A stretch of 64,000 nt of DNA, taken from NCBI RefSeq assembly GCF_005876955.1, contig NZ_SSCL01000004.1:186001-250000 (forward strand), given 5' to 3'. The number at the start of each line of letters is the position of its first letter. The first letter of the stretch is position 1. A model generated the notes under the pieces. The model was not told where the DNA came from. It ran no database searches and saw only the letters and a list, made by a program, of their open reading frames with translations. Below, one piece after another: positions 1 through 64,000 of this stretch. The position numbers were made by a program, and so were the translations under genes. The stretch comes from Sinomonas gamaensis (lineage in GTDB: Bacteria; Actinomycetota; Actinomycetes; Actinomycetales; Micrococcaceae).

Positions 1-65
1 TCGGTTGGGGTCGCGGGACCTTGGACCACTGGCTTTTCGCCCTGAGCACGGGCAACAATGACCGT

Positions 66-314
66 ATGGCTAGCTATGTGGGGGCGGAACGCGCCTCGAG
101 CACTGACCCCCGCGACTGGGGACGGGCACTTGCGGTTGCCCTCGACCGACTTCTGGAAGCCGCGCGGACCGACGGACGGTACGCGCAGCACGAGCACCTC
201 TGCGGGGTGGACCTGGTCCTCCGGATCGAGGAGGACGGCGACGGCGCCAAGGTCGCGGTGCGGTGGGTGCCGGAAGACGACGACCTCGACGAACCGGAGA
301 AGCTCGCCGGCTGA
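66..314 (+). CDS. Hypothetical small acidic protein (5' end uncertain)
   Basis: A short unrecognised protein of about 82 residues if it starts at the ATG at 66. It is rich in Asp and Glu, with an acidic C-terminal tail (EDDDLDEPEK). The frame stays open upstream through a TTG at 21 to the edge of the window, so the real start may lie further upstream or outside. No clear Shine-Dalgarno precedes either candidate. There is no signal peptide or membrane segment. A strong GC hairpin (360-393) follows and could terminate it. Function unknown. Confidence 0.5.
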   Translation: MASYVGAERASSTDPRDWGRALAVALDRLLEAARTDGRYAQHEHLCGVDLVLRIEEDGDGAKVAVRWVPEDDDLDEPEKLAG

Positions 315-359
315 GCGGGCGAGAGCCGGAGTTGGGTACCGCTGCGTTGCGTTAAACAG

Positions 360-393
360 CTCCGCCCCCGGTGTTGCGCGACCGGGGGCGGAG
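360..393. terminator. GC-rich hairpin, probable terminator
   Basis: Perfect 13-bp arms (CTCCGCCCCCGGT and its complement) around an 8-nt loop. It lies between the small plus-strand ORF ending at 314 and the minus-strand allE gene ending at 486, so it may serve either or both. There is no pronounced T-tract. Confidence 0.6.
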
Positions 394-433
394 GTGGGTA
401 CGACGGCGCAGGGCGGCTCAGTGCCAGTCCTGC

Positions 434-478
434 CCCACGCCGTCGTGCTTGAGGGGCCCGCACAGCGGGCCGTGGGGA
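434..478 (-). terminator. Nested hairpin downstream of allE
   Basis: An inner stem GGCCCGC/GCGGGCC with a 3-nt loop (455-471) is nested in an outer CCCCACG/CGTGGGG pairing. It sits just past the stop codon of the minus-strand operon, where a terminator or 3' stabiliser is expected. Confidence 0.4.
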
Positions 479-485
479 CAAGGCG

Positions 486-1295
486 TCAGGTGAGGCGGAT
501 CTGCCGGTTGACGTCCTTGTACAGGAGGTAGCGGAAGCGGCCGGGCCCGCCCGCGTAGCACGCCTGGGGGCAGAAGGCCCGCAGCCACATGAAGTCACCG
601 GCCTCGACCTCGACCCAGTCGTCGTTGAGGCGGTAGACAGCCTTGCCCTCGAGGACGAAGAGGCCGTGCTCCATCACGTGGGTCTCGGCGAACGGGATCG
701 TGCCGCCGGGCTCGAACGTCACGATGTTCACGTGCATGTCGTGCGCGAGGTCGCTCGGGTCGACGAAGCGCGTAGTCGACCAGACGCCGTTGACGTTCGG
801 CATCGGCGTGGGCTCCACCTCCTTGTCGCTGGTGACGAAGCTCTTCGCCTCGTAGCCCTCGAGCCGCTCGTACGCCTTGCGGATCCATTGGAATGAGGCG
901 ATGTCCTCGGAGTCGTTCGCCACGGACCACTCCGCACCTGCGGCGAGGTAGGCGTAGCCGCCCTCCTCGAGGTGGTGGGTCTCGCCGTCGAGCGTCAGGG
1001 TGAGCCTGCCCTTGGTGAGGAACACCACGCCCTCGACGCCCGCCTCAGGCTCGGGCTTCTTCGAGCCGCCGCCAGGGCCCACCTCGACGATGAGCTGGGA
1101 GAACGTCGTGGCGAAGCCTGCGATGGGACGCGCGATGATCCACGAGCGGGTGTTCTCCCAGCCGGGGAGGATGCTCGTGACGATGTCGCGCAGCACGCCC
1201 TTGGGGATGACCGTGTAGGCCTCCTTGACGATCGCGCGGTCGGTGAGGAGCTGGGTCTGCGGCGGCAGGCCGCCCTCGGGGTAGAAGTAGCTCAT
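486..1295 (-). CDS. allE: (S)-ureidoglycine aminohydrolase, bicupin
   Basis: A 269-residue protein with two cupin halves. The N-terminal cupin (about residues 60-135) includes VVFLTKGRLTLTLDG, and the C-terminal cupin (about 180-260) includes HVMEHGLFVLEGKAVYRL. This is the architecture and length of ureidoglycine aminohydrolase (YlbA/AllE), which hydrolyses (S)-ureidoglycine to (S)-ureidoglycolate plus ammonia in the allantoin pathway. The ATG at 1295 overlaps the stop of the upstream DUF6986 gene by four bases (ATGA), so the two are translationally coupled. It is the last gene of a minus-strand operon with malic enzyme and malate synthase, which fits conversion of ureide-derived glyoxylate to malate. 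The family call is confident; substrate specificity is by homology. Confidence 0.88.
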   Translation of the reverse strand: MSYFYPEGGLPPQTQLLTDRAIVKEAYTVIPKGVLRDIVTSILPGWENTRSWIIARPIAGFATTFSQLIVEVGPGGGSKKPEPEAGVEGVVFLTKGRLTLTLDGETHHLEEGGYAYLAAGAEWSVANDSEDIASFQWIRKAYERLEGYEAKSFVTSDKEVEPTPMPNVNGVWSTTRFVDPSDLAHDMHVNIVTFEPGGTIPFAETHVMEHGLFVLEGKAVYRLNDDWVEVEAGDFMWLRAFCPQACYAGGPGRFRYLLYKDVNRQIRLT

Positions 1296-2596
1296 CGTGA
1301 CGCTCCTTGGGGTTCTGGGGTGAGGCGCGGGTGCGCCAGACGGGTGAGGTCAGCCTCGGAGAGGCCGGTGCGGGCCAGGACCTCCTCGGATCCCACGGCC
1401 CCGCATTGGACGCCGCGGAGAACGAAGGCCGCGAGGGCCCGAGCGGTGGCCGGCTCGTCGAGGACCGCGCCGATGGTCTGCTGCACGTAGTTGCGGAGAC
1501 GCTCGGCGGCCTTGGGGAAGCCCTCCCGATAGAACGCGTACGTCGCGATATACCGCGTGGGCAGCTGGTGCGCGTGGAGGTCCCAGCCTTGGTAGAAGCC
1601 ACGCTCGAGCGAGCGGCGCACGAGGCGGGCGTGCAGCTTCCAGGCCTCCTCGCGCTGGGCATCGTCGCCGACGGGCAGGATGTTCGTCGATCCGTCGGAG
1701 AGCCGGATGCCCGTCCCGGCGACCGCGAGCTGCATGACCTCCTTGGCGAAGTCCGCCGCGGGGTGCTCCATGGACTGATAGGCCGCCGCGATCTGGAGCG
1801 ACGCGGAATAGTCATAGGTGCCGTAGTGCAGCGCGGTGATGCGGCCCTCGGACTTGTGCGGGAGCTGGGCTACCGGGTGGCTGCCGTCGGCACCGATGAT
1901 GAGCTGCGGGGTCTCCACCTGGACCTCGAAGCCGAGGCGGCCGCGGCGCAGGCCCAGCGCGGACTCGAGGCGTTCGACGGCGTAGACCATCGCCCCGACC
2001 TGGTCCACTGTGCTCACCTTGGGCAGCGTGAGGACGAGTCCTTCTGGGAGGCCGCCCCGCTGGACGAGGCGTGACACGAACAGCTCGAGCGTCCGCAGGC
2101 CGCGTCGCCGCGTCGCCTCCTCGAAGCACTTGAAGCGGATCCCGATGAACGGCGTCGCGATCCCGGCCGCGAGCGCTTCGGTGACGCGGTCCGCGGCGCG
2201 GATCACGTCGTCGTCCTCTGTCGCCTCGGGGTCGCCCGACTTTGCCGCGGCGAGGTAGCCGTCCTCGAAGTCGATCCGGAGGTCTTCGATGGGCTCGGCG
2301 CGGAGCTTGGACTCCACCCGCGGGGCGACCTCCGCCGCGAGCTCGGGGGAGAGGCCCACGACCTCGGCCAGGCGCTGGATCCCGCCCGCCGCGCCGGCGG
2401 CGGCGAGGGCCTGGTGGCCCCACTCCGCAGCGAGCGAGGGCGTGAACCGGTCGGCCGGAACGTAGACCGTGTGCACCGGCTGGCGGGTGCCGGAGTCCCC
2501 CGGGTAGCCCGCGGCGAGGAGCCGATCGGTGTCGGCGAGGCCGGCGTCGATCCGCTCATAGTCGCCCGCGGAGAAGATGGGCTGGGGCTGAGTCAT
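1292..2596 (-). CDS. DUF6986 family protein, HpcH/HpaI aldolase/citrate lyase-like
   Basis: A 434-residue protein resembling the HpcH/HpaI aldolase/citrate lyase superfamily. It has a probable metal-binding segment LRIDFEDGYL and barrel-strand motifs GIRFKCFEEATRRRG, LPKVSTVDQVG and FEVQVETPQLI, followed by ALHYGTYDYSASLQ. In actinobacteria such proteins are labelled DUF6986 and no reaction is established to my knowledge. The start is the ATG at 2596, which overlaps the malate synthase stop by one base (TGATG). A longer in-frame extension upstream lies inside the malate synthase gene and is rejected. Its place between malate synthase and ureidoglycine aminohydrolase suggests a C-C lyase or ligase acting on glyoxylate, oxalurate or ureidoglycolate-type compounds. 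That role is inference from context. Confidence 0.75.
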   Translation of the reverse strand: MTQPQPIFSAGDYERIDAGLADTDRLLAAGYPGDSGTRQPVHTVYVPADRFTPSLAAEWGHQALAAAGAAGGIQRLAEVVGLSPELAAEVAPRVESKLRAEPIEDLRIDFEDGYLAAAKSGDPEATEDDDVIRAADRVTEALAAGIATPFIGIRFKCFEEATRRRGLRTLELFVSRLVQRGGLPEGLVLTLPKVSTVDQVGAMVYAVERLESALGLRRGRLGFEVQVETPQLIIGADGSHPVAQLPHKSEGRITALHYGTYDYSASLQIAAAYQSMEHPAADFAKEVMQLAVAGTGIRLSDGSTNILPVGDDAQREEAWKLHARLVRRSLERGFYQGWDLHAHQLPTRYIATYAFYREGFPKAAERLRNYVQQTIGAVLDEPATARALAAFVLRGVQCGAVGSEEVLARTGLSEADLTRLAHPRLTPEPQGASR

Positions 2597-4194
2597 CAGC
2601 CCACCAGCTCGTAGGCGGGCGTGGTGAGGAAGTCCGTGTAGTCCTCGGAGAGGCAGATGTCCGCGATGAGGCGGCTCGCGGGCTCGTAGTACTTGGTGAA
2701 CAGATCCGCCTCGACCTCGCCGCGCAGGCGCTCGGTCTCCTCGGCCAGGATCCGCTCCACGAGTTCCCGCGTCACGGTGTTGCCCGTGTCCGCGAGGACC
2801 ACCTTGTTGTGGATCTGCTGCCACACCTGCGAGCGGGAGATCTCGGCCGTCGCGGCGTCCTCCATGAGGTTGTGGATCGCCACCGCGCCGTTGCCCGAGA
2901 GCCACACCGCGGTGTACGCGACGGCGACGTAGAGGTTGAGGTGCAGTCCCTCCTCGGTGGCGACGCCTTCAGCCGAGGAGACGTCGAGCAGCTGGTCCGC
3001 CGTCACGTGGACCTCGGGGCGCTGGCGGTCCACCTGGTTGGGCTTGTCGCCGAGGAAGCGGTCGAAGACCTCCTGGCACGTCTCGACGAGATCCGGGTGC
3101 GCGACCCACGAGCCGTCGAAGCCGTCCGTGGCCTCGCGGGTCTTGTCCGCGCGGACCTTCTCGATCGCGGCGGCGGTGATCTCCGGCTCCTTGCGGTTCG
3201 GGATGAACGCAGCCATGCCGCCCATCGCAAAGGCCCCGCGCTTGTGGCAGGTCTGGACGAGGAGCTCGGTGTAGGCCCGCATGAACGGCGCGGTCATGAC
3301 GACCGACGCGCGGTCCGGGAGCGTGAACTGCTCGCCGGCGTCCCGGAAGTACTTGATGATGCTGAAGAGGTAGTCCCAGCGGCCCGCGTTGAGGCCGGAG
3401 GCGTGGTCGCGGAGCTCGTAGAGGATCTCGTCCATCTCGAACGCGGCCGGGATGGTCTCGATCAGCACCGTGGCGCGGATGGTGCCCTGCGGGATGCCGA
3501 GGTAGTCCTGCGCGAACACGAAGACTTCGTTCCAGAGGCGTGCCTCGAGGTGGCTCTCCATCTTCGGAAGGTAGTAGTACGGGCCGCGGCCCGACGCGAT
3601 GAGGAGCTTCGCGACGTGGAAGAAATGCAGTCCGAAGTCCACGAGGGCGCCCGAGGCGGGTTCGCCGTCGACCAGGACGTGCCGCTCCTCCATGTGCCAC
3701 CCGCGGGGGCGGGTCACGACGACGGCGAGCGGCGCGTCGGCGCGGAGGCGGTACTCCTTGCCCTCCGGGGAGGTGAAGGAGAGAGTGCCCTTGGCCGCGT
3801 CGCGCAGGTTGAGGACGGAGTCGACGACGTTGCTCCAGTGCGGGCTCGAGGCGTCCTCCATGTCGGCGAGCCAGACCTTCGCACCCGAGTTGAGGGCGTT
3901 GATGGCCATCTTCGCCGGGCTCGCGGGGCCGGTCATCTCGACGCGGCGGTCCTGGAGCGGCGCGGGCGCCGGGGCAACCTTCCAATCGCCGGCGCGGATG
4001 TCGGCGGTCTCCGGCAGGAAGTCGAGCCGGCCACTCGAGGCGGCCTCCGCGCGTCGTGCTTTCCGAGCCACGAGGCGAGCCTTGCGCTCGCCGGCGAAAC
4101 GGCGGTGCAGCTCCTCGACGAAGGCGAGTGCCTCCTCGGTGAGGATTTCCTCGGCCCGGTCCACGGGGTGCTGGTCGGTCACGGTGATGGCCAT
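2596..4194 (-). CDS. aceB: Malate synthase A
   Basis: A 532-residue enzyme condensing glyoxylate with acetyl-CoA to malate. Family hallmarks are visible: [19 protein letters not shown] and [11 protein letters not shown] near the N-terminal third, and the signature [17 protein letters not shown] with the preceding [14 protein letters not shown]. Length matches isoform A. It is the second gene of the operon, 45 bp after malic enzyme, and its TGA overlaps the next ATG. No isocitrate lyase is nearby. The companion genes point to glyoxylate coming from purine ureides rather than from the classic glyoxylate shunt. Control is probably by the divergent IclR regulator through the operator upstream of malic enzyme. 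Confidence 0.95.
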
Positions 4195-4239
4195 TGCGAT
4201 GCTTTCCTTCTCCCTGATGTGAGTCGTGGTTCCGAAGAA

Positions 4240-5622
4240 TCAGGCGTTCACGGCGGCGACGATGGCCGCGGCGACGTCCTGGGCGACGTGCGGGTCGAAC
4301 ACGCTCGGGATGATGAAGCTCGCGTTGAGCTCCTCTTCTGAGACGCGAGCCGCGATGGCCTGGGCGGCTGCGACCAGCATGGCAGGAGTGATGTCTGCCA
4401 CGCCAGCGTCGAGCAGGCCGCGGAACACGCCGGGGAATGCGAGGACGTTGTTGATCTGGTTGGGGAAGTCGCTGCGGCCGGTGGCGACGACGGCGGCGTG
4501 CTCCGCGGCGGCGATCGGGTCGGTCTCCGGGTCAGGGTTGGCCATCGCGAAGACGATCGCGTTCTCGGCCATGGTGGCGACCTGCTCCGGGCCGAAGAGG
4601 TTCGGTGCGGAGACGCCGATGAAGACGTCGGAGCCCTTGAGCGCATCGTGGAGGCTGCCCGAGAACTGCTCGGGGTTGGTGTTCTCCGCGATCCAGATGC
4701 GGTGGGCGTCGGTGAGCTCGAGGCCCTTGTGGATGGCGCCCTTGCGGTCGCAGGCGACGATGTTCCTCGCGCCCTGGGCGAGGAGGAGCTGGATGATCGC
4801 GTTGCCGGCCGCACCGACGCCCGAGACGACGATCCGGACGTCCTCGATCTTCTTGTCCACGAGCTTGAGCGCGTTGACGAGAGCCGCCAACGTCACGATG
4901 GCGGTGCCGTGCTGGTCGTCGTGGAAGACGGGGATGTCGAGCTCTTCCCGGAGGCGCGCCTCGATCTCGAAGCAGCGCGGCGCCGCGATGTCCTCGAGGT
5001 TCACGCCGCCGTAGACGGGCGCGAGGGCCTTGACGATCTTGATGATCTCCTCGGTGTCCTGCGTGTCGAGGCAGACCGGCCAGGCATCCACGTTCGCGAA
5101 CTGCTTGAAGAGGGCGGCCTTGCCCTCCATGACGGGGAGGGCGGCGGCGGGGCCGATGTTGCCGAGCCCGAGCACTGCCGAGCCGTCCGTGACGACGGCG
5201 ACCGTGTTGCGCTTGACGGTAAGGCGCCGCGCGTCCTCCGGGTTCTCCGCGATGGCGCGGCACACGCGGGCGACGCCGGGCGTGTAGGCCCGCGAGAGGT
5301 CGTCGCGGTTGCGGAGGGGAACCTTGGGGACGACCTCGAGCTTGCCGCCGAGGTGCATGAGAAAGGTGCGGTCCGAGACCTTGCGGACGCTCACGCCGTC
5401 GAGCGCCTCGAGCGCAGCGGCGACCTCATCGGCGTGCTGCTCAGAGGTGGTGTTGCAGGTGATGTCGACGGTGAGGTGATCGTGGTGCGATTCACTGATG
5501 TCGAGGGCGGTGACGGGAGCGCCGACCGCGGCGACGGCGGCGGCGAGCTCGCTCGTGATGCTGATGCGCGACGGCGCGTCGAGGCGGAGCGTGATGGAGT
5601 TGCCTGGGCTGGGACTCGCCAT
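4240..5622 (-). CDS. NAD(P)-dependent malic enzyme with N-terminal ACT-like domain
   Basis: A 460-residue oxidative decarboxylase (malate to pyruvate, CO2 and NAD(P)H). Residues 1-85 form an ACT-like small-molecule-binding domain. The malic domain follows with SRAYTPGVARVC, VVTDGSAVLGLGNIG and PVFHDDQHGTAIV, then the nucleotide fold VVSGVGAAGNAI and MANPDPE. It is the first gene of the operon with malate synthase, the DUF6986 gene and allE, starting at the ATG at 5622. A perfect 13-bp palindrome (5667-5679) lies 45 bp upstream, and a copy of it precedes the divergent IclR gene. The operon therefore has the enzymes for glyoxylate to malate to pyruvate. Coenzyme preference cannot be read with certainty. 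Confidence 0.93.
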   Translation of the reverse strand: MASPSPGNSITLRLDAPSRISITSELAAAVAAVGAPVTALDISESHHDHLTVDITCNTTSEQHADEVAAALEALDGVSVRKVSDRTFLMHLGGKLEVVPKVPLRNRDDLSRAYTPGVARVCRAIAENPEDARRLTVKRNTVAVVTDGSAVLGLGNIGPAAALPVMEGKAALFKQFANVDAWPVCLDTQDTEEIIKIVKALAPVYGGVNLEDIAAPRCFEIEARLREELDIPVFHDDQHGTAIVTLAALVNALKLVDKKIEDVRIVVSGVGAAGNAIIQLLLAQGARNIVACDRKGAIHKGLELTDAHRIWIAENTNPEQFSGSLHDALKGSDVFIGVSAPNLFGPEQVATMAENAIVFAMANPDPETDPIAAAEHAAVVATGRSDFPNQINNVLAFPGVFRGLLDAGVADITPAMLVAAAQAIAARVSEEELNASFIIPSVFDPHVAQDVAAAIVAAVNA

Positions 5623-5666
5623 TGAATCGTCCTTCGGTCGGGGAGGCTATCGGCCTCGGTTCAGTT

Positions 5667-5679
5667 TCCGTAATACGGA
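5667..5679. promoter_or_regulatory. IclR-type operator upstream of the malic enzyme operon
   Basis: Perfect palindrome TCCGTAATACGGA inside the 23-bp context GTTTCCG-N5-CGGATA-N-TATT. The same context recurs at 5811-5823 upstream of the divergent IclR gene. IclR regulators usually bind such palindromes, so this is the likely operator for the operon starting at 5622. Confidence 0.7.
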
Positions 5680-5717
5680 TACTATTGTCTGCATCTTGGA
5701 AAAACAAGTCCCAGTGG

Positions 5718-5770
5718 CTTGCGCGGTCAGGTTTGCAGGGTGGGGGACCCTGCAAACCTGACGGCGCAAG
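5718..5770. repeat. Dispersed palindrome family A, copy 1
   Basis: 24-bp arms with a single mismatch around a GGGGG loop, core TTTGCAGGGT/ACCCTGCAAA. The arm is nearly identical to the palindrome at 19614-19663, so it belongs to a dispersed REP-like family rather than being a local operator. It sits between the two IclR-type operators. Confidence 0.75.
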
Positions 5771-5810
5771 AAGAGAGAGTGTGCGGTATCGTGAGATAGA
5801 CCGCAGAGTT

Positions 5811-5823
5811 TCCGGGATGCGGA
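5811..5823. promoter_or_regulatory. IclR-type operator upstream of the regulator gene
   Basis: TCCG-N5-CGGA in the context GTTTCCG-N5-CGGATA-N-TATT, matching the operator at 5667-5679. It lies 45 bp before the regulator ATG at 5868, so autoregulation is likely. Confidence 0.65.
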
Positions 5824-5867
5824 TAATATTTGCCGGAACACCACCGGCCGCTACCCATGGAGGAGAC

Positions 5868-6623
5868 ATGGCCGAGAAGGCCTCAGGCGGCGTCCAGTCA
5901 GTCGAGCGCGTCTTCGAGCTGCTCGAACTCATCACCGATGCCGGTGGAGATGTGACGCTGAGCGAACTGTCGTCGTCGACTGAGCTCCCGCTGCCCACGA
6001 TCCACCGCCTGCTGCGCACCCTGGTGTCGCTCGGCTACGTCCGCCAGCTGCCGAGCCGCCGTTACGCGCTCGGGCCGCGCCTCATCCGCCTCGGCGAGGG
6101 AGCGAACAAGCAGCTGGGCGCCCTCGCGCAGCCCGAGCTCAAGACCCTTGTGGACAGCCTCGGCGAAACGGCCAACATGGCTGTGCTCGATTCGGACATG
6201 GTCATCTACGTGGCCCAAGTCCCGTCCCCGCATTCGATGCGCATGTTCACCGAGGTGGGACGCCGGGCGCACACGCACGACACCGGTGTGGGCAAGGCGA
6301 TCCTCGCCCAGCTTGACGACGAGCAGGTCCGCGCCATTGTGGGCCGCCAGGGCATGCCGACCCCCACGACCTACAGCATCGGAGACGTCGAGACCCTCCT
6401 CGCCGACCTCGACAAGATCCGCGCCCGCGGCTACGCCATCGACGAGCAGGAGCAGGAGGTGGGCGTGCGCTGCTTCTCGATGGCCGTCCCCAATGCCCCC
6501 ACGCCCACGGCGATCTCCGTGTCCGGCCCGGTTTCTCGTGTGGACGACGCATTCGGCGAGCGCGCTGTTCCTGCTCTCCGCGCGGCTGCGGAGCGGATCT
6601 CGGCGGAGCTCAACCGCACGTAG
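5868..6623 (+). CDS. IclR family transcriptional regulator
   Basis: A 251-residue regulator. An N-terminal winged HTH covers about residues 8-70 (SVERVFELLELITDAGG, LPTIHRLLRTLVSLGYV, RRYALGPRLIRLG). The C-terminal IclR effector domain covers about 80-245 (HDTGVGKAILAQL, GYAIDEQEQEVGVRCFS). The ATG at 5868 is chosen because GGAGGAGA lies directly before it; the frame is open further upstream but without a ribosome binding site. It is divergent from the malic enzyme operon, and both promoters carry the same TCCG-N5-CGGA operator. A one-mismatch copy at 6638-6650 precedes the deaminase gene. It probably senses a glyoxylate, ureide or purine-derived metabolite, like AllR-type IclR proteins. The ligand is inferred. 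Confidence 0.92.
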   Translation: MAEKASGGVQSVERVFELLELITDAGGDVTLSELSSSTELPLPTIHRLLRTLVSLGYVRQLPSRRYALGPRLIRLGEGANKQLGALAQPELKTLVDSLGETANMAVLDSDMVIYVAQVPSPHSMRMFTEVGRRAHTHDTGVGKAILAQLDDEQVRAIVGRQGMPTPTTYSIGDVETLLADLDKIRARGYAIDEQEQEVGVRCFSMAVPNAPTPTAISVSGPVSRVDDAFGERAVPALRAAAERISAELNRT

Positions 6624-6637
6624 GGCTGCATCAGGAT

Positions 6638-6650
6638 TTCGCTACGCGGA
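6638..6650. promoter_or_regulatory. Candidate third IclR-type operator
   Basis: TTCG-N5-CGGA, one mismatch from the TCCG-N5-CGGA operators at 5667 and 5811. It lies in the 250-bp leader of the deaminase/permease pair. The remaining leader (to 6873) shows no recognised riboswitch but is long and GC-structured. Confidence 0.4.
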
Positions 6651-6873
6651 AGCCGAATTCCAAAAAACTTTCCCCAACCTATGGCGCGCGTCACAAGACG
6701 TTGCTACCGTTGAAGGGTCACGGCGGGCCCCCGGGCGATCCACCAAGCGGATCCCGGAAGGCTATCTACCAGGCAACCTCAATTCAGAGCTTTCGAAGTC
6801 TGGTCGGGCCCGCGGTGCTCCAGTTGGCAAGCCAAAGGCATGGCCGGACTTCCCCAGGCGAGGGAGTCTCCCC

Positions 6874-7380
6874 ATGACCACCACCCCCAGCGTCGCGCCG
6901 CTCACGGACCAGGACCACGTGCACTTGGCGCGGGCCGTCCGGCTGGCCGCCCAGAACGTCCTCGACAAGGGCGGCCCGTTCGGCGCCGTCGTCGTCACGG
7001 CGGATGGGCAGGCGTTCGACGGCGTCAACCGCGTCACCGCCAATAACGACCCGACAGCCCACGCAGAAGTCACGGCTATCCGCAACGCCTGCAGCCAGCT
7101 CGGCACCTTCGACCTTTCAGGCGCCACGCTCTACTCGAGCTGCGAGCCCTGCCCCATGTGCCTCGCGTCGGCTCTCTGGGCGCGCATCGCCGTCGTCCGC
7201 TTTGCCGCCGACCGGCATGATGCCGCAGCAGCCGGCTTCGACGACGCCGTCTTCTACGACTACTTCGACACCCCCGCCGAACTGCGCTCGATGCCCGTGC
7301 TGCACACTGAGCCCGAAGGGATCAGCCGCAAGGCGCCCTTCGAGCAGTGGTCCAGCTTCGCGCAGCGCATCGAATACTGA
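6874..7380 (+). CDS. Guanine deaminase-like nucleobase deaminase
   Basis: A 168-residue protein of the cytidine/deoxycytidylate deaminase fold. It has the zinc motifs TAHAEVTAIRNA (His and catalytic Glu) and CEPCPMC (two Cys). Length and the C-terminal end (FAQRIEY) resemble the GuaD type of guanine deaminase, which converts guanine to xanthine. The ATG at 6874 has AGGCGAGGGAG upstream. The purine permease starts 12 bp after its stop, and xanthine dehydrogenase genes follow, giving guanine uptake, deamination and oxidation in one direction. Cytosine or adenine activity cannot be excluded by reading alone. Confidence 0.85.
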   Translation: MTTTPSVAPLTDQDHVHLARAVRLAAQNVLDKGGPFGAVVVTADGQAFDGVNRVTANNDPTAHAEVTAIRNACSQLGTFDLSGATLYSSCEPCPMCLASALWARIAVVRFAADRHDAAAAGFDDAVFYDYFDTPAELRSMPVLHTEPEGISRKAPFEQWSSFAQRIEY

Positions 7381-7391
7381 GGCGGCGTGCC

Positions 7392-8921
7392 ATGAGCATC
7401 GATTCGAGCACAGAGACCGCTGCAGTGGAAACCGAAGAACAGACGACGACGGCGCCCGCCGCCCGGGCGCGCACTGCTCCTTCCGGTCGGGGCCTCCTTG
7501 ACCGCTTCTTCCACATCACCCGGCGCGGCTCGACCATCCCGCGCGAGATCCGCGGCGGGCTCGTCACGTTCTTCACGATGGCGTACATCGTGATCCTCAA
7601 CCCGCTCATCCTGGGCGGCTTCAACGCGACGACCGCCCCGGTGGACGTCACCGGCGCGTTCCTCCCGGCGGCTCAGGTCGGCGCCGTCACCGGGCTCACG
7701 GCCGGCGTGCTGACCATCCTGTTCGGCATCTTCGCGAACTTGCCGTTCGGCCTCGCGGCGGGGCTGGGGATCAACTCGTTCCTCGCCGTCGCGGTCGTCA
7801 AGGATGTGTCCTGGCCCGAGGCCATGGGCCTCGTGGTGATCAACGGCGTCCTCATCGTCCTGTTCGGCGTGACCGGCGCGCGGACGGCGATCTTCCGGGC
7901 GGTGCCGCGGGAGCTCAAGGCCGCGATCACGGTCGGCATCGGGCTGTTCATCGCGTTCATAGGCTTCGTGGACTCGGGCTTCGTCCGCGGCACAAAGGCG
8001 GGGCCACCCGTGCAGCTGGGCCACGACGGCTCGATCACCACGCTGCCGACGCTCGTCTTCGTGATCGGCCTGATCCTCATGGGTATTCTCGTTGCGCGGA
8101 AGATCCAGGGCGGCCTCCTGATCGGGATCATCGCGACGACCGCGGTCGCCATGCTCGTCGAGGCGATCTGGCACCTTGGCGCCTCCGGCCCGAACAACCC
8201 CGACGGCTGGCATCTGAACACCCCTGTTCTCTCCGGACAGCTCGTCTCCATCCCGGACCTGAGCCTCGTGGGACACTTCGACCTCTTCGGCGCGTTCGGC
8301 CGGATTGGGCTCCTCGCGGGCATCACCCTCGTCTTCACGCTCGTGTTCACGAACTTCTTCGATGCCATGGGCACCATGACGGGCCTCGCCAAGAGCGCCG
8401 GCCTCGCGCAGAAGGACGGCACCTTCCCCCGGCTCAAGTCGGCGTTCATCATCGAGGGCTTCGGCGCGGTGCTCGGTGGAGCGAACTCGGGCTCGTCGAA
8501 CACGGTGTACGTCGACTCGGCCGCGGGCATCGGCGAGGGCGCGCGAACCGGCCTGGCCTCGGTGGTGACGGGCGCGCTGTTCCTCGGTTCCATGTTCCTC
8601 ACGCCGCTCACGAGCGTGGTGCCCCTCGAGGTCGCCTCCTCGGCGCTCGTGGTAGTCGGCACAATGATGGCCGGGCAGATCCGCGAGATCAACTTCCGGA
8701 AGTTCGACGTCGCGCTGCCCTCGTTCCTCACGATCGTGACGATGCCCCTCACCTACTCGATCGCGAACGGCATCGGCGCCGGCTTCGTGACGTGGGTCCT
8801 CGTCCGGGCCGCGAGCGGGAAGGCCCGGAAGATCCATCCGCTCATGTGGGTGGTCGCGGCGGGGTTCATCGTGTACTTCGTCCGCGGGCCGCTGGGGCAC
8901 CTCATCGGGGCCGGCTCCTAA
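7392..8921 (+). CDS. NCS2 family purine permease (AzgA/PbuG-like)
   Basis: A 509-residue polytopic membrane protein with roughly 12-14 hydrophobic segments. Hallmarks of the AzgA-like branch of nucleobase transporters are FTMAYIVILNPLIL in the first segment, the MGLVVINGVLIVLFG segment, and TVYVDSAAGIGEGARTGL, where family members have a Glu/Asp-Ser-Ala-Ala-Gly motif. The N-terminal 45 residues are a polar cytoplasmic tail. The ATG at 7392 is preferred over an in-frame start inside the deaminase gene. It follows the deaminase by 11 bp and is presumably co-transcribed. The likely substrate is guanine, hypoxanthine or adenine, taken up by proton symport. A hairpin at 9010-9054 ends the unit. 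Confidence 0.9.
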   Translation: MSIDSSTETAAVETEEQTTTAPAARARTAPSGRGLLDRFFHITRRGSTIPREIRGGLVTFFTMAYIVILNPLILGGFNATTAPVDVTGAFLPAAQVGAVTGLTAGVLTILFGIFANLPFGLAAGLGINSFLAVAVVKDVSWPEAMGLVVINGVLIVLFGVTGARTAIFRAVPRELKAAITVGIGLFIAFIGFVDSGFVRGTKAGPPVQLGHDGSITTLPTLVFVIGLILMGILVARKIQGGLLIGIIATTAVAMLVEAIWHLGASGPNNPDGWHLNTPVLSGQLVSIPDLSLVGHFDLFGAFGRIGLLAGITLVFTLVFTNFFDAMGTMTGLAKSAGLAQKDGTFPRLKSAFIIEGFGAVLGGANSGSSNTVYVDSAAGIGEGARTGLASVVTGALFLGSMFLTPLTSVVPLEVASSALVVVGTMMAGQIREINFRKFDVALPSFLTIVTMPLTYSIANGIGAGFVTWVLVRAASGKARKIHPLMWVVAAGFIVYFVRGPLGHLIGAGS

Positions 8922-8927
8922 CGCCGC

Positions 8928-8982
8928 AATTGTCGGGTTTCTGCGGGTGCAGGAGCTTCGCACCCGCAAGAACCCGACAATT
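8928..8982. repeat. Long inverted repeat (palindrome family B, copy 1)
   Basis: 23-bp arms (AATTGTCGGGTT... and its complement) with two mismatches around a 9-nt loop, immediately after the permease stop. A degenerate relative lies at 29038-29094. It may act as a terminator or be a mobile palindromic repeat. Confidence 0.55.
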
Positions 8983-9009
8983 CCCGGGCCAGGCCCGACC
9001 ACAAAGACC

Positions 9010-9054
9010 GCGCCCGCGGGACCCGGATGTGACGCTCCGGGGTCCCGCGGGCGC
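9010..9054 (+). terminator. GC hairpin between purine permease and xdhC
   Basis: Perfect 15-bp arms (GCGCCCGCGGGACCC and its complement) with a 15-nt loop. It separates the permease unit from the xanthine dehydrogenase operon. There is no T-tract, as is common for actinobacterial terminators. Confidence 0.6.
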
Positions 9055-9116
9055 ACCATATATACACTCCGTCCGCGCGCGCCGTCGGACGGACCTCAGG
9101 CAAGAAGGGGGAGCCA

Positions 9117-10304
9117 ATGATCGAGCTCCTGAACGAGCTGCCGGGATGGCAGAAGGCGGCGAAAGGCACGCGGTGCGCCATCGCGACCATCGTCGCCACG
9201 AGCGGATCCGTGCCGCGACCCGTCGGCACATCGATGCTCATCTGCGAGCCCGAAGGCCCCAACGGATCACCGGCCGTTCTCGGCAGCCTCTCGGGCGGCT
9301 GCGTCGAGGGCGCGGTTGTCTCCGCAGCCCTCGACACCCTGGGCGACGGCGCCACGCGCCTCGAGCGCTTCGGCTACAGCCAGGAGGACGCGTTCGCCGT
9401 CGGGCTGACGTGCGGCGGCGAACTCGAGGTCCACCTCCAGGTCCTCGCGCCCGACGCGGTGGCGGGCCTCCCCGCGCAGCCGGCGTTCGCCGTCGTCCGC
9501 CGTCTTGCAGGCGTGGGTGAGCGGGCGGACGACGCCGCGCGACCCGTGCTCCTCGCCTCGCCTCCGTCAGAGATCACCGAGCTGGCGTCGGTGCTCGCAC
9601 CGCTCTTCCGCGGCGATCCCATTGCGGACCGGGCCGCCGCGCTCGTGGCGCCCGTGCTCGCGCAGGGCATGTCGGCCGTCGTGCCCGTGGAACCGTCGGG
9701 AGGCTGCGGCGCGGCGCCGGGGACCGGCCCGGTGCGGCTGCTCGTCGAGAGCCGGCTGCCGGCCCCGCGGTTCCTTGTCGTCGGCGCGAACGACTTCGGT
9801 GAGGCCCTCATCCCGGCCGCGAAGCTCCTCGGCTACCGGGTGACCCTCGTCGACGCACGGCCCGCGTTCGCGCGGCAGGACCGCTTCGCGGTCGCGGATG
9901 AGGTCGCCGTCGCGTGGCCGCACGAGTACGTGACGTCGGAGGCCAGAGCCGGGCGGCTCGACGCGCGGACGGTCGTGTGCGTGCTGAGCCACGACCCCAA
10001 ATTCGACCTCCCGCTCCTGGACGCCGCCCTCCGCCTCGACGTCGCCTACGTCGGGGCAATGGGGTCGCGCCGGAGCCACGAGCAGCGCATCGCGGCGCTC
10101 CTCGAAGCGGGCCACGGCCCCCTCGATCTCGCGCGGCTGCACTCGCCCATCGGCCTCGACCTCTGCGCCGTCACTCCTGCCGAGGTCGCGGTGTCGATCC
10201 TGGCCGAGGTCGTCGCGTCGCGGGCGCCGGGCGCGAGCGCGGCTCCCCTCAGGGCCCGGGAGGGCCGGATTCACCGCACAGAGGAGGCACCCGCATGGAC
10301 CTGA
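9117..10304 (+). CDS. xdhC: XdhC family protein, molybdenum cofactor maturation of xanthine dehydrogenase
   Basis: A 395-residue XdhC/CoxI-type protein that binds and sulfurates molybdenum cofactor and delivers it to xanthine dehydrogenase. The N-terminal XdhC domain shows TSGSVPRPVGTSML and GSLSGGCVEGAV. A middle region follows, then a C-terminal Rossmann domain starting at RFLVVGANDFGEALIPAAK and containing VGAMGSRRSHEQRI and PIGLDLCAVTPAEVAVSILAE. The ATG at 9117 has a strong AGAAGGGGGAG upstream. It overlaps the FAD subunit gene by ten bases, so the three xdh genes form one operon. TATATA at 9059 may be a -10 element, and the inverted repeat CCGTCCG/CGGACGG at 9069-9092 could be an operator. 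Confidence 0.9.
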   Translation: MIELLNELPGWQKAAKGTRCAIATIVATSGSVPRPVGTSMLICEPEGPNGSPAVLGSLSGGCVEGAVVSAALDTLGDGATRLERFGYSQEDAFAVGLTCGGELEVHLQVLAPDAVAGLPAQPAFAVVRRLAGVGERADDAARPVLLASPPSEITELASVLAPLFRGDPIADRAAALVAPVLAQGMSAVVPVEPSGGCGAAPGTGPVRLLVESRLPAPRFLVVGANDFGEALIPAAKLLGYRVTLVDARPAFARQDRFAVADEVAVAWPHEYVTSEARAGRLDARTVVCVLSHDPKFDLPLLDAALRLDVAYVGAMGSRRSHEQRIAALLEAGHGPLDLARLHSPIGLDLCAVTPAEVAVSILAEVVASRAPGASAAPLRAREGRIHRTEEAPAWT

Positions 10305-11131
10305 ACACCGTCGAGGCCCTCGTGCCCACCGCGGACCCCGCGGACTGGCGCGAGGGCGACGCCTGGCTCGCCGGCGGCACCGTCCTCTTCTCGTACGGGA
10401 GCCAGACCCTGCGCCGCCTCCTGGATCTCACCTCCGCTGGCTGGGAGCCGATCGAAGAGGACGACGGCGGCATCACGCTGGCCGCGACCTGCACGGTTGC
10501 GCGGCTCTGGGAAGCCGGGGACCCGGAGGGGGCGATCGTGCAGCGGTGGCCGGGGCTCGCCGTCGTGCGCCCGTGCTGTGACGCGTTCGTGGCATCGTTC
10601 AAGATCTGGAATCTCTCGACCGTCGGGGGCAACATCGCCACGTCGCTCCCCGCGGGACCCCTGACGTCGCTGTGCGCCGGACTCGACGGGGTTGCGACGC
10701 TGTGGGGCATCGCCGGCAATCGCGAGGTCCCCGTGGCGGAGCTCGTGACCGGTGACGGCCGCAACGCCCTCGAGCCCGGCGAGCTGATCCGCTCGATCCG
10801 CCTTCCCGCCCACGCGCTGCGCGCCCGCACGGCCTTCCGCCGGCTCTCCCTCAGCAACTTGGGCCGTTCCGGCGTGCTGCTCATCGGACGGCGCGACCCT
10901 GACGGGGGCTTCGTCCTCACCGTGACGGCCTCGACGAAACGCCCTGTGCAGCTTCGGTTCACAGCCCTTGGGCTTCCCTCCCCCGACGCTCTCGCGGGGA
11001 CCCTCGACGCCGCGATCCCCGAGGCGCTCTACCACGAGGACCTCCACGGCCTCCCCGCCTGGCGTCGCGACATGACCTACCGGCTCGCCGAGGAACTCAG
11101 GCTCGAGCTGTGCGACCAGGAAGGTGCCTGA
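10295..11131 (+). CDS. Xanthine dehydrogenase FAD-binding subunit
   Basis: A 278-residue FAD domain protein of the molybdopterin dehydrogenase family. LAGGTVL near the N-terminus and the flavin-contacting segment TVGGNIATSLPAGPL (about residue 110) are typical. The C-terminal part is the CO dehydrogenase flavoprotein-like domain. It passes electrons from the iron-sulfur clusters to NAD+ in the assembled dehydrogenase. The ATG at 10295 lies inside the end of xdhC, preceded by GAGGAGG. It ends just before the fused iron-sulfur/molybdenum subunit. Confidence 0.88.
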   Translation: MDLNTVEALVPTADPADWREGDAWLAGGTVLFSYGSQTLRRLLDLTSAGWEPIEEDDGGITLAATCTVARLWEAGDPEGAIVQRWPGLAVVRPCCDAFVASFKIWNLSTVGGNIATSLPAGPLTSLCAGLDGVATLWGIAGNREVPVAELVTGDGRNALEPGELIRSIRLPAHALRARTAFRRLSLSNLGRSGVLLIGRRDPDGGFVLTVTASTKRPVQLRFTALGLPSPDALAGTLDAAIPEALYHEDLHGLPAWRRDMTYRLAEELRLELCDQEGA

Positions 11132-11132
11132 C

Positions 11133-13952
11133 ATGGCGATCGAGATCAACGGCAGCCGGGCGCAGGGGACGCCGCGCCCGGGCCAGTGCCTGCGCACCTT
11201 CCTGCGCGAACAGGGGGCGCTCGGCGTCAAGAAGGGCTGCGACGCCGGGGACTGCGGGGCGTGCACCGTCCACGTCGACGGCGTGCCCGTCCACTCGTGC
11301 ATCTACCCAGCCCAGCGGGCCGAGGGACACGCCGTGACCACGATCGAGGGCCTGTGCGGGGACGAGGAACTGCACCCCATGCAACGGCAGTTCGTCGAGG
11401 CGCAGGGCTTCCAATGCGGCTTCTGCACGGCAGGCATGGTCATGACGGCGGCGACGTTCGACGGCGCCCAGCTCGCCAACCTGCCCAGGAACCTCAAGGG
11501 CAACCTGTGCCGCTGCACGGGCTACGCCGCGATCGAGGCCGCGGTCTCGGGCGCCGGGCAGGGCGGCCCCGCGGACGGGCGGATGGGGGAGGACGTCCCG
11601 GCGCTCGCGGGCCGCCGGATCGTCTCGGGTACAGAAAGGTACACCCTGGACGTCACCGAGGCCGAAGTGCCAGGCGGCCAGAAGGCACTCCTCCACCTCA
11701 AGCTCGTCCGGTCACCGCATTCGCACGCGCGCATCCTGTCCGTCGACCCTTCGGCCGCGCTCGCGGTACCGGGCGTCGTCGCGGTCTTCACCCCCGACGA
11801 TGACCCCGGCGTCCTGTACTCGACCGCGCAGCACGAGCTCGTCGAGGACGACCCGGACGACACCCGGCTGTTCGACACCGAGGTCCGCTTCCGCGGGCAG
11901 CGTGTGGCCGCCGTGGTTGCAGAGACGGTCGCCGCGGCCGAAGCGGGCGTGCGCGCCGTCGTCGTCGATTACCACGTCTTGCCCGCCGTGCTCAGCCCGG
12001 AAGAGGCGCTCGCCCCCGGCGCCCCGCTCGTGCACGGCGAGAAGGTCTCGGCGCTGACCCGCATCGCCGACCCGGCCCGGAACACCGTCGCGGAGCTGCA
12101 TTCGGAGATCGGGGACGTGGAAAGCGCGCTCGCCGCCGCCGACTTCGTCTACGAAGACACCTTCCGCACCCACCGCGTCCAGCACGTGGCGCTCGAGACG
12201 CACTGCTCTATCGCCTGGACCGAGGGCGACCCCCTGGGCGGCTCGGGCGTCCTCGCAGTGCGCTCGTCTACGCAGGTTCCCTTCCTCGCCCGGCGGACGC
12301 TCTCGCGGATCTTCGGGCTGCCGCTCGAGCAGGTCCGCGTGGTCACCGGCCGTGTGGGCGGCGGCTTCGGCGGCAAGCAGGAAGTCCTCACGGAGGACGT
12401 CACGGCGCTGGCCGCGCTGCGGCTGGGACGTCCCGTCCAGCTCGAGCTGACGCGCTCCGAGCAGTTCCAGGCCACCACGACCCGCCACCCGTTCACGATC
12501 CGCCTGCGTGCGGGCGCGAAGCGCGACGGGACTTTCACGGCGCTCGCGCTCGACGTCGTGACCGATACCGGCGCGTACGGGAACCACGCGCCGGGCGTGA
12601 TGTTCCACGGCTGCAACGAGTCCGTGAGCGTCTACCGGTGCGCGAACAAGAAGATCGACGCTCGGGCCGTCTACACCCACACCGTGCCGGCCGGGGCCTT
12701 CCGGGGGTATGGCCTGAGCCAGATGATCTTCGCCGTCGAATCCGCGGTGGACGAGCTCGCCGCTGGTATCGGCATGGACCCGATGCAGTTCCGGCGGCGC
12801 AACATGGTCCACCGCGGGGACCCGATGATCGCCTCGCACCCGGAGCCCGAACCCGACGTCCTGTACGGGAGCTACGGGCTGGACCAGTGCGTCCGACTTG
12901 TGTCGAAGGCCCTCAAGCGGGGCAGGGAGCGCGAGCGGACGTTCGGGCTCTCGGAGCTCGGTCCCGAATGGTTCATCGGCGAGGGGTCCGCTCTGTCAAT
13001 GATCGACACCGTGCCTCCGCGCGGGCACTACGCGCACTCACGGATTGCTCTCCTCCCGGACGGCCGCTTTGGCCTCGACGTCGGGACGGCCGAGTTCGGC
13101 AACGGAACGAGCACCGTCCACGCCCAGCTCGCCGCGACCGCGCTCGCGGCCGGGGCCTCGGACATCGTGCTCCGCAACGCGGACACCACGCTCACGGACC
13201 ACGACAGCGGCGCGTTCGGCTCGACCGGGACGGTCGTCGCCGGCAAGGCGACGCTCGCCGCCGCAGAGGAACTCGGCCGCAGGATCTTGGCCTTCGCCGC
13301 CGAGGCAACCGGCGCCGACCTGGCCGATTGCGCACTGGTGCCCGGCGCCGTCGTCTGCTCGGGAGAGCGCCTGTTGCTCGCCGAGCTGGCGGCCGCCGCG
13401 TCCGAGCGCGGGGTCGAGCTCGCGGCCGAGGGCCGGTGGGGCGGGACGCCGCGCTCCGTCGCGTTCAACGTGCACGGCTTCCGAGTAGCGGTTCACCGGG
13501 GCACCGGGGAGCTCCAGATTCTGCAGAGCGTGCAAGCGGCGGACGCGGGCGTCGTGGTCAATCCCCGGCAGTGTCGCGGCCAAGTCGAAGGCGGCATCGC
13601 GCAGGCGCTCGGGGCGGCGCTGTGGGAGGAGGTGCGGCTGGACGAGTCCGGGAAGGTGACCACGGACATCCTCCGGCAGTACCACATCCCCACCTTCGCC
13701 GACATCCCGCGGAGCGAGGTGTACTTCGCCGAAACCTCGGACTCCACGGGACCCCTCGGCGCGAAGTCCATGAGCGAAAGCCCCTTCAATCCCGTGGCGC
13801 CCGCGCTCGCGAACGCCTTGCGGGCCGCGACGGGCCTTCGGTTCACGGAGCTGCCCGTGACGCGGGACCGGATCTACCTGGCGCTCAAGGACGCGGGGCT
13901 GGCATTGCGGGCGCGGCCGGTTCCCGCGCCGGTGCCAGCCGCGCGCGGGTAG
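11133..13952 (+). CDS. Xanthine dehydrogenase, fused [2Fe-2S] and molybdenum-binding subunit
   Basis: A 939-residue fusion. Residues 1-140 are the two-cluster ferredoxin subunit with Cys36, 41, 44 and 56 for the first cluster and Cys95, 98, 126 and 128 for the second. From about residue 155 the molybdopterin subunit begins (ALAGRRIVSGTERY), with GRVGGGFGGKQE, AGAFRGYG, GAFGSTGTV and KSMSESP containing the likely catalytic Glu. It should hydroxylate hypoxanthine and xanthine to urate with the separate FAD subunit. The ATG at 11133 is chosen because AGGAAGG lies 8 bases upstream; a GTG at 11124 is in frame. Its 3' end overlaps the convergent amidohydrolase gene by 79 bases. Related dehydrogenases use other N-heterocycles, so substrate is inferred from the purine context. 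Confidence 0.9.
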   Translation: MAIEINGSRAQGTPRPGQCLRTFLREQGALGVKKGCDAGDCGACTVHVDGVPVHSCIYPAQRAEGHAVTTIEGLCGDEELHPMQRQFVEAQGFQCGFCTAGMVMTAATFDGAQLANLPRNLKGNLCRCTGYAAIEAAVSGAGQGGPADGRMGEDVPALAGRRIVSGTERYTLDVTEAEVPGGQKALLHLKLVRSPHSHARILSVDPSAALAVPGVVAVFTPDDDPGVLYSTAQHELVEDDPDDTRLFDTEVRFRGQRVAAVVAETVAAAEAGVRAVVVDYHVLPAVLSPEEALAPGAPLVHGEKVSALTRIADPARNTVAELHSEIGDVESALAAADFVYEDTFRTHRVQHVALETHCSIAWTEGDPLGGSGVLAVRSSTQVPFLARRTLSRIFGLPLEQVRVVTGRVGGGFGGKQEVLTEDVTALAALRLGRPVQLELTRSEQFQATTTRHPFTIRLRAGAKRDGTFTALALDVVTDTGAYGNHAPGVMFHGCNESVSVYRCANKKIDARAVYTHTVPAGAFRGYGLSQMIFAVESAVDELAAGIGMDPMQFRRRNMVHRGDPMIASHPEPEPDVLYGSYGLDQCVRLVSKALKRGRERERTFGLSELGPEWFIGEGSALSMIDTVPPRGHYAHSRIALLPDGRFGLDVGTAEFGNGTSTVHAQLAATALAAGASDIVLRNADTTLTDHDSGAFGSTGTVVAGKATLAAAEELGRRILAFAAEATGADLADCALVPGAVVCSGERLLLAELAAAASERGVELAAEGRWGGTPRSVAFNVHGFRVAVHRGTGELQILQSVQAADAGVVVNPRQCRGQVEGGIAQALGAALWEEVRLDESGKVTTDILRQYHIPTFADIPRSEVYFAETSDSTGPLGAKSMSESPFNPVAPALANALRAATGLRFTELPVTRDRIYLALKDAGLALRARPVPAPVPAARG

Positions 13953-15400
13953 ACGGGAGGGAACAGCTCCGCGGGGCTGCGGCCTCTCTCGTCGCGCCCC
14001 GAGTAGGCCGCGCGCATCCTGTCGAAGAGCTCTTGGCCACGCCGCCGCCACCGCGCGGTATCGAGGCCGGGGATCCCCCCATCGTCGACCACCGTGCGGC
14101 CCGCCACCACACTCAGCACGCACTGCCGGGCCGAGCCGTTCAGAATGAGCGTCCGGAGAGGATCCTCGTGGACGCCGTCCCGCAGGTCCCCCAACCCGAA
14201 GGCGACGAAGTCGGCTTGAGCGCCCGGGGCCAGCCGCCCCACGTCGGGGCGGCGGAGGGCACGGGCGCCGCCGAGGGTCGCGGCATCGACGTAGTCGGAA
14301 AGCCGGACGGCGTCCCGCCGCCCCTCGACGATCTTCGCGAGGTGCCACCCCGCGTCCATCCCCCGGATGAGGTCTGGGGGAAAGGAATCCGTGCCGAGGG
14401 CCATGGGCACGCCCGCGTCGATGTATGCGGGAAAGGAATCGAGTGCCTCGCCGTATCGCATCGACGTGAGCGGGCAGTGGACGACGCTCGCCCCCGATGC
14501 CGCAAGCCTCGCGAGGTCCCCGCGGTCCTCTCCATGGACCCGCGGGTGCCGGTCGAGGAACAGCGCGTGCGGAATGAGGAGGCGGTCGCCGAGGAGCCCC
14601 GCGTCGTCGAGGAGGTCAAGTGGCGTCATACCGTGGTGCTCGATGACGAGGGCCCGTTCGTTCAGGCCCTGCAGACTGTGGAGGCGTACGAGCACGTCGC
14701 GCTCGCGGGAGATTCGCGCGGTCTCATCGAGCAGCTCGCGCGTGAGCGTCTCGATGCGGCAGGGCAGGAGGACCCCGGTGACGAGCGGATCGCCCAGCCC
14801 GTCCGCGTAGTCCAGGAACCGGATCGCGTCTTCGAGGCCCTCGCGGCCGCGTTCCTCGTCGAAGAGGACTCCCACGCTGCCGTCCTCGAGCGCCACGTTG
14901 ACCCCCGAGCGGTACGCCGGCCCGAGGAAGGCCCGCAGCCCGAGCTGCCGTGAGGTTTCCGCCATCCCCACGAGCTCGTCGAAGCCCTCCGCCCACGAGG
15001 AGTGGATCTCGGAGGCGATGGGCATGAAGGACGTGACACCGTGGAGCGCCAGCTGGATGAGGGCATACCGGCGGACGTCCTGGCGCTCCTCGGCCGTGAA
15101 GACGTTCTCGCGGCGGTCCCGGAAGTACTCCTCCGACCAGAGGTGGCCGCGGGCGAGCTCGCCGCTGGCCCAGCTGTCGAGGATGAGGTGGTCGATGTCC
15201 GAGAGGGCGTCGAGGTCGATGAGCCCCGGCATGAGCAGGGCGTCGCCGAGGTCGCGGTGCTCTTCGGCCGGGGGAGCGTCCGAAGACGGACCCGCGTACA
15301 GGATCACTCCGTCCTCGTGGACCACGGTTCCGTTGTCAACGAGAACGTGGCGGGTGTCCTGGTGGGCGAGGAGATAGCGGGCGGAGACTGAGATCTTCAC
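13874..15400 (-). CDS. Amidohydrolase family protein lacking the usual HxH metal motif
   Basis: A 508-residue protein of the metal-dependent hydrolase (chlorohydrolase/TrzN-like) group. Later metal-binding positions are present (VRLHSLQG, IPHALFLDRHPRVHG, ALGTDSFPPDL). The strand-1 motif that normally reads HxH after the PGLI segment is MPGLIDLDALSDIDH instead, so the metal site is non-standard. The GTG at 15400 is chosen because AAGGAGG lies 5 bases before it and directly after the stop of the upstream solute-binding protein; a GTG at 15415 overlaps that stop. It is the last gene of a minus-strand unit with the binding protein and a cytosine deaminase-like enzyme. A deaminase or amidase acting on a purine/pyrimidine breakdown product is a guess from context. 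Confidence 0.75.
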   Translation of the reverse strand: MKISVSARYLLAHQDTRHVLVDNGTVVHEDGVILYAGPSSDAPPAEEHRDLGDALLMPGLIDLDALSDIDHLILDSWASGELARGHLWSEEYFRDRRENVFTAEERQDVRRYALIQLALHGVTSFMPIASEIHSSWAEGFDELVGMAETSRQLGLRAFLGPAYRSGVNVALEDGSVGVLFDEERGREGLEDAIRFLDYADGLGDPLVTGVLLPCRIETLTRELLDETARISRERDVLVRLHSLQGLNERALVIEHHGMTPLDLLDDAGLLGDRLLIPHALFLDRHPRVHGEDRGDLARLAASGASVVHCPLTSMRYGEALDSFPAYIDAGVPMALGTDSFPPDLIRGMDAGWHLAKIVEGRRDAVRLSDYVDAATLGGARALRRPDVGRLAPGAQADFVAFGLGDLRDGVHEDPLRTLILNGSARQCVLSVVAGRTVVDDGGIPGLDTARWRRRGQELFDRMRAAYSGRDERGRSPAELFPPVYPRAAGTGAGTGRARNASPASLSAR

Positions 15401-15411
15401 GGGTGCCTCCT

Positions 15412-16350
15412 TCACGAGGGCAGCGACGGGTTGACTTCGGCCTTCGCCACCGCTCCGTCCGCGACGTTCCAGGAGCTGAGGATCTTCTTGTACGTCCCGT
15501 CGTCGATGAGCTTGTTCAGGGCCTGGCCGACGAGGTCCGCGAGGGCCTGGTCATTCTTCGCGACGGCGATCCCTCCGGGTCCGCTGTTGTACGTATCACC
15601 GAGCTTCTCGATCGCGCCGCTGGTCTGCTGGATGGCGTAGCCGACGGTAGGGGAGTCGGAGACCATCGCGTCGAGGGTTCCGTTGACGAGCCGCGTGGTG
15701 ATGTCCGTCTGGCTCTTGAGTGAGACGACGTTGATGGGGCTCTTGCCGGCCTTGCTGCACCGCTCGGTCCGGTCCTTCAGATCCGGCTCCTCCTGGATGG
15801 TCCCGGTTTGGACGCCGACGGTCTTGCCGCACACGTCGTCGAGCGAGAACTTCTTCGGGTTGTCCTTCTGGACCGCCCACTGCGTGCCCGAGTCGAAGTA
15901 GCTCACAAAGTTGACGGAGGCGAGACGCTTCTTCGTGATCATGAAGGAGCTGACGCCGAGATCGTATTTCGGCCCGAGGGCGGGCAGGATGCTCGCGAAT
16001 TCTGCCGTCTGCACGTCGACCTTCAGGCCGAGCTTCGCTCCGATGGCCTTGGCGAGGTCGACGTCGTAGCCCATCGGCGTGTGGTTGTCCGGGCCGCCGA
16101 GGAATTCGGCTGGGGCGTAGGTGGTGTCCGAGCCGATTTCGAGCGTGCCCCGCGCAGTGATCGCTGCCGGGACCTGGGCGGCGAGGGCATCGTCCTTCCG
16201 AACACTGCCGGGGTCGAAGCTGGGCGCGGGGCCTGAGCTGGCGGGCTGCGCCGAACCGGTTTCGGACGCGCTCGTGCACCCGGTGAGGGCGAGCACGCTC
16301 AGCGCAAGAGCTGCGGTGCCCTGGAGAGCGAGCTGGTTGAAGAGGCGCAT
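15412..16350 (-). CDS. Amino-acid-type ABC transporter substrate-binding lipoprotein
   Basis: A 312-residue SBP_bac_3 family protein. The N-terminus is a lipoprotein signal with lipobox LTGC, and the acylated Cys is at about residue 25. The ligand-binding fold starts at GTLEIGSDTTYAPAEF and includes MGYDVDLAKAIGAKLGLKV and KTVGVQTGTIQEE. Such proteins capture polar amino acids or similar small zwitterions outside the membrane. No permease or ATPase of this ABC type lies in the window, so it must work with components elsewhere, or deliver to another transporter. It is flanked by two amidohydrolases on the same strand, suggesting the ligand is an N-rich heterocycle or its product. Confidence 0.88.
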   Translation of the reverse strand: MRLFNQLALQGTAALALSVLALTGCTSASETGSAQPASSGPAPSFDPGSVRKDDALAAQVPAAITARGTLEIGSDTTYAPAEFLGGPDNHTPMGYDVDLAKAIGAKLGLKVDVQTAEFASILPALGPKYDLGVSSFMITKKRLASVNFVSYFDSGTQWAVQKDNPKKFSLDDVCGKTVGVQTGTIQEEPDLKDRTERCSKAGKSPINVVSLKSQTDITTRLVNGTLDAMVSDSPTVGYAIQQTSGAIEKLGDTYNSGPGGIAVAKNDQALADLVGQALNKLIDDGTYKKILSSWNVADGAVAKAEVNPSLPS

Positions 16351-16388
16351 GGGTGTCTTTCTTCTTGGGGGTGGCGGGGTGGCCTGGA

Positions 16389-17648
16389 TTACGCGCTCAG
16401 GACGGCGAGGCCATCCGCGACGACACGTCCGCGGTGGAGGACAGTGCGGTCGTGGCCGCGGTCCATGACCGCCGCGGCTGGGCTCTCACCATCGACGAGG
16501 ACGACGTCGGCCGGGTCGCCGAGGTCGGCTCCCGGACGGTCGCCGACGCCCAGCACGCGCCGGGCCCCTGGATCGATGACGCTCGCCCCGCCCATCGTGG
16601 CGACCGCGAGGCAGTGCTCGATGAGTTCATCCCGGCGGAACCCCTGCGTGAAGGAGAGCTGCCAGGTGCGATCGAGCATGTCGGCGTTGCCGTACGGGCT
16701 CCAATAGTCGCGCTGGCCGTCCTCGCCGAGGCCCACGCGCACACCTGCCTCGGCGAGGCGGACGAGCGGGAGGTGCCGGGGCGGAGGCGGGGCAACCGTC
16801 GCCAGTGAGACGTCGAGTTCGGCCATCTCGTCGATGAGGCGGCCGCGTGACTCGTCGTCGATCGATGAGAGCTGGAAGGCGTGGCTGATGGTCACCTTGC
16901 CCTGCATGCCGAGCGCACGGGTGCGCTCGAGGATCAGCTCGGTCGTGAAGGCGCCGAGGGTCCCGGTCTCGTGGAGATGGATGTCGACGGGGGCCGAATA
17001 CCTGTCGGCCAGCCCGAAGACGATGTCGAGGTGGCGTGCGGGGTCGCGGTCGAGCGCTGACGGGTCAAGCCCGCCGACGACGTTCGCGCCTGCCTCCATC
17101 GCTTCCTCGAGCAGCTTCTCGGTCCCGTCCTCGCGCAGGATTCCGGCCTGCGGGAAGGCGATGATCTCGACGTCGGCGGCGTGGGCGTAGCGTTCCTTTG
17201 CCGCGAGGACAGCCTCGAAGCGCTCGAGGCGACAATCGACGTCGACCTGCGCATACGAGCGGACCCGCGTGGTTCCGCGGGCGATCATGCGCTCCAAGGC
17301 AATGGCCGAGCGCTCTCCGATCTGCACCTCGGCGCTGCGCCAGTTCTCCCGGTCGTTGAGCATCATGGCCCACACGCCGGGCGATCCCGTGTGCGGACGG
17401 AAGGGGAGGCCTAGGCGGGTCGAGTCGAGATGGACGTGCACGTCGGAAAAGGCGGGAAACAGGAGGCGGCCGCGGCCCTCGACGACCGTCACACCGTCGT
17501 GGGAGCCCGCCGCTGCCGGGTCGTGGGGCACGACGGCGGCGATCGCCGCTGAGCGTCTCGCCGCGTTCTCGATGACGACGTCGCTCGCTTCCCTGCCCCA
17601 GGGACGGACGTTGCGGATCAGGGTCTTGGAGGCCATCGGGTCAGTCAC
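16389..17648 (-). CDS. Cytosine deaminase-like amidohydrolase
   Basis: A 419-residue amidohydrolase with a complete metal site. The HVHLDS motif follows FPAFSD, then come DIHLHETG, SHAFQLSS and GEDGQRDYW. The HxHLD spacing and the DIHLHE segment resemble the CodA/AtzC-like branch, which deaminates cytosine, isoguanine or related ring compounds. The GTG at 17648 is preferred because a purine-rich AAAGAGA precedes it; an ATG four codons later has no ribosome binding site. It is the first gene of the minus-strand unit and is divergent from a DUF3100 membrane protein. TTGGTATACCAA lies 46 bases upstream and is probably an operator. Confidence 0.82.
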   Translation of the reverse strand: MTDPMASKTLIRNVRPWGREASDVVIENAARRSAAIAAVVPHDPAAAGSHDGVTVVEGRGRLLFPAFSDVHVHLDSTRLGLPFRPHTGSPGVWAMMLNDRENWRSAEVQIGERSAIALERMIARGTTRVRSYAQVDVDCRLERFEAVLAAKERYAHAADVEIIAFPQAGILREDGTEKLLEEAMEAGANVVGGLDPSALDRDPARHLDIVFGLADRYSAPVDIHLHETGTLGAFTTELILERTRALGMQGKVTISHAFQLSSIDDESRGRLIDEMAELDVSLATVAPPPPRHLPLVRLAEAGVRVGLGEDGQRDYWSPYGNADMLDRTWQLSFTQGFRRDELIEHCLAVATMGGASVIDPGARRVLGVGDRPGADLGDPADVVLVDGESPAAAVMDRGHDRTVLHRGRVVADGLAVLSA

Positions 17649-17693
17649 GAGTCTCTTTCTTCGGCGGATTCTTGAGCGAGGGGACAAGGTCGA

Positions 17694-17705
17694 TTGGTAT
17701 ACCAA
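17694..17705. promoter_or_regulatory. GntR-like operator 1
   Basis: Perfect 12-bp palindrome TTGGTATACCAA, close to the start of the cytosine deaminase-like unit. TTGG-N4-CCAA palindromes of this type are common targets of GntR (FCD-type) regulators. No such regulator lies in the window. Confidence 0.55.
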
Positions 17706-17759
17706 GAACGAGCGTAGGTCAGAGCTCGCGGTGCTGTAAATGATCTAGCCGGAAATCAT

Positions 17760-17771
17760 TTGGCATGCCAA
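17760..17771. promoter_or_regulatory. GntR-like operator 2
   Basis: Perfect 12-bp palindrome TTGGCATGCCAA in the middle of the divergent promoter region. It shares eight or more positions with the palindrome at 17694. Confidence 0.55.
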
Positions 17772-17855
17772 GTCCGGCCAGACGCGGAGTTCGCACCTCT
17801 GAATATCCCGCGACCCCAAGTGATTTACATCTCACATTCTCCGATCTACAGTTGT

Positions 17856-17867
17856 TTGGCATGCAAG
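17856..17867. promoter_or_regulatory. GntR-like operator 3, degenerate
   Basis: TTGGCATGCAAG, a TTGGCATGC half followed by an imperfect right arm. It lies 26 bp before the DUF3100 gene. Confidence 0.35.
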
Positions 17868-17892
17868 AACGTCAAAACCCTTTTGAAGGACA

Positions 17893-19254
17893 GTGATCAG
17901 GTTGGCTCCACAGCAGGCACCCGAGCAGACCGTTCGGCAGGCCAGCATTGGTCGAGGGCATTGGGTGACGGTCATCGTCGTCGCCACGCTCATCTCGGTC
18001 GCGGCCGTGCTCATCGGGACCTACAAGCTCCAGCTCGGCCCTGCCGCGCTCGTGCTCTTCCCCATCATCTGGGCGGTGATCATCGGCGGCATCATCGGCA
18101 CCCAGCGAGTGCGACGCCTATCGGGCTCGAGCCGAGCCGTGGCGGGCTTCCTCCTCGAAATAGGCATCATTGCCTTCCTGGCGGCACTCGGACTGCAGAT
18201 CGGCCCGTCGCTGGCCAAGTTCACCCAGATCGGACCGGCGATCCTGCTCCAGGAGGTCGGGCACATCTTCGGCACCGTCATCCTGGCGCTGCCCATCGCC
18301 GTCGCGCTGGGGCTGGGGCGGGTGGCGATCGGTGCCTCGTGGTCGATCGATCGCGAGTCCTTCCTCGCCTACGCGCTTCAGCGGTTCGGCGTCCGGTCGG
18401 GCGAGTACCGGGGCGTCTTCTCCGTCTGGCTGCTGGGCAGCCTGTTCGGAGCGGTTTTCATCTCCCTGCTCGCTGGCACCGTCGGAAACCTCGGGATTTT
18501 CGATCCTCGGGCGCTTGCCTTGGGCCTTGGCCTCGGGTCAGCCTCGATGATGCTCGGCGGAGTCGGAGCGCTCTCCCTGCTCTTCCCGCAACGGGCCCCA
18601 GAGATCGCGGCCCTCGCGGCCCTGTCCAATCTGGTCACCAACATCGTGGGCTTCTACGCGGGCGTGTTCCTGTCCCTGCCCTTGTGCCGCCGCCTCTACC
18701 GCTTCTGGAGCCAGCTCTTCGGCCGAGACGACGAGGGCCGGTCCCTGCGGGGGAAGTCCACTGGGAGCCAGGCGGCACAGGCGGTCAAGCCGCTCGGCAA
18801 GGTCGAGACGGATCCGGCGCTAAAGCCGAACGCGCGAATGACGCTGGTGGCCTACACCGTCGTCGGACTCATGGCGCTAATCGCCAACGTCGTTGGCTCG
18901 AAGTCCTTCCATCCCGAGGATCTCATGGGCGTTGCCATGCTGCTGACCCTCACGTGGCTGGCCTTCGCATTGTCCAAGCTGGTGCCGGCGGTGCCGTCGA
19001 GCGTATGGGTCCTTTCGATGGCTACGGTCCTCTCCGCGCCCTTCATGCCGACTGCTGGCTTCCTCGGCGGCATGACCCAGCATCTCGACTCGCTGCTCGT
19101 TGGCCTCCCCGCGTTGACGCTCATCGGACTGACCCTCGGTCGCGACATCGGCGCGCTCAAGTCCCTGAGCTGGAAGGTCGTGGTCGTCGCCCTCGTAACG
19201 TACGGCGCGTCGTTCCTCGCCGCCGCTGCCGTGGGGCAGCTGGTGCTCCACTGA
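17893..19254 (+). CDS. DUF3100 domain-containing membrane protein, candidate transporter
   Basis: A 453-residue polytopic membrane protein with about 10-11 hydrophobic helices and one hydrophilic cytoplasmic stretch near the middle (about residues 280-315, rich in Lys and Arg). It matches the DUF3100 family, which has no assigned substrate. The GTG at 17893 is used; AAGGA is only two bases upstream, so the TTG at 17902 is an alternative start. It is divergent from a unit with two amidohydrolases and a binding lipoprotein over shared palindromes. It is therefore a good candidate to import or export their substrate or product. That role is inference. Confidence 0.78.
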   Translation: MIRLAPQQAPEQTVRQASIGRGHWVTVIVVATLISVAAVLIGTYKLQLGPAALVLFPIIWAVIIGGIIGTQRVRRLSGSSRAVAGFLLEIGIIAFLAALGLQIGPSLAKFTQIGPAILLQEVGHIFGTVILALPIAVALGLGRVAIGASWSIDRESFLAYALQRFGVRSGEYRGVFSVWLLGSLFGAVFISLLAGTVGNLGIFDPRALALGLGLGSASMMLGGVGALSLLFPQRAPEIAALAALSNLVTNIVGFYAGVFLSLPLCRRLYRFWSQLFGRDDEGRSLRGKSTGSQAAQAVKPLGKVETDPALKPNARMTLVAYTVVGLMALIANVVGSKSFHPEDLMGVAMLLTLTWLAFALSKLVPAVPSSVWVLSMATVLSAPFMPTAGFLGGMTQHLDSLLVGLPALTLIGLTLGRDIGALKSLSWKVVVVALVTYGASFLAAAAVGQLVLH

Positions 19255-19284
19255 CACCCGGTGCGGGCTGGCGGACAGAAACCC

Positions 19285-19350
19285 TTGACCGGACAGGAGC
19301 TGGGTCGGTAGGATTCCACGTATCAGAAAATCCTTTCCGATACGTGGAAT
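19285..19350 (+). promoter_or_regulatory. Promoter and inverted-repeat operator or leader hairpin of the small ORF
   Basis: TTGACC at 19285 and TAGGAT at 19309, 18 bp apart, form a plausible promoter. A perfect 12-bp inverted repeat (ATTCCACGTATC at 19313-19324 and its complement at 19339-19350) begins within the -10 element and spans the expected transcription start. It could be an operator or a 5' hairpin. Confidence 0.55.
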
Positions 19351-19388
19351 AGACTGAGAAGGCTCCGAGTCCAGAAAGGGGAGGAAAG

Positions 19389-19559
19389 ATGCCCACGAAA
19401 GAGACGAATCAGCTTGCACCCGCACAGGAGGCAGCAGCAGTCGAGCGCTACATTCCCCGCGAATGGACCACCGACCCCGACTTCGCCGTCCATTCCGACC
19501 GCCACGGCACCAAGCGCGATTGGTTCAGCCGGATGCTCGGCTGGCTCGCCGCTCGCTGA
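19389..19559 (+). CDS. Small hypothetical protein, 56 residues
   Basis: A 56-residue protein starting MPTKETNQLAPAQEAAAVER and ending WFSRMLGWLAAR. It has an acidic, Ala-rich start, an aromatic centre (YIPREWTTDPDF) and an amphipathic C-terminal helix that could touch a membrane. The purine-rich GGGGAGGAAAG before the ATG at 19389 is a strong ribosome binding site. It has its own promoter with an inverted repeat and a 13-bp terminator hairpin (19577-19607), so it looks like a genuine, regulated one-gene unit. Family not recognised. It is convergent with aceE. Confidence 0.7.
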   Translation: MPTKETNQLAPAQEAAAVERYIPREWTTDPDFAVHSDRHGTKRDWFSRMLGWLAAR

Positions 19560-19576
19560 GCTTCCCGCGCACCAGA

Positions 19577-19607
19577 GAGGGCCCCGACGAACTGCGTCGG
19601 GGCCCTC
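19577..19607 (+). terminator. Terminator of the small ORF
   Basis: Perfect 13-bp stem GAGGGCCCCGACG/CGTCGGGGCCCTC with a 5-nt loop, followed by GTCTGTTT. Confidence 0.8.
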
Positions 19608-19613
19608 GTCTGT

Positions 19614-19663
19614 TTGCGCCGTCAGCTTTGCAGGGTGCACACCCTGCAAAGCTGACGGCGCAA
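19614..19663. repeat. Dispersed palindrome family A, copy 2
   Basis: Perfect 23-bp arms (TTGCGCCGTCAGC then TTTGCAGGGT, and complement) around GCAC. The arms differ from the 5718-5770 element at only two or three positions. It abuts the end of aceE. Confidence 0.8.
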
Positions 19664-19666
19664 CGG

Positions 19667-22465
19667 TTAATCCTCCGTGCTCGCGGCCGGGCCGGCGTTG
19701 ACGTCGAGGAGGCGGTACTTCTCGATCGCCAGCCGCGGCGCATCCGCGGGGACCTCGCCGCGGCGGGCAAGCTCTTGGAGCGCGCGGACGACGACGGAGG
19801 TCGAGTCGATCTTGAAGAACCGCCGTGCCGCGGCGCGGGTGTCCGAGAACCCGAAGCCATCGGCCCCGAGGACGGCGTAGTCGCCGGGGACGAACTGCCG
19901 GATCTGGTCCGGCACGGACTTCATGTAGTCCGTCACGGCCACGACCGGACCGCGGGTCCCCGCGAGCTGCTGCGTCACGAAAGGCACGGGCGCCTCGAGC
20001 TCAGGATGCAGGAAGGCCTGCTCCTCGGCGGCGAGGCCGTCACGCCGGAGCTCTGTCCAGGACGTCACGCTCCACACGTCGGCGGCCACACCCCAGTCCT
20101 CGGCGAGGAGGCGACGTGCCTCGATGGCCCATGGCACCGCGACGCCTGAGGCGAGCAGCTGTGCGCGCGGGCCGTCCGCCGGCACCAGTGCCTCGAGCGG
20201 GAGCCGGTACATCCCCCGCAGGAGCCCGTCGACGTCGAGTCCTTCGGGCTCGGCGGGCTGGGCGATCGGCTCGTTGTACACCGTGAGGTAGTACATGACG
20301 TTGGGGTCTGGGTGCCGGCCGCCGTACATCCGCTCGAGACCAGCCCGCACAATGTGCCCGATCTCGTACCCGAAGGCGGGGTCGTAGGTGACCACAGCGG
20401 GGTTGGTCGACGCGAGGATGGGTGAGTGGCCGTCCGCGTGCTGGAGGCCCTCGCCCGTGAGGGTGGTCCGCCCGGCCGTGGCGCCGATGATGAAGCCGCG
20501 GGTCATCTGGTCGGCGGCGGCCCAGAACGAATCGCCAGTGCGCTGGAAGCCGAACATCGAGTAGAAGACATAGATGGGCACGAGCGGCTCGCCGTGGGTC
20601 GCATACGACGTCCCGGCTGCGGTGAAGGCGGCCACAGCGCCCGCCTCGTTGATGCCCGGGTGGATGAGCTGCCCGGCAGGGGACTCCTTGTACGCGAGGA
20701 CGAGGTCGCGGTCCACGGAGAGGTAGTTCTGGCCCTTCGGGTTGTAGATCTTGGCCGTCGGGAAGAACGCGTCCATGCCGAACGTGCGGCTCTCGTCGGG
20801 CACGATCGGGACCACCCGCCGGCCGAACTCTTTGTCCCGCATGAGGTCCTTGAGCAACCTCACGAAGGCCATGGTGGTGGCCGCCTGCTGCTTTCCAGAG
20901 CCGCGGCTCGCCACGGCATAGGCGGACGACGGCGGGAGGCTCACCTCCGCGTGCCGGCTCCGGCGCTCCGGAACGGAGCCGCCGAGCACCCGGCGCCGCT
21001 CGAGGAGGTACTGGATCTCGGGCGCCTCCAGCCCTGGGTGGTAGTAGGGCGGGCGGTAAGGATCGGCCTCAAGCTGCTCGTCCGTGATCGGGATGCGCAG
21101 GAGGTCGCGGAAGTCCTTGAGGTCCTGGAGGGTGAGCTTCTTCATCTGGTGGGTCGCATTGCGGCCCTCGAAGTGCGAGCCCAGCCCGTAGCCCTTGACG
21201 GTCTTCACGAGGACGACCGTCGGCTTTCCCTTGAACTCCGTGGCGGCCCTATAGGCGGCATAGACCTTGTGGTAATCGTGACCGCCCCGCTTGAGATTCC
21301 AGATCTGCTCGTCCGTCAGATCGGCGACGAGCTCCTTCGTCTCCGGCGACTTGCCGAAGAAGTGCTCGCGGACGAACCCGCCGTCCTCGGCCTTGTACGT
21401 CTGGTAGTCGCCGTCGGGGGTCTCGTTCATGATGCGCACCAGGTGGCCGTCCCGGTCCTTCTGCAGGAGCGAGTCCCATTCCCGGCCCCAGACGACCTTG
21501 ACCACGTTCCAGCCGGCGCCCCGGAAGAACGCCTCGAGCTCCTGCATGATCTTGCCGTTGCCGCGCACCGGTCCGTCGAGGCGCTGGAGGTTGCAGTTCA
21601 CCACGAACGTGAGGTTGTCGAGGCCCTCGTTGGCCGCGAGCTGGAGGAGCCCTCGGCTCTCGGGCTCGTCCATTTCGCCGTCGCCGAGGAACGCCCACAC
21701 GTGCTGGTCCGAGGTGTCCTTGATCCCGCGATGCTGGAGGTAGCGGTTGGACTGCGCCTGGTAGATCGCGTTCATGGGCCCGATGCCCATCGACACCGTG
21801 GGGAACTCCCAGAAGGACGGCATGAGCCGAGGATGCGGGTACGAGGAGAGGGCGTGGCCCTCGTGGGACTTCTCCTGGCGGAAGCCGTCGAGGTCTTCCT
21901 CGGTGAGCCGGCCCTCCATGAATGCGCGCGCGTACATTCCGGGCGAGGCGTGGCCTTGGAAGAAGACCTGATCTCCGCCGCCGGGATGGTCCTTCCCTCG
22001 GAAGAAGTGGTTGAAGCCGACCTCGTAGAGTGTCGCCGCACCCGCGTACGTCGAGATGTGGCCGCCGACGCCGATGCCCGGCCGCTGCGCGCGGTGGACG
22101 AGGACCGCCGCGTTCCAGCGCATCCATGCCCGATAGCGGCGCTCGGTCTCCTCATCGCCGGGGTACTCGGGCTCCTGATCGGCGGGAATGGTGTTGACGT
22201 AGTCCGTCGTCGTGACGAGCGGGACTCCGACGCTCTGGGCTCCGGCCCGCTGGAGGATGTTCCGGACCATGAACTGGGCGCGCTCGGTTCCGCGCTCCTT
22301 CACGAGAGAATCGAACGACTCGATCCACTCGGCGGTCTCCTCCGGGTCGTGGTCGGGCGGTGTTCCGAGCCCGCCGACGATCTGCTGGGTATGCTCTCCA
22401 GTCAACACGTCGAACCTCTTTCCTGCGCGCCGGGTTGCGCGCGCTCGTCCTGGGGATGTCGTCAT
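19667..22465 (-). CDS. aceE: Pyruvate dehydrogenase E1 component, homodimeric type
   Basis: A 932-residue E1 subunit that decarboxylates pyruvate and passes the acetyl group to E2 lipoyl domains. The thiamine diphosphate motif is [14 protein letters not shown] with the later VVNCN. The N-terminal entry [14 protein letters not shown] and the segments [11 protein letters not shown] and [14 protein letters not shown] are typical of AceE. Length slightly exceeds the usual 890-915 because of about 20 extra basic residues at the N-terminus ([17 protein letters not shown]). E2 and E3 genes are not in the window. The pyruvate made by the malic enzyme could be oxidised here. Upstream, TTTCGTATAATGGAAA (22499-22514) is a possible operator. 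Whether this is the only aceE of the genome cannot be seen. Confidence 0.95.
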
Positions 22466-22498
22466 CCCCCGGATGGCTGGTCTGCATCGTCTCCTTGA

Positions 22499-22514
22499 TT
22501 TCGTATAATGGAAA
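22499..22514. promoter_or_regulatory. Possible operator in the aceE-SDR divergent region
   Basis: TTTC-N8-GAAA dyad (TTTCGTATAATGGAAA) in an AT-rich patch 34 bp before aceE. The arms are short and the regulator is unknown. Confidence 0.35.
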
Positions 22515-22591
22515 CGATTTATTGCAATGTGGATTAAGAGTGGCTTGTCGGCGTGATGTGCGTCAAGCTCGGCTCAGGATGAGGAGGCTGT

Positions 22592-23347
22592 ATGAACGAG
22601 ACCCCGCGGGTCGCCGTCGTGACGGGAGCCGGTTCCGGGATTGGTCGGGCCGTGGCCCGCAGGCTTCTTGCTGACGGGTGGAACGTCGCGCTCGCCGGGC
22701 GCCGCGCCGCCCCTCTCGCCGAGACAGCCGAGGGCTTCGGCGATCGCGCGCTTCGCGTTGCCGCCGATGTCAGCATGCCCGACGACGTCGAGCGCCTGTT
22801 CGCCGAAGCCACCGGCCGGTGGGGCCGGGTCGACGTCCTCTTCAACAACGCGGGGACGTTCGGGCCCAGCGGGGACGTCGGCGAGATCTCTCCGCAGGAC
22901 TGGGAAGCGACCGTATCGATCAACCTCACGGGCAGCTTCCTCTGCGCGGCAGCGGCGTTCCGAGCGATGAAGGCGCAGAGTCCCCAAGGCGGCCGGATCA
23001 TCAACAACGGCTCGATCTCGGCCCACACCCCGCGCCCCAAGTCCGTCGCGTACACGGCGACGAAGCATGCGATCACGGGCCTCACGAAGAGCATCGAGCT
23101 CGACGGGCGGCCTTACGGCATCACATGCGGCCAGATCGACATCGGCAATACACGCACGGAGATCATGACGACCCTCGGCGTCGGGCAGGGCGCTCTTCAA
23201 GCCGACGGCTCGCGCCGAATCGAGCCGACCTTCCCCGTCGAGGAGGCCGCGAACGCCGTCGTCCTCATGGCGTCCCTGCCGCCCGAGGCGACCATCGGAT
23301 CGCTCCTCATCACGGCCTCCGGGATGCCGTTCGTCGGACGGGGGTGA
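22592..23347 (+). CDS. Short-chain dehydrogenase/reductase
   Basis: A 251-residue classical SDR. The nucleotide-binding motif is TGAGSGIG near residue 11, followed by NNAG near 86. The active site is Ser in [10 protein letters not shown] and YTATK (Tyr and Lys). The Arg following the first motif (AGRRAAP) hints at NADP(H). The ATG at 22592 has GAGGAGG upstream. It is divergent from aceE and ends one base before the convergent sterol-carrier-like gene. The substrate cannot be inferred. Confidence 0.88.
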
Positions 23348-23348
23348 A

Positions 23349-23750
23349 CTAGGCGAGCGGCATGAGCCCGCTCAGGTCGGTCCGCGTCCCGGAGGCGCTG
23401 AGCTTCCCCGTGGCTACGGCGTCGAGCCAGGCCATCGATCCCGTCGCGAGCGCGAGCCAGGTCTCGCCGTCGGTCTCGACGACGTTCGGGGGAGTGCCGC
23501 GCGTGTGCCGGGGCCCCTCGATGCACTGGGCTACCCCGAACGGCGGGACACGCACCTCGACTGAGTTGCCAGGGGCACGGGCGGCAAGTTCCTCGAGGGT
23601 GTAGCGCACTGCGGTGGCCAGGACCGAGCGGTCCACTGGGGCCAGAGGTGCCCCGCCCGGTTCCGCGACGCCGTCGCCCTCCCGGGCCGCGAGCCACGCA
23701 GCGACAGCCGCCCGACCGTCGTCGGCCGTGATTCTCCGTCGTGGGGGCAC
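23349..23750 (-). CDS. Sterol carrier family protein
   Basis: A 133-residue protein matching the small actinobacterial sterol-carrier-like family often found near purine genes. It has a basic N-terminus (MPPRRRI), then [20 protein letters not shown], and the C-terminal [22 protein letters not shown], which recalls the SCP2 end motif. The start is the GTG at 23750 with GGGAGGAAG upstream. It is convergent with the SDR. The following 140 bp (23751-23892) hold no gene. Role unknown; small hydrophobic ligand binding is the family expectation. Confidence 0.8.
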
Positions 23751-23892
23751 TGGCTTCCTCCCTTGCTGGTCCTGAGGGCCACGTTACCGAGCGCTCCTGT
23801 CCGCTTCTAGACGCGCCAAGTGCGTGTTCTGCCGAAACGCGCCGCTTCCTGGCTGATGGGGGAAGAACAACCGGACAGGAACGCGGCCGGCG

Positions 23893-24909
23893 TCAACCCA
23901 ACAGGGCCGAAACAGCACGCCCGAGCCGGATCCGGCCCACGGCGCGACCACCGCCCATGACGGGCTCCACGACGTCCTCGAGGACGCGCGCAACCTCGGG
24001 GATGTCGACGGCGTCGGCGGCGGCGAGCATGGTGAGCCCCACGAGGGTGGTGGCGCGCAAGCTCCCGTCCAGCATCTTCACGGCTGCCGTGGCGCCCTGG
24101 GGCGTGGCGAGGACCAGGATGCCTTCGGCGCCGATCTTCGCGATGATCCCCAACTCGTCCATGACCACGGTGTTCTCGCGGCCCTTGCCCTGGACGGCCC
24201 AGGCGTAGTCGAGCATCGAGGTGACAATGGTGGCGGCGCGCGCATCGCCCGCCTCGCCGCGCATCCCGGGCGCCTTCGCCAGCTGCGAGTACGCCCGCGC
24301 CAGGCCGGTCAGCGACATCGCGGCCACGGGTGCGCCGCATCCGTCGATGCCGAGGTGGGCGATCGGTTCGCCCGTGTACTCCTCGATCGTCTCGAGGACG
24401 CGCTGCTGAAGCGGGTGGTTCGGCTCGAGGTAGCTCCCGCGGCCCCAGCCGTTGACGGAACAGGCCCAGAGGAACGCGGCGTGCTTCCCGGAGCAGTTGT
24501 GGGCCAGACGCCGCTTGCCGCTCTCTGTGCGAACGAGCCAGGCGCGCGCCTCCTCGTCCCGCGGCCACGCCGGCGGGCACTGAAGATCCGCCTCTCGCAC
24601 TCCAGCGGCCTTCAGCATTCCCTCGACGACGTCCAGATGGTCGAGCGACCCCACGTGCGAGCCGCACGCGATGGCCACCTGCGGGCCCCGCAACGGGACC
24701 CCGCTGCGCATCGACGCGAGCGCCTGGAGCGGCTTGAGTGCCGAGCGGGCGTAGACGGGAGTCCGGATGTCGCCGAGTTCGGTCACCACGCTGCCGTCGC
24801 CGGCGAGCACGACGGCGGATCCGAGGTGCCGTGACTCGACGAAGCCGCTGCGTTCGATCACAGCGAGTTCCACGGCGTCGTCCGCCGTGAAAGTTGCGTG
24901 GGTGGCCAT
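23893..24909 (-). CDS. L-asparaginase II family protein
   Basis: A 338-residue member of the asparaginase II family, which differs from the classic EcAII fold and hydrolyses asparagine to aspartate. Family motifs are ARSALKPLQALA, CGSHVGSLDHLD, NCSGKHAAFL and GIDGCGAP. No signal peptide, so it is cytoplasmic. The ATG at 24909 is preceded by TAGACT and six bases, as in a leaderless transcript. It is divergent from purD over 69 bp. Aspartate feeds purine synthesis, which may explain the neighbourhood, though that is inference. Confidence 0.87.
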   Translation of the reverse strand: MATHATFTADDAVELAVIERSGFVESRHLGSAVVLAGDGSVVTELGDIRTPVYARSALKPLQALASMRSGVPLRGPQVAIACGSHVGSLDHLDVVEGMLKAAGVREADLQCPPAWPRDEEARAWLVRTESGKRRLAHNCSGKHAAFLWACSVNGWGRGSYLEPNHPLQQRVLETIEEYTGEPIAHLGIDGCGAPVAAMSLTGLARAYSQLAKAPGMRGEAGDARAATIVTSMLDYAWAVQGKGRENTVVMDELGIIAKIGAEGILVLATPQGATAAVKMLDGSLRATTLVGLTMLAAADAVDIPEVARVLEDVVEPVMGGGRAVGRIRLGRAVSALLG

Positions 24910-24915
24910 GTGCGA

Positions 24916-24972
24916 AGTCTATGCTTCGCGTGCCGCGCATCGATGCAAGCAGCGCAGGCGGACCGATAACCT
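24916..24972. promoter_or_regulatory. Divergent leaderless promoters of the asparaginase gene and purD
   Basis: Minus-strand TAGACT (24916-24921) lies 6 nt before the asparaginase ATG. Plus-strand TAACCT (24967-24972) lies 6 nt before the purD GTG. Neither gene has a Shine-Dalgarno, so both transcripts probably begin at the start codon. Confidence 0.6.
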
Positions 24973-24978
24973 TGGGGT

Positions 24979-26277
24979 GTGAAGGTTCTCGTGATCGGCC
25001 CGGGCGGCCGCGAACACGCCATTGTCCGTTCCCTTTTGGCCGATCCCGCCGTCACCGAAGTGCATGCGGCACCCGGCAACGCGGGGATCGCCCAGGTCGT
25101 GCCGACCCACGCCATCGACGCCAACAGCCCCTCTGCCGTCACGCACCTCGCCCAGAAGCTCGAGGTGGATCTCGTCGTGATCGGCCCCGAGGCGCCCCTC
25201 GCCGCCGGCGTCGCGGACGCCCTGCGGGAGGCCGGCATCCCGGTCTTCGGCCCGAGCAAGGCCGCCGCCCAGCTCGAGGCATCCAAGGCGTTCGCGAAGC
25301 AGGTCATGGCGGAGGCCGGCGTGCCCACGGCCATGGCGCGGGTGGCAACGACGGCGGAGGAGGCGGCCGACGCGCTCGATTCCTTCGGCGCCCCCTACGT
25401 GGTGAAGGACGACGGGCTCGCCGCAGGGAAGGGCGTCGTCGTGACCGAGGACCGCGAGGCGGCACTCGCCCACGCGCAGGCCTGCTTCGACGCCGGCGGC
25501 AGCGTGGTGATCGAGGAGTTCCTGGACGGCCCCGAGGTCTCGCTCTTCGTGCTCAGCGACGGCCAGACGGTGGTGCCGCTCTCCCCGGCTCAGGACTTCA
25601 AGCGCATCTTCGACAACGACGAGGGCCCGAACACGGGCGGCATGGGCGCCTACACACCCCTCGACTGGGCACCGGAGGGCCTTGTCGACGACGTGGTGCG
25701 GCGGGTAGCCCAGCCTACGATCGACGAGATGGCCAAGCGCGGCACTCCGTTCGTCGGCGTGCTCTACTGCGGCCTCGCGCTCACGTCCCGCGGCACAAGG
25801 GTCATCGAGTTCAATGCGCGGTTCGGCGACCCCGAGACCCAGGCCGTCCTCGCGCGCCTCAAGACGCCGCTCGGCGGGATCCTCCTCGCCGCCGCCAAGG
25901 GGCATCTGGACGACGCGGACGAGCTGCGCTGGTCGCCCGAGTCCGCGGTCGCCGTCGTGCTCGCCTCCGAGAACTATCCCGACAAGCCGCGCACAGGCGA
26001 TCGCATCCGGGGCCTGAAGAAGGCGGCCGCGGTCGAGGGCACACACGTCCTCCACGCGGGCACCAAGCTCGACGACGACGGCCACGTGGTGAGCGCGGGT
26101 GGCCGTGTCCTCGCTGTGGTGGCGCTTGGCGAGGACCTGCAGGAGGCTCGCGAACGCGCGTACGAGGGAATCGGGCTCATCCGTCTGGACGGCGGCCAGT
26201 ACCGCAAGGACATCGCAGCGAAAGCCGCACGCGGCGAGATCCGCGTGCCCGAGCGGGCCGGAAAGGCAGGGGTCTGA
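24979..26277 (+). CDS. purD: Phosphoribosylamine-glycine ligase
   Basis: A 432-residue ATP-grasp enzyme joining glycine to phosphoribosylamine, step two of purine synthesis. Visible hallmarks are the N-terminal VLVIGPGGREHAI, the lid region VVKDDGLAAGKGVVV, and the PurD signature FNARFGDPETQ. The GTG at 24979 is taken because homologues begin MKVLVIGPGG and a -10-like TAACCT lies 6 bases upstream without a ribosome binding site. The TGA overlaps the purC ATG by one base. Confidence 0.96.
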   Translation: MKVLVIGPGGREHAIVRSLLADPAVTEVHAAPGNAGIAQVVPTHAIDANSPSAVTHLAQKLEVDLVVIGPEAPLAAGVADALREAGIPVFGPSKAAAQLEASKAFAKQVMAEAGVPTAMARVATTAEEAADALDSFGAPYVVKDDGLAAGKGVVVTEDREAALAHAQACFDAGGSVVIEEFLDGPEVSLFVLSDGQTVVPLSPAQDFKRIFDNDEGPNTGGMGAYTPLDWAPEGLVDDVVRRVAQPTIDEMAKRGTPFVGVLYCGLALTSRGTRVIEFNARFGDPETQAVLARLKTPLGGILLAAAKGHLDDADELRWSPESAVAVVLASENYPDKPRTGDRIRGLKKAAAVEGTHVLHAGTKLDDDGHVVSAGGRVLAVVALGEDLQEARERAYEGIGLIRLDGGQYRKDIAAKAARGEIRVPERAGKAGV

Positions 26278-27206
26278 TGACGGAGACCCGCGGTTTCCAG
26301 ACGGAGGCGCCTCTCCTCGAAGGCTGGCGGCACATCTATTCGGGCAAGGTCCGCGACCTGTACGAGCCAGTCGAAGGCGCCGTCATTTCACATCCTGCGG
26401 ATGTCGTCCTGGTGGTCGCCAGCGACCGCATCAGCGCCTACGACCACGTCCTCTCCAGCAGCATCCCGGACAAGGGCCGCATCCTGACGCAGCTGAGCCT
26501 GTGGTGGTTCGACCAGCTCAACGTGCCGAACCACGTGGTCGGCTCCACGGTCGACGACGGCGTGCCCGCCGAGGTCGTGGGCCGCGCCATGATCTGCCGC
26601 CGCCTCGAGATGTACCCGGTCGAGTGCATCGCCCGTGGCTACCTCACGGGCTCCGGCCTCGCCGAGTACCGCGAGAGCGGCACGGTGTGCGAGATCCCTC
26701 TGCCCGAGGGCCTCGTCGACGGCTCACGCCTGCCCGAGGCGATCTTCACACCCTCGGCGAAGGCCGAGGTCGGCGAGCACGACGAGAACATCACCTACGA
26801 GGACGTCACCGGCATGGTGGGCGACGACGCGGCCGCCCAGCTGCGCAGCCTCACCCTCGAGATCTACCGCGAGGCAGAGCGGATCGCGCGGGAGCGCGGG
26901 ATCATCCTCGCGGACACGAAGGTCGAATTCGGCCTGGATCCCATCACCGGCCTCATCACCCTCGGGGACGAGGTGCTCACGCCGGACTCGTCCCGCTTCT
27001 GGGATGCGGCAACGTGGGAGCCCGGCAAGGCCCAGCCGTCGTTCGACAAGCAGTTCGTCCGGGATTGGCTCACCTCGCCGGAGTCCGGCTGGGATCGACA
27101 CTCCGATCAGGAGCCCCCGGCTCTTCCTGAAAACGTCGTCGAGCGCACACGCGCACGCTACGTGGAGGCGTTCGAGCGGCTCACGGGGCGCGCCTTCGAG
27201 GGATGA
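26277..27206 (+). CDS. purC: Phosphoribosylaminoimidazole-succinocarboxamide synthase
   Basis: A 309-residue SAICAR synthase adding aspartate to CAIR with ATP. Signatures include YSGKVRDLYE, VASDRISAYDHVL, VECIARGYLTGSG and LADTKVEFGLD. Length and the SGKVRD nucleotide motif are typical for the actinobacterial form. It is translationally coupled to purD (TGATG). It ends 16 bp before the convergent XRE-TPR regulator. A longer in-frame ORF extends back through purD but is an artefact of high GC. Confidence 0.96.
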   Translation: MTETRGFQTEAPLLEGWRHIYSGKVRDLYEPVEGAVISHPADVVLVVASDRISAYDHVLSSSIPDKGRILTQLSLWWFDQLNVPNHVVGSTVDDGVPAEVVGRAMICRRLEMYPVECIARGYLTGSGLAEYRESGTVCEIPLPEGLVDGSRLPEAIFTPSAKAEVGEHDENITYEDVTGMVGDDAAAQLRSLTLEIYREAERIARERGIILADTKVEFGLDPITGLITLGDEVLTPDSSRFWDAATWEPGKAQPSFDKQFVRDWLTSPESGWDRHSDQEPPALPENVVERTRARYVEAFERLTGRAFEG

Positions 27207-27222
27207 GCCTTCTCCGCGCTGC

Positions 27223-28500
27223 TTAACCCGGGGGCGCCGGCTTCTCCTCGGGATGCCCGGCGCGCTGCTGCGCGAGCCGGATCTCGAGGATCGCGTCCAT
27301 GGTCTGCTGGACCTTCTCCGAGGCGCCCGCGTAGCTGAACTGCTCGCGGGCGTCCTTGAGGAGCTCGAGCGCCTCGTCGTTCCGGCCGAGGGCCTTGAGC
27401 GCGCGGCCGTAGAGGAGGGCCACCTCTCCCGCGGTGTGCCGGCCGAGGACCTTCTTCTCCGCGTGGATCTCCTTGAGCTTCTCGATCGCTTCCGGGAGTT
27501 CGCCGTTGAGGTACAGCCACCGGGCGCGGATGAACGCCACCTCGAGCTGCTCGGGCCGGCTCCCTCCCACGATGGAGAGGGCCAGCTCGGCGCGCTCGAT
27601 CGCGGCGAGGGTCTCCGGCTCGACGATGCCGCCGGACAGGCGCACCGCGGCGGAGGCCTTGTTGAACCGGGCCCAGAGCTCGATGTCGTTCGCGGGGGAG
27701 AGGAGCTTCGCTGCCCGCTCGTGGTGCTTGACGCCCTCTTCGTAGTCGGCGCGCATGAACGCGACGTTCCCGATGACCCACTCGACCTCGCCCGAGAGCT
27801 GGCCCATGGACTCCTCGTCCACGAGGGAGCCGAGAATCTTGCAGTAGTCCCATGCCTCGTCCAGGCGGCCGCTCTCTGCAAGGGCGCCGATGAGGGCGCG
27901 GAGCGCTCCGATGTAGATCGTGGAGCCGGCGGGGAGTTGGGCCCCGAGGCGCACTGCTTCGCGAGCATGTTCGACGGCGGTCCCGAGCTGGCCGAGGCCG
28001 TGGCACACGGCAGCGAGCATCTGGTGGGCGCGGACGGCGAGGCCATCTGACTCGGCGATGATGGGGTGTTCGAGGAGATGCTGGACGATCCGCTGGCACT
28101 CGGCGAGCTGGCCCTGCTTCATGAGGCACTCGGCCTGCATGTACGTCATGTTCCACCATGCGCTATTGTTTTTCGCCTCGAGGGCGAACTGCGCGGCCGT
28201 GGCTGCATGGCTCGCGGCTTGGGCGTAGTCGCGCATGTCCCACGCCTGCCGTGCATACAGGCCGGCAAGGACGTATTCGGCGTCATTGGCCGTAACAGGC
28301 TGGCTCCAGGCCTCGAGGGCCTTCGGTGCGAGTTCAAGCCGGCGGGCCAGCTCCTGGATGACTTCGGGAGTCGGCTCCCGACGGCCAGTTTCGAGGAGGG
28401 AGATGTAGCTCGGAGAGTAGAGATCCTTGCCCAATTCCGCCTGGGTCAGCCCACGCTCGAGGCGCTCGGCCCGCAACTTCTCGCCGAATCCGCTCCCCAC
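27223..28500 (-). CDS. XRE-family regulator with TPR array (RRNPP-like peptide-responsive regulator)
   Basis: A 425-residue cytoplasmic regulator. Residues 4-60 are an XRE helix-turn-helix (EKLRAERLERGLTQAELGKD, YISLLETGRREPTPEVIQ). From about residue 70 to 415 there are some seven TPR-like helical hairpins, such as MQAECLMKQGQLAECQRIV, AHQMLAAVCHGLGQLGTAVE and ALLYGRALKALGRNDEALEL. HTH plus TPR at this length is the layout of RRNPP regulators (PlcR, NprR, Rgg, PrgX), which bind re-imported signalling peptides. The GTG at 28500 is chosen because AAGGAGG lies five bases upstream. It is divergent, over 155 bp, from a 74-residue secreted peptide with four tandem repeats, its likely cognate signal precursor. 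The peptide-response assignment is inference; the domain layout is visible. Confidence 0.88.
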   Translation of the reverse strand: MGSGFGEKLRAERLERGLTQAELGKDLYSPSYISLLETGRREPTPEVIQELARRLELAPKALEAWSQPVTANDAEYVLAGLYARQAWDMRDYAQAASHAATAAQFALEAKNNSAWWNMTYMQAECLMKQGQLAECQRIVQHLLEHPIIAESDGLAVRAHQMLAAVCHGLGQLGTAVEHAREAVRLGAQLPAGSTIYIGALRALIGALAESGRLDEAWDYCKILGSLVDEESMGQLSGEVEWVIGNVAFMRADYEEGVKHHERAAKLLSPANDIELWARFNKASAAVRLSGGIVEPETLAAIERAELALSIVGGSRPEQLEVAFIRARWLYLNGELPEAIEKLKEIHAEKKVLGRHTAGEVALLYGRALKALGRNDEALELLKDAREQFSYAGASEKVQQTMDAILEIRLAQQRAGHPEEKPAPPG

Positions 28501-28511
28501 AACTTCCTCCT

Positions 28512-28616
28512 TGACAGAGCACCCCGGTCTGCAACTTGGGGTAAGGCGATACCCTAGCGGCTTGACACCTGCTGTGGATCTTATTTTACTTGGTGTGTCA
28601 ATCACGACAAAGCACG
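28512..28616. promoter_or_regulatory. Regulatory region between the XRE-TPR regulator and the repeat peptide
   Basis: TTGACA at 28562 and TTTACT at 28585, 17 bp apart, form a promoter for the peptide. Direct repeats GACAGAGCAC (28512-28522) and GACAAAGCAC (28606-28616) flank it. TTGACACC (28562-28569) faces a near-complement GGTGTGTCAA (28592-28601), a likely dyad for the regulator. Confidence 0.5.
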
Positions 28617-28655
28617 CTCTGCCCGATTGCACCCGCTACAACATAAGGACATGAC

Positions 28656-28880
28656 ATGCTCAAGAAGTTGACCGCGTCACTCGCCCTCGTCGGCGCTCTG
28701 GCGCTGGGAGGCGTTTCTGTTGCCCCGACGGCCATCGGCAACTGGCCTGACCCCATGAAGACCACGGCGATCGGCAACTGGCCTGACCCGATGAAGTCCA
28801 CGGCGATCGGCAACTGGCCCGACCCGATGAAGGCCACGGCGATCGGCAACTGGCCCGACCCGATGAAGTCGACCTTCTGA
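28656..28880 (+). CDS. Secreted tandem-repeat peptide precursor, candidate pheromone
   Basis: A 74-residue precursor. Residues 1-23 are a Sec signal peptide (MLKKLTASLALVGALALGG, then a cleavage region VSVA). Residues 25-72 are four consecutive 12-residue units with the invariant core TAIGNWPDPMK, where only the last position varies (T, S, A, S), followed by TF. The matching DNA is four 36-bp units (28728-28871) that differ mostly at synonymous sites. Each unit ends in Lys, so trypsin-like cleavage would release up to four near-identical peptides. AAGGA lies six bases before the ATG at 28656. Divergent from the XRE-TPR regulator, it looks like a multi-copy signal precursor for a quorum-sensing circuit. 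I know of no named family. A secreted toxin or cell-wall peptide is the alternative. Confidence 0.9.
   Translation: MLKKLTASLALVGALALGGVSVAPTAIGNWPDPMKTTAIGNWPDPMKSTAIGNWPDPMKATAIGNWPDPMKSTF
28728..28871 (+). repeat. Four 36-bp in-frame tandem repeats
   Basis: Units start at 28728, 28764, 28800 and 28836. Units 2-4 differ by only a few bases; unit 1 differs by third-position changes. The unit length is a multiple of three, so copy number can change without breaking the frame. Confidence 0.95.
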
Positions 28881-28981
28881 TCTGACTTATCCAGGCGAGC
28901 GGACGACTGCCCGAGGCAGGCAGCAACGTTCGACTCTCCGACATGATCCGCGCTAGCGGGTCCAGAGATAGTGCAGGGGAG

Positions 28982-29017
28982 CCCCGCCCGTCACCTCGAC
29001 GGGCGGGGTTCTTCGTT
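28982..29017 (+). terminator. Terminator downstream of the repeat peptide
   Basis: Perfect 11-bp stem CCCCGCCCGTC/GACGGGCGGGG with a 5-nt loop, followed by a T-rich tail TTCTTCGTTTTC. It lies about 100 bp after the peptide stop; that 100 bp shows no other feature. Confidence 0.8.
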
Positions 29018-29037
29018 TTCTAACCCGGGTATCCCGC

Positions 29038-29094
29038 GAATTGTGGGTTTTGTGCGAGTGATGGGCATGGATACGCGCAAAAAAGCGACAATTC
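29038..29094. repeat. Degenerate palindrome family B, copy 2
   Basis: Imperfect inverted repeat whose ends, GAATTGTGGGTTTTGTGCG and CGCGCAAAAAAGCGACAATTC broken at several positions, resemble the 8928-8982 element (shared AATTGT and ACAATT ends). Confidence 0.35.
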
Positions 29095-29109
29095 TGCGAA
29101 AGCAGAGGG

Positions 29110-29151
29110 CAATAAAAAAGTGCCCCGGCATTTTCCGCCAGAGCACTTTTT
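29110..29151 (-). terminator. Terminator of tRNA-Pro
   Basis: AAAAAGTGC/GCACTTTTT stem with an inner GGC/GCC pairing, directly 3' of the tRNA on the minus strand and ending in a run of T on that strand. Confidence 0.7.
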
Positions 29152-29152
29152 G

Positions 29153-29229
<77 letters not shown>

Positions 29230-29303
29230 ATCCGCTGCCATTCGTGGACCAAGTCCCCGAAGCAACTCATCCAGAGTACCCGATTCGGGCCCCTGACGTG
29301 AAA

Positions 29304-31154
29304 TCAGACCAGCGACTCGCGCCACGCCCCGTGCAGCGCCGCGAATCGCCCGCCGCCCCGGATGAGCTCCTCGGGGGTGCCGTCCTCGACGATGCGGCCG
29401 CCGTCCATGACGAGGACCCGGTCCGCGATCTCCACCGTGGAGAGCCGATGCGCGATGATGATGGCCGTCCGCTCACGCTGGGCGAGCAGCTTCGCGAGGC
29501 CAGCCTGGACGAGCCGCTCCGACGGGATGTCGAGCGACGAGGTCGCCTCGTCGAGGATGAGCACCGCCGGTGCCGCGAGGAACGCACGGGCGAAGGAGAT
29601 GAGCTGGCGTTGGCCCGCCGAGACCCGCCCACCGCGTTTGTTGACGTCCGTGTCGTAGCCCTCGGGCAGGGCTTCGATGAAGTCGTGCGCGCCCACCGCC
29701 TTGGCGGCGGCCTCGACCTCGGCGCGGGTCGCCGTCGGCCGTCCCAGCGCGATGTTGTCGGCGACCGAGCCGCTGAAGAGGAACGCCTCCTGGGTGACCA
29801 TGACGACGGCTCGCCGCAGGTCGGTCGTCGAGAGGCGCCGGAGGTCCACGCCGTCGAGCATCACCGCGCCTGAGGTGACGTCGTAGAAGCGCGCGATCAG
29901 CTTGGCGAGGGTCGATTTCCCCGCGCCCGTGGCCCCCACCAGCGCGACGGTCTGACCGGCTGGAATGTCGAGGCTGAATTCCGGGAGGACCACCGGGCCC
30001 TCGCCGTAGCCGAACTCAACGCGGTCGAAGCGGACCTCGCCACGCGGGTCCGGGAGCGGCGTGGGATCGCGCGGAGGCACCACTGTGGGGACCTCCTCGA
30101 GCAGTCCCGAGACCTTCTCGAGCGCCGCCTGTGCGCTCTGGAAGGAGTTGTAGAACATGGCCATGTCCGCGACCGGCTGGTAGAAGCGCTTCACCGAGAG
30201 GACCAGCGCGAGGAGCACGCCGACGGCGAGCGTTCCGTCGAGCACGCGGAGGCCCGCGACGAGGAGCACGACGGCGACCGTCACGTTCCCGATGAGCACG
30301 AGCCCGGGCTGCAGGATGCCGTTGAGCTGGATCGAGCGGGCGGTCACCTTGCGATAGTCCTCGGCGAGGCCGCCGAAGACCTCGTTGTTCTCGGCCTCCT
30401 TGCGGAAGGCCTTCACCGCGCGGATGCCCGTCATCGTTTCGACGAAGTGCACGATCAGGCGCGCCGAGGCGACCCGGGAGGCCCGGTAGGCCACCTGAGA
30501 GCGCTTCTGGTACCAGCGCGCGAGGGCGAACATCGGCGCCGCCGCCGTGAGCATGATGAAGCCGGACGGCCAGTCGAGCAGGAACACCGTGGCCGCAGTG
30601 AACAGCATGAACAGAATGCCGGAGACGAGCGAGCTGACGCCTGAATCGAGCAGCTCGCGCAGGGCCTCGAGATCCGAGGTCTGGCGGCTGATGATGCGGC
30701 CCGAGGTGTAGTGCTCGTGGAAGTCCAGGCTCAGGCGCTGCGTGTGCCGGAAGACGCGGACGCGGAGGTCGAGCAGCATCGCCTGGCTGAGTTTCGCCGT
30801 GGAGGTCACGTAGCCCGCGGTGAGCCCCGCCGTCGTGAGCGCGGCCGCGAGGTAGGCGGCGCCGGTGAGCCAGACGAGCAACGAGTCGCCGTGCAGGAGT
30901 GCGGGCAGGGCGCGGTCCACGCCGAGGGCGATGATCGCGGGGCCGGCGGCTTTCGTCGCCTGCGACACGACGACCATCCCCAGCGTCGCCCAGAAGCGCA
31001 CCCGCACCGGACGGATGAGCTCGGCGAGGAGTCGGAGGGACCGGCGGCGGACCGCGCGCGATTCCTCGCGGGAGAGGACGACGTCGTCCTCGGCGTGCGC
31101 TTCCGGCGCGCCCGGGCGGGAGGTGCCTCTCGCCGTGCGGGGAGCGTGGCTCAT
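29304..31154 (-). CDS. ABC exporter half-transporter, canonical ATPase half
   Basis: A 616-residue type IV exporter: a six-helix membrane domain (about residues 40-345) followed by an ATPase domain. Walker A is GATGAGKST, and the Walker B region [11 protein letters not shown] carries the catalytic Glu. The signature motif is the variant VSAGQ and the switch His is in [10 protein letters not shown]. The start ATG at 31154 overlaps the upstream half-transporter stop (ATGA), so the two are made together. With the neighbour it forms a heterodimer in which this subunit contributes the complete Walker site. Substrate unknown; lipids or drugs are usual for this TmrAB-like class. Confidence 0.92.
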
Positions 31155-33019
31155 CGGGCCTCCTCCAGATCGTCCAGATCGCCGGCTTCGAGCTCCGAGT
31201 CGAGGTCCCGCGGGGCGGTGTCGAGGCTCGCGATGACGTACCGGTAGTGCGAGTTCCGTGCGAGGAGCTCGGAATGGGTGCCCACGTCATCGATGACGCC
31301 GTCCCGCAGGAGCGCCACGCGGTCGGCGAGGGCGACGGTGGACGGGCGGTGGGCGACGATGAGGGTCGTCGTCTCGGCGAGCACCTGTCGAAGGCGCGCC
31401 TCGACGCGTTCCTCGGTGGCGACGTCGAGCGCGGAGAGGGGATCGTCGAGGACCAGCACGGCAGGCTTGGCCGCGATCGCGCGGGCGAGCGCAATGCGCT
31501 GCCGCTGCCCGCCGGACAGGCTCAGCCCCTCCTCGCCGATCCGGGTGTCGACCCCCTCGGGGAGCGAATACGCGAAGTGGGCCTGCGCGACGTCGAGGGC
31601 CTCCTGGAGGAGGGCCTCCGCCTCTGGCCCCTCCCGGGTCGAGGCGCCGAGCAGGACGTTGTCCCGAACAGACGTCGAGAAGAGCGTGGTGTCCTCGAAC
31701 GCGACGGAGACGATCCGGCGGAGGTCCGAGAGCGCGAGGCTGCGGACGTCCACACCGTCGATCTCGACCGAGCCGCCGCTCACCTCGTACAGCCGGGGCA
31801 CGAGCTGCAGGAGGGTGCTCTTCCCCGATCCCGTCAGGCCTACGAGGGCCATGGTCTCGCCGGGGACGAGCTCAAGGTCGATGTCGCGGAGAACCGGGCG
31901 GGCGCCGTCGTCCTTGCGCTCGGCCGATCGCGAGCGGGAGGGCTCGTACGCGAAGCGGACACTGCGGAAGGCGAGCGCCCCGCGGGGCCGGGCGAGACGC
32001 CGCGGCTCCTTGGGGTCCGCGATCGAGACGGGCTCGTCCCGGACCTCGTAGTGGCGGTCGATTGCGGTCTTCGCCGTGAGGGCCATGCCCACGAGGGCGC
32101 CCGACATCTCGACGGGGTTCGCGACCGCGGCCGCCGTGGCGAAGAATGCGGCGAGGGCGCCCACCGTGATCTGGTTGGTCGCGGCGAGCCACAGCCCCAC
32201 CATGAGCCCGGTCCCCAGGGCGAGCTCCGGCAGCAGGGTCACGACCATGCTGAACACCGCGAGATGACGGGCCTTCGTGACCTCCGTGGCGCGGAGCTCC
32301 TCGGCCTGCAGCGTGAAGTTCTCGAGCGCCTCGCGGCTCCGTCCGAACGCCTTGAGCACCCGGATGCCGTGCACAGACTCCTCGACGGCCGTCGCGAGGT
32401 CTCCGGCCTGGTCCTGACTTCGGCGGGAAGCGGCTACGAACTGGCGGCGGAAGCGGAAGCTGTAGATGCTGATCGGAACAGCCGCGGCAAGGAAGATGAG
32501 CGCAAGCTGCCACGAAATGGTGAACAGCATGGCGATGCCCACGATCACGGTGGTGATCGAGATGACCAGATAGATCGCCCCGAACGCGAGCCAGCGGCGC
32601 AGCATGTTGAGGTCGGTCATGGCACGTGAGAGCAGCTGGCCCGAGCCCCAGCGGTCGTGGAACGAGACCGGCAGGAGCTGCAGGTGCCGGTACAGCGTGA
32701 CGCGCAGCGACGCCTCGACATTCGTTGCGGGGTCCAGCACGAAGATGCGGCGCAGGAAGGTCAGCAGCGCTTCGAGCACGCCCATGATGAGGACGACGAC
32801 GGCGGCGCTCACGACGGCGGACGGCGTGGCACCGGCGCGCAGCAGCGTGTCGATGATGGCGCGGAACACCTGCGGCACGAGGACCGCGAGAACCGAGGCG
32901 GAAAGCCCCACGCCCAGGCCCGCGACGAGCCGCGGAATGATGCGCCGCGCCTCGGGCGCGAGCCGTGCCAGACTGCGGCGGAAGGGGATCTGCTCTCGGG
33001 CGGGGGCCTTGACGGGCAT
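31151..33019 (-). CDS. ABC exporter half-transporter, degenerate ATPase half
   Basis: A 622-residue partner of the adjacent exporter gene. The membrane domain lies at about 25-330 and the ATPase domain follows. Walker A is LTGSGKST and the signature [14 protein letters not shown] is canonical. The Walker B region reads [11 protein letters not shown], with Asp where the catalytic Glu should be. This asymmetry, a degenerate site here and a canonical LSGGQ for the partner, is the mark of heterodimeric exporters such as TmrAB and BmrCD. The ATG at 33019 has GGAGG about 12 bases upstream. Gap 33020-33131 shows nothing. Confidence 0.92.
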
Positions 33020-33131
33020 GCCGGTGCGTGCACCTCCGGCTAGAAGTAGTTAGCTGCGGCAACTACCCTACGCCATGCGGCTGTGAGGGTCTGCTGGAGG
33101 CGGCGGTGCGCGGGGGAGCCCGGGCCGCCGA

Positions 33132-34130
33132 TTACCGCCGTGCGGTCAGCGTCAGCAGCACAGCTTCCGGGCGGCACGCGATGCGGATAGGCGCGAAACG
33201 CGACGTTCCGATGCCGCCGGAGACGTTGAGAGGGACCCAATGGCCGTCGTGCTCCCAGCCCGTGAGGCCCTTGGCGCGCCACGTCGGGAGGTCGCAGTTC
33301 GACACCAGAGCGCCGTAGCCGGGGAGGCAGATCTGACCGCCATGAGTGTGGCCCGCGAGGATCAGGTTGGCTCCCACACGCGTGAAGTGATCGAGCACCC
33401 GCTGGTACGGGGCATGGATGACCGCCACCTTCACGTGCGGCTTACGGTCGTGGCCCGAAGCGCCACGGGGCCAGTCGGCGTAACGCTCGCGCTTGAGGTG
33501 CGGATCGTCCACTCCGGAGAAGTCGAAGCGCGTCCCGTTGAACGCGAGCGACTGGGAGCGGTTGGTGAGGTCGATCCAGCCGGCCGCGCCGAAACCCGCG
33601 AAGAGGCCGCGCCAATCGAGCTCGATCCGCTCCGGGAGGGGGCGGCGGTTCGACGGTCCTAGGAGGTACGTCGCCGGGTTCCGGGCGATGGGCGCGTAAT
33701 AGTCGTTAGAGCCCGGGACGTAGACGCCGGGGAACGTCAGAAGGGGCGCGAGCGCCTCGAGCAGGGGAGCGACCGCTTCCACGTGGCTCAGGTTGTCGCC
33801 GGTGTTGACGACGAGGTCGGGATTGAGGCTCGCGAGCTCCCCGAGCCACCGCGCCTTCTTCGTCTGGCCCGGCACGAAGTGGATGTCGCTGAGGTGCAGC
33901 ACCCGCAACGGCGCGGAACCGGGCGGCAGGATCGGAACGCGCTCCTCGCGGAGACCGAACTGCTCCTTCTCCCACCAGCCGTAGGCGGCTGCCGCGGCGC
34001 CAGCCGAGGCCGCCATGCCGGCCAAGAGCCCGGTCCGCTTGCCCGCCCGGGCGAGGGCCGCCGTCGTCCGCCGCGCTGTACGGGCGAGGGCCCGCCCCGA
34101 AGAGGGGACGGGCCCTTCAAGGGCTGCCAT
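33132..34130 (-). CDS. Membrane-anchored metallophosphoesterase
   Basis: A 332-residue calcineurin-like phosphoesterase. Metal motifs are in order: LHLSDIHF, NTGDNLSH, PGSNDYY (in place of GNHD) and GHTHGGQ. An N-terminal hydrophobic Ala/Gly-rich stretch (about residues 30-48) should anchor it, as in YkuE-like enzymes. The ATG at 34130 overlaps the stop of the penicillin-binding protein by one base, so the two are coupled; the longer frame upstream lies in that gene. Placement after a class A PBP suggests a role at the cell envelope, which is inference. The Ser in place of Gly in the second-metal motif is slightly unusual. Confidence 0.88.
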   Translation of the reverse strand: MAALEGPVPSSGRALARTARRTTAALARAGKRTGLLAGMAASAGAAAAAYGWWEKEQFGLREERVPILPPGSAPLRVLHLSDIHFVPGQTKKARWLGELASLNPDLVVNTGDNLSHVEAVAPLLEALAPLLTFPGVYVPGSNDYYAPIARNPATYLLGPSNRRPLPERIELDWRGLFAGFGAAGWIDLTNRSQSLAFNGTRFDFSGVDDPHLKRERYADWPRGASGHDRKPHVKVAVIHAPYQRVLDHFTRVGANLILAGHTHGGQICLPGYGALVSNCDLPTWRAKGLTGWEHDGHWVPLNVSGGIGTSRFAPIRIACRPEAVLLTLTARR

Positions 34131-36436
34131 CAGCCGTTGCCCTTGCCGTTGCCGGGCTTCGTTTGGACTGGCGGTGGCTGCGGCGCGAAAGTCTGCAGCG
34201 GCGCAGGCTGATTCTGGCTCCCAGTTCCGCCCGCGCCCTGGGTAGTGGTACCGCTGGGCGGCGTGGCGCCAGAGCCACCGGTGATGAGGTTCTGCGGCGG
34301 AGCATCGAAGTCGCCGTGGTCGTACAGGCCGAGCACCTTCTGCATGTAGTAGGCCCACTGCGGTCCGGCGATGAACGCACCGTCGACGCTTGTGTAGAAC
34401 TTCCCGTTGACCGTCACGCCGCGCCCGATGCGCGAGCTCGGGTCATTCAGTGCCTCGCCGAAGAAGGACGCCGTAGCGAGGCCTCGGGTGTAGCCCACCA
34501 CCCACGTCTGGCTGTTGTACTGGTTGGTACCGGTCTTTGCCGCGTCGGGGACGCCGAGCTTGATGGTCTGGCCGCTGTTGTCCTTGATGTTGTAGCCCGA
34601 GCCCTTGGTGAGCACGTCTTGGAGCACGTTTGTGACGGCCTTGGCCACGTCCGGCTTGATCGCCCCCTGCTGGCAGGTCGGAGCCTGGCCGCCGATCTTC
34701 TTGCCCTGCACGTCGGTGACCTCCGTAATGGACATCGGAGTGCAGTAGGTGCCGTTGCTCGCGAAGGTCGCAAACGCGTTCGCCATGGTCATCGGCGCCA
34801 CGTTCATGCCGCCGAGGAGGTTGCCGAGGGTCGAGAGGTCGAGCTTCTGGCCCTTGCCCTCGCCGTCATGCATGCCGAGCGAATCGGCCGCCCGCTGGAT
34901 GTCGCAGAAGTCGTTGAGGCCTGCCGCAGAGGCGAACGTCGCGGTGTTGATCGACTGATAGATGCCCTCGCGGACCGACATGGGCCGGTACCAGCCGGGT
35001 TCGTCGTTCTGCAGGTCATCCGAACCGGACACGGTGGAGTCATAGAAGCCGTTGACCTTGCCGCACGTGGACTTCCACGGGTAGTTCGCGGGATAACGGC
35101 GCTGGGCCGCGTTGACGATCTGGTTGGTCGGCTTGCCCTCGTTGAGCCATGCCGCGAGCGTCACCGGTTTCATCGTCGAACCGGGCTGCATGCCTCCCGC
35201 GCCGCCGAGGTCATTCCCGTTGGGGTCCGTTCTGTCGACGTTGAAGTTGTAGGACGTGACGAAGTCCTTCCCCTGGCCGGGGAGCATGCGGGTGTTCTGG
35301 GCCATCGCCAGGATCTTGCCGCTGCCGGGCTCAATCGTCACGAGTGAGGCGCCCCATTTGTCCGGGTTGGCCCCGGCAGTCGCGTCGACCTGTTCCTGGG
35401 CAGGGCCCTGCATACGGGTGTCGAGCGTGGTCTTGATGGTGAGGCCGCCGCGCGTGAGCTTCTGGTCTCGCGCATCCTTGTCTGCGCCGAAGGCGGGATC
35501 GTTTTCAATCTGGTGCACCACGTAGTCGCAGAAGTACTGCGCCTGCCCCGCGTACTGGCAGCCCTGCTTCGGTGGATTCACCTTGAGCTGGATCGGGGTA
35601 TTGACGGCGTCGTCGTGCTGCTGCTTGTTGATGTAGCCGTGCTCGAGCATCGAGTCGAGCACGAGGTTCCGGCGCTTGATCGAGTTGTCCGGGTGCGCGA
35701 TGGGGTCGTAATAGGACGGGCTGTTCACGAGGCCCGCGAGCAGCGCCGCCTGCGGAAGCGTCAGGTCCTTTGCGTCAACCGAGAAGAAGTACTGGCTCGC
35801 CGCCTGGATTCCGTACGCGTTCGTGTTGAAGAACACGATGTTGAGGTAGCCCTGAAGGATCTGCTCCTTCGAGTACTGCTTCTCGAGAGCGATGGCGAGC
35901 TTCATTTCCCGCAGCTTGTCGCCGACGCCCTTCTGGCCGTTGAGGACCACCTCGGCGTCCTTGCCCTGCGAGACGAGGTTCTCGTTGATGACATTCGTCA
36001 CATACTGCTGGGTGAGCGTCGAGGCGCCCTGCTTGTTCCCTCGCGCGTTCGAGACCAGCGCCCGGAGGATGCCCGTGGGGTCGACGCCGCCGTGCTCGTA
36101 GAACCGGTAGTCCTCGATGGCCACGATGCCGTTCTTGATATTGGGAGACATCTGGTCGAGCGGGACCTGCGTCCGGTTCTCCGCGAACAGGGTCGCGATC
36201 TGCGAGCCGTCGGCTGCGAGGAGCTTCGTCACCTGTCCCGGAGGGGTCACGGTCAGTTCGCTCGGCAGGCTGTCGAAGAACTGCACCGAACCGTTTGCTG
36301 CGCTCCCCGTCACGGCTGCAGCGGGCACCATAAGGCCCGCCACGAGCACTCCGCAGATCGCGCTGACACCAAGGAAAGCGATGATCTTGCCGAGCGTTGT
36401 GGCAGTGTCGAAGAGCGGATTCTTGCCAGACGCCAT
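34130..36436 (-). CDS. Class A penicillin-binding protein (transglycosylase/transpeptidase)
   Basis: A 768-residue bifunctional peptidoglycan synthase. A membrane anchor (about 15-45) is followed by the GT51 transglycosylase domain with the catalytic segment AIEDYRFYEHGGVDPTGI and GASTLTQQ. The transpeptidase domain follows with GSTMKP (SxxK), SIN (SxN) and AKTGTN (KTG). The C-terminal 70 residues are Gly/Pro/Gln-rich and disordered. The start ATG at 36436 is chosen because homologues begin near MASGKNPLFD and TAGACT lies seven bases upstream with no ribosome binding site, indicating a leaderless message. Acts on the outer face of the membrane. It may correspond to PonA-type enzymes. Confidence 0.94.
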   Translation of the reverse strand: MASGKNPLFDTATTLGKIIAFLGVSAICGVLVAGLMVPAAAVTGSAANGSVQFFDSLPSELTVTPPGQVTKLLAADGSQIATLFAENRTQVPLDQMSPNIKNGIVAIEDYRFYEHGGVDPTGILRALVSNARGNKQGASTLTQQYVTNVINENLVSQGKDAEVVLNGQKGVGDKLREMKLAIALEKQYSKEQILQGYLNIVFFNTNAYGIQAASQYFFSVDAKDLTLPQAALLAGLVNSPSYYDPIAHPDNSIKRRNLVLDSMLEHGYINKQQHDDAVNTPIQLKVNPPKQGCQYAGQAQYFCDYVVHQIENDPAFGADKDARDQKLTRGGLTIKTTLDTRMQGPAQEQVDATAGANPDKWGASLVTIEPGSGKILAMAQNTRMLPGQGKDFVTSYNFNVDRTDPNGNDLGGAGGMQPGSTMKPVTLAAWLNEGKPTNQIVNAAQRRYPANYPWKSTCGKVNGFYDSTVSGSDDLQNDEPGWYRPMSVREGIYQSINTATFASAAGLNDFCDIQRAADSLGMHDGEGKGQKLDLSTLGNLLGGMNVAPMTMANAFATFASNGTYCTPMSITEVTDVQGKKIGGQAPTCQQGAIKPDVAKAVTNVLQDVLTKGSGYNIKDNSGQTIKLGVPDAAKTGTNQYNSQTWVVGYTRGLATASFFGEALNDPSSRIGRGVTVNGKFYTSVDGAFIAGPQWAYYMQKVLGLYDHGDFDAPPQNLITGGSGATPPSGTTTQGAGGTGSQNQPAPLQTFAPQPPPVQTKPGNGKGNG

Positions 36437-36443
36437 GTAGGGC

Positions 36444-36466
36444 AGTCTACCGGGACCGATTACGCT
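36444..36466. promoter_or_regulatory. Back-to-back leaderless promoters (PBP and DUF4177)
   Basis: Minus-strand TAGACT (36444-36449) sits 7 nt before the PBP ATG. Plus-strand TACGCT (36461-36466) sits 7 nt before the small-protein ATG. The whole intergenic space is 37 bp, so the two -35 regions must overlap the opposite promoter. Confidence 0.55.
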
Positions 36467-36473
36467 GGACCTT

Positions 36474-36632
36474 ATGACCACGTGGGAGTACGCCACCGTA
36501 CCGCTGATCGTCCACGCGACAAAGCAGATTCTCGACCAGTGGGGAGAGGACGGCTGGGAGCTCGTCCAAGTCGTCCCCGGGCCTGGCGGAAACGGACTTG
36601 TGGCCTACATGAAGAGGGAGAAGCAGGCGTGA
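36474..36632 (+). CDS. DUF4177-like small protein
   Basis: A 52-residue protein beginning MTTWEYATVPL and containing GEDGWELVQVVPG, the pattern of the DUF4177 family. It is short and soluble with no known role. No Shine-Dalgarno; TACGCT seven bases upstream suggests a leaderless transcript. Its stop overlaps the start of the RidA gene (GTGA), so the two are co-translated. In actinobacteria this small gene commonly sits before a RidA gene. Confidence 0.82.
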   Translation: MTTWEYATVPLIVHATKQILDQWGEDGWELVQVVPGPGGNGLVAYMKREKQA

Positions 36633-37138
36633 GCGAAGTGCAGGCAACGGCCGCCGAGGGCACCGCGGAAGGTGCGGCGGGCGCCGTCGAACGTCGGCTC
36701 GCCGATCTCGGCCTGAGCCTCCCCGAGGTGGCCGCACCCGTGGCTGCGTATGTGCCCGCCGCCGTCGCCGGCGGGTTCGTCTACACCTCCGGCCAGCTGC
36801 CCTTCGTCAAGGGCGAGCTGCCGGCCACCGGCAAGGTCGGAGCAGAGGTGGGCGCAGAGGACGCGAAGAAGTACGCGGAACTGTGCATCATCAATGCCCT
36901 GGCAGCCGTCAAGGCGCAGATCGGCGACCTCGACCGTGTCACCCGCATCGTCAAAGTCGTCGGCTTCGTCGCTTCGGATCCGTCGTTCACCGGGCAGCCG
37001 GGCGTCGTCAACGGCGCCTCCGAGCTCCTGGGCAAGGTATTCGGCGAGGCGGGCGCTCACGCCCGTTCCGCCGTCGGCGTCGCGGTCCTGCCGCTCGACG
37101 CCCCTGTTGAGGTGGAACTGATTGCAGAGTTCGCATAG
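36629..37138 (+). CDS. RidA family protein (enamine/imine deaminase-like)
   Basis: A 169-residue RidA/YjgF/Rid family protein. The family core is preceded by about 40 residues of Ala/Glu-rich leader. Core motifs are VAGGFVYTSGQLPFV, CIINALAAVKAQIGDL and RSAVGVAVLPLDAPVEVELI. Classical RidA destroys reactive enamines formed by PLP enzymes; the canonical Arg of that site (IRAPAA-like context) is not seen near the end, where HARSAVG occurs, so activity may differ. The GTG at 36629 overlaps the DUF4177 stop. The last 17 bases overlap the Nudix gene. Confidence 0.85.
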   Translation: MSEVQATAAEGTAEGAAGAVERRLADLGLSLPEVAAPVAAYVPAAVAGGFVYTSGQLPFVKGELPATGKVGAEVGAEDAKKYAELCIINALAAVKAQIGDLDRVTRIVKVVGFVASDPSFTGQPGVVNGASELLGKVFGEAGAHARSAVGVAVLPLDAPVEVELIAEFA

Positions 37139-38045
37139 CCGTCGCTTCATCGTTCCGAAGCGATACCAAGGAGCGGCGCGCAGCTGGCTCGACGAGGCAG
37201 ACCGTCCTCGTCGCAGCGCACGGCTCGCGTCTTCGGTCGTCCTCGTCCGGGACTCCGCCGAGGGCACTGAGACCTGGCTCGACTACCGGCCCGGGAATTC
37301 TCCGCTGGGAGCGGTCGCCTTCCCGGGAGGATCCGTCCAGAACGCCGACCACGACACGTTCGACTGGTTCGGCCCTTCGGTTGGGCAGTGGGCTGAGATG
37401 CTCGGCGTCGACGATTTCTCGATTGCCCGCGCTCACGTTGTCGCCGCCATCCGCGAGCTGTTCGAGGAGACCGGCGTCCTGCTTGCCGGCACGGACGCGA
37501 CGACCGTGGTCGAGGGCACTGGCACTGCGGAGTGGACCCGCGCGCGGGAGGCCGTCTCGAACGAGGAGATCGGCTTCGGCGAGCTGATGTCCAAACGCGG
37601 CCTCGGCCTCCGCACGGACCTCCTCCGGCCACTCGTCCACTGGATCTCGCCCGACTTCGCCCACCGGCGTTTCGACACGCGGTACTTCGCGGCGACTCTC
37701 CCCGAGGGCCAGACTCCCATGCTGCTGCCGAGCAAGGGCGTGTGGGGTGAATGGGTCCTTCCCGCGCGGCTCCTTGCTCATCGGGAAACTTCCGAGCTCG
37801 GGGACCGGATCGGCGAGGAGGACACGAAGGGCCTGCCCCTCGCGGAGCTGCTCGTTCCCGCCAGCGAGATCATCCTCGAGAAGATCGCGAAGGCCAAGGG
37901 CTGCATCGCCTACCTCAACCTGAAGCGCTCCACGCATACGTACCAGGCGCATCTCGAAGAGGAAGACGGGAGGCTGTGGCTCCGCGTCGAGGCGCCGACT
38001 TCGGCCCCCGCGACGGCAGCCCTCAGCGCCATCCCCCACCCCTGA
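37122..38045 (+). CDS. Nudix hydrolase domain protein
   Basis: A 307-residue protein with an AIRELFEETGVLL Nudix core (REx2EExG) at about residue 110, preceded by the strand VAFPGGSV. The family cleaves X-linked nucleoside diphosphates; the long C-terminal half resembles the Nudt19/CoA-pyrophosphatase-like group, but specificity is not clear. A TTG start at 37122, overlapping RidA by 17 bases, is the only good option since the next Met lies deep in the domain. It belongs to the DUF4177-RidA-Nudix run. A strong hairpin (38073-38107) follows. Confidence 0.82.
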   Translation: MQSSHSRRFIVPKRYQGAARSWLDEADRPRRSARLASSVVLVRDSAEGTETWLDYRPGNSPLGAVAFPGGSVQNADHDTFDWFGPSVGQWAEMLGVDDFSIARAHVVAAIRELFEETGVLLAGTDATTVVEGTGTAEWTRAREAVSNEEIGFGELMSKRGLGLRTDLLRPLVHWISPDFAHRRFDTRYFAATLPEGQTPMLLPSKGVWGEWVLPARLLAHRETSELGDRIGEEDTKGLPLAELLVPASEIILEKIAKAKGCIAYLNLKRSTHTYQAHLEEEDGRLWLRVEAPTSAPATAALSAIPHP

Positions 38046-38050
38046 CCGTT

Positions 38051-38155
38051 TCGGGTACACCAACTGACGACGACGGCCGGCGCTTCCGCGGGGGAGGCGC
38101 CGGCCGTTGAGTTTCTGTACCCGAGCCCGTGTGGGCGGTGAGTTGGCGTACCCGA
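38051..38155. terminator. Nested inverted repeats between the convergent Nudix and crp genes
   Basis: An inner 11-bp stem ACGGCCGGCGC/GCGCCGGCCGT (38073-38107) lies within an outer 15-bp pair TCGGGTACACCAACT/AGTTGGCGTACCCGA with one mismatch (38051-38065 and 38141-38155). Probably a bidirectional terminator. Confidence 0.65.
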
Positions 38156-38161
38156 GAGGGG

Positions 38162-38839
38162 TCAGCGGGAGCGCTGGCGAAGGCGCGGCATGTCGAGGAT
38201 GACGACGGCGCGGGCCTCAAGGCGGATCCAGCCGCGCTGCACGAACTCGGCGAGAGCCTTGTTCACGGTCTCACGGGAAGCACCGACGAGCTGCGCGAGC
38301 TCCTCCTGGGTGAGCTCGTGCGCAACAAGCACGCCGTCCGTCGCGGGACGGCCGAAACGGTCAGCGAGGTCGAGGAGCGCCTTGGCGACGCGGCCGGGCA
38401 CGTCGCTGAAGACGAGGTCGGACAGGGAGTCGTTCGTGCGGCGAAGGCGGCGCGCGAGGGCCTGGAGGAGCTGGGCCGAGACCTCGGGGCGGGCGCGGAG
38501 GAGCGCAACCAGGGCGTCGTTCTTGAGGCCGGCGAGGCGCGTCTCCGAGACGGCGGTTGCGGTCGCAGTGCGAGGGGCCGGGTCGAACAGCGCCATCTCG
38601 CCGAACAGCTCGCCGGGGCCGAGGATCGCGAGGAGCGACTCGCGGCCGTCGGGGGAGGTGCGCCCGAGCTTGATCTTGCCGGAGACGATGAAGTACATCT
38701 GATCGCCCTGATCGCCCTCGCGGAACACCGAAGCACCGCGGGAGAGGTCGACCTCCGTGAGCTCGTCGGTCAGAAGGCGGAAGGCCTCGTCGTCGAGAGT
38801 GGCGAAGAGCGGCGCGCGGCGCAGTACCTCGATGTCCAA
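38162..38839 (-). CDS. Crp/Fnr family transcriptional regulator (GlxR-like)
   Basis: A 225-residue cAMP-receptor-like protein. Residues 10-125 form the cyclic-nucleotide fold, with the phosphate-binding segment GELFGEMALFDPAPRTATA. Residues 140-220 are the HTH, with ELTQEELAQLVGASRETVNKA as recognition unit. This is the near-universal GlxR/Crp regulator of actinobacteria, a global regulator of carbon use. The start is the TTG at 38839, preceded by AGGAGA. It is convergent with the Nudix gene and divergent from the MarP-like protease gene. Confidence 0.92.
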   Translation of the reverse strand: MDIEVLRRAPLFATLDDEAFRLLTDELTEVDLSRGASVFREGDQGDQMYFIVSGKIKLGRTSPDGRESLLAILGPGELFGEMALFDPAPRTATATAVSETRLAGLKNDALVALLRARPEVSAQLLQALARRLRRTNDSLSDLVFSDVPGRVAKALLDLADRFGRPATDGVLVAHELTQEELAQLVGASRETVNKALAEFVQRGWIRLEARAVVILDMPRLRQRSR

Positions 38840-38971
38840 TTCAGTCTCCTAGTCAATAGCCTTCAGCTTGCGCTGGGGGTCATTCTTCCAGATTCGACAA
38901 GGCTTTGTGACGAAGTCGCCACCGCGGCGCCGCACAGGATTGCCTCAGGCCCCGCCGATAGACTGGTGGGA

Positions 38972-40156
38972 ATGTTGGACACGACCTTCCTGGACCTCGT
39001 GCTCGTGGTGGTCCTGATCGGCTACCTCATCTACGGGGTCCGGGCCGGTTTCCTCGTGAGCCTGGGCGGCATCGTGGGCTTCCTCGTCGGCGGCGCCGCA
39101 GCGTTCTTCGCCGTGCCCCTTGTGAGCCAGTGGCTCTCCGACAGCGGGTGGCGCGCGGCCGCCGTCGTGATCACCGCGATCCTCCTGATGGCCGCCGGCA
39201 ACGCGGTGGGCACGGGGCTCGGGCGGCGGCTGAGGGGCAAGATCCGGTGGAAGCCGCTCGCCATCGTGGACAAGGTGCTGGGCGGTGTCGCGAACGTCGC
39301 GGTCGCGGCGATCGTGATGTCGATGCTCTCCTTCACGGTGTCCAGCGTCGGGGCGCCCGTGCTTTCGCAGCAGCTCTCGTCGTCGCGGGTCATCACGGCG
39401 ATCGACGGTCTGACGCCGGATCCGGTCAAGGCGGAGGCAGCGCAGATCAGGGCCTTCGTCCTCGGCGACACCCTTCCGCGGATCATCGAGGGGATCGGGC
39501 CGCTCCAGCCGGTGCCGATTCCGGATGAGAACACGGACGCGCCTGCGCTGCGCACTGCGGCCCGCTCGATCGTCCGGATCACGGGCACGGCGTTCCAGTG
39601 CGGTCAGAATCAGACCGGCAGCGGATTCGTCGTCGCGCCCGGGCGTGTCATGACGAATGCCCACGTCGTGGCGGGCGTCCAGGAGCCGGTCGTCGAGCTA
39701 CCCGGTGGCGGTGCGCGCACCGCGCACGTGGTCTACTTCGACAGCGTGCACGACCTTGCCGTCCTCGCCGTCGACAGTCTGTCGCTGTCCCCGCTCCCGC
39801 TTGCCGGGAACAGTGCGCCCGGCACGTCCGCGGCCTTCGGGGGCTATCCGCTCGGCGGTCCTTTCCAGATGCGTCCCGCGGCGATCCAGGGCACGACGAC
39901 GGTGCTCGCCCCGGATATCTACGGCGCCAATGCCGTGCCCAAGATGGTCTATCAGATTGCCGGCAACGTGCAGCAGGGCAATTCGGGTGGGCCCCTGCTC
40001 ACACTCGACGGTTCAGTGACGGGCGTCGTGTTCGCGAAGTCGGACAACGCCCCGAACGTGGGCTACGCGATCACCATGGGCGAGGTCAAGCCCGTGGCGG
40101 ACCAGGCGCCGGGCCTCTCGCAGCCGGTGCAGCCGGGCCAATGCACCCGGAAGTAG
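38972..40156 (+). CDS. MarP-like membrane serine protease
   Basis: A 394-residue protein with four N-terminal membrane helices of the CvpA type (residues 8-125), a linker, and a periplasmic chymotrypsin-fold protease. The triad is His231 (TNAHVVAG), Asp261 (SVHDLAV) and Ser338 (GNSGGP). Cys210 and Cys391 bracket the protease domain as in MarP, where a disulfide activates the enzyme. In mycobacteria MarP is needed for acid resistance and processes a peptidoglycan hydrolase. The ATG at 38972 follows TAGACT by seven bases with no ribosome binding site, so the message looks leaderless; upstream frame extension is rejected. Confidence 0.93.
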   Translation: MLDTTFLDLVLVVVLIGYLIYGVRAGFLVSLGGIVGFLVGGAAAFFAVPLVSQWLSDSGWRAAAVVITAILLMAAGNAVGTGLGRRLRGKIRWKPLAIVDKVLGGVANVAVAAIVMSMLSFTVSSVGAPVLSQQLSSSRVITAIDGLTPDPVKAEAAQIRAFVLGDTLPRIIEGIGPLQPVPIPDENTDAPALRTAARSIVRITGTAFQCGQNQTGSGFVVAPGRVMTNAHVVAGVQEPVVELPGGGARTAHVVYFDSVHDLAVLAVDSLSLSPLPLAGNSAPGTSAAFGGYPLGGPFQMRPAAIQGTTTVLAPDIYGANAVPKMVYQIAGNVQQGNSGGPLLTLDGSVTGVVFAKSDNAPNVGYAITMGEVKPVADQAPGLSQPVQPGQCTRK

Positions 40157-40196
40157 CTGCAGCAAGAGACAAGTAGCTACAGCACCCCGGAAGTGG

Positions 40197-40694
40197 CTAT
40201 AGCGCCCGTTCGCGCGTGAGTTCTGCGAGGTATTCGATCGCGAACCGGTAGCCGAGCGTGCCTGCGCCAGCGATCACGGCCCGGCACACGTCGCTCAGGT
40301 ACGAGTGGTGCCGGAACGGTTCGCGGGCGTGGACGTTCGTGATGTGGACCTCGACGGCGGGGAGGCTGACGGCCGAGATGGCGTCGCGGAGCGCGACCGA
40401 CGTGTGCGTGTAGGCGGCTGCGTTGATGACGATGCCGATCGCAGAGTCGCGGGCCCCGTGGATCGCGTCGACGAGGGCGCCCTCGTGGTTCGACTGGACG
40501 AAGTCGCATTCGAGGCCGTGGGCGTCCGCGGCGCCGGCGCACAGCCGCTCGATGTCACCGAGCGTCGCCGTCCCGTACTTCTCCGGCTCGCGCGTCCCCA
40601 GCAGATTGAGGTTGGGCCCGTTGACCACGAGAATGCTCGTGCGGGCGGCCGGTGCGGAGGGCGCAGGAGACGACGACGGTGTGGGCTCGGTCAT
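40197..40694 (-). CDS. aroQ: Type II 3-dehydroquinate dehydratase
   Basis: A 165-residue type II dehydroquinase of the shikimate pathway, which forms a dodecamer. Motifs are [17 protein letters not shown] with the catalytic Tyr, [30 protein letters not shown] and [18 protein letters not shown]. The first 20 residues are a Ser/Pro/Ala-rich extension. The ATG at 40694 has TAGGAT seven bases upstream, a leaderless arrangement; the longer upstream frame is rejected. It stands alone here without other aro genes. Confidence 0.95.
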
Positions 40695-40957
40695 GGACTC
40701 GATCCTACGCGGTGGGTCCGGTGCCGCTCCGTTTGATTGCTTGCCGCGTCGCGCGGGTGGGTCTACCCTTGTCGCAGTTCGTGAGCTCCACGGGTCATAC
40801 CCTGTTCGGCAGAGGTCTCGGCGCCGAAGCGGCGTCCATTCGATAGCGGGGATTCTGGGCTGCCGCCCGCCGTCGGTGCGCGCACGGCGCGCGCCGGCAA
40901 CCCGCCGTCGTCCGCGCTGGCCGGGCACGGCACGCACCTCTTGCGAGGAGCACCTCC

Positions 40958-41890
40958 ATGTCATTCCGTTCACATGGGCGCAGGATCGCCGTTCTGCTCG
41001 CGCTGGTCGGCCTCCTGATCGGCCTCTTCGGAACAGCGCCTGCCGAGGCATCCGTCACCACCAATCCCAACACCGTTACCTGGAAGGTCCTCGTGGGCGA
41101 GCAGTCGCCGGATCTGGCCATCCAGGGCATGAGATTCCTCCCCGGCGACATCACGATCGACCAAGGCGACTCGATCAACTTCGTGGCCAACAGCGCCGAG
41201 ATCCACACCGTCAGCTATGGGAATCCGCCTCTCCCGCCCACCAGCGTTGACAACCTTCTCGCTGACGCCGTGCCGCGCGTGGGAGGGCCCGTCTTCGATC
41301 CGACCGCACCGTGGACTAATTCCGGCATCCTCACCACGATGCCCTCGTCCGAATTCCCCTCGGTGACCTCGTACGTGCAGAAGTTCACGACCCGCGGCGA
41401 CTTCACCTTCTACTGCGTCATCCACGGCAAGATGATGTCCATCACCGTCCACGTGCATGCCCCGCACGCGCCGTACCCGCATACCCAAGCGTGGTATGAC
41501 CTGCAGGCACGACTCCAGACGGCGAGCATTCTCGCCGACGGCTACTGGTTGTGGGCCACCACGGCTGCCAAGGCAACGCCGACCCACGTGTATGTCGGAG
41601 CGAGCGACGACGTTGCGATGGTCATGCGGTTCATCTGGGACAGGGACGTGGTGCCGCTCGGAACGACCGTGACGTTCGACCTGGGCGCGAACCAAGTTGT
41701 GGTGCCGCACACCGTGACGTTCACTTCGCTCCAGCAGAATGGGAAGCCGGTTGATTCCGGGACGCTCCTGCCCGCCTTCGCAGGCGGCCCCTCCACCTTC
41801 TCGGTGAAGTTCACCCAGAGAGGGACCTGGGATTACTTCTGCGAATTCCACGACGACATGGGGATGGTCGGCAGCGTGACGGTGCTCTGA
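40958..41890 (+). CDS. Secreted two-domain cupredoxin
   Basis: A 310-residue exported protein with a Sec signal (about residues 1-31, ending AEA). It carries two plastocyanin-like folds, each with a complete type 1 copper site: His83 with Cys153, His156 and Met159; and His251 with Cys295, His298 and Met301. The fixed CxxHxxM spacing occurs in both. It may carry electrons or bind copper outside the membrane; no multicopper oxidase or copper exporter is adjacent. GAGGAGCACCTCC precedes the ATG at 40958. Its 3' end overlaps the DeoR gene on the other strand by 58 bases. The 263 bp upstream (40695-40957) holds only promoter space. Confidence 0.82.
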
Positions 41891-42735
41891 AGGCCCGAGA
41901 CGTAGCGCCACCCGACAGAGCGGTGCCCCGGCAGTAGCCGGGGCACCGCTCTGTCGGGGGAGGCGGCGCAGGCCGCGACCCGCACCGACTGGATGCGCTC
42001 GCGCAGGTAGCCGAGCGCCTGCCCGGGCAGGCCCCCGTCGGTGACAAGGCCGTCGACGTCATCGAAGCCGCAGATGCTTCCAATGCCCTGGACGCCCCAC
42101 TTGCTGTGGTCCGCGACGACGACGACGCGCCGGGAGGAGGCCGCGAAGGCCTGATTGGTCTCCGCCTCGAGGAGGTTCGGCGTGGTGAAGCCCGCCCGTT
42201 CGTCCATGCCGTGCACCCCGAGGAACAGCAGATCGAGGTGCAGATGCCGAATGGACGAGGTGGCGAGCGGCCCGACGAGGGCGTCCGATGGCGTCCGCTC
42301 GCCTCCCGTGAGAAGCACCGTGGAGCCGGACGACGACGTATCGAAGGCCTCCATGACCCGCACCGAATTGGTCAGGACAGTCACGCGGGGCCCGGAGGAG
42401 AGCGCCTTGGCGAGCATCCACGTCGTCGACCCTGCCGTGATGCCCACGGCCATTCCCTCGCTCACGAGCGCAGCCGCCTCGCGGGCGATGGCGGCCTTCT
42501 CCTCGAGCCGCTGGGTGGACTTGAGCGCAAAGCCGGGCTCGTGCGTGCCCACGTCCTCCTGGAGCATCACGCCGCCGTGCACGCGGGTCAGCATCCCGGA
42601 GTCGCTCAGCACATCGATGTCTCGGCGGACGGTGACCGCCGAGACCCCGAGGCGCTCGGCCAGATCGGCCACCTTGACGACGCCCTCCTTGTGCACGGCG
42701 TCGAGGATCGCGGACTGTCTGGCTGCAGCGAGCAT
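41833..42735 (-). CDS. DeoR family sugar regulator with C-terminal extension
   Basis: A 300-residue DeoR/GlpR regulator. The N-terminal HTH is RQSAILDAVHKEGVVKVADL with VSAVTVRRDIDVL and the family signature GMLTRVHGG. The effector domain has GITAGSTTWMLAKAL and LLTGGERTPSDALVGP, the sugar-phosphate-binding fold. Normal members end near position 255, here around RIQSVRVA; the last 45 residues come from reading through a terminator hairpin into the convergent cupredoxin gene. A stop codon may have been lost. It is the last gene of the sugar ABC operon, 3 bp after the permease. Direct repeats at 45921 and 48059 are the likely operators. Confidence 0.88.
   Translation of the reverse strand: MLAAARQSAILDAVHKEGVVKVADLAERLGVSAVTVRRDIDVLSDSGMLTRVHGGVMLQEDVGTHEPGFALKSTQRLEEKAAIAREAAALVSEGMAVGITAGSTTWMLAKALSSGPRVTVLTNSVRVMEAFDTSSSGSTVLLTGGERTPSDALVGPLATSSIRHLHLDLLFLGVHGMDERAGFTTPNLLEAETNQAFAASSRRVVVVADHSKWGVQGIGSICGFDDVDGLVTDGGLPGQALGYLRERIQSVRVAACAASPDRAVPRLLPGHRSVGWRYVSGLQSTVTLPTIPMSSWNSQK
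41911..41958. terminator. Long perfect terminator hairpin, inside the DeoR reading frame
   Basis: 22-bp perfect arms (CCCGACAGAGCGGTGCCCCG + GC and complement) with loop AGTA, 20 bp after the cupredoxin stop. On the minus strand it lies within the annotated DeoR ORF. Confidence 0.8.
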
Positions 42736-42738
42736 GCC

Positions 42739-43647
42739 CTACCCCTTGCTCGAGCCGAGGGTGAGGCCCGCGACGAACTGCCGTTGGAGGAGCAGGTAGA
42801 TGACGAGCGTCGGGATGACCGTGATGGTGGCCCCGGCCGCAAGCAGGTTGTAGTTGCTGAGGAACACTCCTTGGAGGTTGTTGATGGCGGTTGTCACCGG
42901 CAGGCGGTCGCCGCTCTGGATGAAGAGCAGGGGCCAGAAGAAGTCGTTGTAGATGAAGATGACTTCGAGGGTCCCCAGGGCGGCGAAGGCAGGGCGGCAG
43001 AGCGGCATGATGACCGACCAGTACTGGCGCCAGATGCCTGCTCCGTCCACGAGCGCGGCCTCCGTGAGATCAGGCGAAAGGGCCTTCATGTAGTTCGAGA
43101 GCACAAACGTACAGAAGCCGATCTGGAACGCCGTGTCCACCGCGATGACCGAGATGTACGTATTGAGGAGCGTTCCCGAGTCGCTGAACCAGTAGGGGAG
43201 GTTGAGGTGCTTGAACATCTGGAACAGCGGCGCGGCCAGGACCTGGGGAGGCAGGAGGTTGCCGGCCGTGAACATGATGAGCAGCGTGATGTTGAACTTC
43301 CAGCTGACCCGGCTCACGGCGAAGGCCATGAGCGAGGACAGGAACAGGGTCAGGATCACGGACGGGACGGTGATGATGACCGAGTTCCAGAAGTACTTCG
43401 AGAAGCCGCCCTGATTCCAGGCGGTGACGAAGTTGTCGAAGTTGAACGCACCCGCGACGCTGAAGTAGCCGTACTGGTTGGTCGATTCGACAGGGCGAAG
43501 CGCGGTATAGAGGGACCAGCCGAGCGGCAGGAGCCACATGACGGCGAGCACGAGCAGGATCACATGGGTTCCGTAGTGCCGCTTCGGGCGCGACCCGGAG
43601 TACTCCGTGCCCCTGGCGAGATCTGTCGGTGTTGCGACAACCGTCAT
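42739..43647 (-). CDS. Carbohydrate ABC transporter permease (MalG-type)
   Basis: A 302-residue inner membrane permease with six helices. The cytoplasmic EAA loop reads EAALVDGAGIWRQYWSVIMP, where the ATPase docks. The ATG at 43647 overlaps the previous permease stop (ATGA). It belongs to a CUT1 importer with the preceding permease and binding protein; the MsmK-like ATPase is not in the window and is probably shared. The next gene is the DeoR regulator, and a GH42 beta-galactosidase lies upstream, so a galactoside is the likely cargo. Confidence 0.92.
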   Translation of the reverse strand: MTVVATPTDLARGTEYSGSRPKRHYGTHVILLVLAVMWLLPLGWSLYTALRPVESTNQYGYFSVAGAFNFDNFVTAWNQGGFSKYFWNSVIITVPSVILTLFLSSLMAFAVSRVSWKFNITLLIMFTAGNLLPPQVLAAPLFQMFKHLNLPYWFSDSGTLLNTYISVIAVDTAFQIGFCTFVLSNYMKALSPDLTEAALVDGAGIWRQYWSVIMPLCRPAFAALGTLEVIFIYNDFFWPLLFIQSGDRLPVTTAINNLQGVFLSNYNLLAAGATITVIPTLVIYLLLQRQFVAGLTLGSSKG

Positions 43648-44555
43648 GACTCCTTCGCCTCCTTTCCGAAGGTGCGGGTCAGGTAGAACACGATCGGGAC
43701 AAGCGAGATGACGAGCAGGATGGTCGCGAGCGCGGACCCGACGCCGATCACCTGGCCTTCGCCGACGAGGTTCTGGATGACGAGGGCCGAGATGAGCTCG
43801 AGGCCGTTCGTGCCGCGGTTGATGACGTACACGATGTCGAAGGCCCGGAGGGACTCGATGATCGTGATGACCACGATCACGATGTTGATCGGACGCATGG
43901 CGGGGAAGACGACCCGGAAGAAGGTCTGCCCCGCGTTCGCGCCGTCAAGCGCTGCGGCCTCCTTGAGCGAGGGGTCCACCCCCTTGAGGCCCGCGAGGTA
44001 GAGCAGCATCACGTAGCCGGCATGCCGCCAGGTGGCGGCGACGAGGGCGGCCCAGATGTTCACGTTGCTGTCGCCGAACCAATCCACAGCGGAGGGCTGC
44101 CCGGCGGTGCCGAGAAGGAAGTTCAGCAGGCCGTGGTCCCGCTGGTAGAAGAGCTGCCAGATGACGCCCACGAGGGCCAGGGAGAGCATGACCGGCGCGA
44201 AGAAGATGCTCTGGTACAGGCGGCTCCCGCGGATGTTCTGGTCCAGCAGCACAGCCAGCAGGAGCCCGAGCGGTGTCGCGACGACGGCGAGGAATACGAG
44301 CCACAGGACGTTGTGCTGCACCGCGGGCCAGAACGGCGGGTACTCCTGCGCCACGAACTGGTAGTTAGAGGCACCCGCCGGCCGGATGTCGGTGAGGTCG
44401 AGGCCGTTCCAGCGCGTGAAGCTGAGGCCGATGGAGAACAGGGTGGGAAGCCAGACGAAGACGAGCTGGATCAGGGTGGGGATCGCCACCATGACGGTCA
44501 GGACCAGCCGGTCCCGCTTCGAGAGGCGCCGCACCTTGCGGGGGATGGTGGGCAT
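43644..44555 (-). CDS. Carbohydrate ABC transporter permease (MalF-type)
   Basis: A 303-residue six-helix permease. The EAA loop is KEAAALDGANAGQTFFRVVFP. A basic N-terminal tail (RKVRRLSKRDR) lies in the cytoplasm. The ATG at 44555, 11 bp after the binding-protein stop, is chosen; the frame upstream falls inside the binding-protein gene. It pairs with the MalG-type permease with which it overlaps. Confidence 0.92.
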   Translation of the reverse strand: MPTIPRKVRRLSKRDRLVLTVMVAIPTLIQLVFVWLPTLFSIGLSFTRWNGLDLTDIRPAGASNYQFVAQEYPPFWPAVQHNVLWLVFLAVVATPLGLLLAVLLDQNIRGSRLYQSIFFAPVMLSLALVGVIWQLFYQRDHGLLNFLLGTAGQPSAVDWFGDSNVNIWAALVAATWRHAGYVMLLYLAGLKGVDPSLKEAAALDGANAGQTFFRVVFPAMRPINIVIVVITIIESLRAFDIVYVINRGTNGLELISALVIQNLVGEGQVIGVGSALATILLVISLVPIVFYLTRTFGKEAKES

Positions 44556-44566
44556 GACGGGCTTTC

Positions 44567-45856
44567 TTACTGGGCTGCGTAGAGCGTGGCCGCCTGCGAC
44601 TCGAGGTTCTTGATGTCCACGGTGCCGTCCTTGATGAAGGACTGCAGGGCGGGAATCATGACGTTGTTCGCCATGGCCGGCAGGGCATCGCGGTCGAAGA
44701 ACTGGCTGATGTTCTTCGCGTTGGCGATCGCATCCGCACACTTCTTGTTCAGCGGGGAGAACTTGGATGTGTCCGCACCCTTCGCGGTGGCGATGTTCGA
44801 GGTGTCCACGGAGTAGTAGGTGTTCTGCGCCTCGGGCGTGCCCATGAACTGGAGGAAGTCCTTGGCGACCTGGCTGTCGCCGCCCTTCTTGGACAGCAGC
44901 AGGCCATCGATCGGCGCCTCGATCGAGTCCTGGCCCTCGACCGCGATCGCGGGGAACGGGAAGAAGTCGATGTCGTCAAGCGTCGCCTTGTCCGTGAACT
45001 GCTGCGTGACGAAGGATCCGAGCAGGTACATGCCTGTCTTCTTCTGGCCGAGCAGCTGTGCGGCGTCCTGCCAGGTCTGGCCGAGCGCGCCCGGGTCCTG
45101 ATACGGCAGGAGGGCCTTCCATGTGTCGAAGACGGCTTGGACCTTCGGCTGGTTCCAGGACTCCTTGTGGGCGCACAGGTCCACGTGGAACTGGTAGCCG
45201 TTCAGGCGCATGTTGATGTAGTCGAAGGTTCCCATGGCCGGCCAGCCGTCCTTGTCGGCGAAGCCGATAGGGATGATGCCATCGGCCTTCATCTTCGCAG
45301 CGAGGGTTTTGAGCTCATCGAACGTCGTCGGGACTGTGTAGCCCTTCTGCGCCCAGAAGCTCTTCCGGTAGAAGAAGCCCCAGGGGTAGTTGTAGTTCGG
45401 GACGAAGTACATCTTGCCGTCCGGGCCAGTCGAGGCCTTCTTGAGCGCGTCGGAGAAGTTGCCGCCGATCTGCTTCCACACGTCGTCCACCGGGGCGAGC
45501 AGTCCCTTCCCGGCGTAATACTGCATGCGGTAGCCGGCGAACCAGGTGAAGGCGTCGTCCGGGCTGCCCTGCAGGTACGAGTTGATCTTGTTCTGGAAGT
45601 CGTTGTGCGACACCGTGTTGACCGTGACCGTTGCGCCCTCCTTCTTCTGGAAGGCATCGACCACGGCTTGGTACGCGCGCTTCGGGACGTCGTCCGAGGC
45701 CGACGAGCCGAACGTCATGGTCTTCGATCCCGAGCCTCCCGCAGGGCCAGATCCTCCGGTGCAGGCCGAGAGGAGCGGGATCCCTGCAACGCCCACGGCA
45801 CCGATACCGAGGGTCTTCAGGAGGGTGCGCCGGTCGAGGGTTGGAGAAATCGTCAT
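44567..45856 (-). CDS. Sugar ABC transporter substrate-binding lipoprotein, Tat-type signal
   Basis: A 429-residue extracellular solute-binding protein family 1 member. The N-terminus combines a twin-arginine motif (LDRRTLLKTL) with a lipobox (LLSAC), so it is probably folded before export and then lipid-anchored. Segments such as NDFQNKINSYLQGSPDDAF and WAQKGYTVPTTFDELKTLAA are family-typical. AGGAGA precedes the ATG at 45856. Three 10-bp direct repeats (45918-45947) 60 bp upstream are the likely DeoR operator. With GH42 adjacent, a beta-galactoside is the probable ligand. Confidence 0.92.
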   Translation of the reverse strand: MTISPTLDRRTLLKTLGIGAVGVAGIPLLSACTGGSGPAGGSGSKTMTFGSSASDDVPKRAYQAVVDAFQKKEGATVTVNTVSHNDFQNKINSYLQGSPDDAFTWFAGYRMQYYAGKGLLAPVDDVWKQIGGNFSDALKKASTGPDGKMYFVPNYNYPWGFFYRKSFWAQKGYTVPTTFDELKTLAAKMKADGIIPIGFADKDGWPAMGTFDYINMRLNGYQFHVDLCAHKESWNQPKVQAVFDTWKALLPYQDPGALGQTWQDAAQLLGQKKTGMYLLGSFVTQQFTDKATLDDIDFFPFPAIAVEGQDSIEAPIDGLLLSKKGGDSQVAKDFLQFMGTPEAQNTYYSVDTSNIATAKGADTSKFSPLNKKCADAIANAKNISQFFDRDALPAMANNVMIPALQSFIKDGTVDIKNLESQAATLYAAQ

Positions 45857-45917
45857 TGTCTGTCTCCTGGGGTGAGTGCGCAATCGATGTGATCTGCGCC
45901 ACACGATGATGGTAGAC

Positions 45918-45948
45918 GATCAGAAACGATCGGAAAAGATCAGGAACG
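45918..45948. promoter_or_regulatory. DeoR-type operator: three 10-bp direct repeats
   Basis: GATCAGAAAC, GATCGGAAAA and GATCAGGAAC in perfect 10-bp phase. The consensus CAGAAACG recurs in the same phase and orientation at 48059-48086 upstream of the GH42 gene. Confidence 0.65.
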
Positions 45949-45967
45949 TAAGTTCCCGAATCGTGAT

Positions 45968-48001
45968 CTAAGCGAGGCGGACGACGGCGACTCCGCCCGC
46001 GGGAATGGTCAGCGCACCTTCCGTCGGGGTGCCTGAGATGAGCTCGATGCCGTCCACGGAGAGGCGTGCATCGACCTCGCCGTGGTTGATGGCAAAGAGC
46101 CAGGATGTGCCGTCCGAGGTCCGGCGGACGACCTCCAGCTCCGGGAACTCCGCAGCGTGCGCGGGGGCCTCGAGGCCGGCATCCTCGAGGACCCTGGGCA
46201 GGAACGCGGCGAGCGCCTCGGCGTCTGGCGAGGTGCCCACGTAATAGGCGGTTCCCGCACCGGAGACGTTCCGGGTCACGGCCGGTGATCCCGCCGTCGG
46301 TCCCCTTTCATAGCGGGAGACAGCCTCCGCCGTCGTCGTCCGTCCCAACTCGCTCCAGCGCTCGCCGGAGCCAGCCGTCAGCGCCAGCGCCTCACCATCG
46401 CGGAGGGGGAAGAACTCCTCGATCTCCACGCCCAGAAGGTCCCGGAAGGCGCCAGGGTAGCCGCCGCCCTCGACCGGATCCATGATGATGCGGTCGTGCT
46501 CGTCGACGATTCCGGAGAAGTACGTGAGAAGGAGCGTCCCGCCACCCTCCACATAGCGCCTGAGGTTCGCGGCGCCGTCGTCTGTGACGAGGTACAGCAT
46601 GGGGGCGACCACAAGCCTGTAGGCGCGGAGGTCATCGGTGCTCTGACGCAGATCAGCAGTGATCCCGGAGCGGTAGAGGGCGTCGTGCCAGTCGCGGAGC
46701 TCGCGCGTGGGCTGGGCCTCGATGCTCGGGTGGGAGTCGAGCTCCGCGGCCCAGCGCGCGTCGGTGTCGAACACGAGGGCAGCGTCGGCCGCGACCCGAG
46801 ATCCGGCGACCTCCGACGCCGCTTCGAGGGCCTTGCCGAGCTGGACCACTTCGCGCCACACCTTCGTATCGCGGCCCGCGTGGGGAACCATGCCCGAATG
46901 GAACTTCTCGGCGCCTGCCCGGGAGGCACGCCACTGGAAGAAGAGGATGCCGTCCGCGCCGCGGGCGAGGTGCTGGAACGAGTTCCGCAGCATCTGGCCC
47001 GGGGCCTTCGCAATGTTCCGCGGCTGCCAGTTCACCGCCGACGTGGAGTGTTCCATGAGCAGCCAGGGGGCGTTGTCCGCCCAGCCCCGGGTGAGGTCGG
47101 CCGCGAGGGCGAGGTCCTGATGGTTCCGGAGGTCCTCGGCGATGAGGTAGTGGTCGTTCGAGACGATGTCCATGCGCGGCGCCCAGCGCCAGTAGTCGAT
47201 GGGCCGGGCGAGGCCCATGTTGAGGCCCATGAAGTTCGTGGTGACCGGCTTGTCGGATTGGGCGCGAAGGATCGCAGCCTCGGCCTCGAAGCACTCGAGC
47301 AGCGAGTCCGAGGAGAAGCGCGCGAAGTCGAGCTGATGGGACGGGTTGATGTGCGTTCCCGAGCGGCGCGGCGGCATGATCTCGGCCCAGTCGTAGTAGT
47401 GCTGGGACCAGAACGCGGTACCCCAGGCCTCGTTGAGGCCATCCAGGCTTTCGTAGCGATTTCGGAGCCACTCGCGGAAGCCGCGCTCCGCGTGAGGGCC
47501 GAAGTCCGGCTGGTTGTGGCAGCCGTACTCGTTATGGACGTGCCACATCGCGAGGGCCGGGTGGTCCGCGTAGCGCTTGGCAATGGCGGTGGTGAGGGCC
47601 GCGGCTGCCCGCCGGTAGTCGGGGGAGCAGGCTGCGAACGCCTGACGTGAGCCGTGGGTCTGGCGGACGCCGTCTGCGTCGACCGGGGCGGAATCCGGGT
47701 ACTTGACCGTGAACCACGGCGGCGGCGACGCGCTCGCATTCGCGAGGTCCACGGCGATGCCATTCTCGTGCAGCAGGTCCAAGACCTCGTCGAGCCAGCC
47801 GAACTCGTATCGGCCCTCTTCCGGCTCGAGCAGGGCCCAGCTGAAGATGCCGACACTCACCAGGTTCACCTTGGCCTCGCGCATGAGTTCGACGTCGTGC
47901 TTCCACACATCCCGGGGCCACTGCTCGGGGTTGTAGTCCGCTCCGAAGGCGATGCGGGGCGTCCCGCCGCCGAGCTGACGGGTGAGATCGTTCATGTCCA
48001 T
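45968..48001 (-). CDS. GH42 beta-galactosidase
   Basis: A 677-residue glycoside hydrolase family 42 enzyme. The barrel entry FGADYNPEQWPRDVW is classic. The acid/base is Glu158 in WHVHNEYGCH and the nucleophile is Glu317 in LLMEHSTSAVNW. A trimerisation-type middle domain and a beta C-terminal domain follow. No signal peptide, so it cleaves imported galactosides in the cytoplasm. The ATG at 48001 gives MDMNDLTRQ; the frame upstream has no homologous content. It is upstream of and co-oriented with the DeoR-linked ABC transporter, and both promoters share CAGAAACG repeats. Confidence 0.93.
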   Translation of the reverse strand: MDMNDLTRQLGGGTPRIAFGADYNPEQWPRDVWKHDVELMREAKVNLVSVGIFSWALLEPEEGRYEFGWLDEVLDLLHENGIAVDLANASASPPPWFTVKYPDSAPVDADGVRQTHGSRQAFAACSPDYRRAAAALTTAIAKRYADHPALAMWHVHNEYGCHNQPDFGPHAERGFREWLRNRYESLDGLNEAWGTAFWSQHYYDWAEIMPPRRSGTHINPSHQLDFARFSSDSLLECFEAEAAILRAQSDKPVTTNFMGLNMGLARPIDYWRWAPRMDIVSNDHYLIAEDLRNHQDLALAADLTRGWADNAPWLLMEHSTSAVNWQPRNIAKAPGQMLRNSFQHLARGADGILFFQWRASRAGAEKFHSGMVPHAGRDTKVWREVVQLGKALEAASEVAGSRVAADAALVFDTDARWAAELDSHPSIEAQPTRELRDWHDALYRSGITADLRQSTDDLRAYRLVVAPMLYLVTDDGAANLRRYVEGGGTLLLTYFSGIVDEHDRIIMDPVEGGGYPGAFRDLLGVEIEEFFPLRDGEALALTAGSGERWSELGRTTTAEAVSRYERGPTAGSPAVTRNVSGAGTAYYVGTSPDAEALAAFLPRVLEDAGLEAPAHAAEFPELEVVRRTSDGTSWLFAINHGEVDARLSVDGIELISGTPTEGALTIPAGGVAVVRLA

Positions 48002-48058
48002 GGCGCTCTGCCTCTGCTCTGAGGGGTCTGTGGAGATTCCAAGCGTAGGGGAGACGCA

Positions 48059-48086
48059 CAGAAACGTACAGAACGAATCAGAAACG
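48059..48086. promoter_or_regulatory. DeoR-type operator upstream of the GH42 gene
   Basis: CAGAAACG, CAGAACG and CAGAAACG start at 48059, 48069 and 48079, exactly 10 bp apart, matching the repeats at 45921-45948. The rest of 48002-48227 shows no other gene. Confidence 0.6.
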
Positions 48087-48227
48087 AAAGCCCTGCTCCT
48101 AGCGGGGCTGAAAGGTGTTGGTGCTGCACCTATGGCCAGCACGCACTTCCTCTGCTCCGGCGGACTTGGCACGGTGGTGGAACCGCTCCTAGCGTTCGGC
48201 GTCAGCCGAGGCAACGAGGTCAATCAG

Positions 48228-48635
48228 GTGAAAACGCGATCTTTGGGGGAAGCCTTGTTCAAGAAGCTCCTAGCTTGGGCCACGGTCGTCGGAATGACGG
48301 CGGGAACGCTCCTCGTCGCTGCGCCCGCAGCGACGGCGGGTCCGAACTGTCGGACGTACCGCGCCGTTTGTGTGTGGCATGACGAGTGGTATCAAGGGCC
48401 TCGTGCCGACTTTGGCGCGTACGTCGGTGAGTACGGTGCGTTCGGGTGGCATGACCGCGCTTCCTCCTACGACAGCAATCTGCCGTGGGACCTGGTGTTC
48501 TACGAGAATCCTTGGCTCGGCGGCAGAGGCGTCATAGTCCCTGCCTACTCCTACAACCGCAGCCTCGGCTCATGGAGCTATGGGCTGAACTGGTGGGAGA
48601 ACTGGAACGACCGTATCGATAGCCACACCACCTGA
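48228..48635 (+). CDS. Secreted peptidase-inhibitor I36-like protein
   Basis: A 135-residue exported protein. The signal peptide is FKKLLAWATVVGMTAGTLLV followed by AAPAATA. The mature part has two Cys (NCRTYRAVC) and beta/gamma-crystallin-like repeats typical of the I36 inhibitor family: WYQGPRADFGAY, HDRASSYDSN, FYENPWLGGRGV and NWNDRIDS. The GTG at 48228 is used; the TTG at 48255 after GGGGGA is a credible alternative. Its TGA overlaps the lipoprotein start by one base, so it is the lead gene of the accessory unit. It could be a protease inhibitor or a bacteriocin-like effector exported alongside the transporter. Function unproven. Confidence 0.75.
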   Translation: MKTRSLGEALFKKLLAWATVVGMTAGTLLVAAPAATAGPNCRTYRAVCVWHDEWYQGPRADFGAYVGEYGAFGWHDRASSYDSNLPWDLVFYENPWLGGRGVIVPAYSYNRSLGSWSYGLNWWENWNDRIDSHTT

Positions 48636-49498
48636 TGGGGCGTGGAAAGCATTTCGCCGTTGTAGCCCTCGTCATATCAGTAGGCCTCGGCGGCTGTACC
48701 AACAAGCCATCCGATGCCACCGAAGCAGATCTCGGGGGTGTCCCCGCCGTCCGAGCTCATTTGGACAGCGATGCTGGAACGATCTTCATGCCTCTTGACG
48801 ACGTGCTCTTTTCACCGAGCGAGAGGGTCCTCGTCCAACAGGCGAACAACATCCTGATTCGCAAGTGCCTGGCGAAGAGCCAGATCAATCTGTCGAAAGA
48901 CTTCGGGGTTTTCAAGCTCGATCAGGAAGATCGCAGGTACGGGATCTGGGTTCAGAGGTTGGCCGACGAAAACGGTTACGCGAAGACGGACAGAGAGGGC
49001 ATCAGTTCCGAGTCAACAGCGCCCTACGACGCTCAGGAAGGCTTCAGGGATGCCTACGTGAGGTGTCGAGAGGATCTTCAGGGAAGTCTGATCGTGATGA
49101 GACAGGTCGGAAGGCCGGAGGCCCCCGAGGTAATTCAGCAGATTGACTCCAAGGCATATGGGAGTGCGATGAAGGCTTCAGATTGGGGGAAGGCGAAACA
49201 GGATTGGAGGGATTGTCTACAGGAACGGGGAGTGGTGGTCAGCGAGGACAAGAATTCTTGGGTGCCCCAAGTGCCCAATGACCGCAACCAACAGATCCGA
49301 ACAGCGCGAATCGACATCGACTGCAAGAACCGCACCAATCTGATCCAGAGAGTGGCGGACCTCGAGGCCAAGTTTCGAGCGATATACATGGCTCGGAATC
49401 AGGCCGACGTCAATTCTCTTCGTTCGGCGAAGGCCGCAGACCTTTCCAAGGCGAGAGAGATCGTGTCGGGCGTTGGCGCATCCGATGTATCCCGCTAA
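48635..49498 (+). CDS. Hypothetical lipoprotein of accessory cluster
   Basis: A 287-residue protein with a lipoprotein signal (lipobox LGGC, acylated Cys at about residue 21). The mature part is mostly helical and charged, with four Cys (in IRKCLAK, YVRCREDL, WRDCLQER, IDIDCKNR) that could pair in the oxidising exterior. No family recognised. It starts at the ATG overlapping the I36-like stop and overlaps the adaptor gene by 14 bases, so it is part of the same unit. Its composition is lower in GC than its surroundings. A surface immunity or receptor protein is possible, but this is speculation. Confidence 0.75.
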   Translation: MGRGKHFAVVALVISVGLGGCTNKPSDATEADLGGVPAVRAHLDSDAGTIFMPLDDVLFSPSERVLVQQANNILIRKCLAKSQINLSKDFGVFKLDQEDRRYGIWVQRLADENGYAKTDREGISSESTAPYDAQEGFRDAYVRCREDLQGSLIVMRQVGRPEAPEVIQQIDSKAYGSAMKASDWGKAKQDWRDCLQERGVVVSEDKNSWVPQVPNDRNQQIRTARIDIDCKNRTNLIQRVADLEAKFRAIYMARNQADVNSLRSAKAADLSKAREIVSGVGASDVSR

Positions 49499-50630
49499 TG
49501 GTCCGATTTCGCGACGAGCCCAGGATTGGGGGCCCGAAGGAGGTATTTACAGGCGGCTCAGCAGACCATGGCTTGTCTTCTCATTCTCGCTCGTTGTGAT
49601 CTTGTCGGCATCGGCTGGCTACGCCAGCGCGACTCTCATCGCGAAGCCGAGTCTGGACGCGGAGAGGATCGCGCGGTCTGCCGTGCCGGTTTACGCAAAA
49701 GCAGAGAAGCGTCCGGCAGGAGTGGCCATGACATTCCAGGGCGGAGTCCGCGAAGGTCGCATCGTCAATCTCGAACCGAATAGGGGTTTTCCCTCGAATC
49801 CGCGGGTTACAGCCGTGTTCGTCAAGCCCGGAGATCCGTACGAGGAACTGAGGCTGCTCGCGATGGCCTCGGGCCGACCTCTGATTACTATGGCTGGGTC
49901 GGTACCGATCTACCGTGACCTCCGCTTGGGAGACAAAGGTCACGACGTCCTCGTCCTTCAGAATTACCTGAGAGGTCAAGGATATGCTCTTGCCGCAACC
50001 GGCGTGATGGGAGTCGATTCGATCCATGCTGTGGCTCGGATCTATACGGAACGTGGCCTCGAACCCCCGACCGACGGCGGTGTCATTTTCAGGTACTCCG
50101 ACTTCGTTCAAATGGACGCCAGCGCTGGGACTATCATTACAGCTGCGTCCGTTGCCCAGATCCTCGACGAGAAGCATCCGATTGCCGGAGTTCGAGTAGA
50201 GCCAAAATTCATTTCGTCCCGAGTCACCGTAGACCAGAAGACACGCGTTGCCGTCGGAGACAGGCTCGAAATCTTCTCTGACGAACGGCATGGAAGTGCG
50301 CCGATTATGGAAATCGGACCATTCGCGGAATCCGCGCAAGCGGGTGTCCCAGCTGGGCATGACGTTCGAGTCGAACTTCCAACGAATCTCATCGATCTTG
50401 AACCTGGACAGCCGGTGGCCTTGTCGAAGACTCCCTCGACTCAGTCGACCCTCGCGGTGCCGGTCCTGGCCATCCGAGCTGAGAACGGCAGCGGACACGT
50501 GCTCCGGAAATCCCGGGAGGGGGCACCAGACGAACGAGTGCCTGTTGAAGTCATAGATCAGGCCGGCGGCTGGGCAGCGATAGTTGACAGCGGTTCAGTC
50601 CTGGAAGGGGACGAGGTTCGCATTGGCTGA
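49485..50630 (+). CDS. Membrane protein with peptidoglycan-binding domain, ABC efflux adaptor-like
   Basis: A 381-residue protein with one N-terminal membrane helix (LVFSFSLVVILSASAGYASA). A long extracellular part follows, containing a PG_binding_1 domain (LRLGDKGHDVLVLQNYLRGQ, about residues 150-200), and then beta-rich segments with HlyD-like features (VSRVTVDQKTRVAVGDRLEI-type region). Proteins with this plan are found with MacB-type ABC transporters in Gram-positive bacteria. The ATG at 49485 is preferred over a TTG at 49473. Its stop is next to the TTG start of the ATPase. Probably the extracellular partner of the transporter encoded next. Confidence 0.78.
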   Translation: MYPANGPISRRAQDWGPEGGIYRRLSRPWLVFSFSLVVILSASAGYASATLIAKPSLDAERIARSAVPVYAKAEKRPAGVAMTFQGGVREGRIVNLEPNRGFPSNPRVTAVFVKPGDPYEELRLLAMASGRPLITMAGSVPIYRDLRLGDKGHDVLVLQNYLRGQGYALAATGVMGVDSIHAVARIYTERGLEPPTDGGVIFRYSDFVQMDASAGTIITAASVAQILDEKHPIAGVRVEPKFISSRVTVDQKTRVAVGDRLEIFSDERHGSAPIMEIGPFAESAQAGVPAGHDVRVELPTNLIDLEPGQPVALSKTPSTQSTLAVPVLAIRAENGSGHVLRKSREGAPDERVPVEVIDQAGGWAAIVDSGSVLEGDEVRIG

Positions 50631-51687
50631 CGCGAGTGAGGTCGTCCCCGCGCTCGAGCTCAACAACGTATCGAAGGCGTTCGGTGGAAATGTTGTCCTC
50701 GAAAGAGTCGATGCTGAGGTGGCAGCAGGCGAGTTCGTGGCCATCATCGGCCCATCCGGGTCCGGAAAATCGACTCTCCTGAACATCATGGGACTTCTGG
50801 CGGTGCCGACCGAGGGCTCGGTCAAGGTCTTCGGCGAGAGGATCGATCGAGTGCCATCCAGTCTTCTGGACCGCCTCCGAGGCCAACAGATTGGCTTCGT
50901 GTTCCAAGCTTCATATCTCGACGAGAGCAGATCGGTTCTCGGGAACACGATTCTTCCGCTTCAGATCGCAGGCATGAAGCTAAAAGGCAGCATTGATGAG
51001 GCATTGGAATCCTTGGCGTGGGTCGGGATGGCCGATCGATGGAATCAGCCGGCCCGCAGTCTGTCGGGAGGCGAGAAACAACGTGTGGCCTTGGCACGCG
51101 CGGTGGTGCACAGGCCGAGGATTGTGCTGGCGGACGAGCCGACCGGAAACCTCGACTCCGCTAATACGCGGCAGGTTGTGAGGCTCCTTCGGGAACTCGC
51201 GACCCGTGGCGCCGCAGTCGTGGTCGTTACTCACGATCCTGAAGTGGCAGAGTTGGCCGATCGAGTGATCCGGGTGGGAAATGGTGCCTTGGTCGACGAG
51301 AGAATCTCAAGCACTCCGCAGCGCAGCCAGGGGAACCTGGCGGTACCACTGGCCACTGCGCTGGCGCCAGCAAGCTGGACGGCACGTTTGGCGGGAAGGG
51401 TTGCAGAAGCAATCAATTCGCTGACTTCGCCTCTCGGGAAATCTGCCGTCATCTCGATGGCATTCGCGATAGGCGTGGCTGGACTGATTCTTGCGGCAGG
51501 CCTTTCCGAAAGCGCCGCAAGAATGGTTGATTTGTCCATCGTCAACAGTTCCCCGTCGATAATGTACGGGCGCCCCGAGACATCCGGGCCGGTGGCTGTG
51601 GCAGGCGGGGAGTGCGGAGTCTGTAGCCCGGGTAGTCAGGCCCATAAAGGCGCTCCCTGGCGTTTCTGGGGTTGGGGTGCAAGGTGA
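50623..51687 (+). CDS. MacB-like ABC transporter, ATPase part (frameshifted)
   Basis: The N-terminal part of an ATPase-permease fusion. Walker A is GPSGSGKST, the signature is SLSGGEKQRVALARA, and the Walker B region is VLADEPTGNLDS. The first permease helix follows (SMAFAIGVAGLILAAGLSE). The frame then runs into a stop at 51687, while the continuing permease sequence is found one frame over. Removing one G from the GGGG run at 51607-51610 restores a continuous protein (reading VAGGSAESVARVVRPIKALP). So this is either a recent inactivating insertion or a homopolymer sequencing error. A TTG start at 50623 overlaps the adaptor stop. Confidence 0.82.
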   Translation: MADASEVVPALELNNVSKAFGGNVVLERVDAEVAAGEFVAIIGPSGSGKSTLLNIMGLLAVPTEGSVKVFGERIDRVPSSLLDRLRGQQIGFVFQASYLDESRSVLGNTILPLQIAGMKLKGSIDEALESLAWVGMADRWNQPARSLSGGEKQRVALARAVVHRPRIVLADEPTGNLDSANTRQVVRLLRELATRGAAVVVVTHDPEVAELADRVIRVGNGALVDERISSTPQRSQGNLAVPLATALAPASWTARLAGRVAEAINSLTSPLGKSAVISMAFAIGVAGLILAAGLSESAARMVDLSIVNSSPSIMYGRPETSGPVAVAGGECGVCSPGSQAHKGAPWRFWGWGAR

Positions 51688-52552
51688 GGTTCCTCCTGAA
51701 GCTGCAAGGATTTCCAAGATCATCCCGGAGGGAGAGAGGCTCTTTACCGGCCAGGCTTATGTTGGAACAGCAAGTCTGCTGGAGGTCCGAGACGTGTCGT
51801 TGATGCCGAACGCACGGCTGGACCTCCTTGATAATCCGGACGTCTCGAGCGTGATCGTGGGCGTGGATGCAGCGAAGAATCTGGGGCTTTCTATCAATCT
51901 GGACCAAGAGTTGCTTCTCAACGGCCGCCCGATTGCCATCGCCGGGTTCATGGTCGCTGCTACGGATGACCCTCTGCTCTCCTCGGTGGTGCTCTCCCGT
52001 TCAAGCCTCTCAGCCGCCGTTGTTCCAACCTTCGTTATCGAGGTGGAGCCCGGCTACAGCGTGCCCCTGGCGACATCGATTCCCCTCGCGGTCGATCCGG
52101 CCAATCCTTCGTCGTTCAGGATTGATCCTGTGGCAAATGTCGACGGGCTGCGTGCGGCAGTGGCTGATGGGTTGTCCAATTTAGTCTCAACGATCTCGGT
52201 CGTGGTGCTCGGATTGTCCTGTTTGAGCGGCGGCCTGACGATGTATTTGTCAGTTCTCTCGAGGCTTCCCGGAATCGCCATGAGAAGGGCAATGGGCGCT
52301 TCTCGAGGGGCCATCTTGAGAGCGTTCCTGTTGGAAGGCTCGATGGTGGGGTTGGCGGGCGGCTTGTCGGGAGTGGCCATCGGACCAGACTTGCTGATTC
52401 TTATCTGCAACGCACAGGGATGGATTCCATCTTTGGAAGCTTTGACGTTGCTGACGGGCGTCTCGTCAGGTGTAGCTGCTGGACTCCTGTCTGCCGCGGT
52501 TCCCGCCTATGTGGCCTCGTGCGCAGCTCCAGCCGAACTCATTCGGTCTTGA
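51677..52552 (+). CDS. MacB-like ABC transporter, permease part (frameshifted)
   Basis: The C-terminal part of the same transporter. It holds an extracellular MacB-like domain and an FtsX permease domain with three helices; RRAMGASRGAILRAFLLEG is the FtsX cytoplasmic motif. The ATG at 51677 is not a natural start: the same frame is open back to about 51602 with family-like sequence (SAESVARVVRPIKALPGVSG). Read together with the previous entry it would be a 640-residue full transporter of lipoproteins, peptides or antibiotics. The 3' end overlaps the convergent XRE-MmyB gene by 46 bases. Confidence 0.75.
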   Translation: MQGEVPPEAARISKIIPEGERLFTGQAYVGTASLLEVRDVSLMPNARLDLLDNPDVSSVIVGVDAAKNLGLSINLDQELLLNGRPIAIAGFMVAATDDPLLSSVVLSRSSLSAAVVPTFVIEVEPGYSVPLATSIPLAVDPANPSSFRIDPVANVDGLRAAVADGLSNLVSTISVVVLGLSCLSGGLTMYLSVLSRLPGIAMRRAMGASRGAILRAFLLEGSMVGLAGGLSGVAIGPDLLILICNAQGWIPSLEALTLLTGVSSGVAAGLLSAAVPAYVASCAAPAELIRS

Positions 52553-53340
52553 TGCCGCGGGAGGTAGGTGCAGAGTCGCAGCTGAGCCTCCCCGTCGAGC
52601 GTCAAGATGAGAGCCTCGAAGGTGAGCAGGCCGAGGGTTGCATGAGTGAAGCTGACGTCTCCCCTGTACGACTCTCCCACCGCATGTCCGTCCCAGTGCT
52701 TGCGAAAGAGGGCCGACCGCGTGCTGAACCGCTGAGCGAGAGTGTCGAAAATCGAATCGTCGGGGTACCTCGCCCACTGCGCTCGGAATTGCTCTACGAG
52801 GGAGCGTCCGATCATGTCGGGATTGACGAATCGGCCAGCGAAAGCGTCATCGAGGAAGAACTGCTCAAGCTTGTTGGTGCCTGCGTCGACATCGAAGCAC
52901 TCTTTCGCGAGGGCGTTGGCGGCGATGACGCGCCAACAGGGATCGACGACGTAGGCAGGAGTGGTGATCGTCTTCACGAGCTCTCCGTATCGAGCGTGGT
53001 CTGCGGGGGAGGGCGCAATGACCCTCGCCCCGCTGTCGCCTCTCGCGAGACCGAGAACATAGCGGTGCTCATCGGCGTTCAGTCGGAGCGCCCTGGCAAC
53101 GGCGTCGAGCACTTCAAGAGAGGCGCCGGCCGCTCGCCCCTGTTCGAGCCACGTGTACCAGGACACGCCGACGTTAGCGATCGACGCGACTTCCTCTCGC
53201 CGAAGGCCTTGGGCGCGCCGCCTACCCGAACTTGGAAGGCCCACGTCAGCGGGAAGGAGGCCCTCTCGCTTGAGCCGCAGGAACTCGCCCAGGCGCCGAT
53301 ATCGCTCGGACAAGGGTGAAGACACCGAGCTCACCCCCAT
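52507..53340 (-). CDS. XRE family regulator with MmyB-like ligand domain
   Basis: A protein of about 277 residues. The HTH (HTH_31 type) is LGEFLRLKREGLLPADVGL with RRRAQGLRREEVASIANVGV and WLEQGR. The C-terminal MmyB-like domain (about 105-270) includes AYVVDPCWRVIAANALA and is thought to bind a hydrophobic or fatty-acid-like ligand. The start is uncertain: the ATG at 53340 is chosen, and a TTG at 53388 is the upper limit. TTGACA on the minus strand near 53420 may be its -35. It is convergent with the transporter and likely controls the accessory cluster or marks its edge; the 53341-53464 stretch is markedly AT-rich. Confidence 0.83.
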   Translation of the reverse strand: MGVSSVSSPLSERYRRLGEFLRLKREGLLPADVGLPSSGRRRAQGLRREEVASIANVGVSWYTWLEQGRAAGASLEVLDAVARALRLNADEHRYVLGLARGDSGARVIAPSPADHARYGELVKTITTPAYVVDPCWRVIAANALAKECFDVDAGTNKLEQFFLDDAFAGRFVNPDMIGRSLVEQFRAQWARYPDDSIFDTLAQRFSTRSALFRKHWDGHAVGESYRGDVSFTHATLGLLTFEALILTLDGEAQLRLCTYLPRHQDRMSSAGAAHEAT

Positions 53341-53464
53341 CAAGGCATCCAGGACGCAGGAAGAAGTACTTCCCGATTCCTCCTTCAAGAGTAGATACCA
53401 TAAAACTATATTCAGTTGTCAAGAAAAGGAGCCATGGGTGTGCCGTCACCTCTGCAGGGTGTTT

Positions 53465-55648
53465 TCAGCTGAGCGCCTTGAGGTGTAGCAGGAGCGCGTG
53501 CTCCGGACGGAGCACCGGGAGGGGGAGGCCGACGTCGGCCAGGAAGCGGCCGCTCGCCGTGGCCCCTTCGGCGACCCAGGTGGGCGGTGCCGTTTGGATG
53601 AAGGTGCCCGCGAAGTCACCGTCCTCTGGCGTCGGAAGGACAACCTCGACCCGGTACTCCCGGTCCAGATCAAGCCCTGGGAGGCCCACTCGGCCGGGCA
53701 TCTCCGCCGCGAGCGTGCCCAAGGCCACGGCGGCGAAAAGGCCCTCGCCGCCGTCGTACGCCACGACGCCGTGCAGCGAGAGGTTCGGCTCTGCAAGATC
53801 GGCGTGGATGGGCGCGCCCGAATGAATCAGCGCCCGGTGCTCCTTGTACAGCGCGATGGCGCGTCGCAGCGTCTCGCGTTCGGCCGGAGTTGCCTGGCGG
53901 ATGTCCCACTCCATCCCGAAGTGGCCGAACAGGGCGGTGATGGCGCGGAATGAGATGTCGTGGACCCGGCCCGTGGTGTGCGAGTGGGTCGGCCCGACGT
54001 GTGCCCCGACGAGCTCCGGCGGGAGAACAGCCTCCGTCCAGCGCTGGATGGTCTGCCGCTCGAGGGCATCGTTGCAGTCCGAGGCCCAGACCCTGTCCGT
54101 GCGCTGCAGGATTCCGAGGTCCACGCGGGCGCCGCCCGACGAGCACGACTCGATCTCTACGTCCGGATGCGCCGCCTTGAGCGCGTCGACCAGGCGGTAG
54201 GCGGCAAGGGTCTGGTCGTGCACCGACGGCCGGCCGGCGTGGCCCTGCTCGGCCAGGTCACGGTTCTGATCCCACTTGAGGTACGAGATCCTGTTCTTGC
54301 TGAGGAGCTCGTCGAGGCGATCGTAGACATACTGCCACGCATCGGGATTCACGAGGTCGATCACGTGCTGATGGCGCCACTCGTGCGCGAGCCGGCCGCC
54401 GTCCTTGTACGAGGTTGGCGACGGCCCCGAGACCCAATCCGGATGCGCCCGGGCCACGTCCGAGTCCAAATTGACCATCTCCGGCTCGACCCACAGGCCG
54501 AACTCCATGCCGTGCCCCGTCACCGCGTCGATGAGCGGGGTGAGGCCCTCAGGCCACATCGTCTCGTCGACGTACCAGTCGCCGAGCCCCGCGTGATCGT
54601 CGCGGCGCCCGCGGAACCAGCCGTCGTCGAGCACGAAGCGCTCCACGCCCAGCTCCGCCGCGGTCTCCGCGAGCTCGAGCAGCGGTTCAAGGCGGTGGTC
54701 GAAATACACCGCTTCCCACGTATTGAGGACAACCGGGCGCACTCGCCCGGAGGTGGTCTCCACATGCTGGGGCCGGGCGCGGAACCAGCGGTAGAACTCG
54801 TCGGTCACGCCGTCGAGGCCCCGGTCCGAGAACGCCGCGTAGAGGGTCGGCGTGCGGTAGGACTGCCCCGGAGCCAAGACCACCTCGCCCGGGCCCAGCA
54901 GCTCGGCGGCGCCGAGCATGCGGCGGCCGTCGGCGAGCGAGTCGAGGTACTGCTCGTGGTTGCCGGACCAGCCGAAGTGGATCGCCCAGACGCGGCCCGC
55001 CCGGTTCGAGAATCCGCCGGTCCCTGCGGCCACGAGCAGTGACGAATCGTGGCCTGTCCGGCCGTGCCGCCCCGAGCGCACCCATGTGCCCTGCTGGATG
55101 CGATGCCGCTGCGGATGGTTCTCACGGCACCACCGGCCGGTCAGGTCCAGGAGCTCCTCCGCCTGCCCGGGGACGGGGACGACGACGCCGAGTTCGCCCA
55201 GGTGGTACGGCCCATCCCCGCTGTTGGTCACCTCGTGCGTGATCTCGAGGAGTCCGCCCTCATGGAGCGTGAGTAGCGTCTCGACTGTGAGGCCCGCCTC
55301 CGCGTCGGCCTGAATGATGCGCGCTCCGCGACCGTCCAGCGTCAACTCAGCCGAGGTCACGCGGAAGGCGGGGGAGAAGGCGAAGCCGGGGACTGCAGCT
55401 TCTGTGCCTATGGCGTTCGTTCTGTGGCCCCGCAACCCCGGCCGGCCAAGCCAGCCCGACGACGCCTGCGGGACGAGCCCGGCGACGACAGGCTGGTCGA
55501 GCGCGGAGTGCGGAACGGGGCTGCGGAGGATGCCGAGGTCGGGGAGCGTCTCGCCGAGGTCGGCACCCCAGTGCACCATCTCGGCCTCGCCGGAATCGAA
55601 GGCGAGCAGCACGCTGGTGCCGGCTGAGCGGAGATGCAGGGGGTCCAT
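53465..55648 (-). CDS. GH36 alpha-galactosidase
   Basis: A 727-residue family 36 glycosidase. An N-terminal beta-supersandwich is followed by the barrel with FVLDDGWFRGRRDD, GLWVEPEMVN and the nucleophile Asp460 in YLKWDQNRD. The acid/base lies in RVWASDCNDALERQ (Asp524 or Asp527), after SCSSGGARVDLG. No signal peptide, so it works on imported alpha-galactosides such as melibiose or raffinose. It is the last gene of a minus-strand sugar ABC unit. A 12-bp hairpin (55700-55724) separates it from the binding-protein gene. Confidence 0.94.
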   Translation of the reverse strand: MDPLHLRSAGTSVLLAFDSGEAEMVHWGADLGETLPDLGILRSPVPHSALDQPVVAGLVPQASSGWLGRPGLRGHRTNAIGTEAAVPGFAFSPAFRVTSAELTLDGRGARIIQADAEAGLTVETLLTLHEGGLLEITHEVTNSGDGPYHLGELGVVVPVPGQAEELLDLTGRWCRENHPQRHRIQQGTWVRSGRHGRTGHDSSLLVAAGTGGFSNRAGRVWAIHFGWSGNHEQYLDSLADGRRMLGAAELLGPGEVVLAPGQSYRTPTLYAAFSDRGLDGVTDEFYRWFRARPQHVETTSGRVRPVVLNTWEAVYFDHRLEPLLELAETAAELGVERFVLDDGWFRGRRDDHAGLGDWYVDETMWPEGLTPLIDAVTGHGMEFGLWVEPEMVNLDSDVARAHPDWVSGPSPTSYKDGGRLAHEWRHQHVIDLVNPDAWQYVYDRLDELLSKNRISYLKWDQNRDLAEQGHAGRPSVHDQTLAAYRLVDALKAAHPDVEIESCSSGGARVDLGILQRTDRVWASDCNDALERQTIQRWTEAVLPPELVGAHVGPTHSHTTGRVHDISFRAITALFGHFGMEWDIRQATPAERETLRRAIALYKEHRALIHSGAPIHADLAEPNLSLHGVVAYDGGEGLFAAVALGTLAAEMPGRVGLPGLDLDREYRVEVVLPTPEDGDFAGTFIQTAPPTWVAEGATASGRFLADVGLPLPVLRPEHALLLHLKALS

Positions 55649-55699
55649 GGAACTCGCTTTCGTGTCGCTGACTGGGAGGCGTTCTAGAAGTCATGGGCT

Positions 55700-55724
55700 G
55701 GGGCCCGGCACGGTGCCGGGCCCC
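55700..55724 (-). terminator. Intercistronic hairpin between binding protein and GH36 gene
   Basis: Perfect 12-bp stem GGGGCCCGGCAC/GTGCCGGGCCCC with a 1-nt centre. No T-tract. It probably stabilises or attenuates rather than ends the operon message. Confidence 0.55.
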
Positions 55725-55756
55725 TGAGTGGGGTCAAGTATTCTCCCCGTTCTGGC

Positions 55757-57109
55757 TCACCGGAAGAGCGCGTTGACCTGCTTGTTCGCGTCGGTCAGCG
55801 AGCTCGCGGGGGCCTTGCCGGAGACGACGGCATCCATCGCGGGCTTCATGATGCCGTCGATCTTCGACGCATTGTCCGTGATCGGGAAGAGGAACGTGGT
55901 CTTGTCCTTCACCTGCTGGGTGAAGGCGGTGACGTCCACGCCCTTCGCCTTGAAGGCCTCCGCGGCCTTGTCCGTCGAGCTGGAGATGGCCGGGAAGACC
56001 ACGGCCTTCGACGCGACGACGTCCTGGCAGGCCTTCGAGCCGGTGTACTCGACCCACTTCACCGCGGCGTCCTTCTTCTTGGTTCCGGTCCAGACGGAGT
56101 CGGCGAGGCCATTGAACATCGAGGAACGCTTGCCGTCGGGGCCGACTGGAGTCGGGGCGATGCCCACGTTCACGCCCTTGTAGCCGGTGTACTGCCCGAT
56201 CATCCACGAGCCGCTCGAGTTGATTGCAGCCTTCCCGGCCCCGAAGTTGTCGGTCATCGAGGCGCCCACGGTGGTCTCTAGCTTGGGCATGTAGCCCTTG
56301 TCGGCGAGGCTCGCCCACCAGGCGATCGTCTGCTGGAACTTCGGGTCGTCGTAGTTGTACTTGCTCCCCCACGGGTTCTTGTCGGTGTGGGTCCAGCCCG
56401 TGGTGCCGGTGAGGAAGCTCCATTGCGTCTGACCCATACCCGAGCCCGAGCTCTCGAGGCCCAAGCCGTAGACCGCCGCGCTGTTCTTGTCGAAGCCAGG
56501 CTCGTCGCCGCGCTTGCCGTTCTTGTCCACGGTGAGGTGGGCGATGACCTTCTCATACGTGCCGCCGTCCTGCGGGTTCCACGTGAGGTTCTTCATCTGG
56601 TCCTCAGAGATGCCGGCCTTCAGGAGCATGTCCCTGTTGTAGAAGAGGCCGATCGTGTCCCAGTCCTTCGGGAGGCCGTAGCGTTTGCCGTCCGGCCCGA
56701 TCCACAGGTCGGCGAGACCCGGGTTGTACTGCCCCAGGTCCACGTTGTCTGCCTTGACGGCGTCGTCGAGGGCGAGGAGCTGGCCGTTCGTCGCGAGCTC
56801 GGGGTACCTCGAGAGATGATCGGCGAAGGTATCCGGGGCGGTGCCCGAGGCCATGCCGTTGGTCAGCTTGCCCCAGTAGTCGTCCCAGCCGGTCTGGGTG
56901 ATCTTGACCGTGATGTCCGGGTTCGCCTTGTGGAAGTCGTCCGCGCACTGCTGATAGGCGGGGAGCTGGTTGGCGTCCCACATCCAGTAGGAGACCTCGC
57001 CCTTCGCGGAGTCCGCGGAGTTCCCTCCGCCGGAGCTGCCGCTTCCGCAGGCAGAGAGCGCGAGGGTCGCCGCGGCGGCGACGGCGATGGCGCCGAGGGT
57101 CTTCTTCAT
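55757..57109 (-). CDS. Sugar ABC transporter substrate-binding lipoprotein
   Basis: A 450-residue family 1 solute-binding protein. The lipoprotein signal ends LALSAC. The mature start is Gly/Ser-rich, then SYWMWDANQLPAYQQC opens the binding fold. Further on are WGKLTNGMASGTAPDTFAD and GKAAINSSGSWMIGQ. It should bind the alpha-galactoside that the GH36 enzyme cleaves. The ATG at 57109 follows the permease by 25 bp with AAGGACC-like bases before it. Confidence 0.93.
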   Translation of the reverse strand: MKKTLGAIAVAAAATLALSACGSGSSGGGNSADSAKGEVSYWMWDANQLPAYQQCADDFHKANPDITVKITQTGWDDYWGKLTNGMASGTAPDTFADHLSRYPELATNGQLLALDDAVKADNVDLGQYNPGLADLWIGPDGKRYGLPKDWDTIGLFYNRDMLLKAGISEDQMKNLTWNPQDGGTYEKVIAHLTVDKNGKRGDEPGFDKNSAAVYGLGLESSGSGMGQTQWSFLTGTTGWTHTDKNPWGSKYNYDDPKFQQTIAWWASLADKGYMPKLETTVGASMTDNFGAGKAAINSSGSWMIGQYTGYKGVNVGIAPTPVGPDGKRSSMFNGLADSVWTGTKKKDAAVKWVEYTGSKACQDVVASKAVVFPAISSSTDKAAEAFKAKGVDVTAFTQQVKDKTTFLFPITDNASKIDGIMKPAMDAVVSGKAPASSLTDANKQVNALFR

Positions 57110-57134
57110 GATGGTCCTTCCGGGGGTTTGGGGG

Positions 57135-58067
57135 TTACTTGGTGCCGTTGAAGCCGATGGAGTTGACGATTCGCCTGCCGAAGGCGGCGAAGAGGATGAG
57201 CACGGGGAGTGCCGAGACGAGGGTCGCGGCCATGAGGCCCGACCAGTCCGGAGCGCCTTGCGGCGATTGGGACTTGAAGACGCCCAGACCCACCGTGAGC
57301 ACGCGCGTGCTTTCGTCGGATCCCACGAGGAGGGGCCAGAAGTATTCGTTCCACTGGCCCATGAAGGTCAGCAGGGCGAGGGTGGCAATCGGGGCCGCTG
57401 CGTTGGGGAGGACGATCTGGAAGAAGATCCGCCAGTGCCTCGCGCCGTCGAGCATCGCGGCTTCCTCGACCTCGCGCGACATGTTGAGGAAGAACTGCCG
57501 CATGAAGAAGATCGCGAACGGGGTCATGAACAGGTACGGCAGCACGAGCCCGAGCATCGTGTTGAGGAGGCCGAGGTTCTTCACAAGGAGGAAGTTCGGC
57601 AGGGCCGTGAAGATCGGCGGGACGAGCATGGTGCCGAGGAACAGCGAGAAGACGGCGTTGCGGCCCTTCCAGTGGAGCCTGGCGAAGGCGTAGGCGGCCA
57701 TGGAGCTGAAGAACACGGCGCAGACCGTCGTGATCCCGGCGAAGAGGAGGGAGTTGGTCAGGTACCGCCAGAAGTTGATGGATGCCCCGGAGCCGCCCTC
57801 GGCCACTGCCTCGGCCGGAGTCTGGAGCCCGAAGACCCGCTGGAAGGCACCGAGGCCGAAGTCCGCGGGGAGCAGATTCGCCGAGTTGGCGGCGAGGGCG
57901 TGGTTCGACGAGAGCGCGGTGCGCAGCACCCAGTAGAACGGCAGGACGCTGACGGCGATCGCGAGGACGAGCAGGGCCCAGGCGATGACGCGGCGCCCGT
58001 TCAAGCGGCCCCGGGTCACGCGGCGCACCGGCGGGAGGTGCCGTCGGACGGTGGTGGTGGCAGACAT
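57135..58067 (-). CDS. Carbohydrate ABC transporter permease (MalG-type)
   Basis: A 310-residue six-helix permease. The EAA loop is VEEAAMLDGARHWRIFFQIVLP. The N-terminal tail is very basic (RRHLPPVRRVTRGRLNGRR). It pairs with the MalF-type permease 10 bp upstream. The CUT1 ATPase is missing here too, which suggests one shared ATPase elsewhere serves both sugar systems. Confidence 0.93.
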   Translation of the reverse strand: MSATTTVRRHLPPVRRVTRGRLNGRRVIAWALLVLAIAVSVLPFYWVLRTALSSNHALAANSANLLPADFGLGAFQRVFGLQTPAEAVAEGGSGASINFWRYLTNSLLFAGITTVCAVFFSSMAAYAFARLHWKGRNAVFSLFLGTMLVPPIFTALPNFLLVKNLGLLNTMLGLVLPYLFMTPFAIFFMRQFFLNMSREVEEAAMLDGARHWRIFFQIVLPNAAAPIATLALLTFMGQWNEYFWPLLVGSDESTRVLTVGLGVFKSQSPQGAPDWSGLMAATLVSALPVLILFAAFGRRIVNSIGFNGTK

Positions 58068-58077
58068 GCTTGGCTCC

Positions 58078-59031
58078 TTAGTCCAGGTCCGACTCGTTGC
58101 CCCGCAGGAACTTCATCTGGATGAAGGCGACGAGGGCGAGGATGACGAAGAGGATGACGGCCAGGGCCGAGCCGTAGCCGAAGTCGTGCTGGGTGAAGGC
58201 CCGCTGGAAGATGTAGTACTGGATGACGCGGCTCGCGTTGATGGGGCCGCCTTGAGTCGTCACCGCCACTGTGTCGAAGACCTGGAACGAGCCGATCACC
58301 GTCACCACGAGCACCAGGACCAGCACGGGCCGCAGGAGCGGCAGCGTAATCCTCCGGAACGCCTGCCCCGATGAGGCCCCGTCGAGGTGTGCCGCCTCGT
58401 ACAGGTGGTTCGGGATGGCCTGAAGGCCTGCGAAGATCAGCAGCGCCGTGTAGCCCATGTGGCGCCAGGTGTTGATAAGGGCCTGAGTCGGGATGGCCCA
58501 CTCCTGGGACCCGAAGAACGCTACGCGCGGGAGGCCGAGCCACTCGATGATCTGGTTCACGATGCCGATCTGGTAGTCGAGCATCCAGAACCACAGGAGC
58601 GCCGCGATGACGTTGGCCATGAGGTAGGGGAGCAGGAGTGCGCCCCGGATGATCGTGGACTTGGCGATGCGGTGCATGAGCAGCGCGAGGCCGAGGGCGA
58701 GGGCCGTCTGGAGCACGATGTTGATGACGACGTACTCGAGGGTGACGCCGAGCGCGTTCCAGAACAGTGGGTCCTTCGCGATGGCCTCATAGTTGGCCGT
58801 CCCCACCCATTTCGGGTCGGCGAGGCTCAGGGTGCTGTACTTCGTGAAGCTCAGATAGATGCCCCGGACCGTGGGGACGAGGTAGAAGAGCACGAACCCG
58901 ATGAGGGCCGGTGCTACGAAGACGAGGGCAATTCCGAGGTCGCTCCGGCTGCGCCGCCGACCGGGCTGCGCTTCCCCGATGCGGAGGCCGCGTTGCCGTG
59001 GCGCTCGGGTGTCCAGTGAGGTGGCCGCCAA
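58078..59031 (-). CDS. Carbohydrate ABC transporter permease (MalF-type)
   Basis: A 317-residue six-helix permease. The EAA loop is YEAAHLDGASSGQAFRRITLP. It is the first gene of the alpha-galactoside unit, starting at the ATG at 59031 and preceded by AGGAGGATC. A 13-bp inverted repeat (59077-59089 and 59136-59148) spans the divergent promoter shared with the oxidoreductase gene. Confidence 0.93.
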   Translation of the reverse strand: MAATSLDTRAPRQRGLRIGEAQPGRRRSRSDLGIALVFVAPALIGFVLFYLVPTVRGIYLSFTKYSTLSLADPKWVGTANYEAIAKDPLFWNALGVTLEYVVINIVLQTALALGLALLMHRIAKSTIIRGALLLPYLMANVIAALLWFWMLDYQIGIVNQIIEWLGLPRVAFFGSQEWAIPTQALINTWRHMGYTALLIFAGLQAIPNHLYEAAHLDGASSGQAFRRITLPLLRPVLVLVLVVTVIGSFQVFDTVAVTTQGGPINASRVIQYYIFQRAFTQHDFGYGSALAVILFVILALVAFIQMKFLRGNESDLD

Positions 59032-59076
59032 GGATCCTCCTGTGATGTGGCTAACAGCTGAATGAAGCTGCGGAGG

Positions 59077-59148
59077 AATCTACACGAGTAACTTTTGGCG
59101 ACGCAAGCCCAAGTTGACGCGCTTAGATACTGTTGACTCGTGTAGATT
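59077..59148. promoter_or_regulatory. Divergent operator of the alpha-galactoside unit
   Basis: AATCTACACGAGT at 59077-59089 and its exact complement ACTCGTGTAGATT at 59136-59148, 46 bp apart. One copy faces each gene, and both copies continue with AAC. Likely sites for the LacI regulator encoded at 60458. Confidence 0.6.
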
Positions 59149-59169
59149 TCTCATGCCAGACTGCCGCGC

Positions 59170-60447
59170 ATGACGCACACTTCACGCTTCTCCCTCGGCA
59201 TCGTCGGCGCGGGTCAGTTCGCCGGGCAGTTCGCCAAGCTCTTCCACGCCCACCCCGCCATCTCGGCCGTCCACGTCACGGACGTGATCCAGGATCGGGC
59301 TACCGCGCTGGTCGATCGGCTGGGACTCGACGGGGCCTTCCCCAGCTTCGAGGCGATGCTCGACGGCGATGTCGACGCCGTCGCGATCTTCACCCAGCGC
59401 TGGACTCACGGCCCGCTCGTCGTCCAGGCCCTCCGCGGCGGCAAGCACGTCTACTCGGCCGTGCCCATGGCCATCAGCGTCGGAGAGATCGCAGCGATCA
59501 TCGAGGCCGTCCGTGAGACCGGGCTGACCTACATGATGGGCGAGACGAGCTACTACAACCCCGCGACCGTCTACGCCCGGCAGCGCCGAGCGGAGGGCGC
59601 CTTCGGCCGGATCTTCTACGCAGAGGGCGACTACGTCCACGACATGGACCTCGGCTTCTACGAGGCCTATCAGTACAGCGGAGGCGCCGAGTGGAAGCGC
59701 ACCGCGAGCTACCCGCCCATGCTCTACCCGACCCACTCGGTCGGCGGCGTGCTCGGCGGGATCGGCGGCCATGCCGTGAGCGTGAGCTGCATCGGAGTGC
59801 GCGACGAGCGGGGTGACGGCGTCTTCGACCGCGCGGTCAGCATGTTCGACAACGACTTCTCCAACGCCACCGCGCTGTTCGAGCTCGCCGGCGGAGGCTC
59901 CATGCGCATCAACGAGTTCCGCCGCGTGGGCTACCCCTCGCACCTGCGCGAGAGCCGCTTCCGCTACTTCGGCACCGAGGGCAGCTTCGAGCAGCTCGTC
60001 GACTCAGCGGTGTGGCAGGACAAGGAGTCTGTCACCGATGTCTCAGAACTCTTGAGGACGACGGCGACGCTCGCCGCCGACGACCCCTCGCTCGCCGATG
60101 TTGCGCCCGCCCTGCGGGATGGCTTCGTGTCCGGACTCGCTCCCGTGCAGGACGCTTCCCGCCTCCCGCATGAGCTGCGGGCACTCCCGACCGGCCACGA
60201 GGGCAGCCACCAGTTCCTCGTCGACGACTTCGCCCGCGCCGTGGCGGACAGGACCCTGCCGCCCGTGAACGCGTGGGAGGCGGCCCGGTATACCCTGCCC
60301 GGAATCATCGCTCACCAGTCCGCGCTGCGCGGCGGCGAACGCCTTCCCGTCCCCGACTTCGGCGACGCCCCGGCCGACGTCGCAGCGGGGGCGGCGTCGC
60401 CGTCGTCGGCGTCCTTCCCTGCAGGGCCCAGGGGGTCCCGGCGATAG
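59170..60447 (+). CDS. Gfo/Idh/MocA family oxidoreductase
   Basis: A 425-residue NAD(P)-dependent sugar oxidoreductase. The N-terminal Rossmann fold starts SLGIVGAGQFAGQFAKLF. The usual EKP motif is replaced by SAVPMAIS (after GKHVY), which is a notable change since the Lys is normally catalytic. The C-terminal domain has YPTHSVGGVLGGIGGHAV. The last 25 residues are Ala/Ser-rich. It is divergent from the sugar importer and followed by the LacI gene, so it may act on a sugar derived from the alpha-galactoside, or on a related sugar. The stop TAG at 60445-60447 also forms the first half of the next -10 box. Confidence 0.85.
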   Translation: MTHTSRFSLGIVGAGQFAGQFAKLFHAHPAISAVHVTDVIQDRATALVDRLGLDGAFPSFEAMLDGDVDAVAIFTQRWTHGPLVVQALRGGKHVYSAVPMAISVGEIAAIIEAVRETGLTYMMGETSYYNPATVYARQRRAEGAFGRIFYAEGDYVHDMDLGFYEAYQYSGGAEWKRTASYPPMLYPTHSVGGVLGGIGGHAVSVSCIGVRDERGDGVFDRAVSMFDNDFSNATALFELAGGGSMRINEFRRVGYPSHLRESRFRYFGTEGSFEQLVDSAVWQDKESVTDVSELLRTTATLAADDPSLADVAPALRDGFVSGLAPVQDASRLPHELRALPTGHEGSHQFLVDDFARAVADRTLPPVNAWEAARYTLPGIIAHQSALRGGERLPVPDFGDAPADVAAGAASPSSASFPAGPRGSRR

Positions 60448-60450
60448 CAT
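60445..60450 (+). promoter_or_regulatory. Leaderless -10 element built on a stop codon
   Basis: TAGCAT, seven bases before the LacI ATG at 60458. Its first three bases are the stop codon of the oxidoreductase. No Shine-Dalgarno precedes that ATG. Confidence 0.5.
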
Positions 60451-60457
60451 GGTCGCC

Positions 60458-61459
60458 ATGCCGTATCCCTCTGCAAAGCCGACTGCCACCCGCAAGGACG
60501 TGGCCCGGCTCGCAGGGGTGAGCACCGCCGTCGTGAGCTATGTGGTCAACGGGGGACCGAAGCGCGTCTCACCAGCGACGGAAGCGAAGGTCCGCGACGC
60601 GATCGCCGCGCTCGGCTACCGGCCGAACGCGGCGGCACGTGCTCTCAAGCTCGGATCCAGCGAGATGCTCGGAATGGTCGTCCCGGACGCCACCAACCCG
60701 TTCTTCGCGACGCTCGCCCACGCAGTCGAGGAGGCGGCCGCCGAGCGCGGGTACGCGCTGCTCATCGCGAACTCAGGCGGATCCCTTGCATCGGAGCGGC
60801 GGCAGGTCGCGAATCTCGTGAGCCGGCGGGTGGACGGCGTCTTCCTCTGCAGCGTCCTTTTCGAGCCAGACCTAAGGGAACTCGAGGCGGCCGACATCCC
60901 GGCCGTGCTCCTCAACCACAGCGCCGAGACGCCCGGCTTCGATTCGGTAGGGGTGGCCCTCGAAGAGGGGGCGCGGACCGCCGTCGGGCATCTCGTCTGG
61001 CACGGACACCGAAGGATCGGGCTCATCATAGGCACGAACACCGGCGGGGACCTCGATGCGCGTGAGGTGGGCTGGCGCGCCGGACTCGCCGAAGCGGGAC
61101 TTCCTTCCGGTCCGGTGATGCGCGGCCCGTTCAGTCGGGAAGGCGGATATCAGTCCGGAAGGTGGCTGCTCAACGAGGCCGAAAGGCCGACGGCAGTGTT
61201 CGCGAGTTCCGACCTTCAGGCTGTCGGGCTGCTCAAGGCCTGCCACGAGGCGGGGGTGCGCGTGCCGGAGGACCTGGCGATCGTCTCGTTCGACGGCTCC
61301 GCGGAGGCCGAGTTCAGCTGGCCGCCGCTCAGCACGGTGGCCCAGCCCGTGGGGGAGATGGCGCACGCAGCCGTCGACGCCCTCGTGGGAGGCGGCGACC
61401 ACAAGCGGAACCGGATCTTCCCCGCGACCCTGGTCCGCCGGGCGTCCTGCGGGTGTTGA
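60458..61459 (+). CDS. LacI family transcriptional regulator
   Basis: A 333-residue LacI-type repressor. The HTH is TRKDVARLAGVSTAVVSYVV followed by NGG and the hinge region GYRPNAAARALKLG. The periplasmic-binding-like effector domain starts LGMVVPDATNPFFA. The ATG at 60458 is preferred to the one at 60449 because TAGCAT lies seven bases upstream. It probably represses the alpha-galactoside importer, GH36 and oxidoreductase genes through the repeat at 59077-59148. LacI operators are usually shorter palindromes, so binding needs proof. Confidence 0.92.
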   Translation: MPYPSAKPTATRKDVARLAGVSTAVVSYVVNGGPKRVSPATEAKVRDAIAALGYRPNAAARALKLGSSEMLGMVVPDATNPFFATLAHAVEEAAAERGYALLIANSGGSLASERRQVANLVSRRVDGVFLCSVLFEPDLRELEAADIPAVLLNHSAETPGFDSVGVALEEGARTAVGHLVWHGHRRIGLIIGTNTGGDLDAREVGWRAGLAEAGLPSGPVMRGPFSREGGYQSGRWLLNEAERPTAVFASSDLQAVGLLKACHEAGVRVPEDLAIVSFDGSAEAEFSWPPLSTVAQPVGEMAHAAVDALVGGGDHKRNRIFPATLVRRASCGC

Positions 61460-61511
61460 GCCGACACCTTGTCGCGACGAAGTTCGCGTGAGCGAGGTCA
61501 GCAGTTCCCCT

Positions 61512-61550
61512 CTCGCGGACGAGTTCCCGTCATGTGAACTTCTCCGCGAG
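61512..61550. repeat. Palindrome family C, copy 1
   Basis: 39-nt palindrome (19-bp arms, three mismatches) CTCGCGGACGAGTTCCCGT / ATGTGAACTTCTCCGCGAG. It overlaps the last seven codons and the stop of the minus-strand gene at 61530. Its twin is at 62619-62657. Confidence 0.7.
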
Positions 61551-62543
61551 CAGTGAGCTTCCTGCCGGTCGGAGGCCGCCCTCGAGCAGCTTCGCCCGCA
61601 GAAGTGTTGGCTGTTCGAGCTCAGCCCAGTCCCACCGCAGTACCGGATGACCGGACGCCAACAGGCGGTTCTCGCGACGCTTCTCCCGTCGGATGACGTC
61701 ACGGGGATCCTCGTCTCCTGTCATTTCCCGGCGGAAGTACTTCCCCCAGCCGTCGAATTCGCCCACCGGGTCCGGACTGATGTCCCAGGCAAAATCGGTT
61801 CGACCGATGAATCCCTGCATGTCTCGATGCTCCCGTTGGAGCACCGGCTCGGGGAAGCCGAAAATGTGCATGAGTGCTCGGCTCACGGATTCGCCGGGAG
61901 ACTCGGCGCCGGCCCGCGCGAGAGACGCAACGAGCTCGGCCCTCTGGCGTTGATTCTTATGCGACAGGGCGGCGATTCCGTCTTGAACCCCGGGCACCGC
62001 GAGCAATGAATCTTCACCGCTGCCCCGCAAGAGTCCGTCCGCTACGGTGAGCGCGCGGGCGAATCGTCCGGTGCCGAGGACCTCGACGAGCGCTGTGACG
62101 ATCGGGACTGTCGCGTACTCGCCGACAAGAACTGGGCCAACGTCCCGATGTCGATGGCGCCGTACCGGCGGTGGAGGCGCGAGACGCGCTCTGCTGGCCT
62201 GATCCGATTCGCCTCGGACCGTGAAGGCGTTCGGTCGAAGCCCGAGCCGCGTGGTGGAATCCACCGCCACATCGATCGAGGGCGGAACCTTCACCACGGG
62301 TATTCCATGAAGGAACAAGGCCGTCTCGCCGCAGAAGACGGCTTGGGGGTTCGCGCGGGCGTGCGATGTGACGGCGGCTTGGAAGCGTTCGGTCGAGGTA
62401 GCGTCGAGCCACTGGGGCGTGGGGATGTAGAAGCCGCGCCGGAGGCGCACGAGCCGGCCATCGGCGAAACGCGTCCGGGGGTCGAACGAGGGGCCGTCAA
62501 CCTTGCGGAGGGAACTGTCAATGAGGTGCGCCAAAAGGTCCAT
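61530..62543 (-). CDS. AbiEi-like/PD-(D/E)XK domain protein
   Basis: A 337-residue protein of a type common in Micrococcales. The N-terminal part resembles the AbiEi antitoxin-like winged helix (GRLVRLRRGFYIP, then FCGETALFLHGIP). The C-terminal part resembles a DUF559-like PD-(D/E)XK nuclease: DFAWDISPDPVGEFDG supplies Asp and Glu, and REKRRENRLLASGHPVLRW supplies the basic helix and core strand. The final residues (LLAEKFT) are encoded by a dispersed palindrome. No AbiEii-type toxin is adjacent. It may be a nuclease with a regulatory head, in defence or DNA maintenance. Function uncertain. Confidence 0.72.
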   Translation of the reverse strand: MDLLAHLIDSSLRKVDGPSFDPRTRFADGRLVRLRRGFYIPTPQWLDATSTERFQAAVTSHARANPQAVFCGETALFLHGIPVVKVPPSIDVAVDSTTRLGLRPNAFTVRGESDQASRARLAPPPPVRRHRHRDVGPVLVGEYATVPIVTALVEVLGTGRFARALTVADGLLRGSGEDSLLAVPGVQDGIAALSHKNQRQRAELVASLARAGAESPGESVSRALMHIFGFPEPVLQREHRDMQGFIGRTDFAWDISPDPVGEFDGWGKYFRREMTGDEDPRDVIRREKRRENRLLASGHPVLRWDWAELEQPTLLRAKLLEGGLRPAGSSLLAEKFT

Positions 62544-62618
62544 GCCGTCGATCCTGACAGTTGACCCGTTTCCGTCGATGACTGCAGAACACCTATGTGG
62601 ATACCGCTCCGAACCGCT

Positions 62619-62657
62619 CTCGCGGAGGAGTTCCCGTTACGGGAACTCCTCCGCGAG
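62619..62657. repeat. Palindrome family C, copy 2
   Basis: Perfect 39-nt palindrome, CTCGCGGAGGAGTTCCCGT - T - complement, upstream of the AbiEi-like gene. It has the same length and core as 61512-61550. The rest of 62544-62717 is unremarkable. Confidence 0.8.
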
Positions 62658-62717
62658 AAGTGACGAACCTTCGCGGCGCACCGCGACTTTCGTGCGACAG
62701 CCGCACTTTCCGCTGAC

Positions 62718-64000
62718 CTACTTGCGCAGGTCTTGGGCGATCTGCTGCATCACGCCAGGGTCGGCGAGGGTGGTCGCGTCGCCGGGGTCGCGGCCTTCTG
62801 CGACGTCCTTGAGGAGGCGCCGCATGATCTTGCCCGAGCGGGTCTTGGGCAGTTCGGGAACGACGAGGACGTGCTTGGGCTTGGCGATCGGTCCGATCTC
62901 CTTGCCCACGTGCGCGCGCAGCACCGCGGAGGGGTCCTCGCCCTCGGCGATCTCGACCTCGCCGCGGAGGATGACGAAGGCGACGACGGCCTGGCCGGTC
63001 GTCTCGTCGACGGCACCCACGACGGCGGCCTCGGCGACCCATTCGTGGGAGACGAGGGCCGATTCGATCTCGGTGGTGGAGAGGCGGTGGCCGGAGACGT
63101 TCATGACGTCGTCGACGCGCCCGAGGAGCCAGATGTCGCCGTCGTCGTCCTTCTTTGCCCCGTCCCCGGCGAAGTACATGCCCTCGAACCGTGACCAGTA
63201 GGTGTCCCTGTACCGCTCGGGGTCGCCCCAGATGGTGCGCAGCATGGAGGGCCAGGGCTCGCGGACCACGAGGAAGCCGCCGTGCCCGTTCGGGACCGGC
63301 GCCCCGTTCTCGTCCACCACGTCCACCGCGATCCCGGGCAGCGGCACCTGGGCAGAGCCGGGCTTGGTGGCGGTGACCCCGGGGAGCGGGGCGATCATGA
63401 TGGCCCCGGTCTCGGTCTGCCACCAGGTGTCCACGATCGGGGCCTTGCCGTGGCCGATGACCTCCCGGTACCACATCCAAGCCTCGGGATTAATCGGCTC
63501 CCCGACGGAGCCGAGGACGCGCAGGCTCGAGAGGTCGTACTTGTCCGGGATCTCCCGACCCCACTTCATCATGGTCCGGATCGCGGTCGGGGCCGTGTAG
63601 AGGATGGAGACCTTGTACTTCTGGACGAGCTCCCACCAGCGCCCCTGATGCGGAGTGTCGGGCGTGCCCTCGTACATGACCTGGGTCGCGCCGTTCACCA
63701 GCGGACCGTAGGTGACATACGAGTGGCCGGTAACCCAGCCGATGTCCGCGGTGCACCAGTAGACGTCGGTTTCTGGCTTGAGGTCGAACACGGCCGAGTG
63801 CGTGAACGCCGTCTGGGTCAGGTAGCCGGCGGTGGTGTGGAGGATGCCCTTGGGCTTTCCGGTGGTGCCGGAGGTGTAGAGGATGAACAGCGGGTGCTCG
63901 GAGTCGTGTCCGACGGCGGTGTGCTCGGGGGAGGAGGCCTCCATCAGGTCCGCCCAGTGCACGTCGCGCCCTTCGGTCCAGGCCACGTCCTGCCCGTTGC
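62718..64000 (-). CDS. acs: Acetyl-CoA synthetase, C-terminal part (5' end outside window)
   Basis: The last 427 or so residues of acetyl-CoA synthetase, which makes acetyl-CoA from acetate, ATP and CoA via acetyl-AMP. The frame is open to the window edge, where it encodes [19 protein letters not shown]. Motifs are [11 protein letters not shown] (P-loop), [35 protein letters not shown] and the C-terminal lysine motif [14 protein letters not shown], whose Lys is acetylated in regulation of Acs. The GTG at 63986 is not a real start. Confidence 0.95.

Follow-up and report, generated by a model that had tools for sequence, protein, structure and literature searches.

The window analysed here, a 64,000-nucleotide stretch of a Sinomonas gamaensis contig, contains a divergent gene pair that we read as an RRNPP-like intracellular peptide-signalling pair of Actinomycetota, working like the RRNPP systems of Bacillota; we give this reading a probability of about three in four. 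One gene encodes a regulator with an XRE-type HTH domain and a TPR superhelix, the other a small peptide made of tandem repeats and predicted to be exported, and the pairing of the two is conserved. An earlier note on this DNA had proposed an actinobacterial RRNPP-like regulator-precursor pair, and the proposal is supported by this pairing at 80/80 loci; the signalling steps themselves (export, cleavage, import, binding of peptide and DNA, dependence on a quorum, activation or repression by the regulator, and its targets) we infer. The C-terminal placement of the unit in most relatives, the HTH-less receptors, the inverted repeat between the genes and the dispersed copies of the signal go beyond that note.

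The regulator and its neighbouring repeat peptide

The longest reading of the regulator ORF spans 27223-28632 on the minus strand. The GTG at 28500 is the likely start, giving a protein of 425 aa, because relatives begin MGSGFGEK or MGNGFGEK at the same position. Pfam identifies HTH_3 (E 9e-12) and TPR_12 (E 1.5e-10), with TPR_12, TPR_14 and TPR_19 all above its cut-off, in agreement with the 425-aa XRE-HTH and TPR protein described in the earlier note. The same description counted about seven TPR hairpins, which has to be revised, as the AlphaFold model has 18 helices within residues 71-414 (one of them of 5 residues only) and would accommodate eight or nine hairpins. Residues 1-66 of the model, the HTH part, have pLDDT mostly below 50, and we therefore take no reading from the modelled HTH fold. 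The PADLOC matches of the regulator (HTH_VI, capH and RmrA) all cover the HTH, and one extends to residue 105. RNPP_C (Pfam PF18768) is absent from the regulator's Pfam matches at E up to 1 and had no match in the S. gamaensis genome, the latter being a weak test since the control matched in 1/14 genomes only, with none over the cut-off. The pair is not assigned to RNPP_C or to any named RRNPP subfamily.

Read by eye, the precursor starts with a lysine-bearing stretch that is followed by a hydrophobic one. Four tandem 12-residue units come next, with the invariant core TAIGNWPDPMK and T, S, A and S in turn as the twelfth residue. Tandem Repeats Finder reports a 36-bp period with 3.9 copies at 28728-28868 (score 240), and across the 33-nt core (11 residues) every difference between the four units is synonymous and lies at a third codon position. 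The four-unit structure first noticed by inspection holds. The last unit is not terminal, further residues following it, as is the case in 11 other precursors. The peptide had been described as Sec-exported: the 74-aa ORF on the plus strand stands, and export is a prediction from its sequence and from the Sec-like starts of 80/80 relatives. Searched against Pfam and NCBIfam, the peptide gave nothing over the curated cut-offs, and against PADLOC no match; a single PHROG of unknown function matches it at E 0.03. The coordinates are collected in Table 1. A tRNA-Pro gene is found at 29153-29229, beyond the hairpin at 28976-29014.

Table 1. Features of the regulator-peptide pair (window coordinates).
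Feature	Position	Strand	Basis
XRE-HTH and TPR regulator, predicted peptide receptor (stop codon included)	27223..28500	-	ORF, relatives, Pfam, AlphaFold model
TPR superhelix of regulator, about residues 71-414, 18 helices	27259..28290	-	AlphaFold pLDDT block means 77-97; fold search
HTH domain of regulator, about residues 5-64	28309..28488	-	Pfam HTH_3 residues 9-57, HTH_31 residues 5-64
Inverted repeat TTGACA-N28-TGTCAA, inner ATTTTAC; predicted operator over divergent promoters	28562..28601	.	Conserved
Likely ribosome-binding site AAGGA of peptide gene	28645..28649	+	Read from sequence
74-aa pheromone precursor (predicted)	28656..28880	+	ORF, Tandem Repeats Finder, codon comparison
Sec-type export region (predicted), MLKKLTASLALVGALALGGVSVAP	28656..28727	+	Read from sequence
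Repeat unit 1, TAIGNWPDPMKT	28728..28763	+	Tandem Repeats Finder and unit comparison
Repeat unit 2, TAIGNWPDPMKS	28764..28799	+	Tandem Repeats Finder and unit comparison
Repeat unit 3, TAIGNWPDPMKA	28800..28835	+	Tandem Repeats Finder and unit comparison
Repeat unit 4, TAIGNWPDPMKS	28836..28871	+	Tandem Repeats Finder and unit comparison
Terminator-like hairpin, 17-pair stem and T-rich tail, 3' of peptide gene	28976..29014	+	

Conservation of the pair

A search with the peptide among 98 genomes (E up to 0.01) gave matches in 30, including 14/14 congeners. A regulator relative adjoins the peptide in 27 of the 30 matched loci, with 35-98% identity outside the S. gamaensis genome; L028-L030 were set aside as weak peptide matches because no regulator lies alongside. 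The second search, with a regulator alignment against GTDB genomes, gave 317 relatives. The best 80 of these were analysed; they come from Sinomonas, Arthrobacter, Paenarthrobacter and Pseudarthrobacter, share some genomes with the peptide search, and have as their closest named member the regulator of S. susongensis (98% identical). Paenarthrobacter aurescens TC1 is a laboratory strain with the pair (L056).

A peptide ORF with the core motif lies within 900 bp upstream of the regulator in all 80 loci. Under a hydropathy rule for Sec-like ORFs (22-180 aa, a basic residue near the start, no early acid, a hydrophobic stretch), 80/80 loci have a WP-containing ORF of this kind within 600 bp upstream, and WP falls inside the last five residues in 69/80. 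Control windows in the 1200-bp flanks, twice the stretch scanned in the 80 loci and equal in length to that used for the 30 HTH-less loci described below, gave a Sec-like WP ORF in 22/552 and WP in the last five residues in 1/552, these windows being syntenic and so mutually non-independent. The check suggested in the earlier note, co-occurrence of XRE-TPR genes with secreted ORFs of the GNWPDP type, is thus answered in the positive (80/80, and 30/30 for the HTH-less receptors, against 22/552). In its available text, PMC10075063 describes RRNPP receptors by a size of 250-500 aa, the presence of TPRs and direct adjacency to the gene of a small exported propeptide. Here the receptor has 425 aa and TPRs in both Pfam and the model, the adjacency is seen in S. 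gamaensis and 80/80 relatives, and the propeptide has 74 aa, with a Sec-like start by the hydropathy rule in 80/80 relatives.

The purD and purC genes are syntenic around the pair in 79/80 loci each, and the two genes of an ABC-exporter pair in 78/80 each. The same arrangement recurs in L211, L212, L214 and L215 and partially in L213; the pair of L216 and L217 occupies a different site, near a gene that we take to be dnaK. As judged from ORF starts only, the neighbourhoods that differ have no third gene in common next to the pair.

Class-wide, the regulator matched at E up to 1e-20 in 10/394 genomes, four of them outside the order. Pairs in other families have cores of their own: GGSWPT repeats (L136, L137), SDTWPA (L138), DIGWPTP/DIGWPVP (L145) and ALNWPKCC (L146). 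No peptide was recognised beside the regulator relatives L129, L133, L139, L144, L148 and L150, nor alongside the Sinomonas paralogs L227-L229. The small exported peptide beside L147 lacks WP, the sole ORF at L149 has its WP close to the start, and L131 has only a short leaderless candidate ending VGDWPD; in L226 the receptor ORF was not recognised by the script. An HTH is carried by L014, L131 and L133.

Selection on the core and the likely mature signal

The number of copies per precursor ranges from one to six among 81 precursors (1 in 5, 2 in 38, 3 in 14, 4 in 20, 5 in 3, 6 in 1) and reaches eight tandem copies in a more distant genus (L020). The pattern xG(N/D/I)WP picked out 224 units in these 81 precursors; as it requires G, W and the first P, the invariance of these residues is uninformative, and units off the pattern, such as GNSPDS in L034, were uncounted. 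The D and P that follow WP are invariant in 224/224 units, the D being written GAC 115 times and GAT 109 times and the second P as CCG 95, CCC 89, CCT 31 and CCA 9 times. The N of the core is present in 221/224 units, the first residue is I in 188, V in 35 and T in 1, and the last is M in 213, A in 6 and V in 5. The peptide core is under selection. A unit forms the exact C-terminus of 69/81 precursors (IGNWPDPM 46, VGNWPDPM 14, IGNWPDPV 5, IGNWPDPA 3, TGIWPDPM 1). A C-terminal pheromone is the usual layout of RRNPP precursors (PMC11343458, available text), and the mature signal is therefore probably close to (I/V)GNWPDPM or shorter.

Copies of the core outside the pair point to the same end. 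The degenerate pattern G(N/D)WPDP occurs at 21 loci outside the main pair in 58 genomes, and 20 were read, the one in G012 excepted. In the Sinomonas and A. ipis genomes, 13/15 dispersed loci terminate one residue after GNWPDP (L275, among the 13, sits in a stretch with unread bases), the remaining two being a 4-copy ORF that shows no clear sign of export (L231) and a reading attributed to background (L249); the count for the other genomes is 0/5. Among 101 genomes of the genus of A. ipis (G022), GNWPDP-x-stop is found in 95, against 0 for the reversed control; 11/101 have more than one such site, and in G1038 one site reads TGG and has no stop. Dispersed ORFs that end exactly after GNWPDP-x support the proposed mature end of the signal.

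The S. gamaensis genome itself has a leaderless 11-residue ORF, MSSIGNWPDPM (G000:C31:261804-261839), and a 25-residue ORF ending AVGNWPDPM (G000:C7:35195-35272, minus strand). By eye, the dispersed ORFs of L232, L270 and L272 look Sec-exported, and in 7/11 dispersed loci (L277, L278, L279, L280, L281, L283, L285) the core is preceded, at 51-181 nt, by the end of a same-strand ORF that exceeds 150 aa and has a hydrophobic stretch close to its C-terminus. A signal that is purely exported would not account for the leaderless sources, which the proposed scheme explains only in part.

A conserved intergenic repeat as candidate operator

The gap between the two genes (28501-28655) measures 155 bp, exactly as first reported for this divergent layout. 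The inverted repeat within it is exact in 80/81 loci (the 80 relatives and S. gamaensis), L038 having one mismatch, and other half-site spacings from 10 to 59 were found in none of the 81. At 18 further HTH loci the repeat is exact in 9 (L014-L018, L021, L022, L024, L025, although L014, L016 and L018 belong to genomes already among the 81) and has two mismatches in 2 (L023, L026); it is not recognisable in L019, L020, L136, L137, L138, L145 and L146, where even the best site has 3 to 5 mismatches. Whole-genome scans for the full motif that tolerate up to three mismatches give exactly one site per genome in 14/14 genomes.

At the HTH-less loci, the repeat is present exactly or with one mismatch in 0/30; even the closest approach to it across a whole locus carries two mismatches (2 loci) or at least three (28 loci), and the best site of L027, also HTH-less, has four. 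The repeat thus goes with HTH pairs and is absent from HTH-less pairs, as expected if the HTH binds it, and TTGACA-N28-TGTCAA would then be the binding site of the regulator's HTH.

Searching 19 genomes for half-sites alone, with one mismatch, yields 43 sites in addition to those of the pairs, where the reversed pattern yields 16; genome G424 has 8 extra matches against 0. The inner ATTTTAC is not seen by eye in any of the extra matches. The excess may be a matter of composition, as TTGACA resembles a promoter hexamer, or may reflect weak real targets.

A branch of receptors without an HTH

An order-wide search with the regulator (396 genomes, 26 matched at E up to 1e-30) exposed relatives that match in the TPR part only. 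A family-wide profile, A3, built from six of these TPR-only relatives, matched 141/295 genomes, HTH receptors included, and 30 HTH-less loci (L165-L194) were analysed. Pfam finds an HTH in 0/30 of these receptors, against 54/54 of the HTH type, and the 26 HTH-less rows, some of which are overlapping loci, group as a single clade in the tree, with support of 100/98. A WP-bearing peptide, predicted by the Sec-like rule to be exported, lies beside the receptor in 30/30 loci, a count biased by the six A3 seeds among them, whose peptide was already known when they were chosen; WP is among the last five residues in 28/30. The cores of these paralogous pairs are altered at the third and last positions (for example VNNWPY, VGSWPF, VGYWPF, IGWWPN, VGWWPH). 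A genome that we infer to be Arthrobacter ipis (G022) has both channels, IGNWPDPM with an HTH receptor and VGWWPH with an HTH-less one. A further TPR-only pair is L027/L218, whose peptide carries VGNWPNVGNWPN C-terminally.

The wider neighbourhood was read for 11 of the 30 loci. In seven (L200, L203, L204, L205, L206, L208, L209), a GGDEF-EAL protein confirmed by Pfam is encoded on the same strand, immediately downstream or after one intervening gene, with a HAMP match in 6/7, two of these under the cut-off. The neighbours in L201 and L202 were taken as GGDEF-EAL from a similar start alone, and L207 and L210 have as neighbours a family-2 glycosyltransferase and a CBM5/12 protein. A connection of a peptide signal with c-di-GMP is suggested by this branch.

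Proposed mechanism and alternatives

In the mechanism that we favour, the N-terminal signal would export the precursor, and extracellular or cell-wall proteases would free short peptides, up to four from each S. gamaensis precursor, with (I/V)GNWPDP and one further residue as the active core. An oligopeptide permease would take the peptides back in; five SBP_bac_5 proteins are encoded in the S. gamaensis genome. The re-imported peptides would occupy the TPR groove of the divergent regulator, itself presumed to sit on the intergenic repeat, and the bound peptide would alter occupancy of the repeat and transcription of the pair, closing an autoregulatory loop. A wider version, which we hold only tentatively and consider somewhat doubtful, sees a large family of intracellular W-P-hexapeptide pheromones peculiar to Actinomycetota, with one receptor branch that binds DNA and a second that has lost the HTH and is wired to c-di-GMP (GGDEF-EAL) and exopolysaccharide genes, and with exported and cytosolic sources converging on one receptor. 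In this version, leaderless small ORFs beside surface-protein genes would encode the same octapeptide.

These leaderless ORFs also feed the strongest rival, a private circuit in which the peptide is the regulator's ligand and acts as an export-import timer or as a purely cytosolic reporter of the expression of particular operons, with no population signal. MSSIGNWPDPM, with the same octapeptide end and no Sec signal, and the hydrophobic-ended ORFs 51-181 nt ahead of 7/11 dispersed loci would suit such a circuit; we nevertheless judge it unlikely, as the hydropathy rule gives the adjacent precursor a Sec-like start in 80/80 relatives, and as both the tandem copies and the exported peptides of the paralogous pairs have been retained. 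Still less probable is a reading in which the repeats act outside the cell as a bacteriocin-like or wall-associated effector or surface peptide, and the regulator only controls their transcription without binding them. Small exported repeat peptides can be effectors, and a regulator divergent from its target is a common layout, but the conserved part is a core of 6-8 residues, C-terminal in 69/81 precursors, no shared third gene (from ORF starts only) accompanies the pair across differing neighbourhoods, and the HTH-less receptors retain a core-bearing peptide despite the missing DNA-binding domain.

A functionally empty adjacency, carried along with the purD-purC block, would account for the synteny of purD, purC, pair and ABC exporters in 78-79/80 loci. 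It does not account for the pair being kept at a different site in L216 and L217, elsewhere in the HTH-less clade and in other families, nor for the 1/552 of the control windows, and we consider it highly improbable.

Relation to known systems

PlcR-PapR, NprR-NprX, Rgg-SHP, ComR-ComS and PrgX-cCF10 represent the HTH-bearing RRNPP receptors of Bacillota. The Sinomonas pair resembles them in having a receptor with HTH and TPRs and an adjacent small precursor, and in a short mature peptide, usually C-terminal, which in our pair is predicted. Unlike them, it belongs to Actinomycetota, has a GNWPDP core and no RNPP_C match, reaches up to eight tandem copies (L020) and has an intergenic inverted repeat of fixed 28-bp spacing. 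Rap has no DNA-binding domain, and the HTH-less actinobacterial receptors are similar in this respect; a TPR receptor with a cognate exported precursor (predicted here) is likewise common to both. Unlike Rap-Phr, however, the HTH-less receptors group as a single clade within the actinobacterial HTH receptors, 7/11 loci read have a GGDEF-EAL protein as neighbour, and the copy number reaches eight. Tandem pheromone copies are already known from Bacillus phages, and duplicated pheromones with internal and C-terminal copies from Phr-3T and Phr-105 (PMC11343458, available text).

Import by an oligopeptide permease and binding to a cytosolic receptor are RRNPP features (PMC13220807, in the part available). 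RRNPP signalling has been treated as a trait of Bacillota: in their accessible portions, one survey deals with Firmicutes only (PMC9765709), and the other is confined to Firmicutes and viruses, small molecules being named there as the typical actinobacterial signals (PMC10075063). One review, as far as its text was available, also mentions cyclic or modified peptides for actinobacteria. Gamma-butyrolactone signalling in Streptomyces and relatives, with a small-molecule signal and TetR-family receptors, is cell-to-cell signalling in the same phylum but has no genetically encoded peptide (PMC4748050, available text). The same available text gives only LuxR-type, REC and AAA proteins for Arthrobacter, and the TPR entries for other genera in its table appear to stem from a survey of LuxR proteins and are not the Sinomonas pair.

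No actinobacterial RRNPP system is described in the available parts of PMC12700828 or PMC13220807. Searches of the full-text literature (largely without subscription papers and preprints) did not find GNWPDP, nor, in mostly non-subscription texts, anything on Arthrobacter with RRNPP or Micrococcaceae with a quorum-sensing signaling peptide, or any description of peptide-based quorum sensing through actinobacterial TPR/XRE proteins; by title, none of the listed matches on Micrococcaceae and pheromones concerns such a pair. The earlier note's statement that no RRNPP system with this repeat peptide had been described thus agrees with the searches. The RRNPP-like way of working is known; the phylum, the core of the peptide, the HTH-less branch and the conserved repeat between the genes appear new. 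If our main reading is true, a widespread Arthrobacter-like family would carry linear-peptide quorum sensing into another phylum, with testable peptides derivable from sequence alone and a natural series of core variants available for specificity studies.

Phage carriage of the arbitrium type found no support, as phage records gave 2 matches, in the HTH part only, and viral contigs 3 short HTH matches. An HTH-less receptor had no match in plasmid records, and at the one plasmid locus inspected for the regulator the neighbouring 45-aa ORF has no WP core. The regulator has 44 matches in plasmid records, 40 of them from Streptomyces; among the 20 listed, identity is 26-29%, and 13 cover at least 80% of the regulator.

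Neighbourhoods of the receptors and peptides

In the HTH-less receptors, the paralogous TPR clade that lacks a DNA-binding domain and lies beside exported WP-core peptides, a GGDEF-EAL protein (Pfam) is encoded next to the receptor gene or one gene away from it at L200, L203, L204, L205, L206, L208 and L209, which suggests c-di-GMP turnover as a possible output of the peptide signal. Family-2 glycosyltransferase and CBM5/12 proteins (Pfam) are found in the vicinity of two other such pairs (L207 and L210), and that of a third (L218) appears similar, as judged by sequence only. On the far side of the peptide gene of the window, an ABC-exporter pair is retained in 78 of 80 relatives; it could be a transporter of the peptide, or its retention could reflect synteny alone.

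Additional receptor paralogs were found in other Sinomonas genomes (L227, L228 and L229), with no recognisable peptide alongside. Remoter actinobacterial regulator loci (L137, L138, L145 and L146) have small exported peptides with GGSWPT, SDTWPA, DIGWP or NWPKCC motifs, and based on these the receptor-peptide family may be much wider.

Dispersed copies and other repeats

ORFs similar to the two short GNWPDPM-stop ORFs of the window's own genome (G000) occur in other Sinomonas genomes. The orphan four-copy ORF of Arthrobacter ipis lies near a gene whose product, as judged by sequence, looks PRC-barrel-like.

Coordinates of the features
Feature	Location	Strand
ABC-exporter pair	window 29304-33019	
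Leaderless ORF MSSIGNWPDPM, GNWPDPM-stop end	G000:C31:261804-261839 (= L277:5805-5840)	
25-residue ORF, GNWPDPM-stop end	G000:C7:35195-35272 (L278)	minus
SAM-IV riboswitch (Rfam RF00634), about 6 kb from one dispersed copy	L278:66-181	
Orphan ORF, four IGNWPDPM copies, without obvious export signal	L231 (G022:C12, near 297543-297658)	
Possible 19-aa leaderless peptide ending in VGDWPD, adjoining an HTH receptor	L131, near 1327-1383	minus
Short 20-bp tandem repeat, weak score	window 40146-40207	

Half-site pairs resembling the predicted operator, TTGACA-N28-TGTCAA, numbered 43 beyond the pairs' own across 19 genomes, as compared to 16 in the reversed control. This surplus may reflect composition or weak targets; the extra half-site pairs were most numerous in G424.
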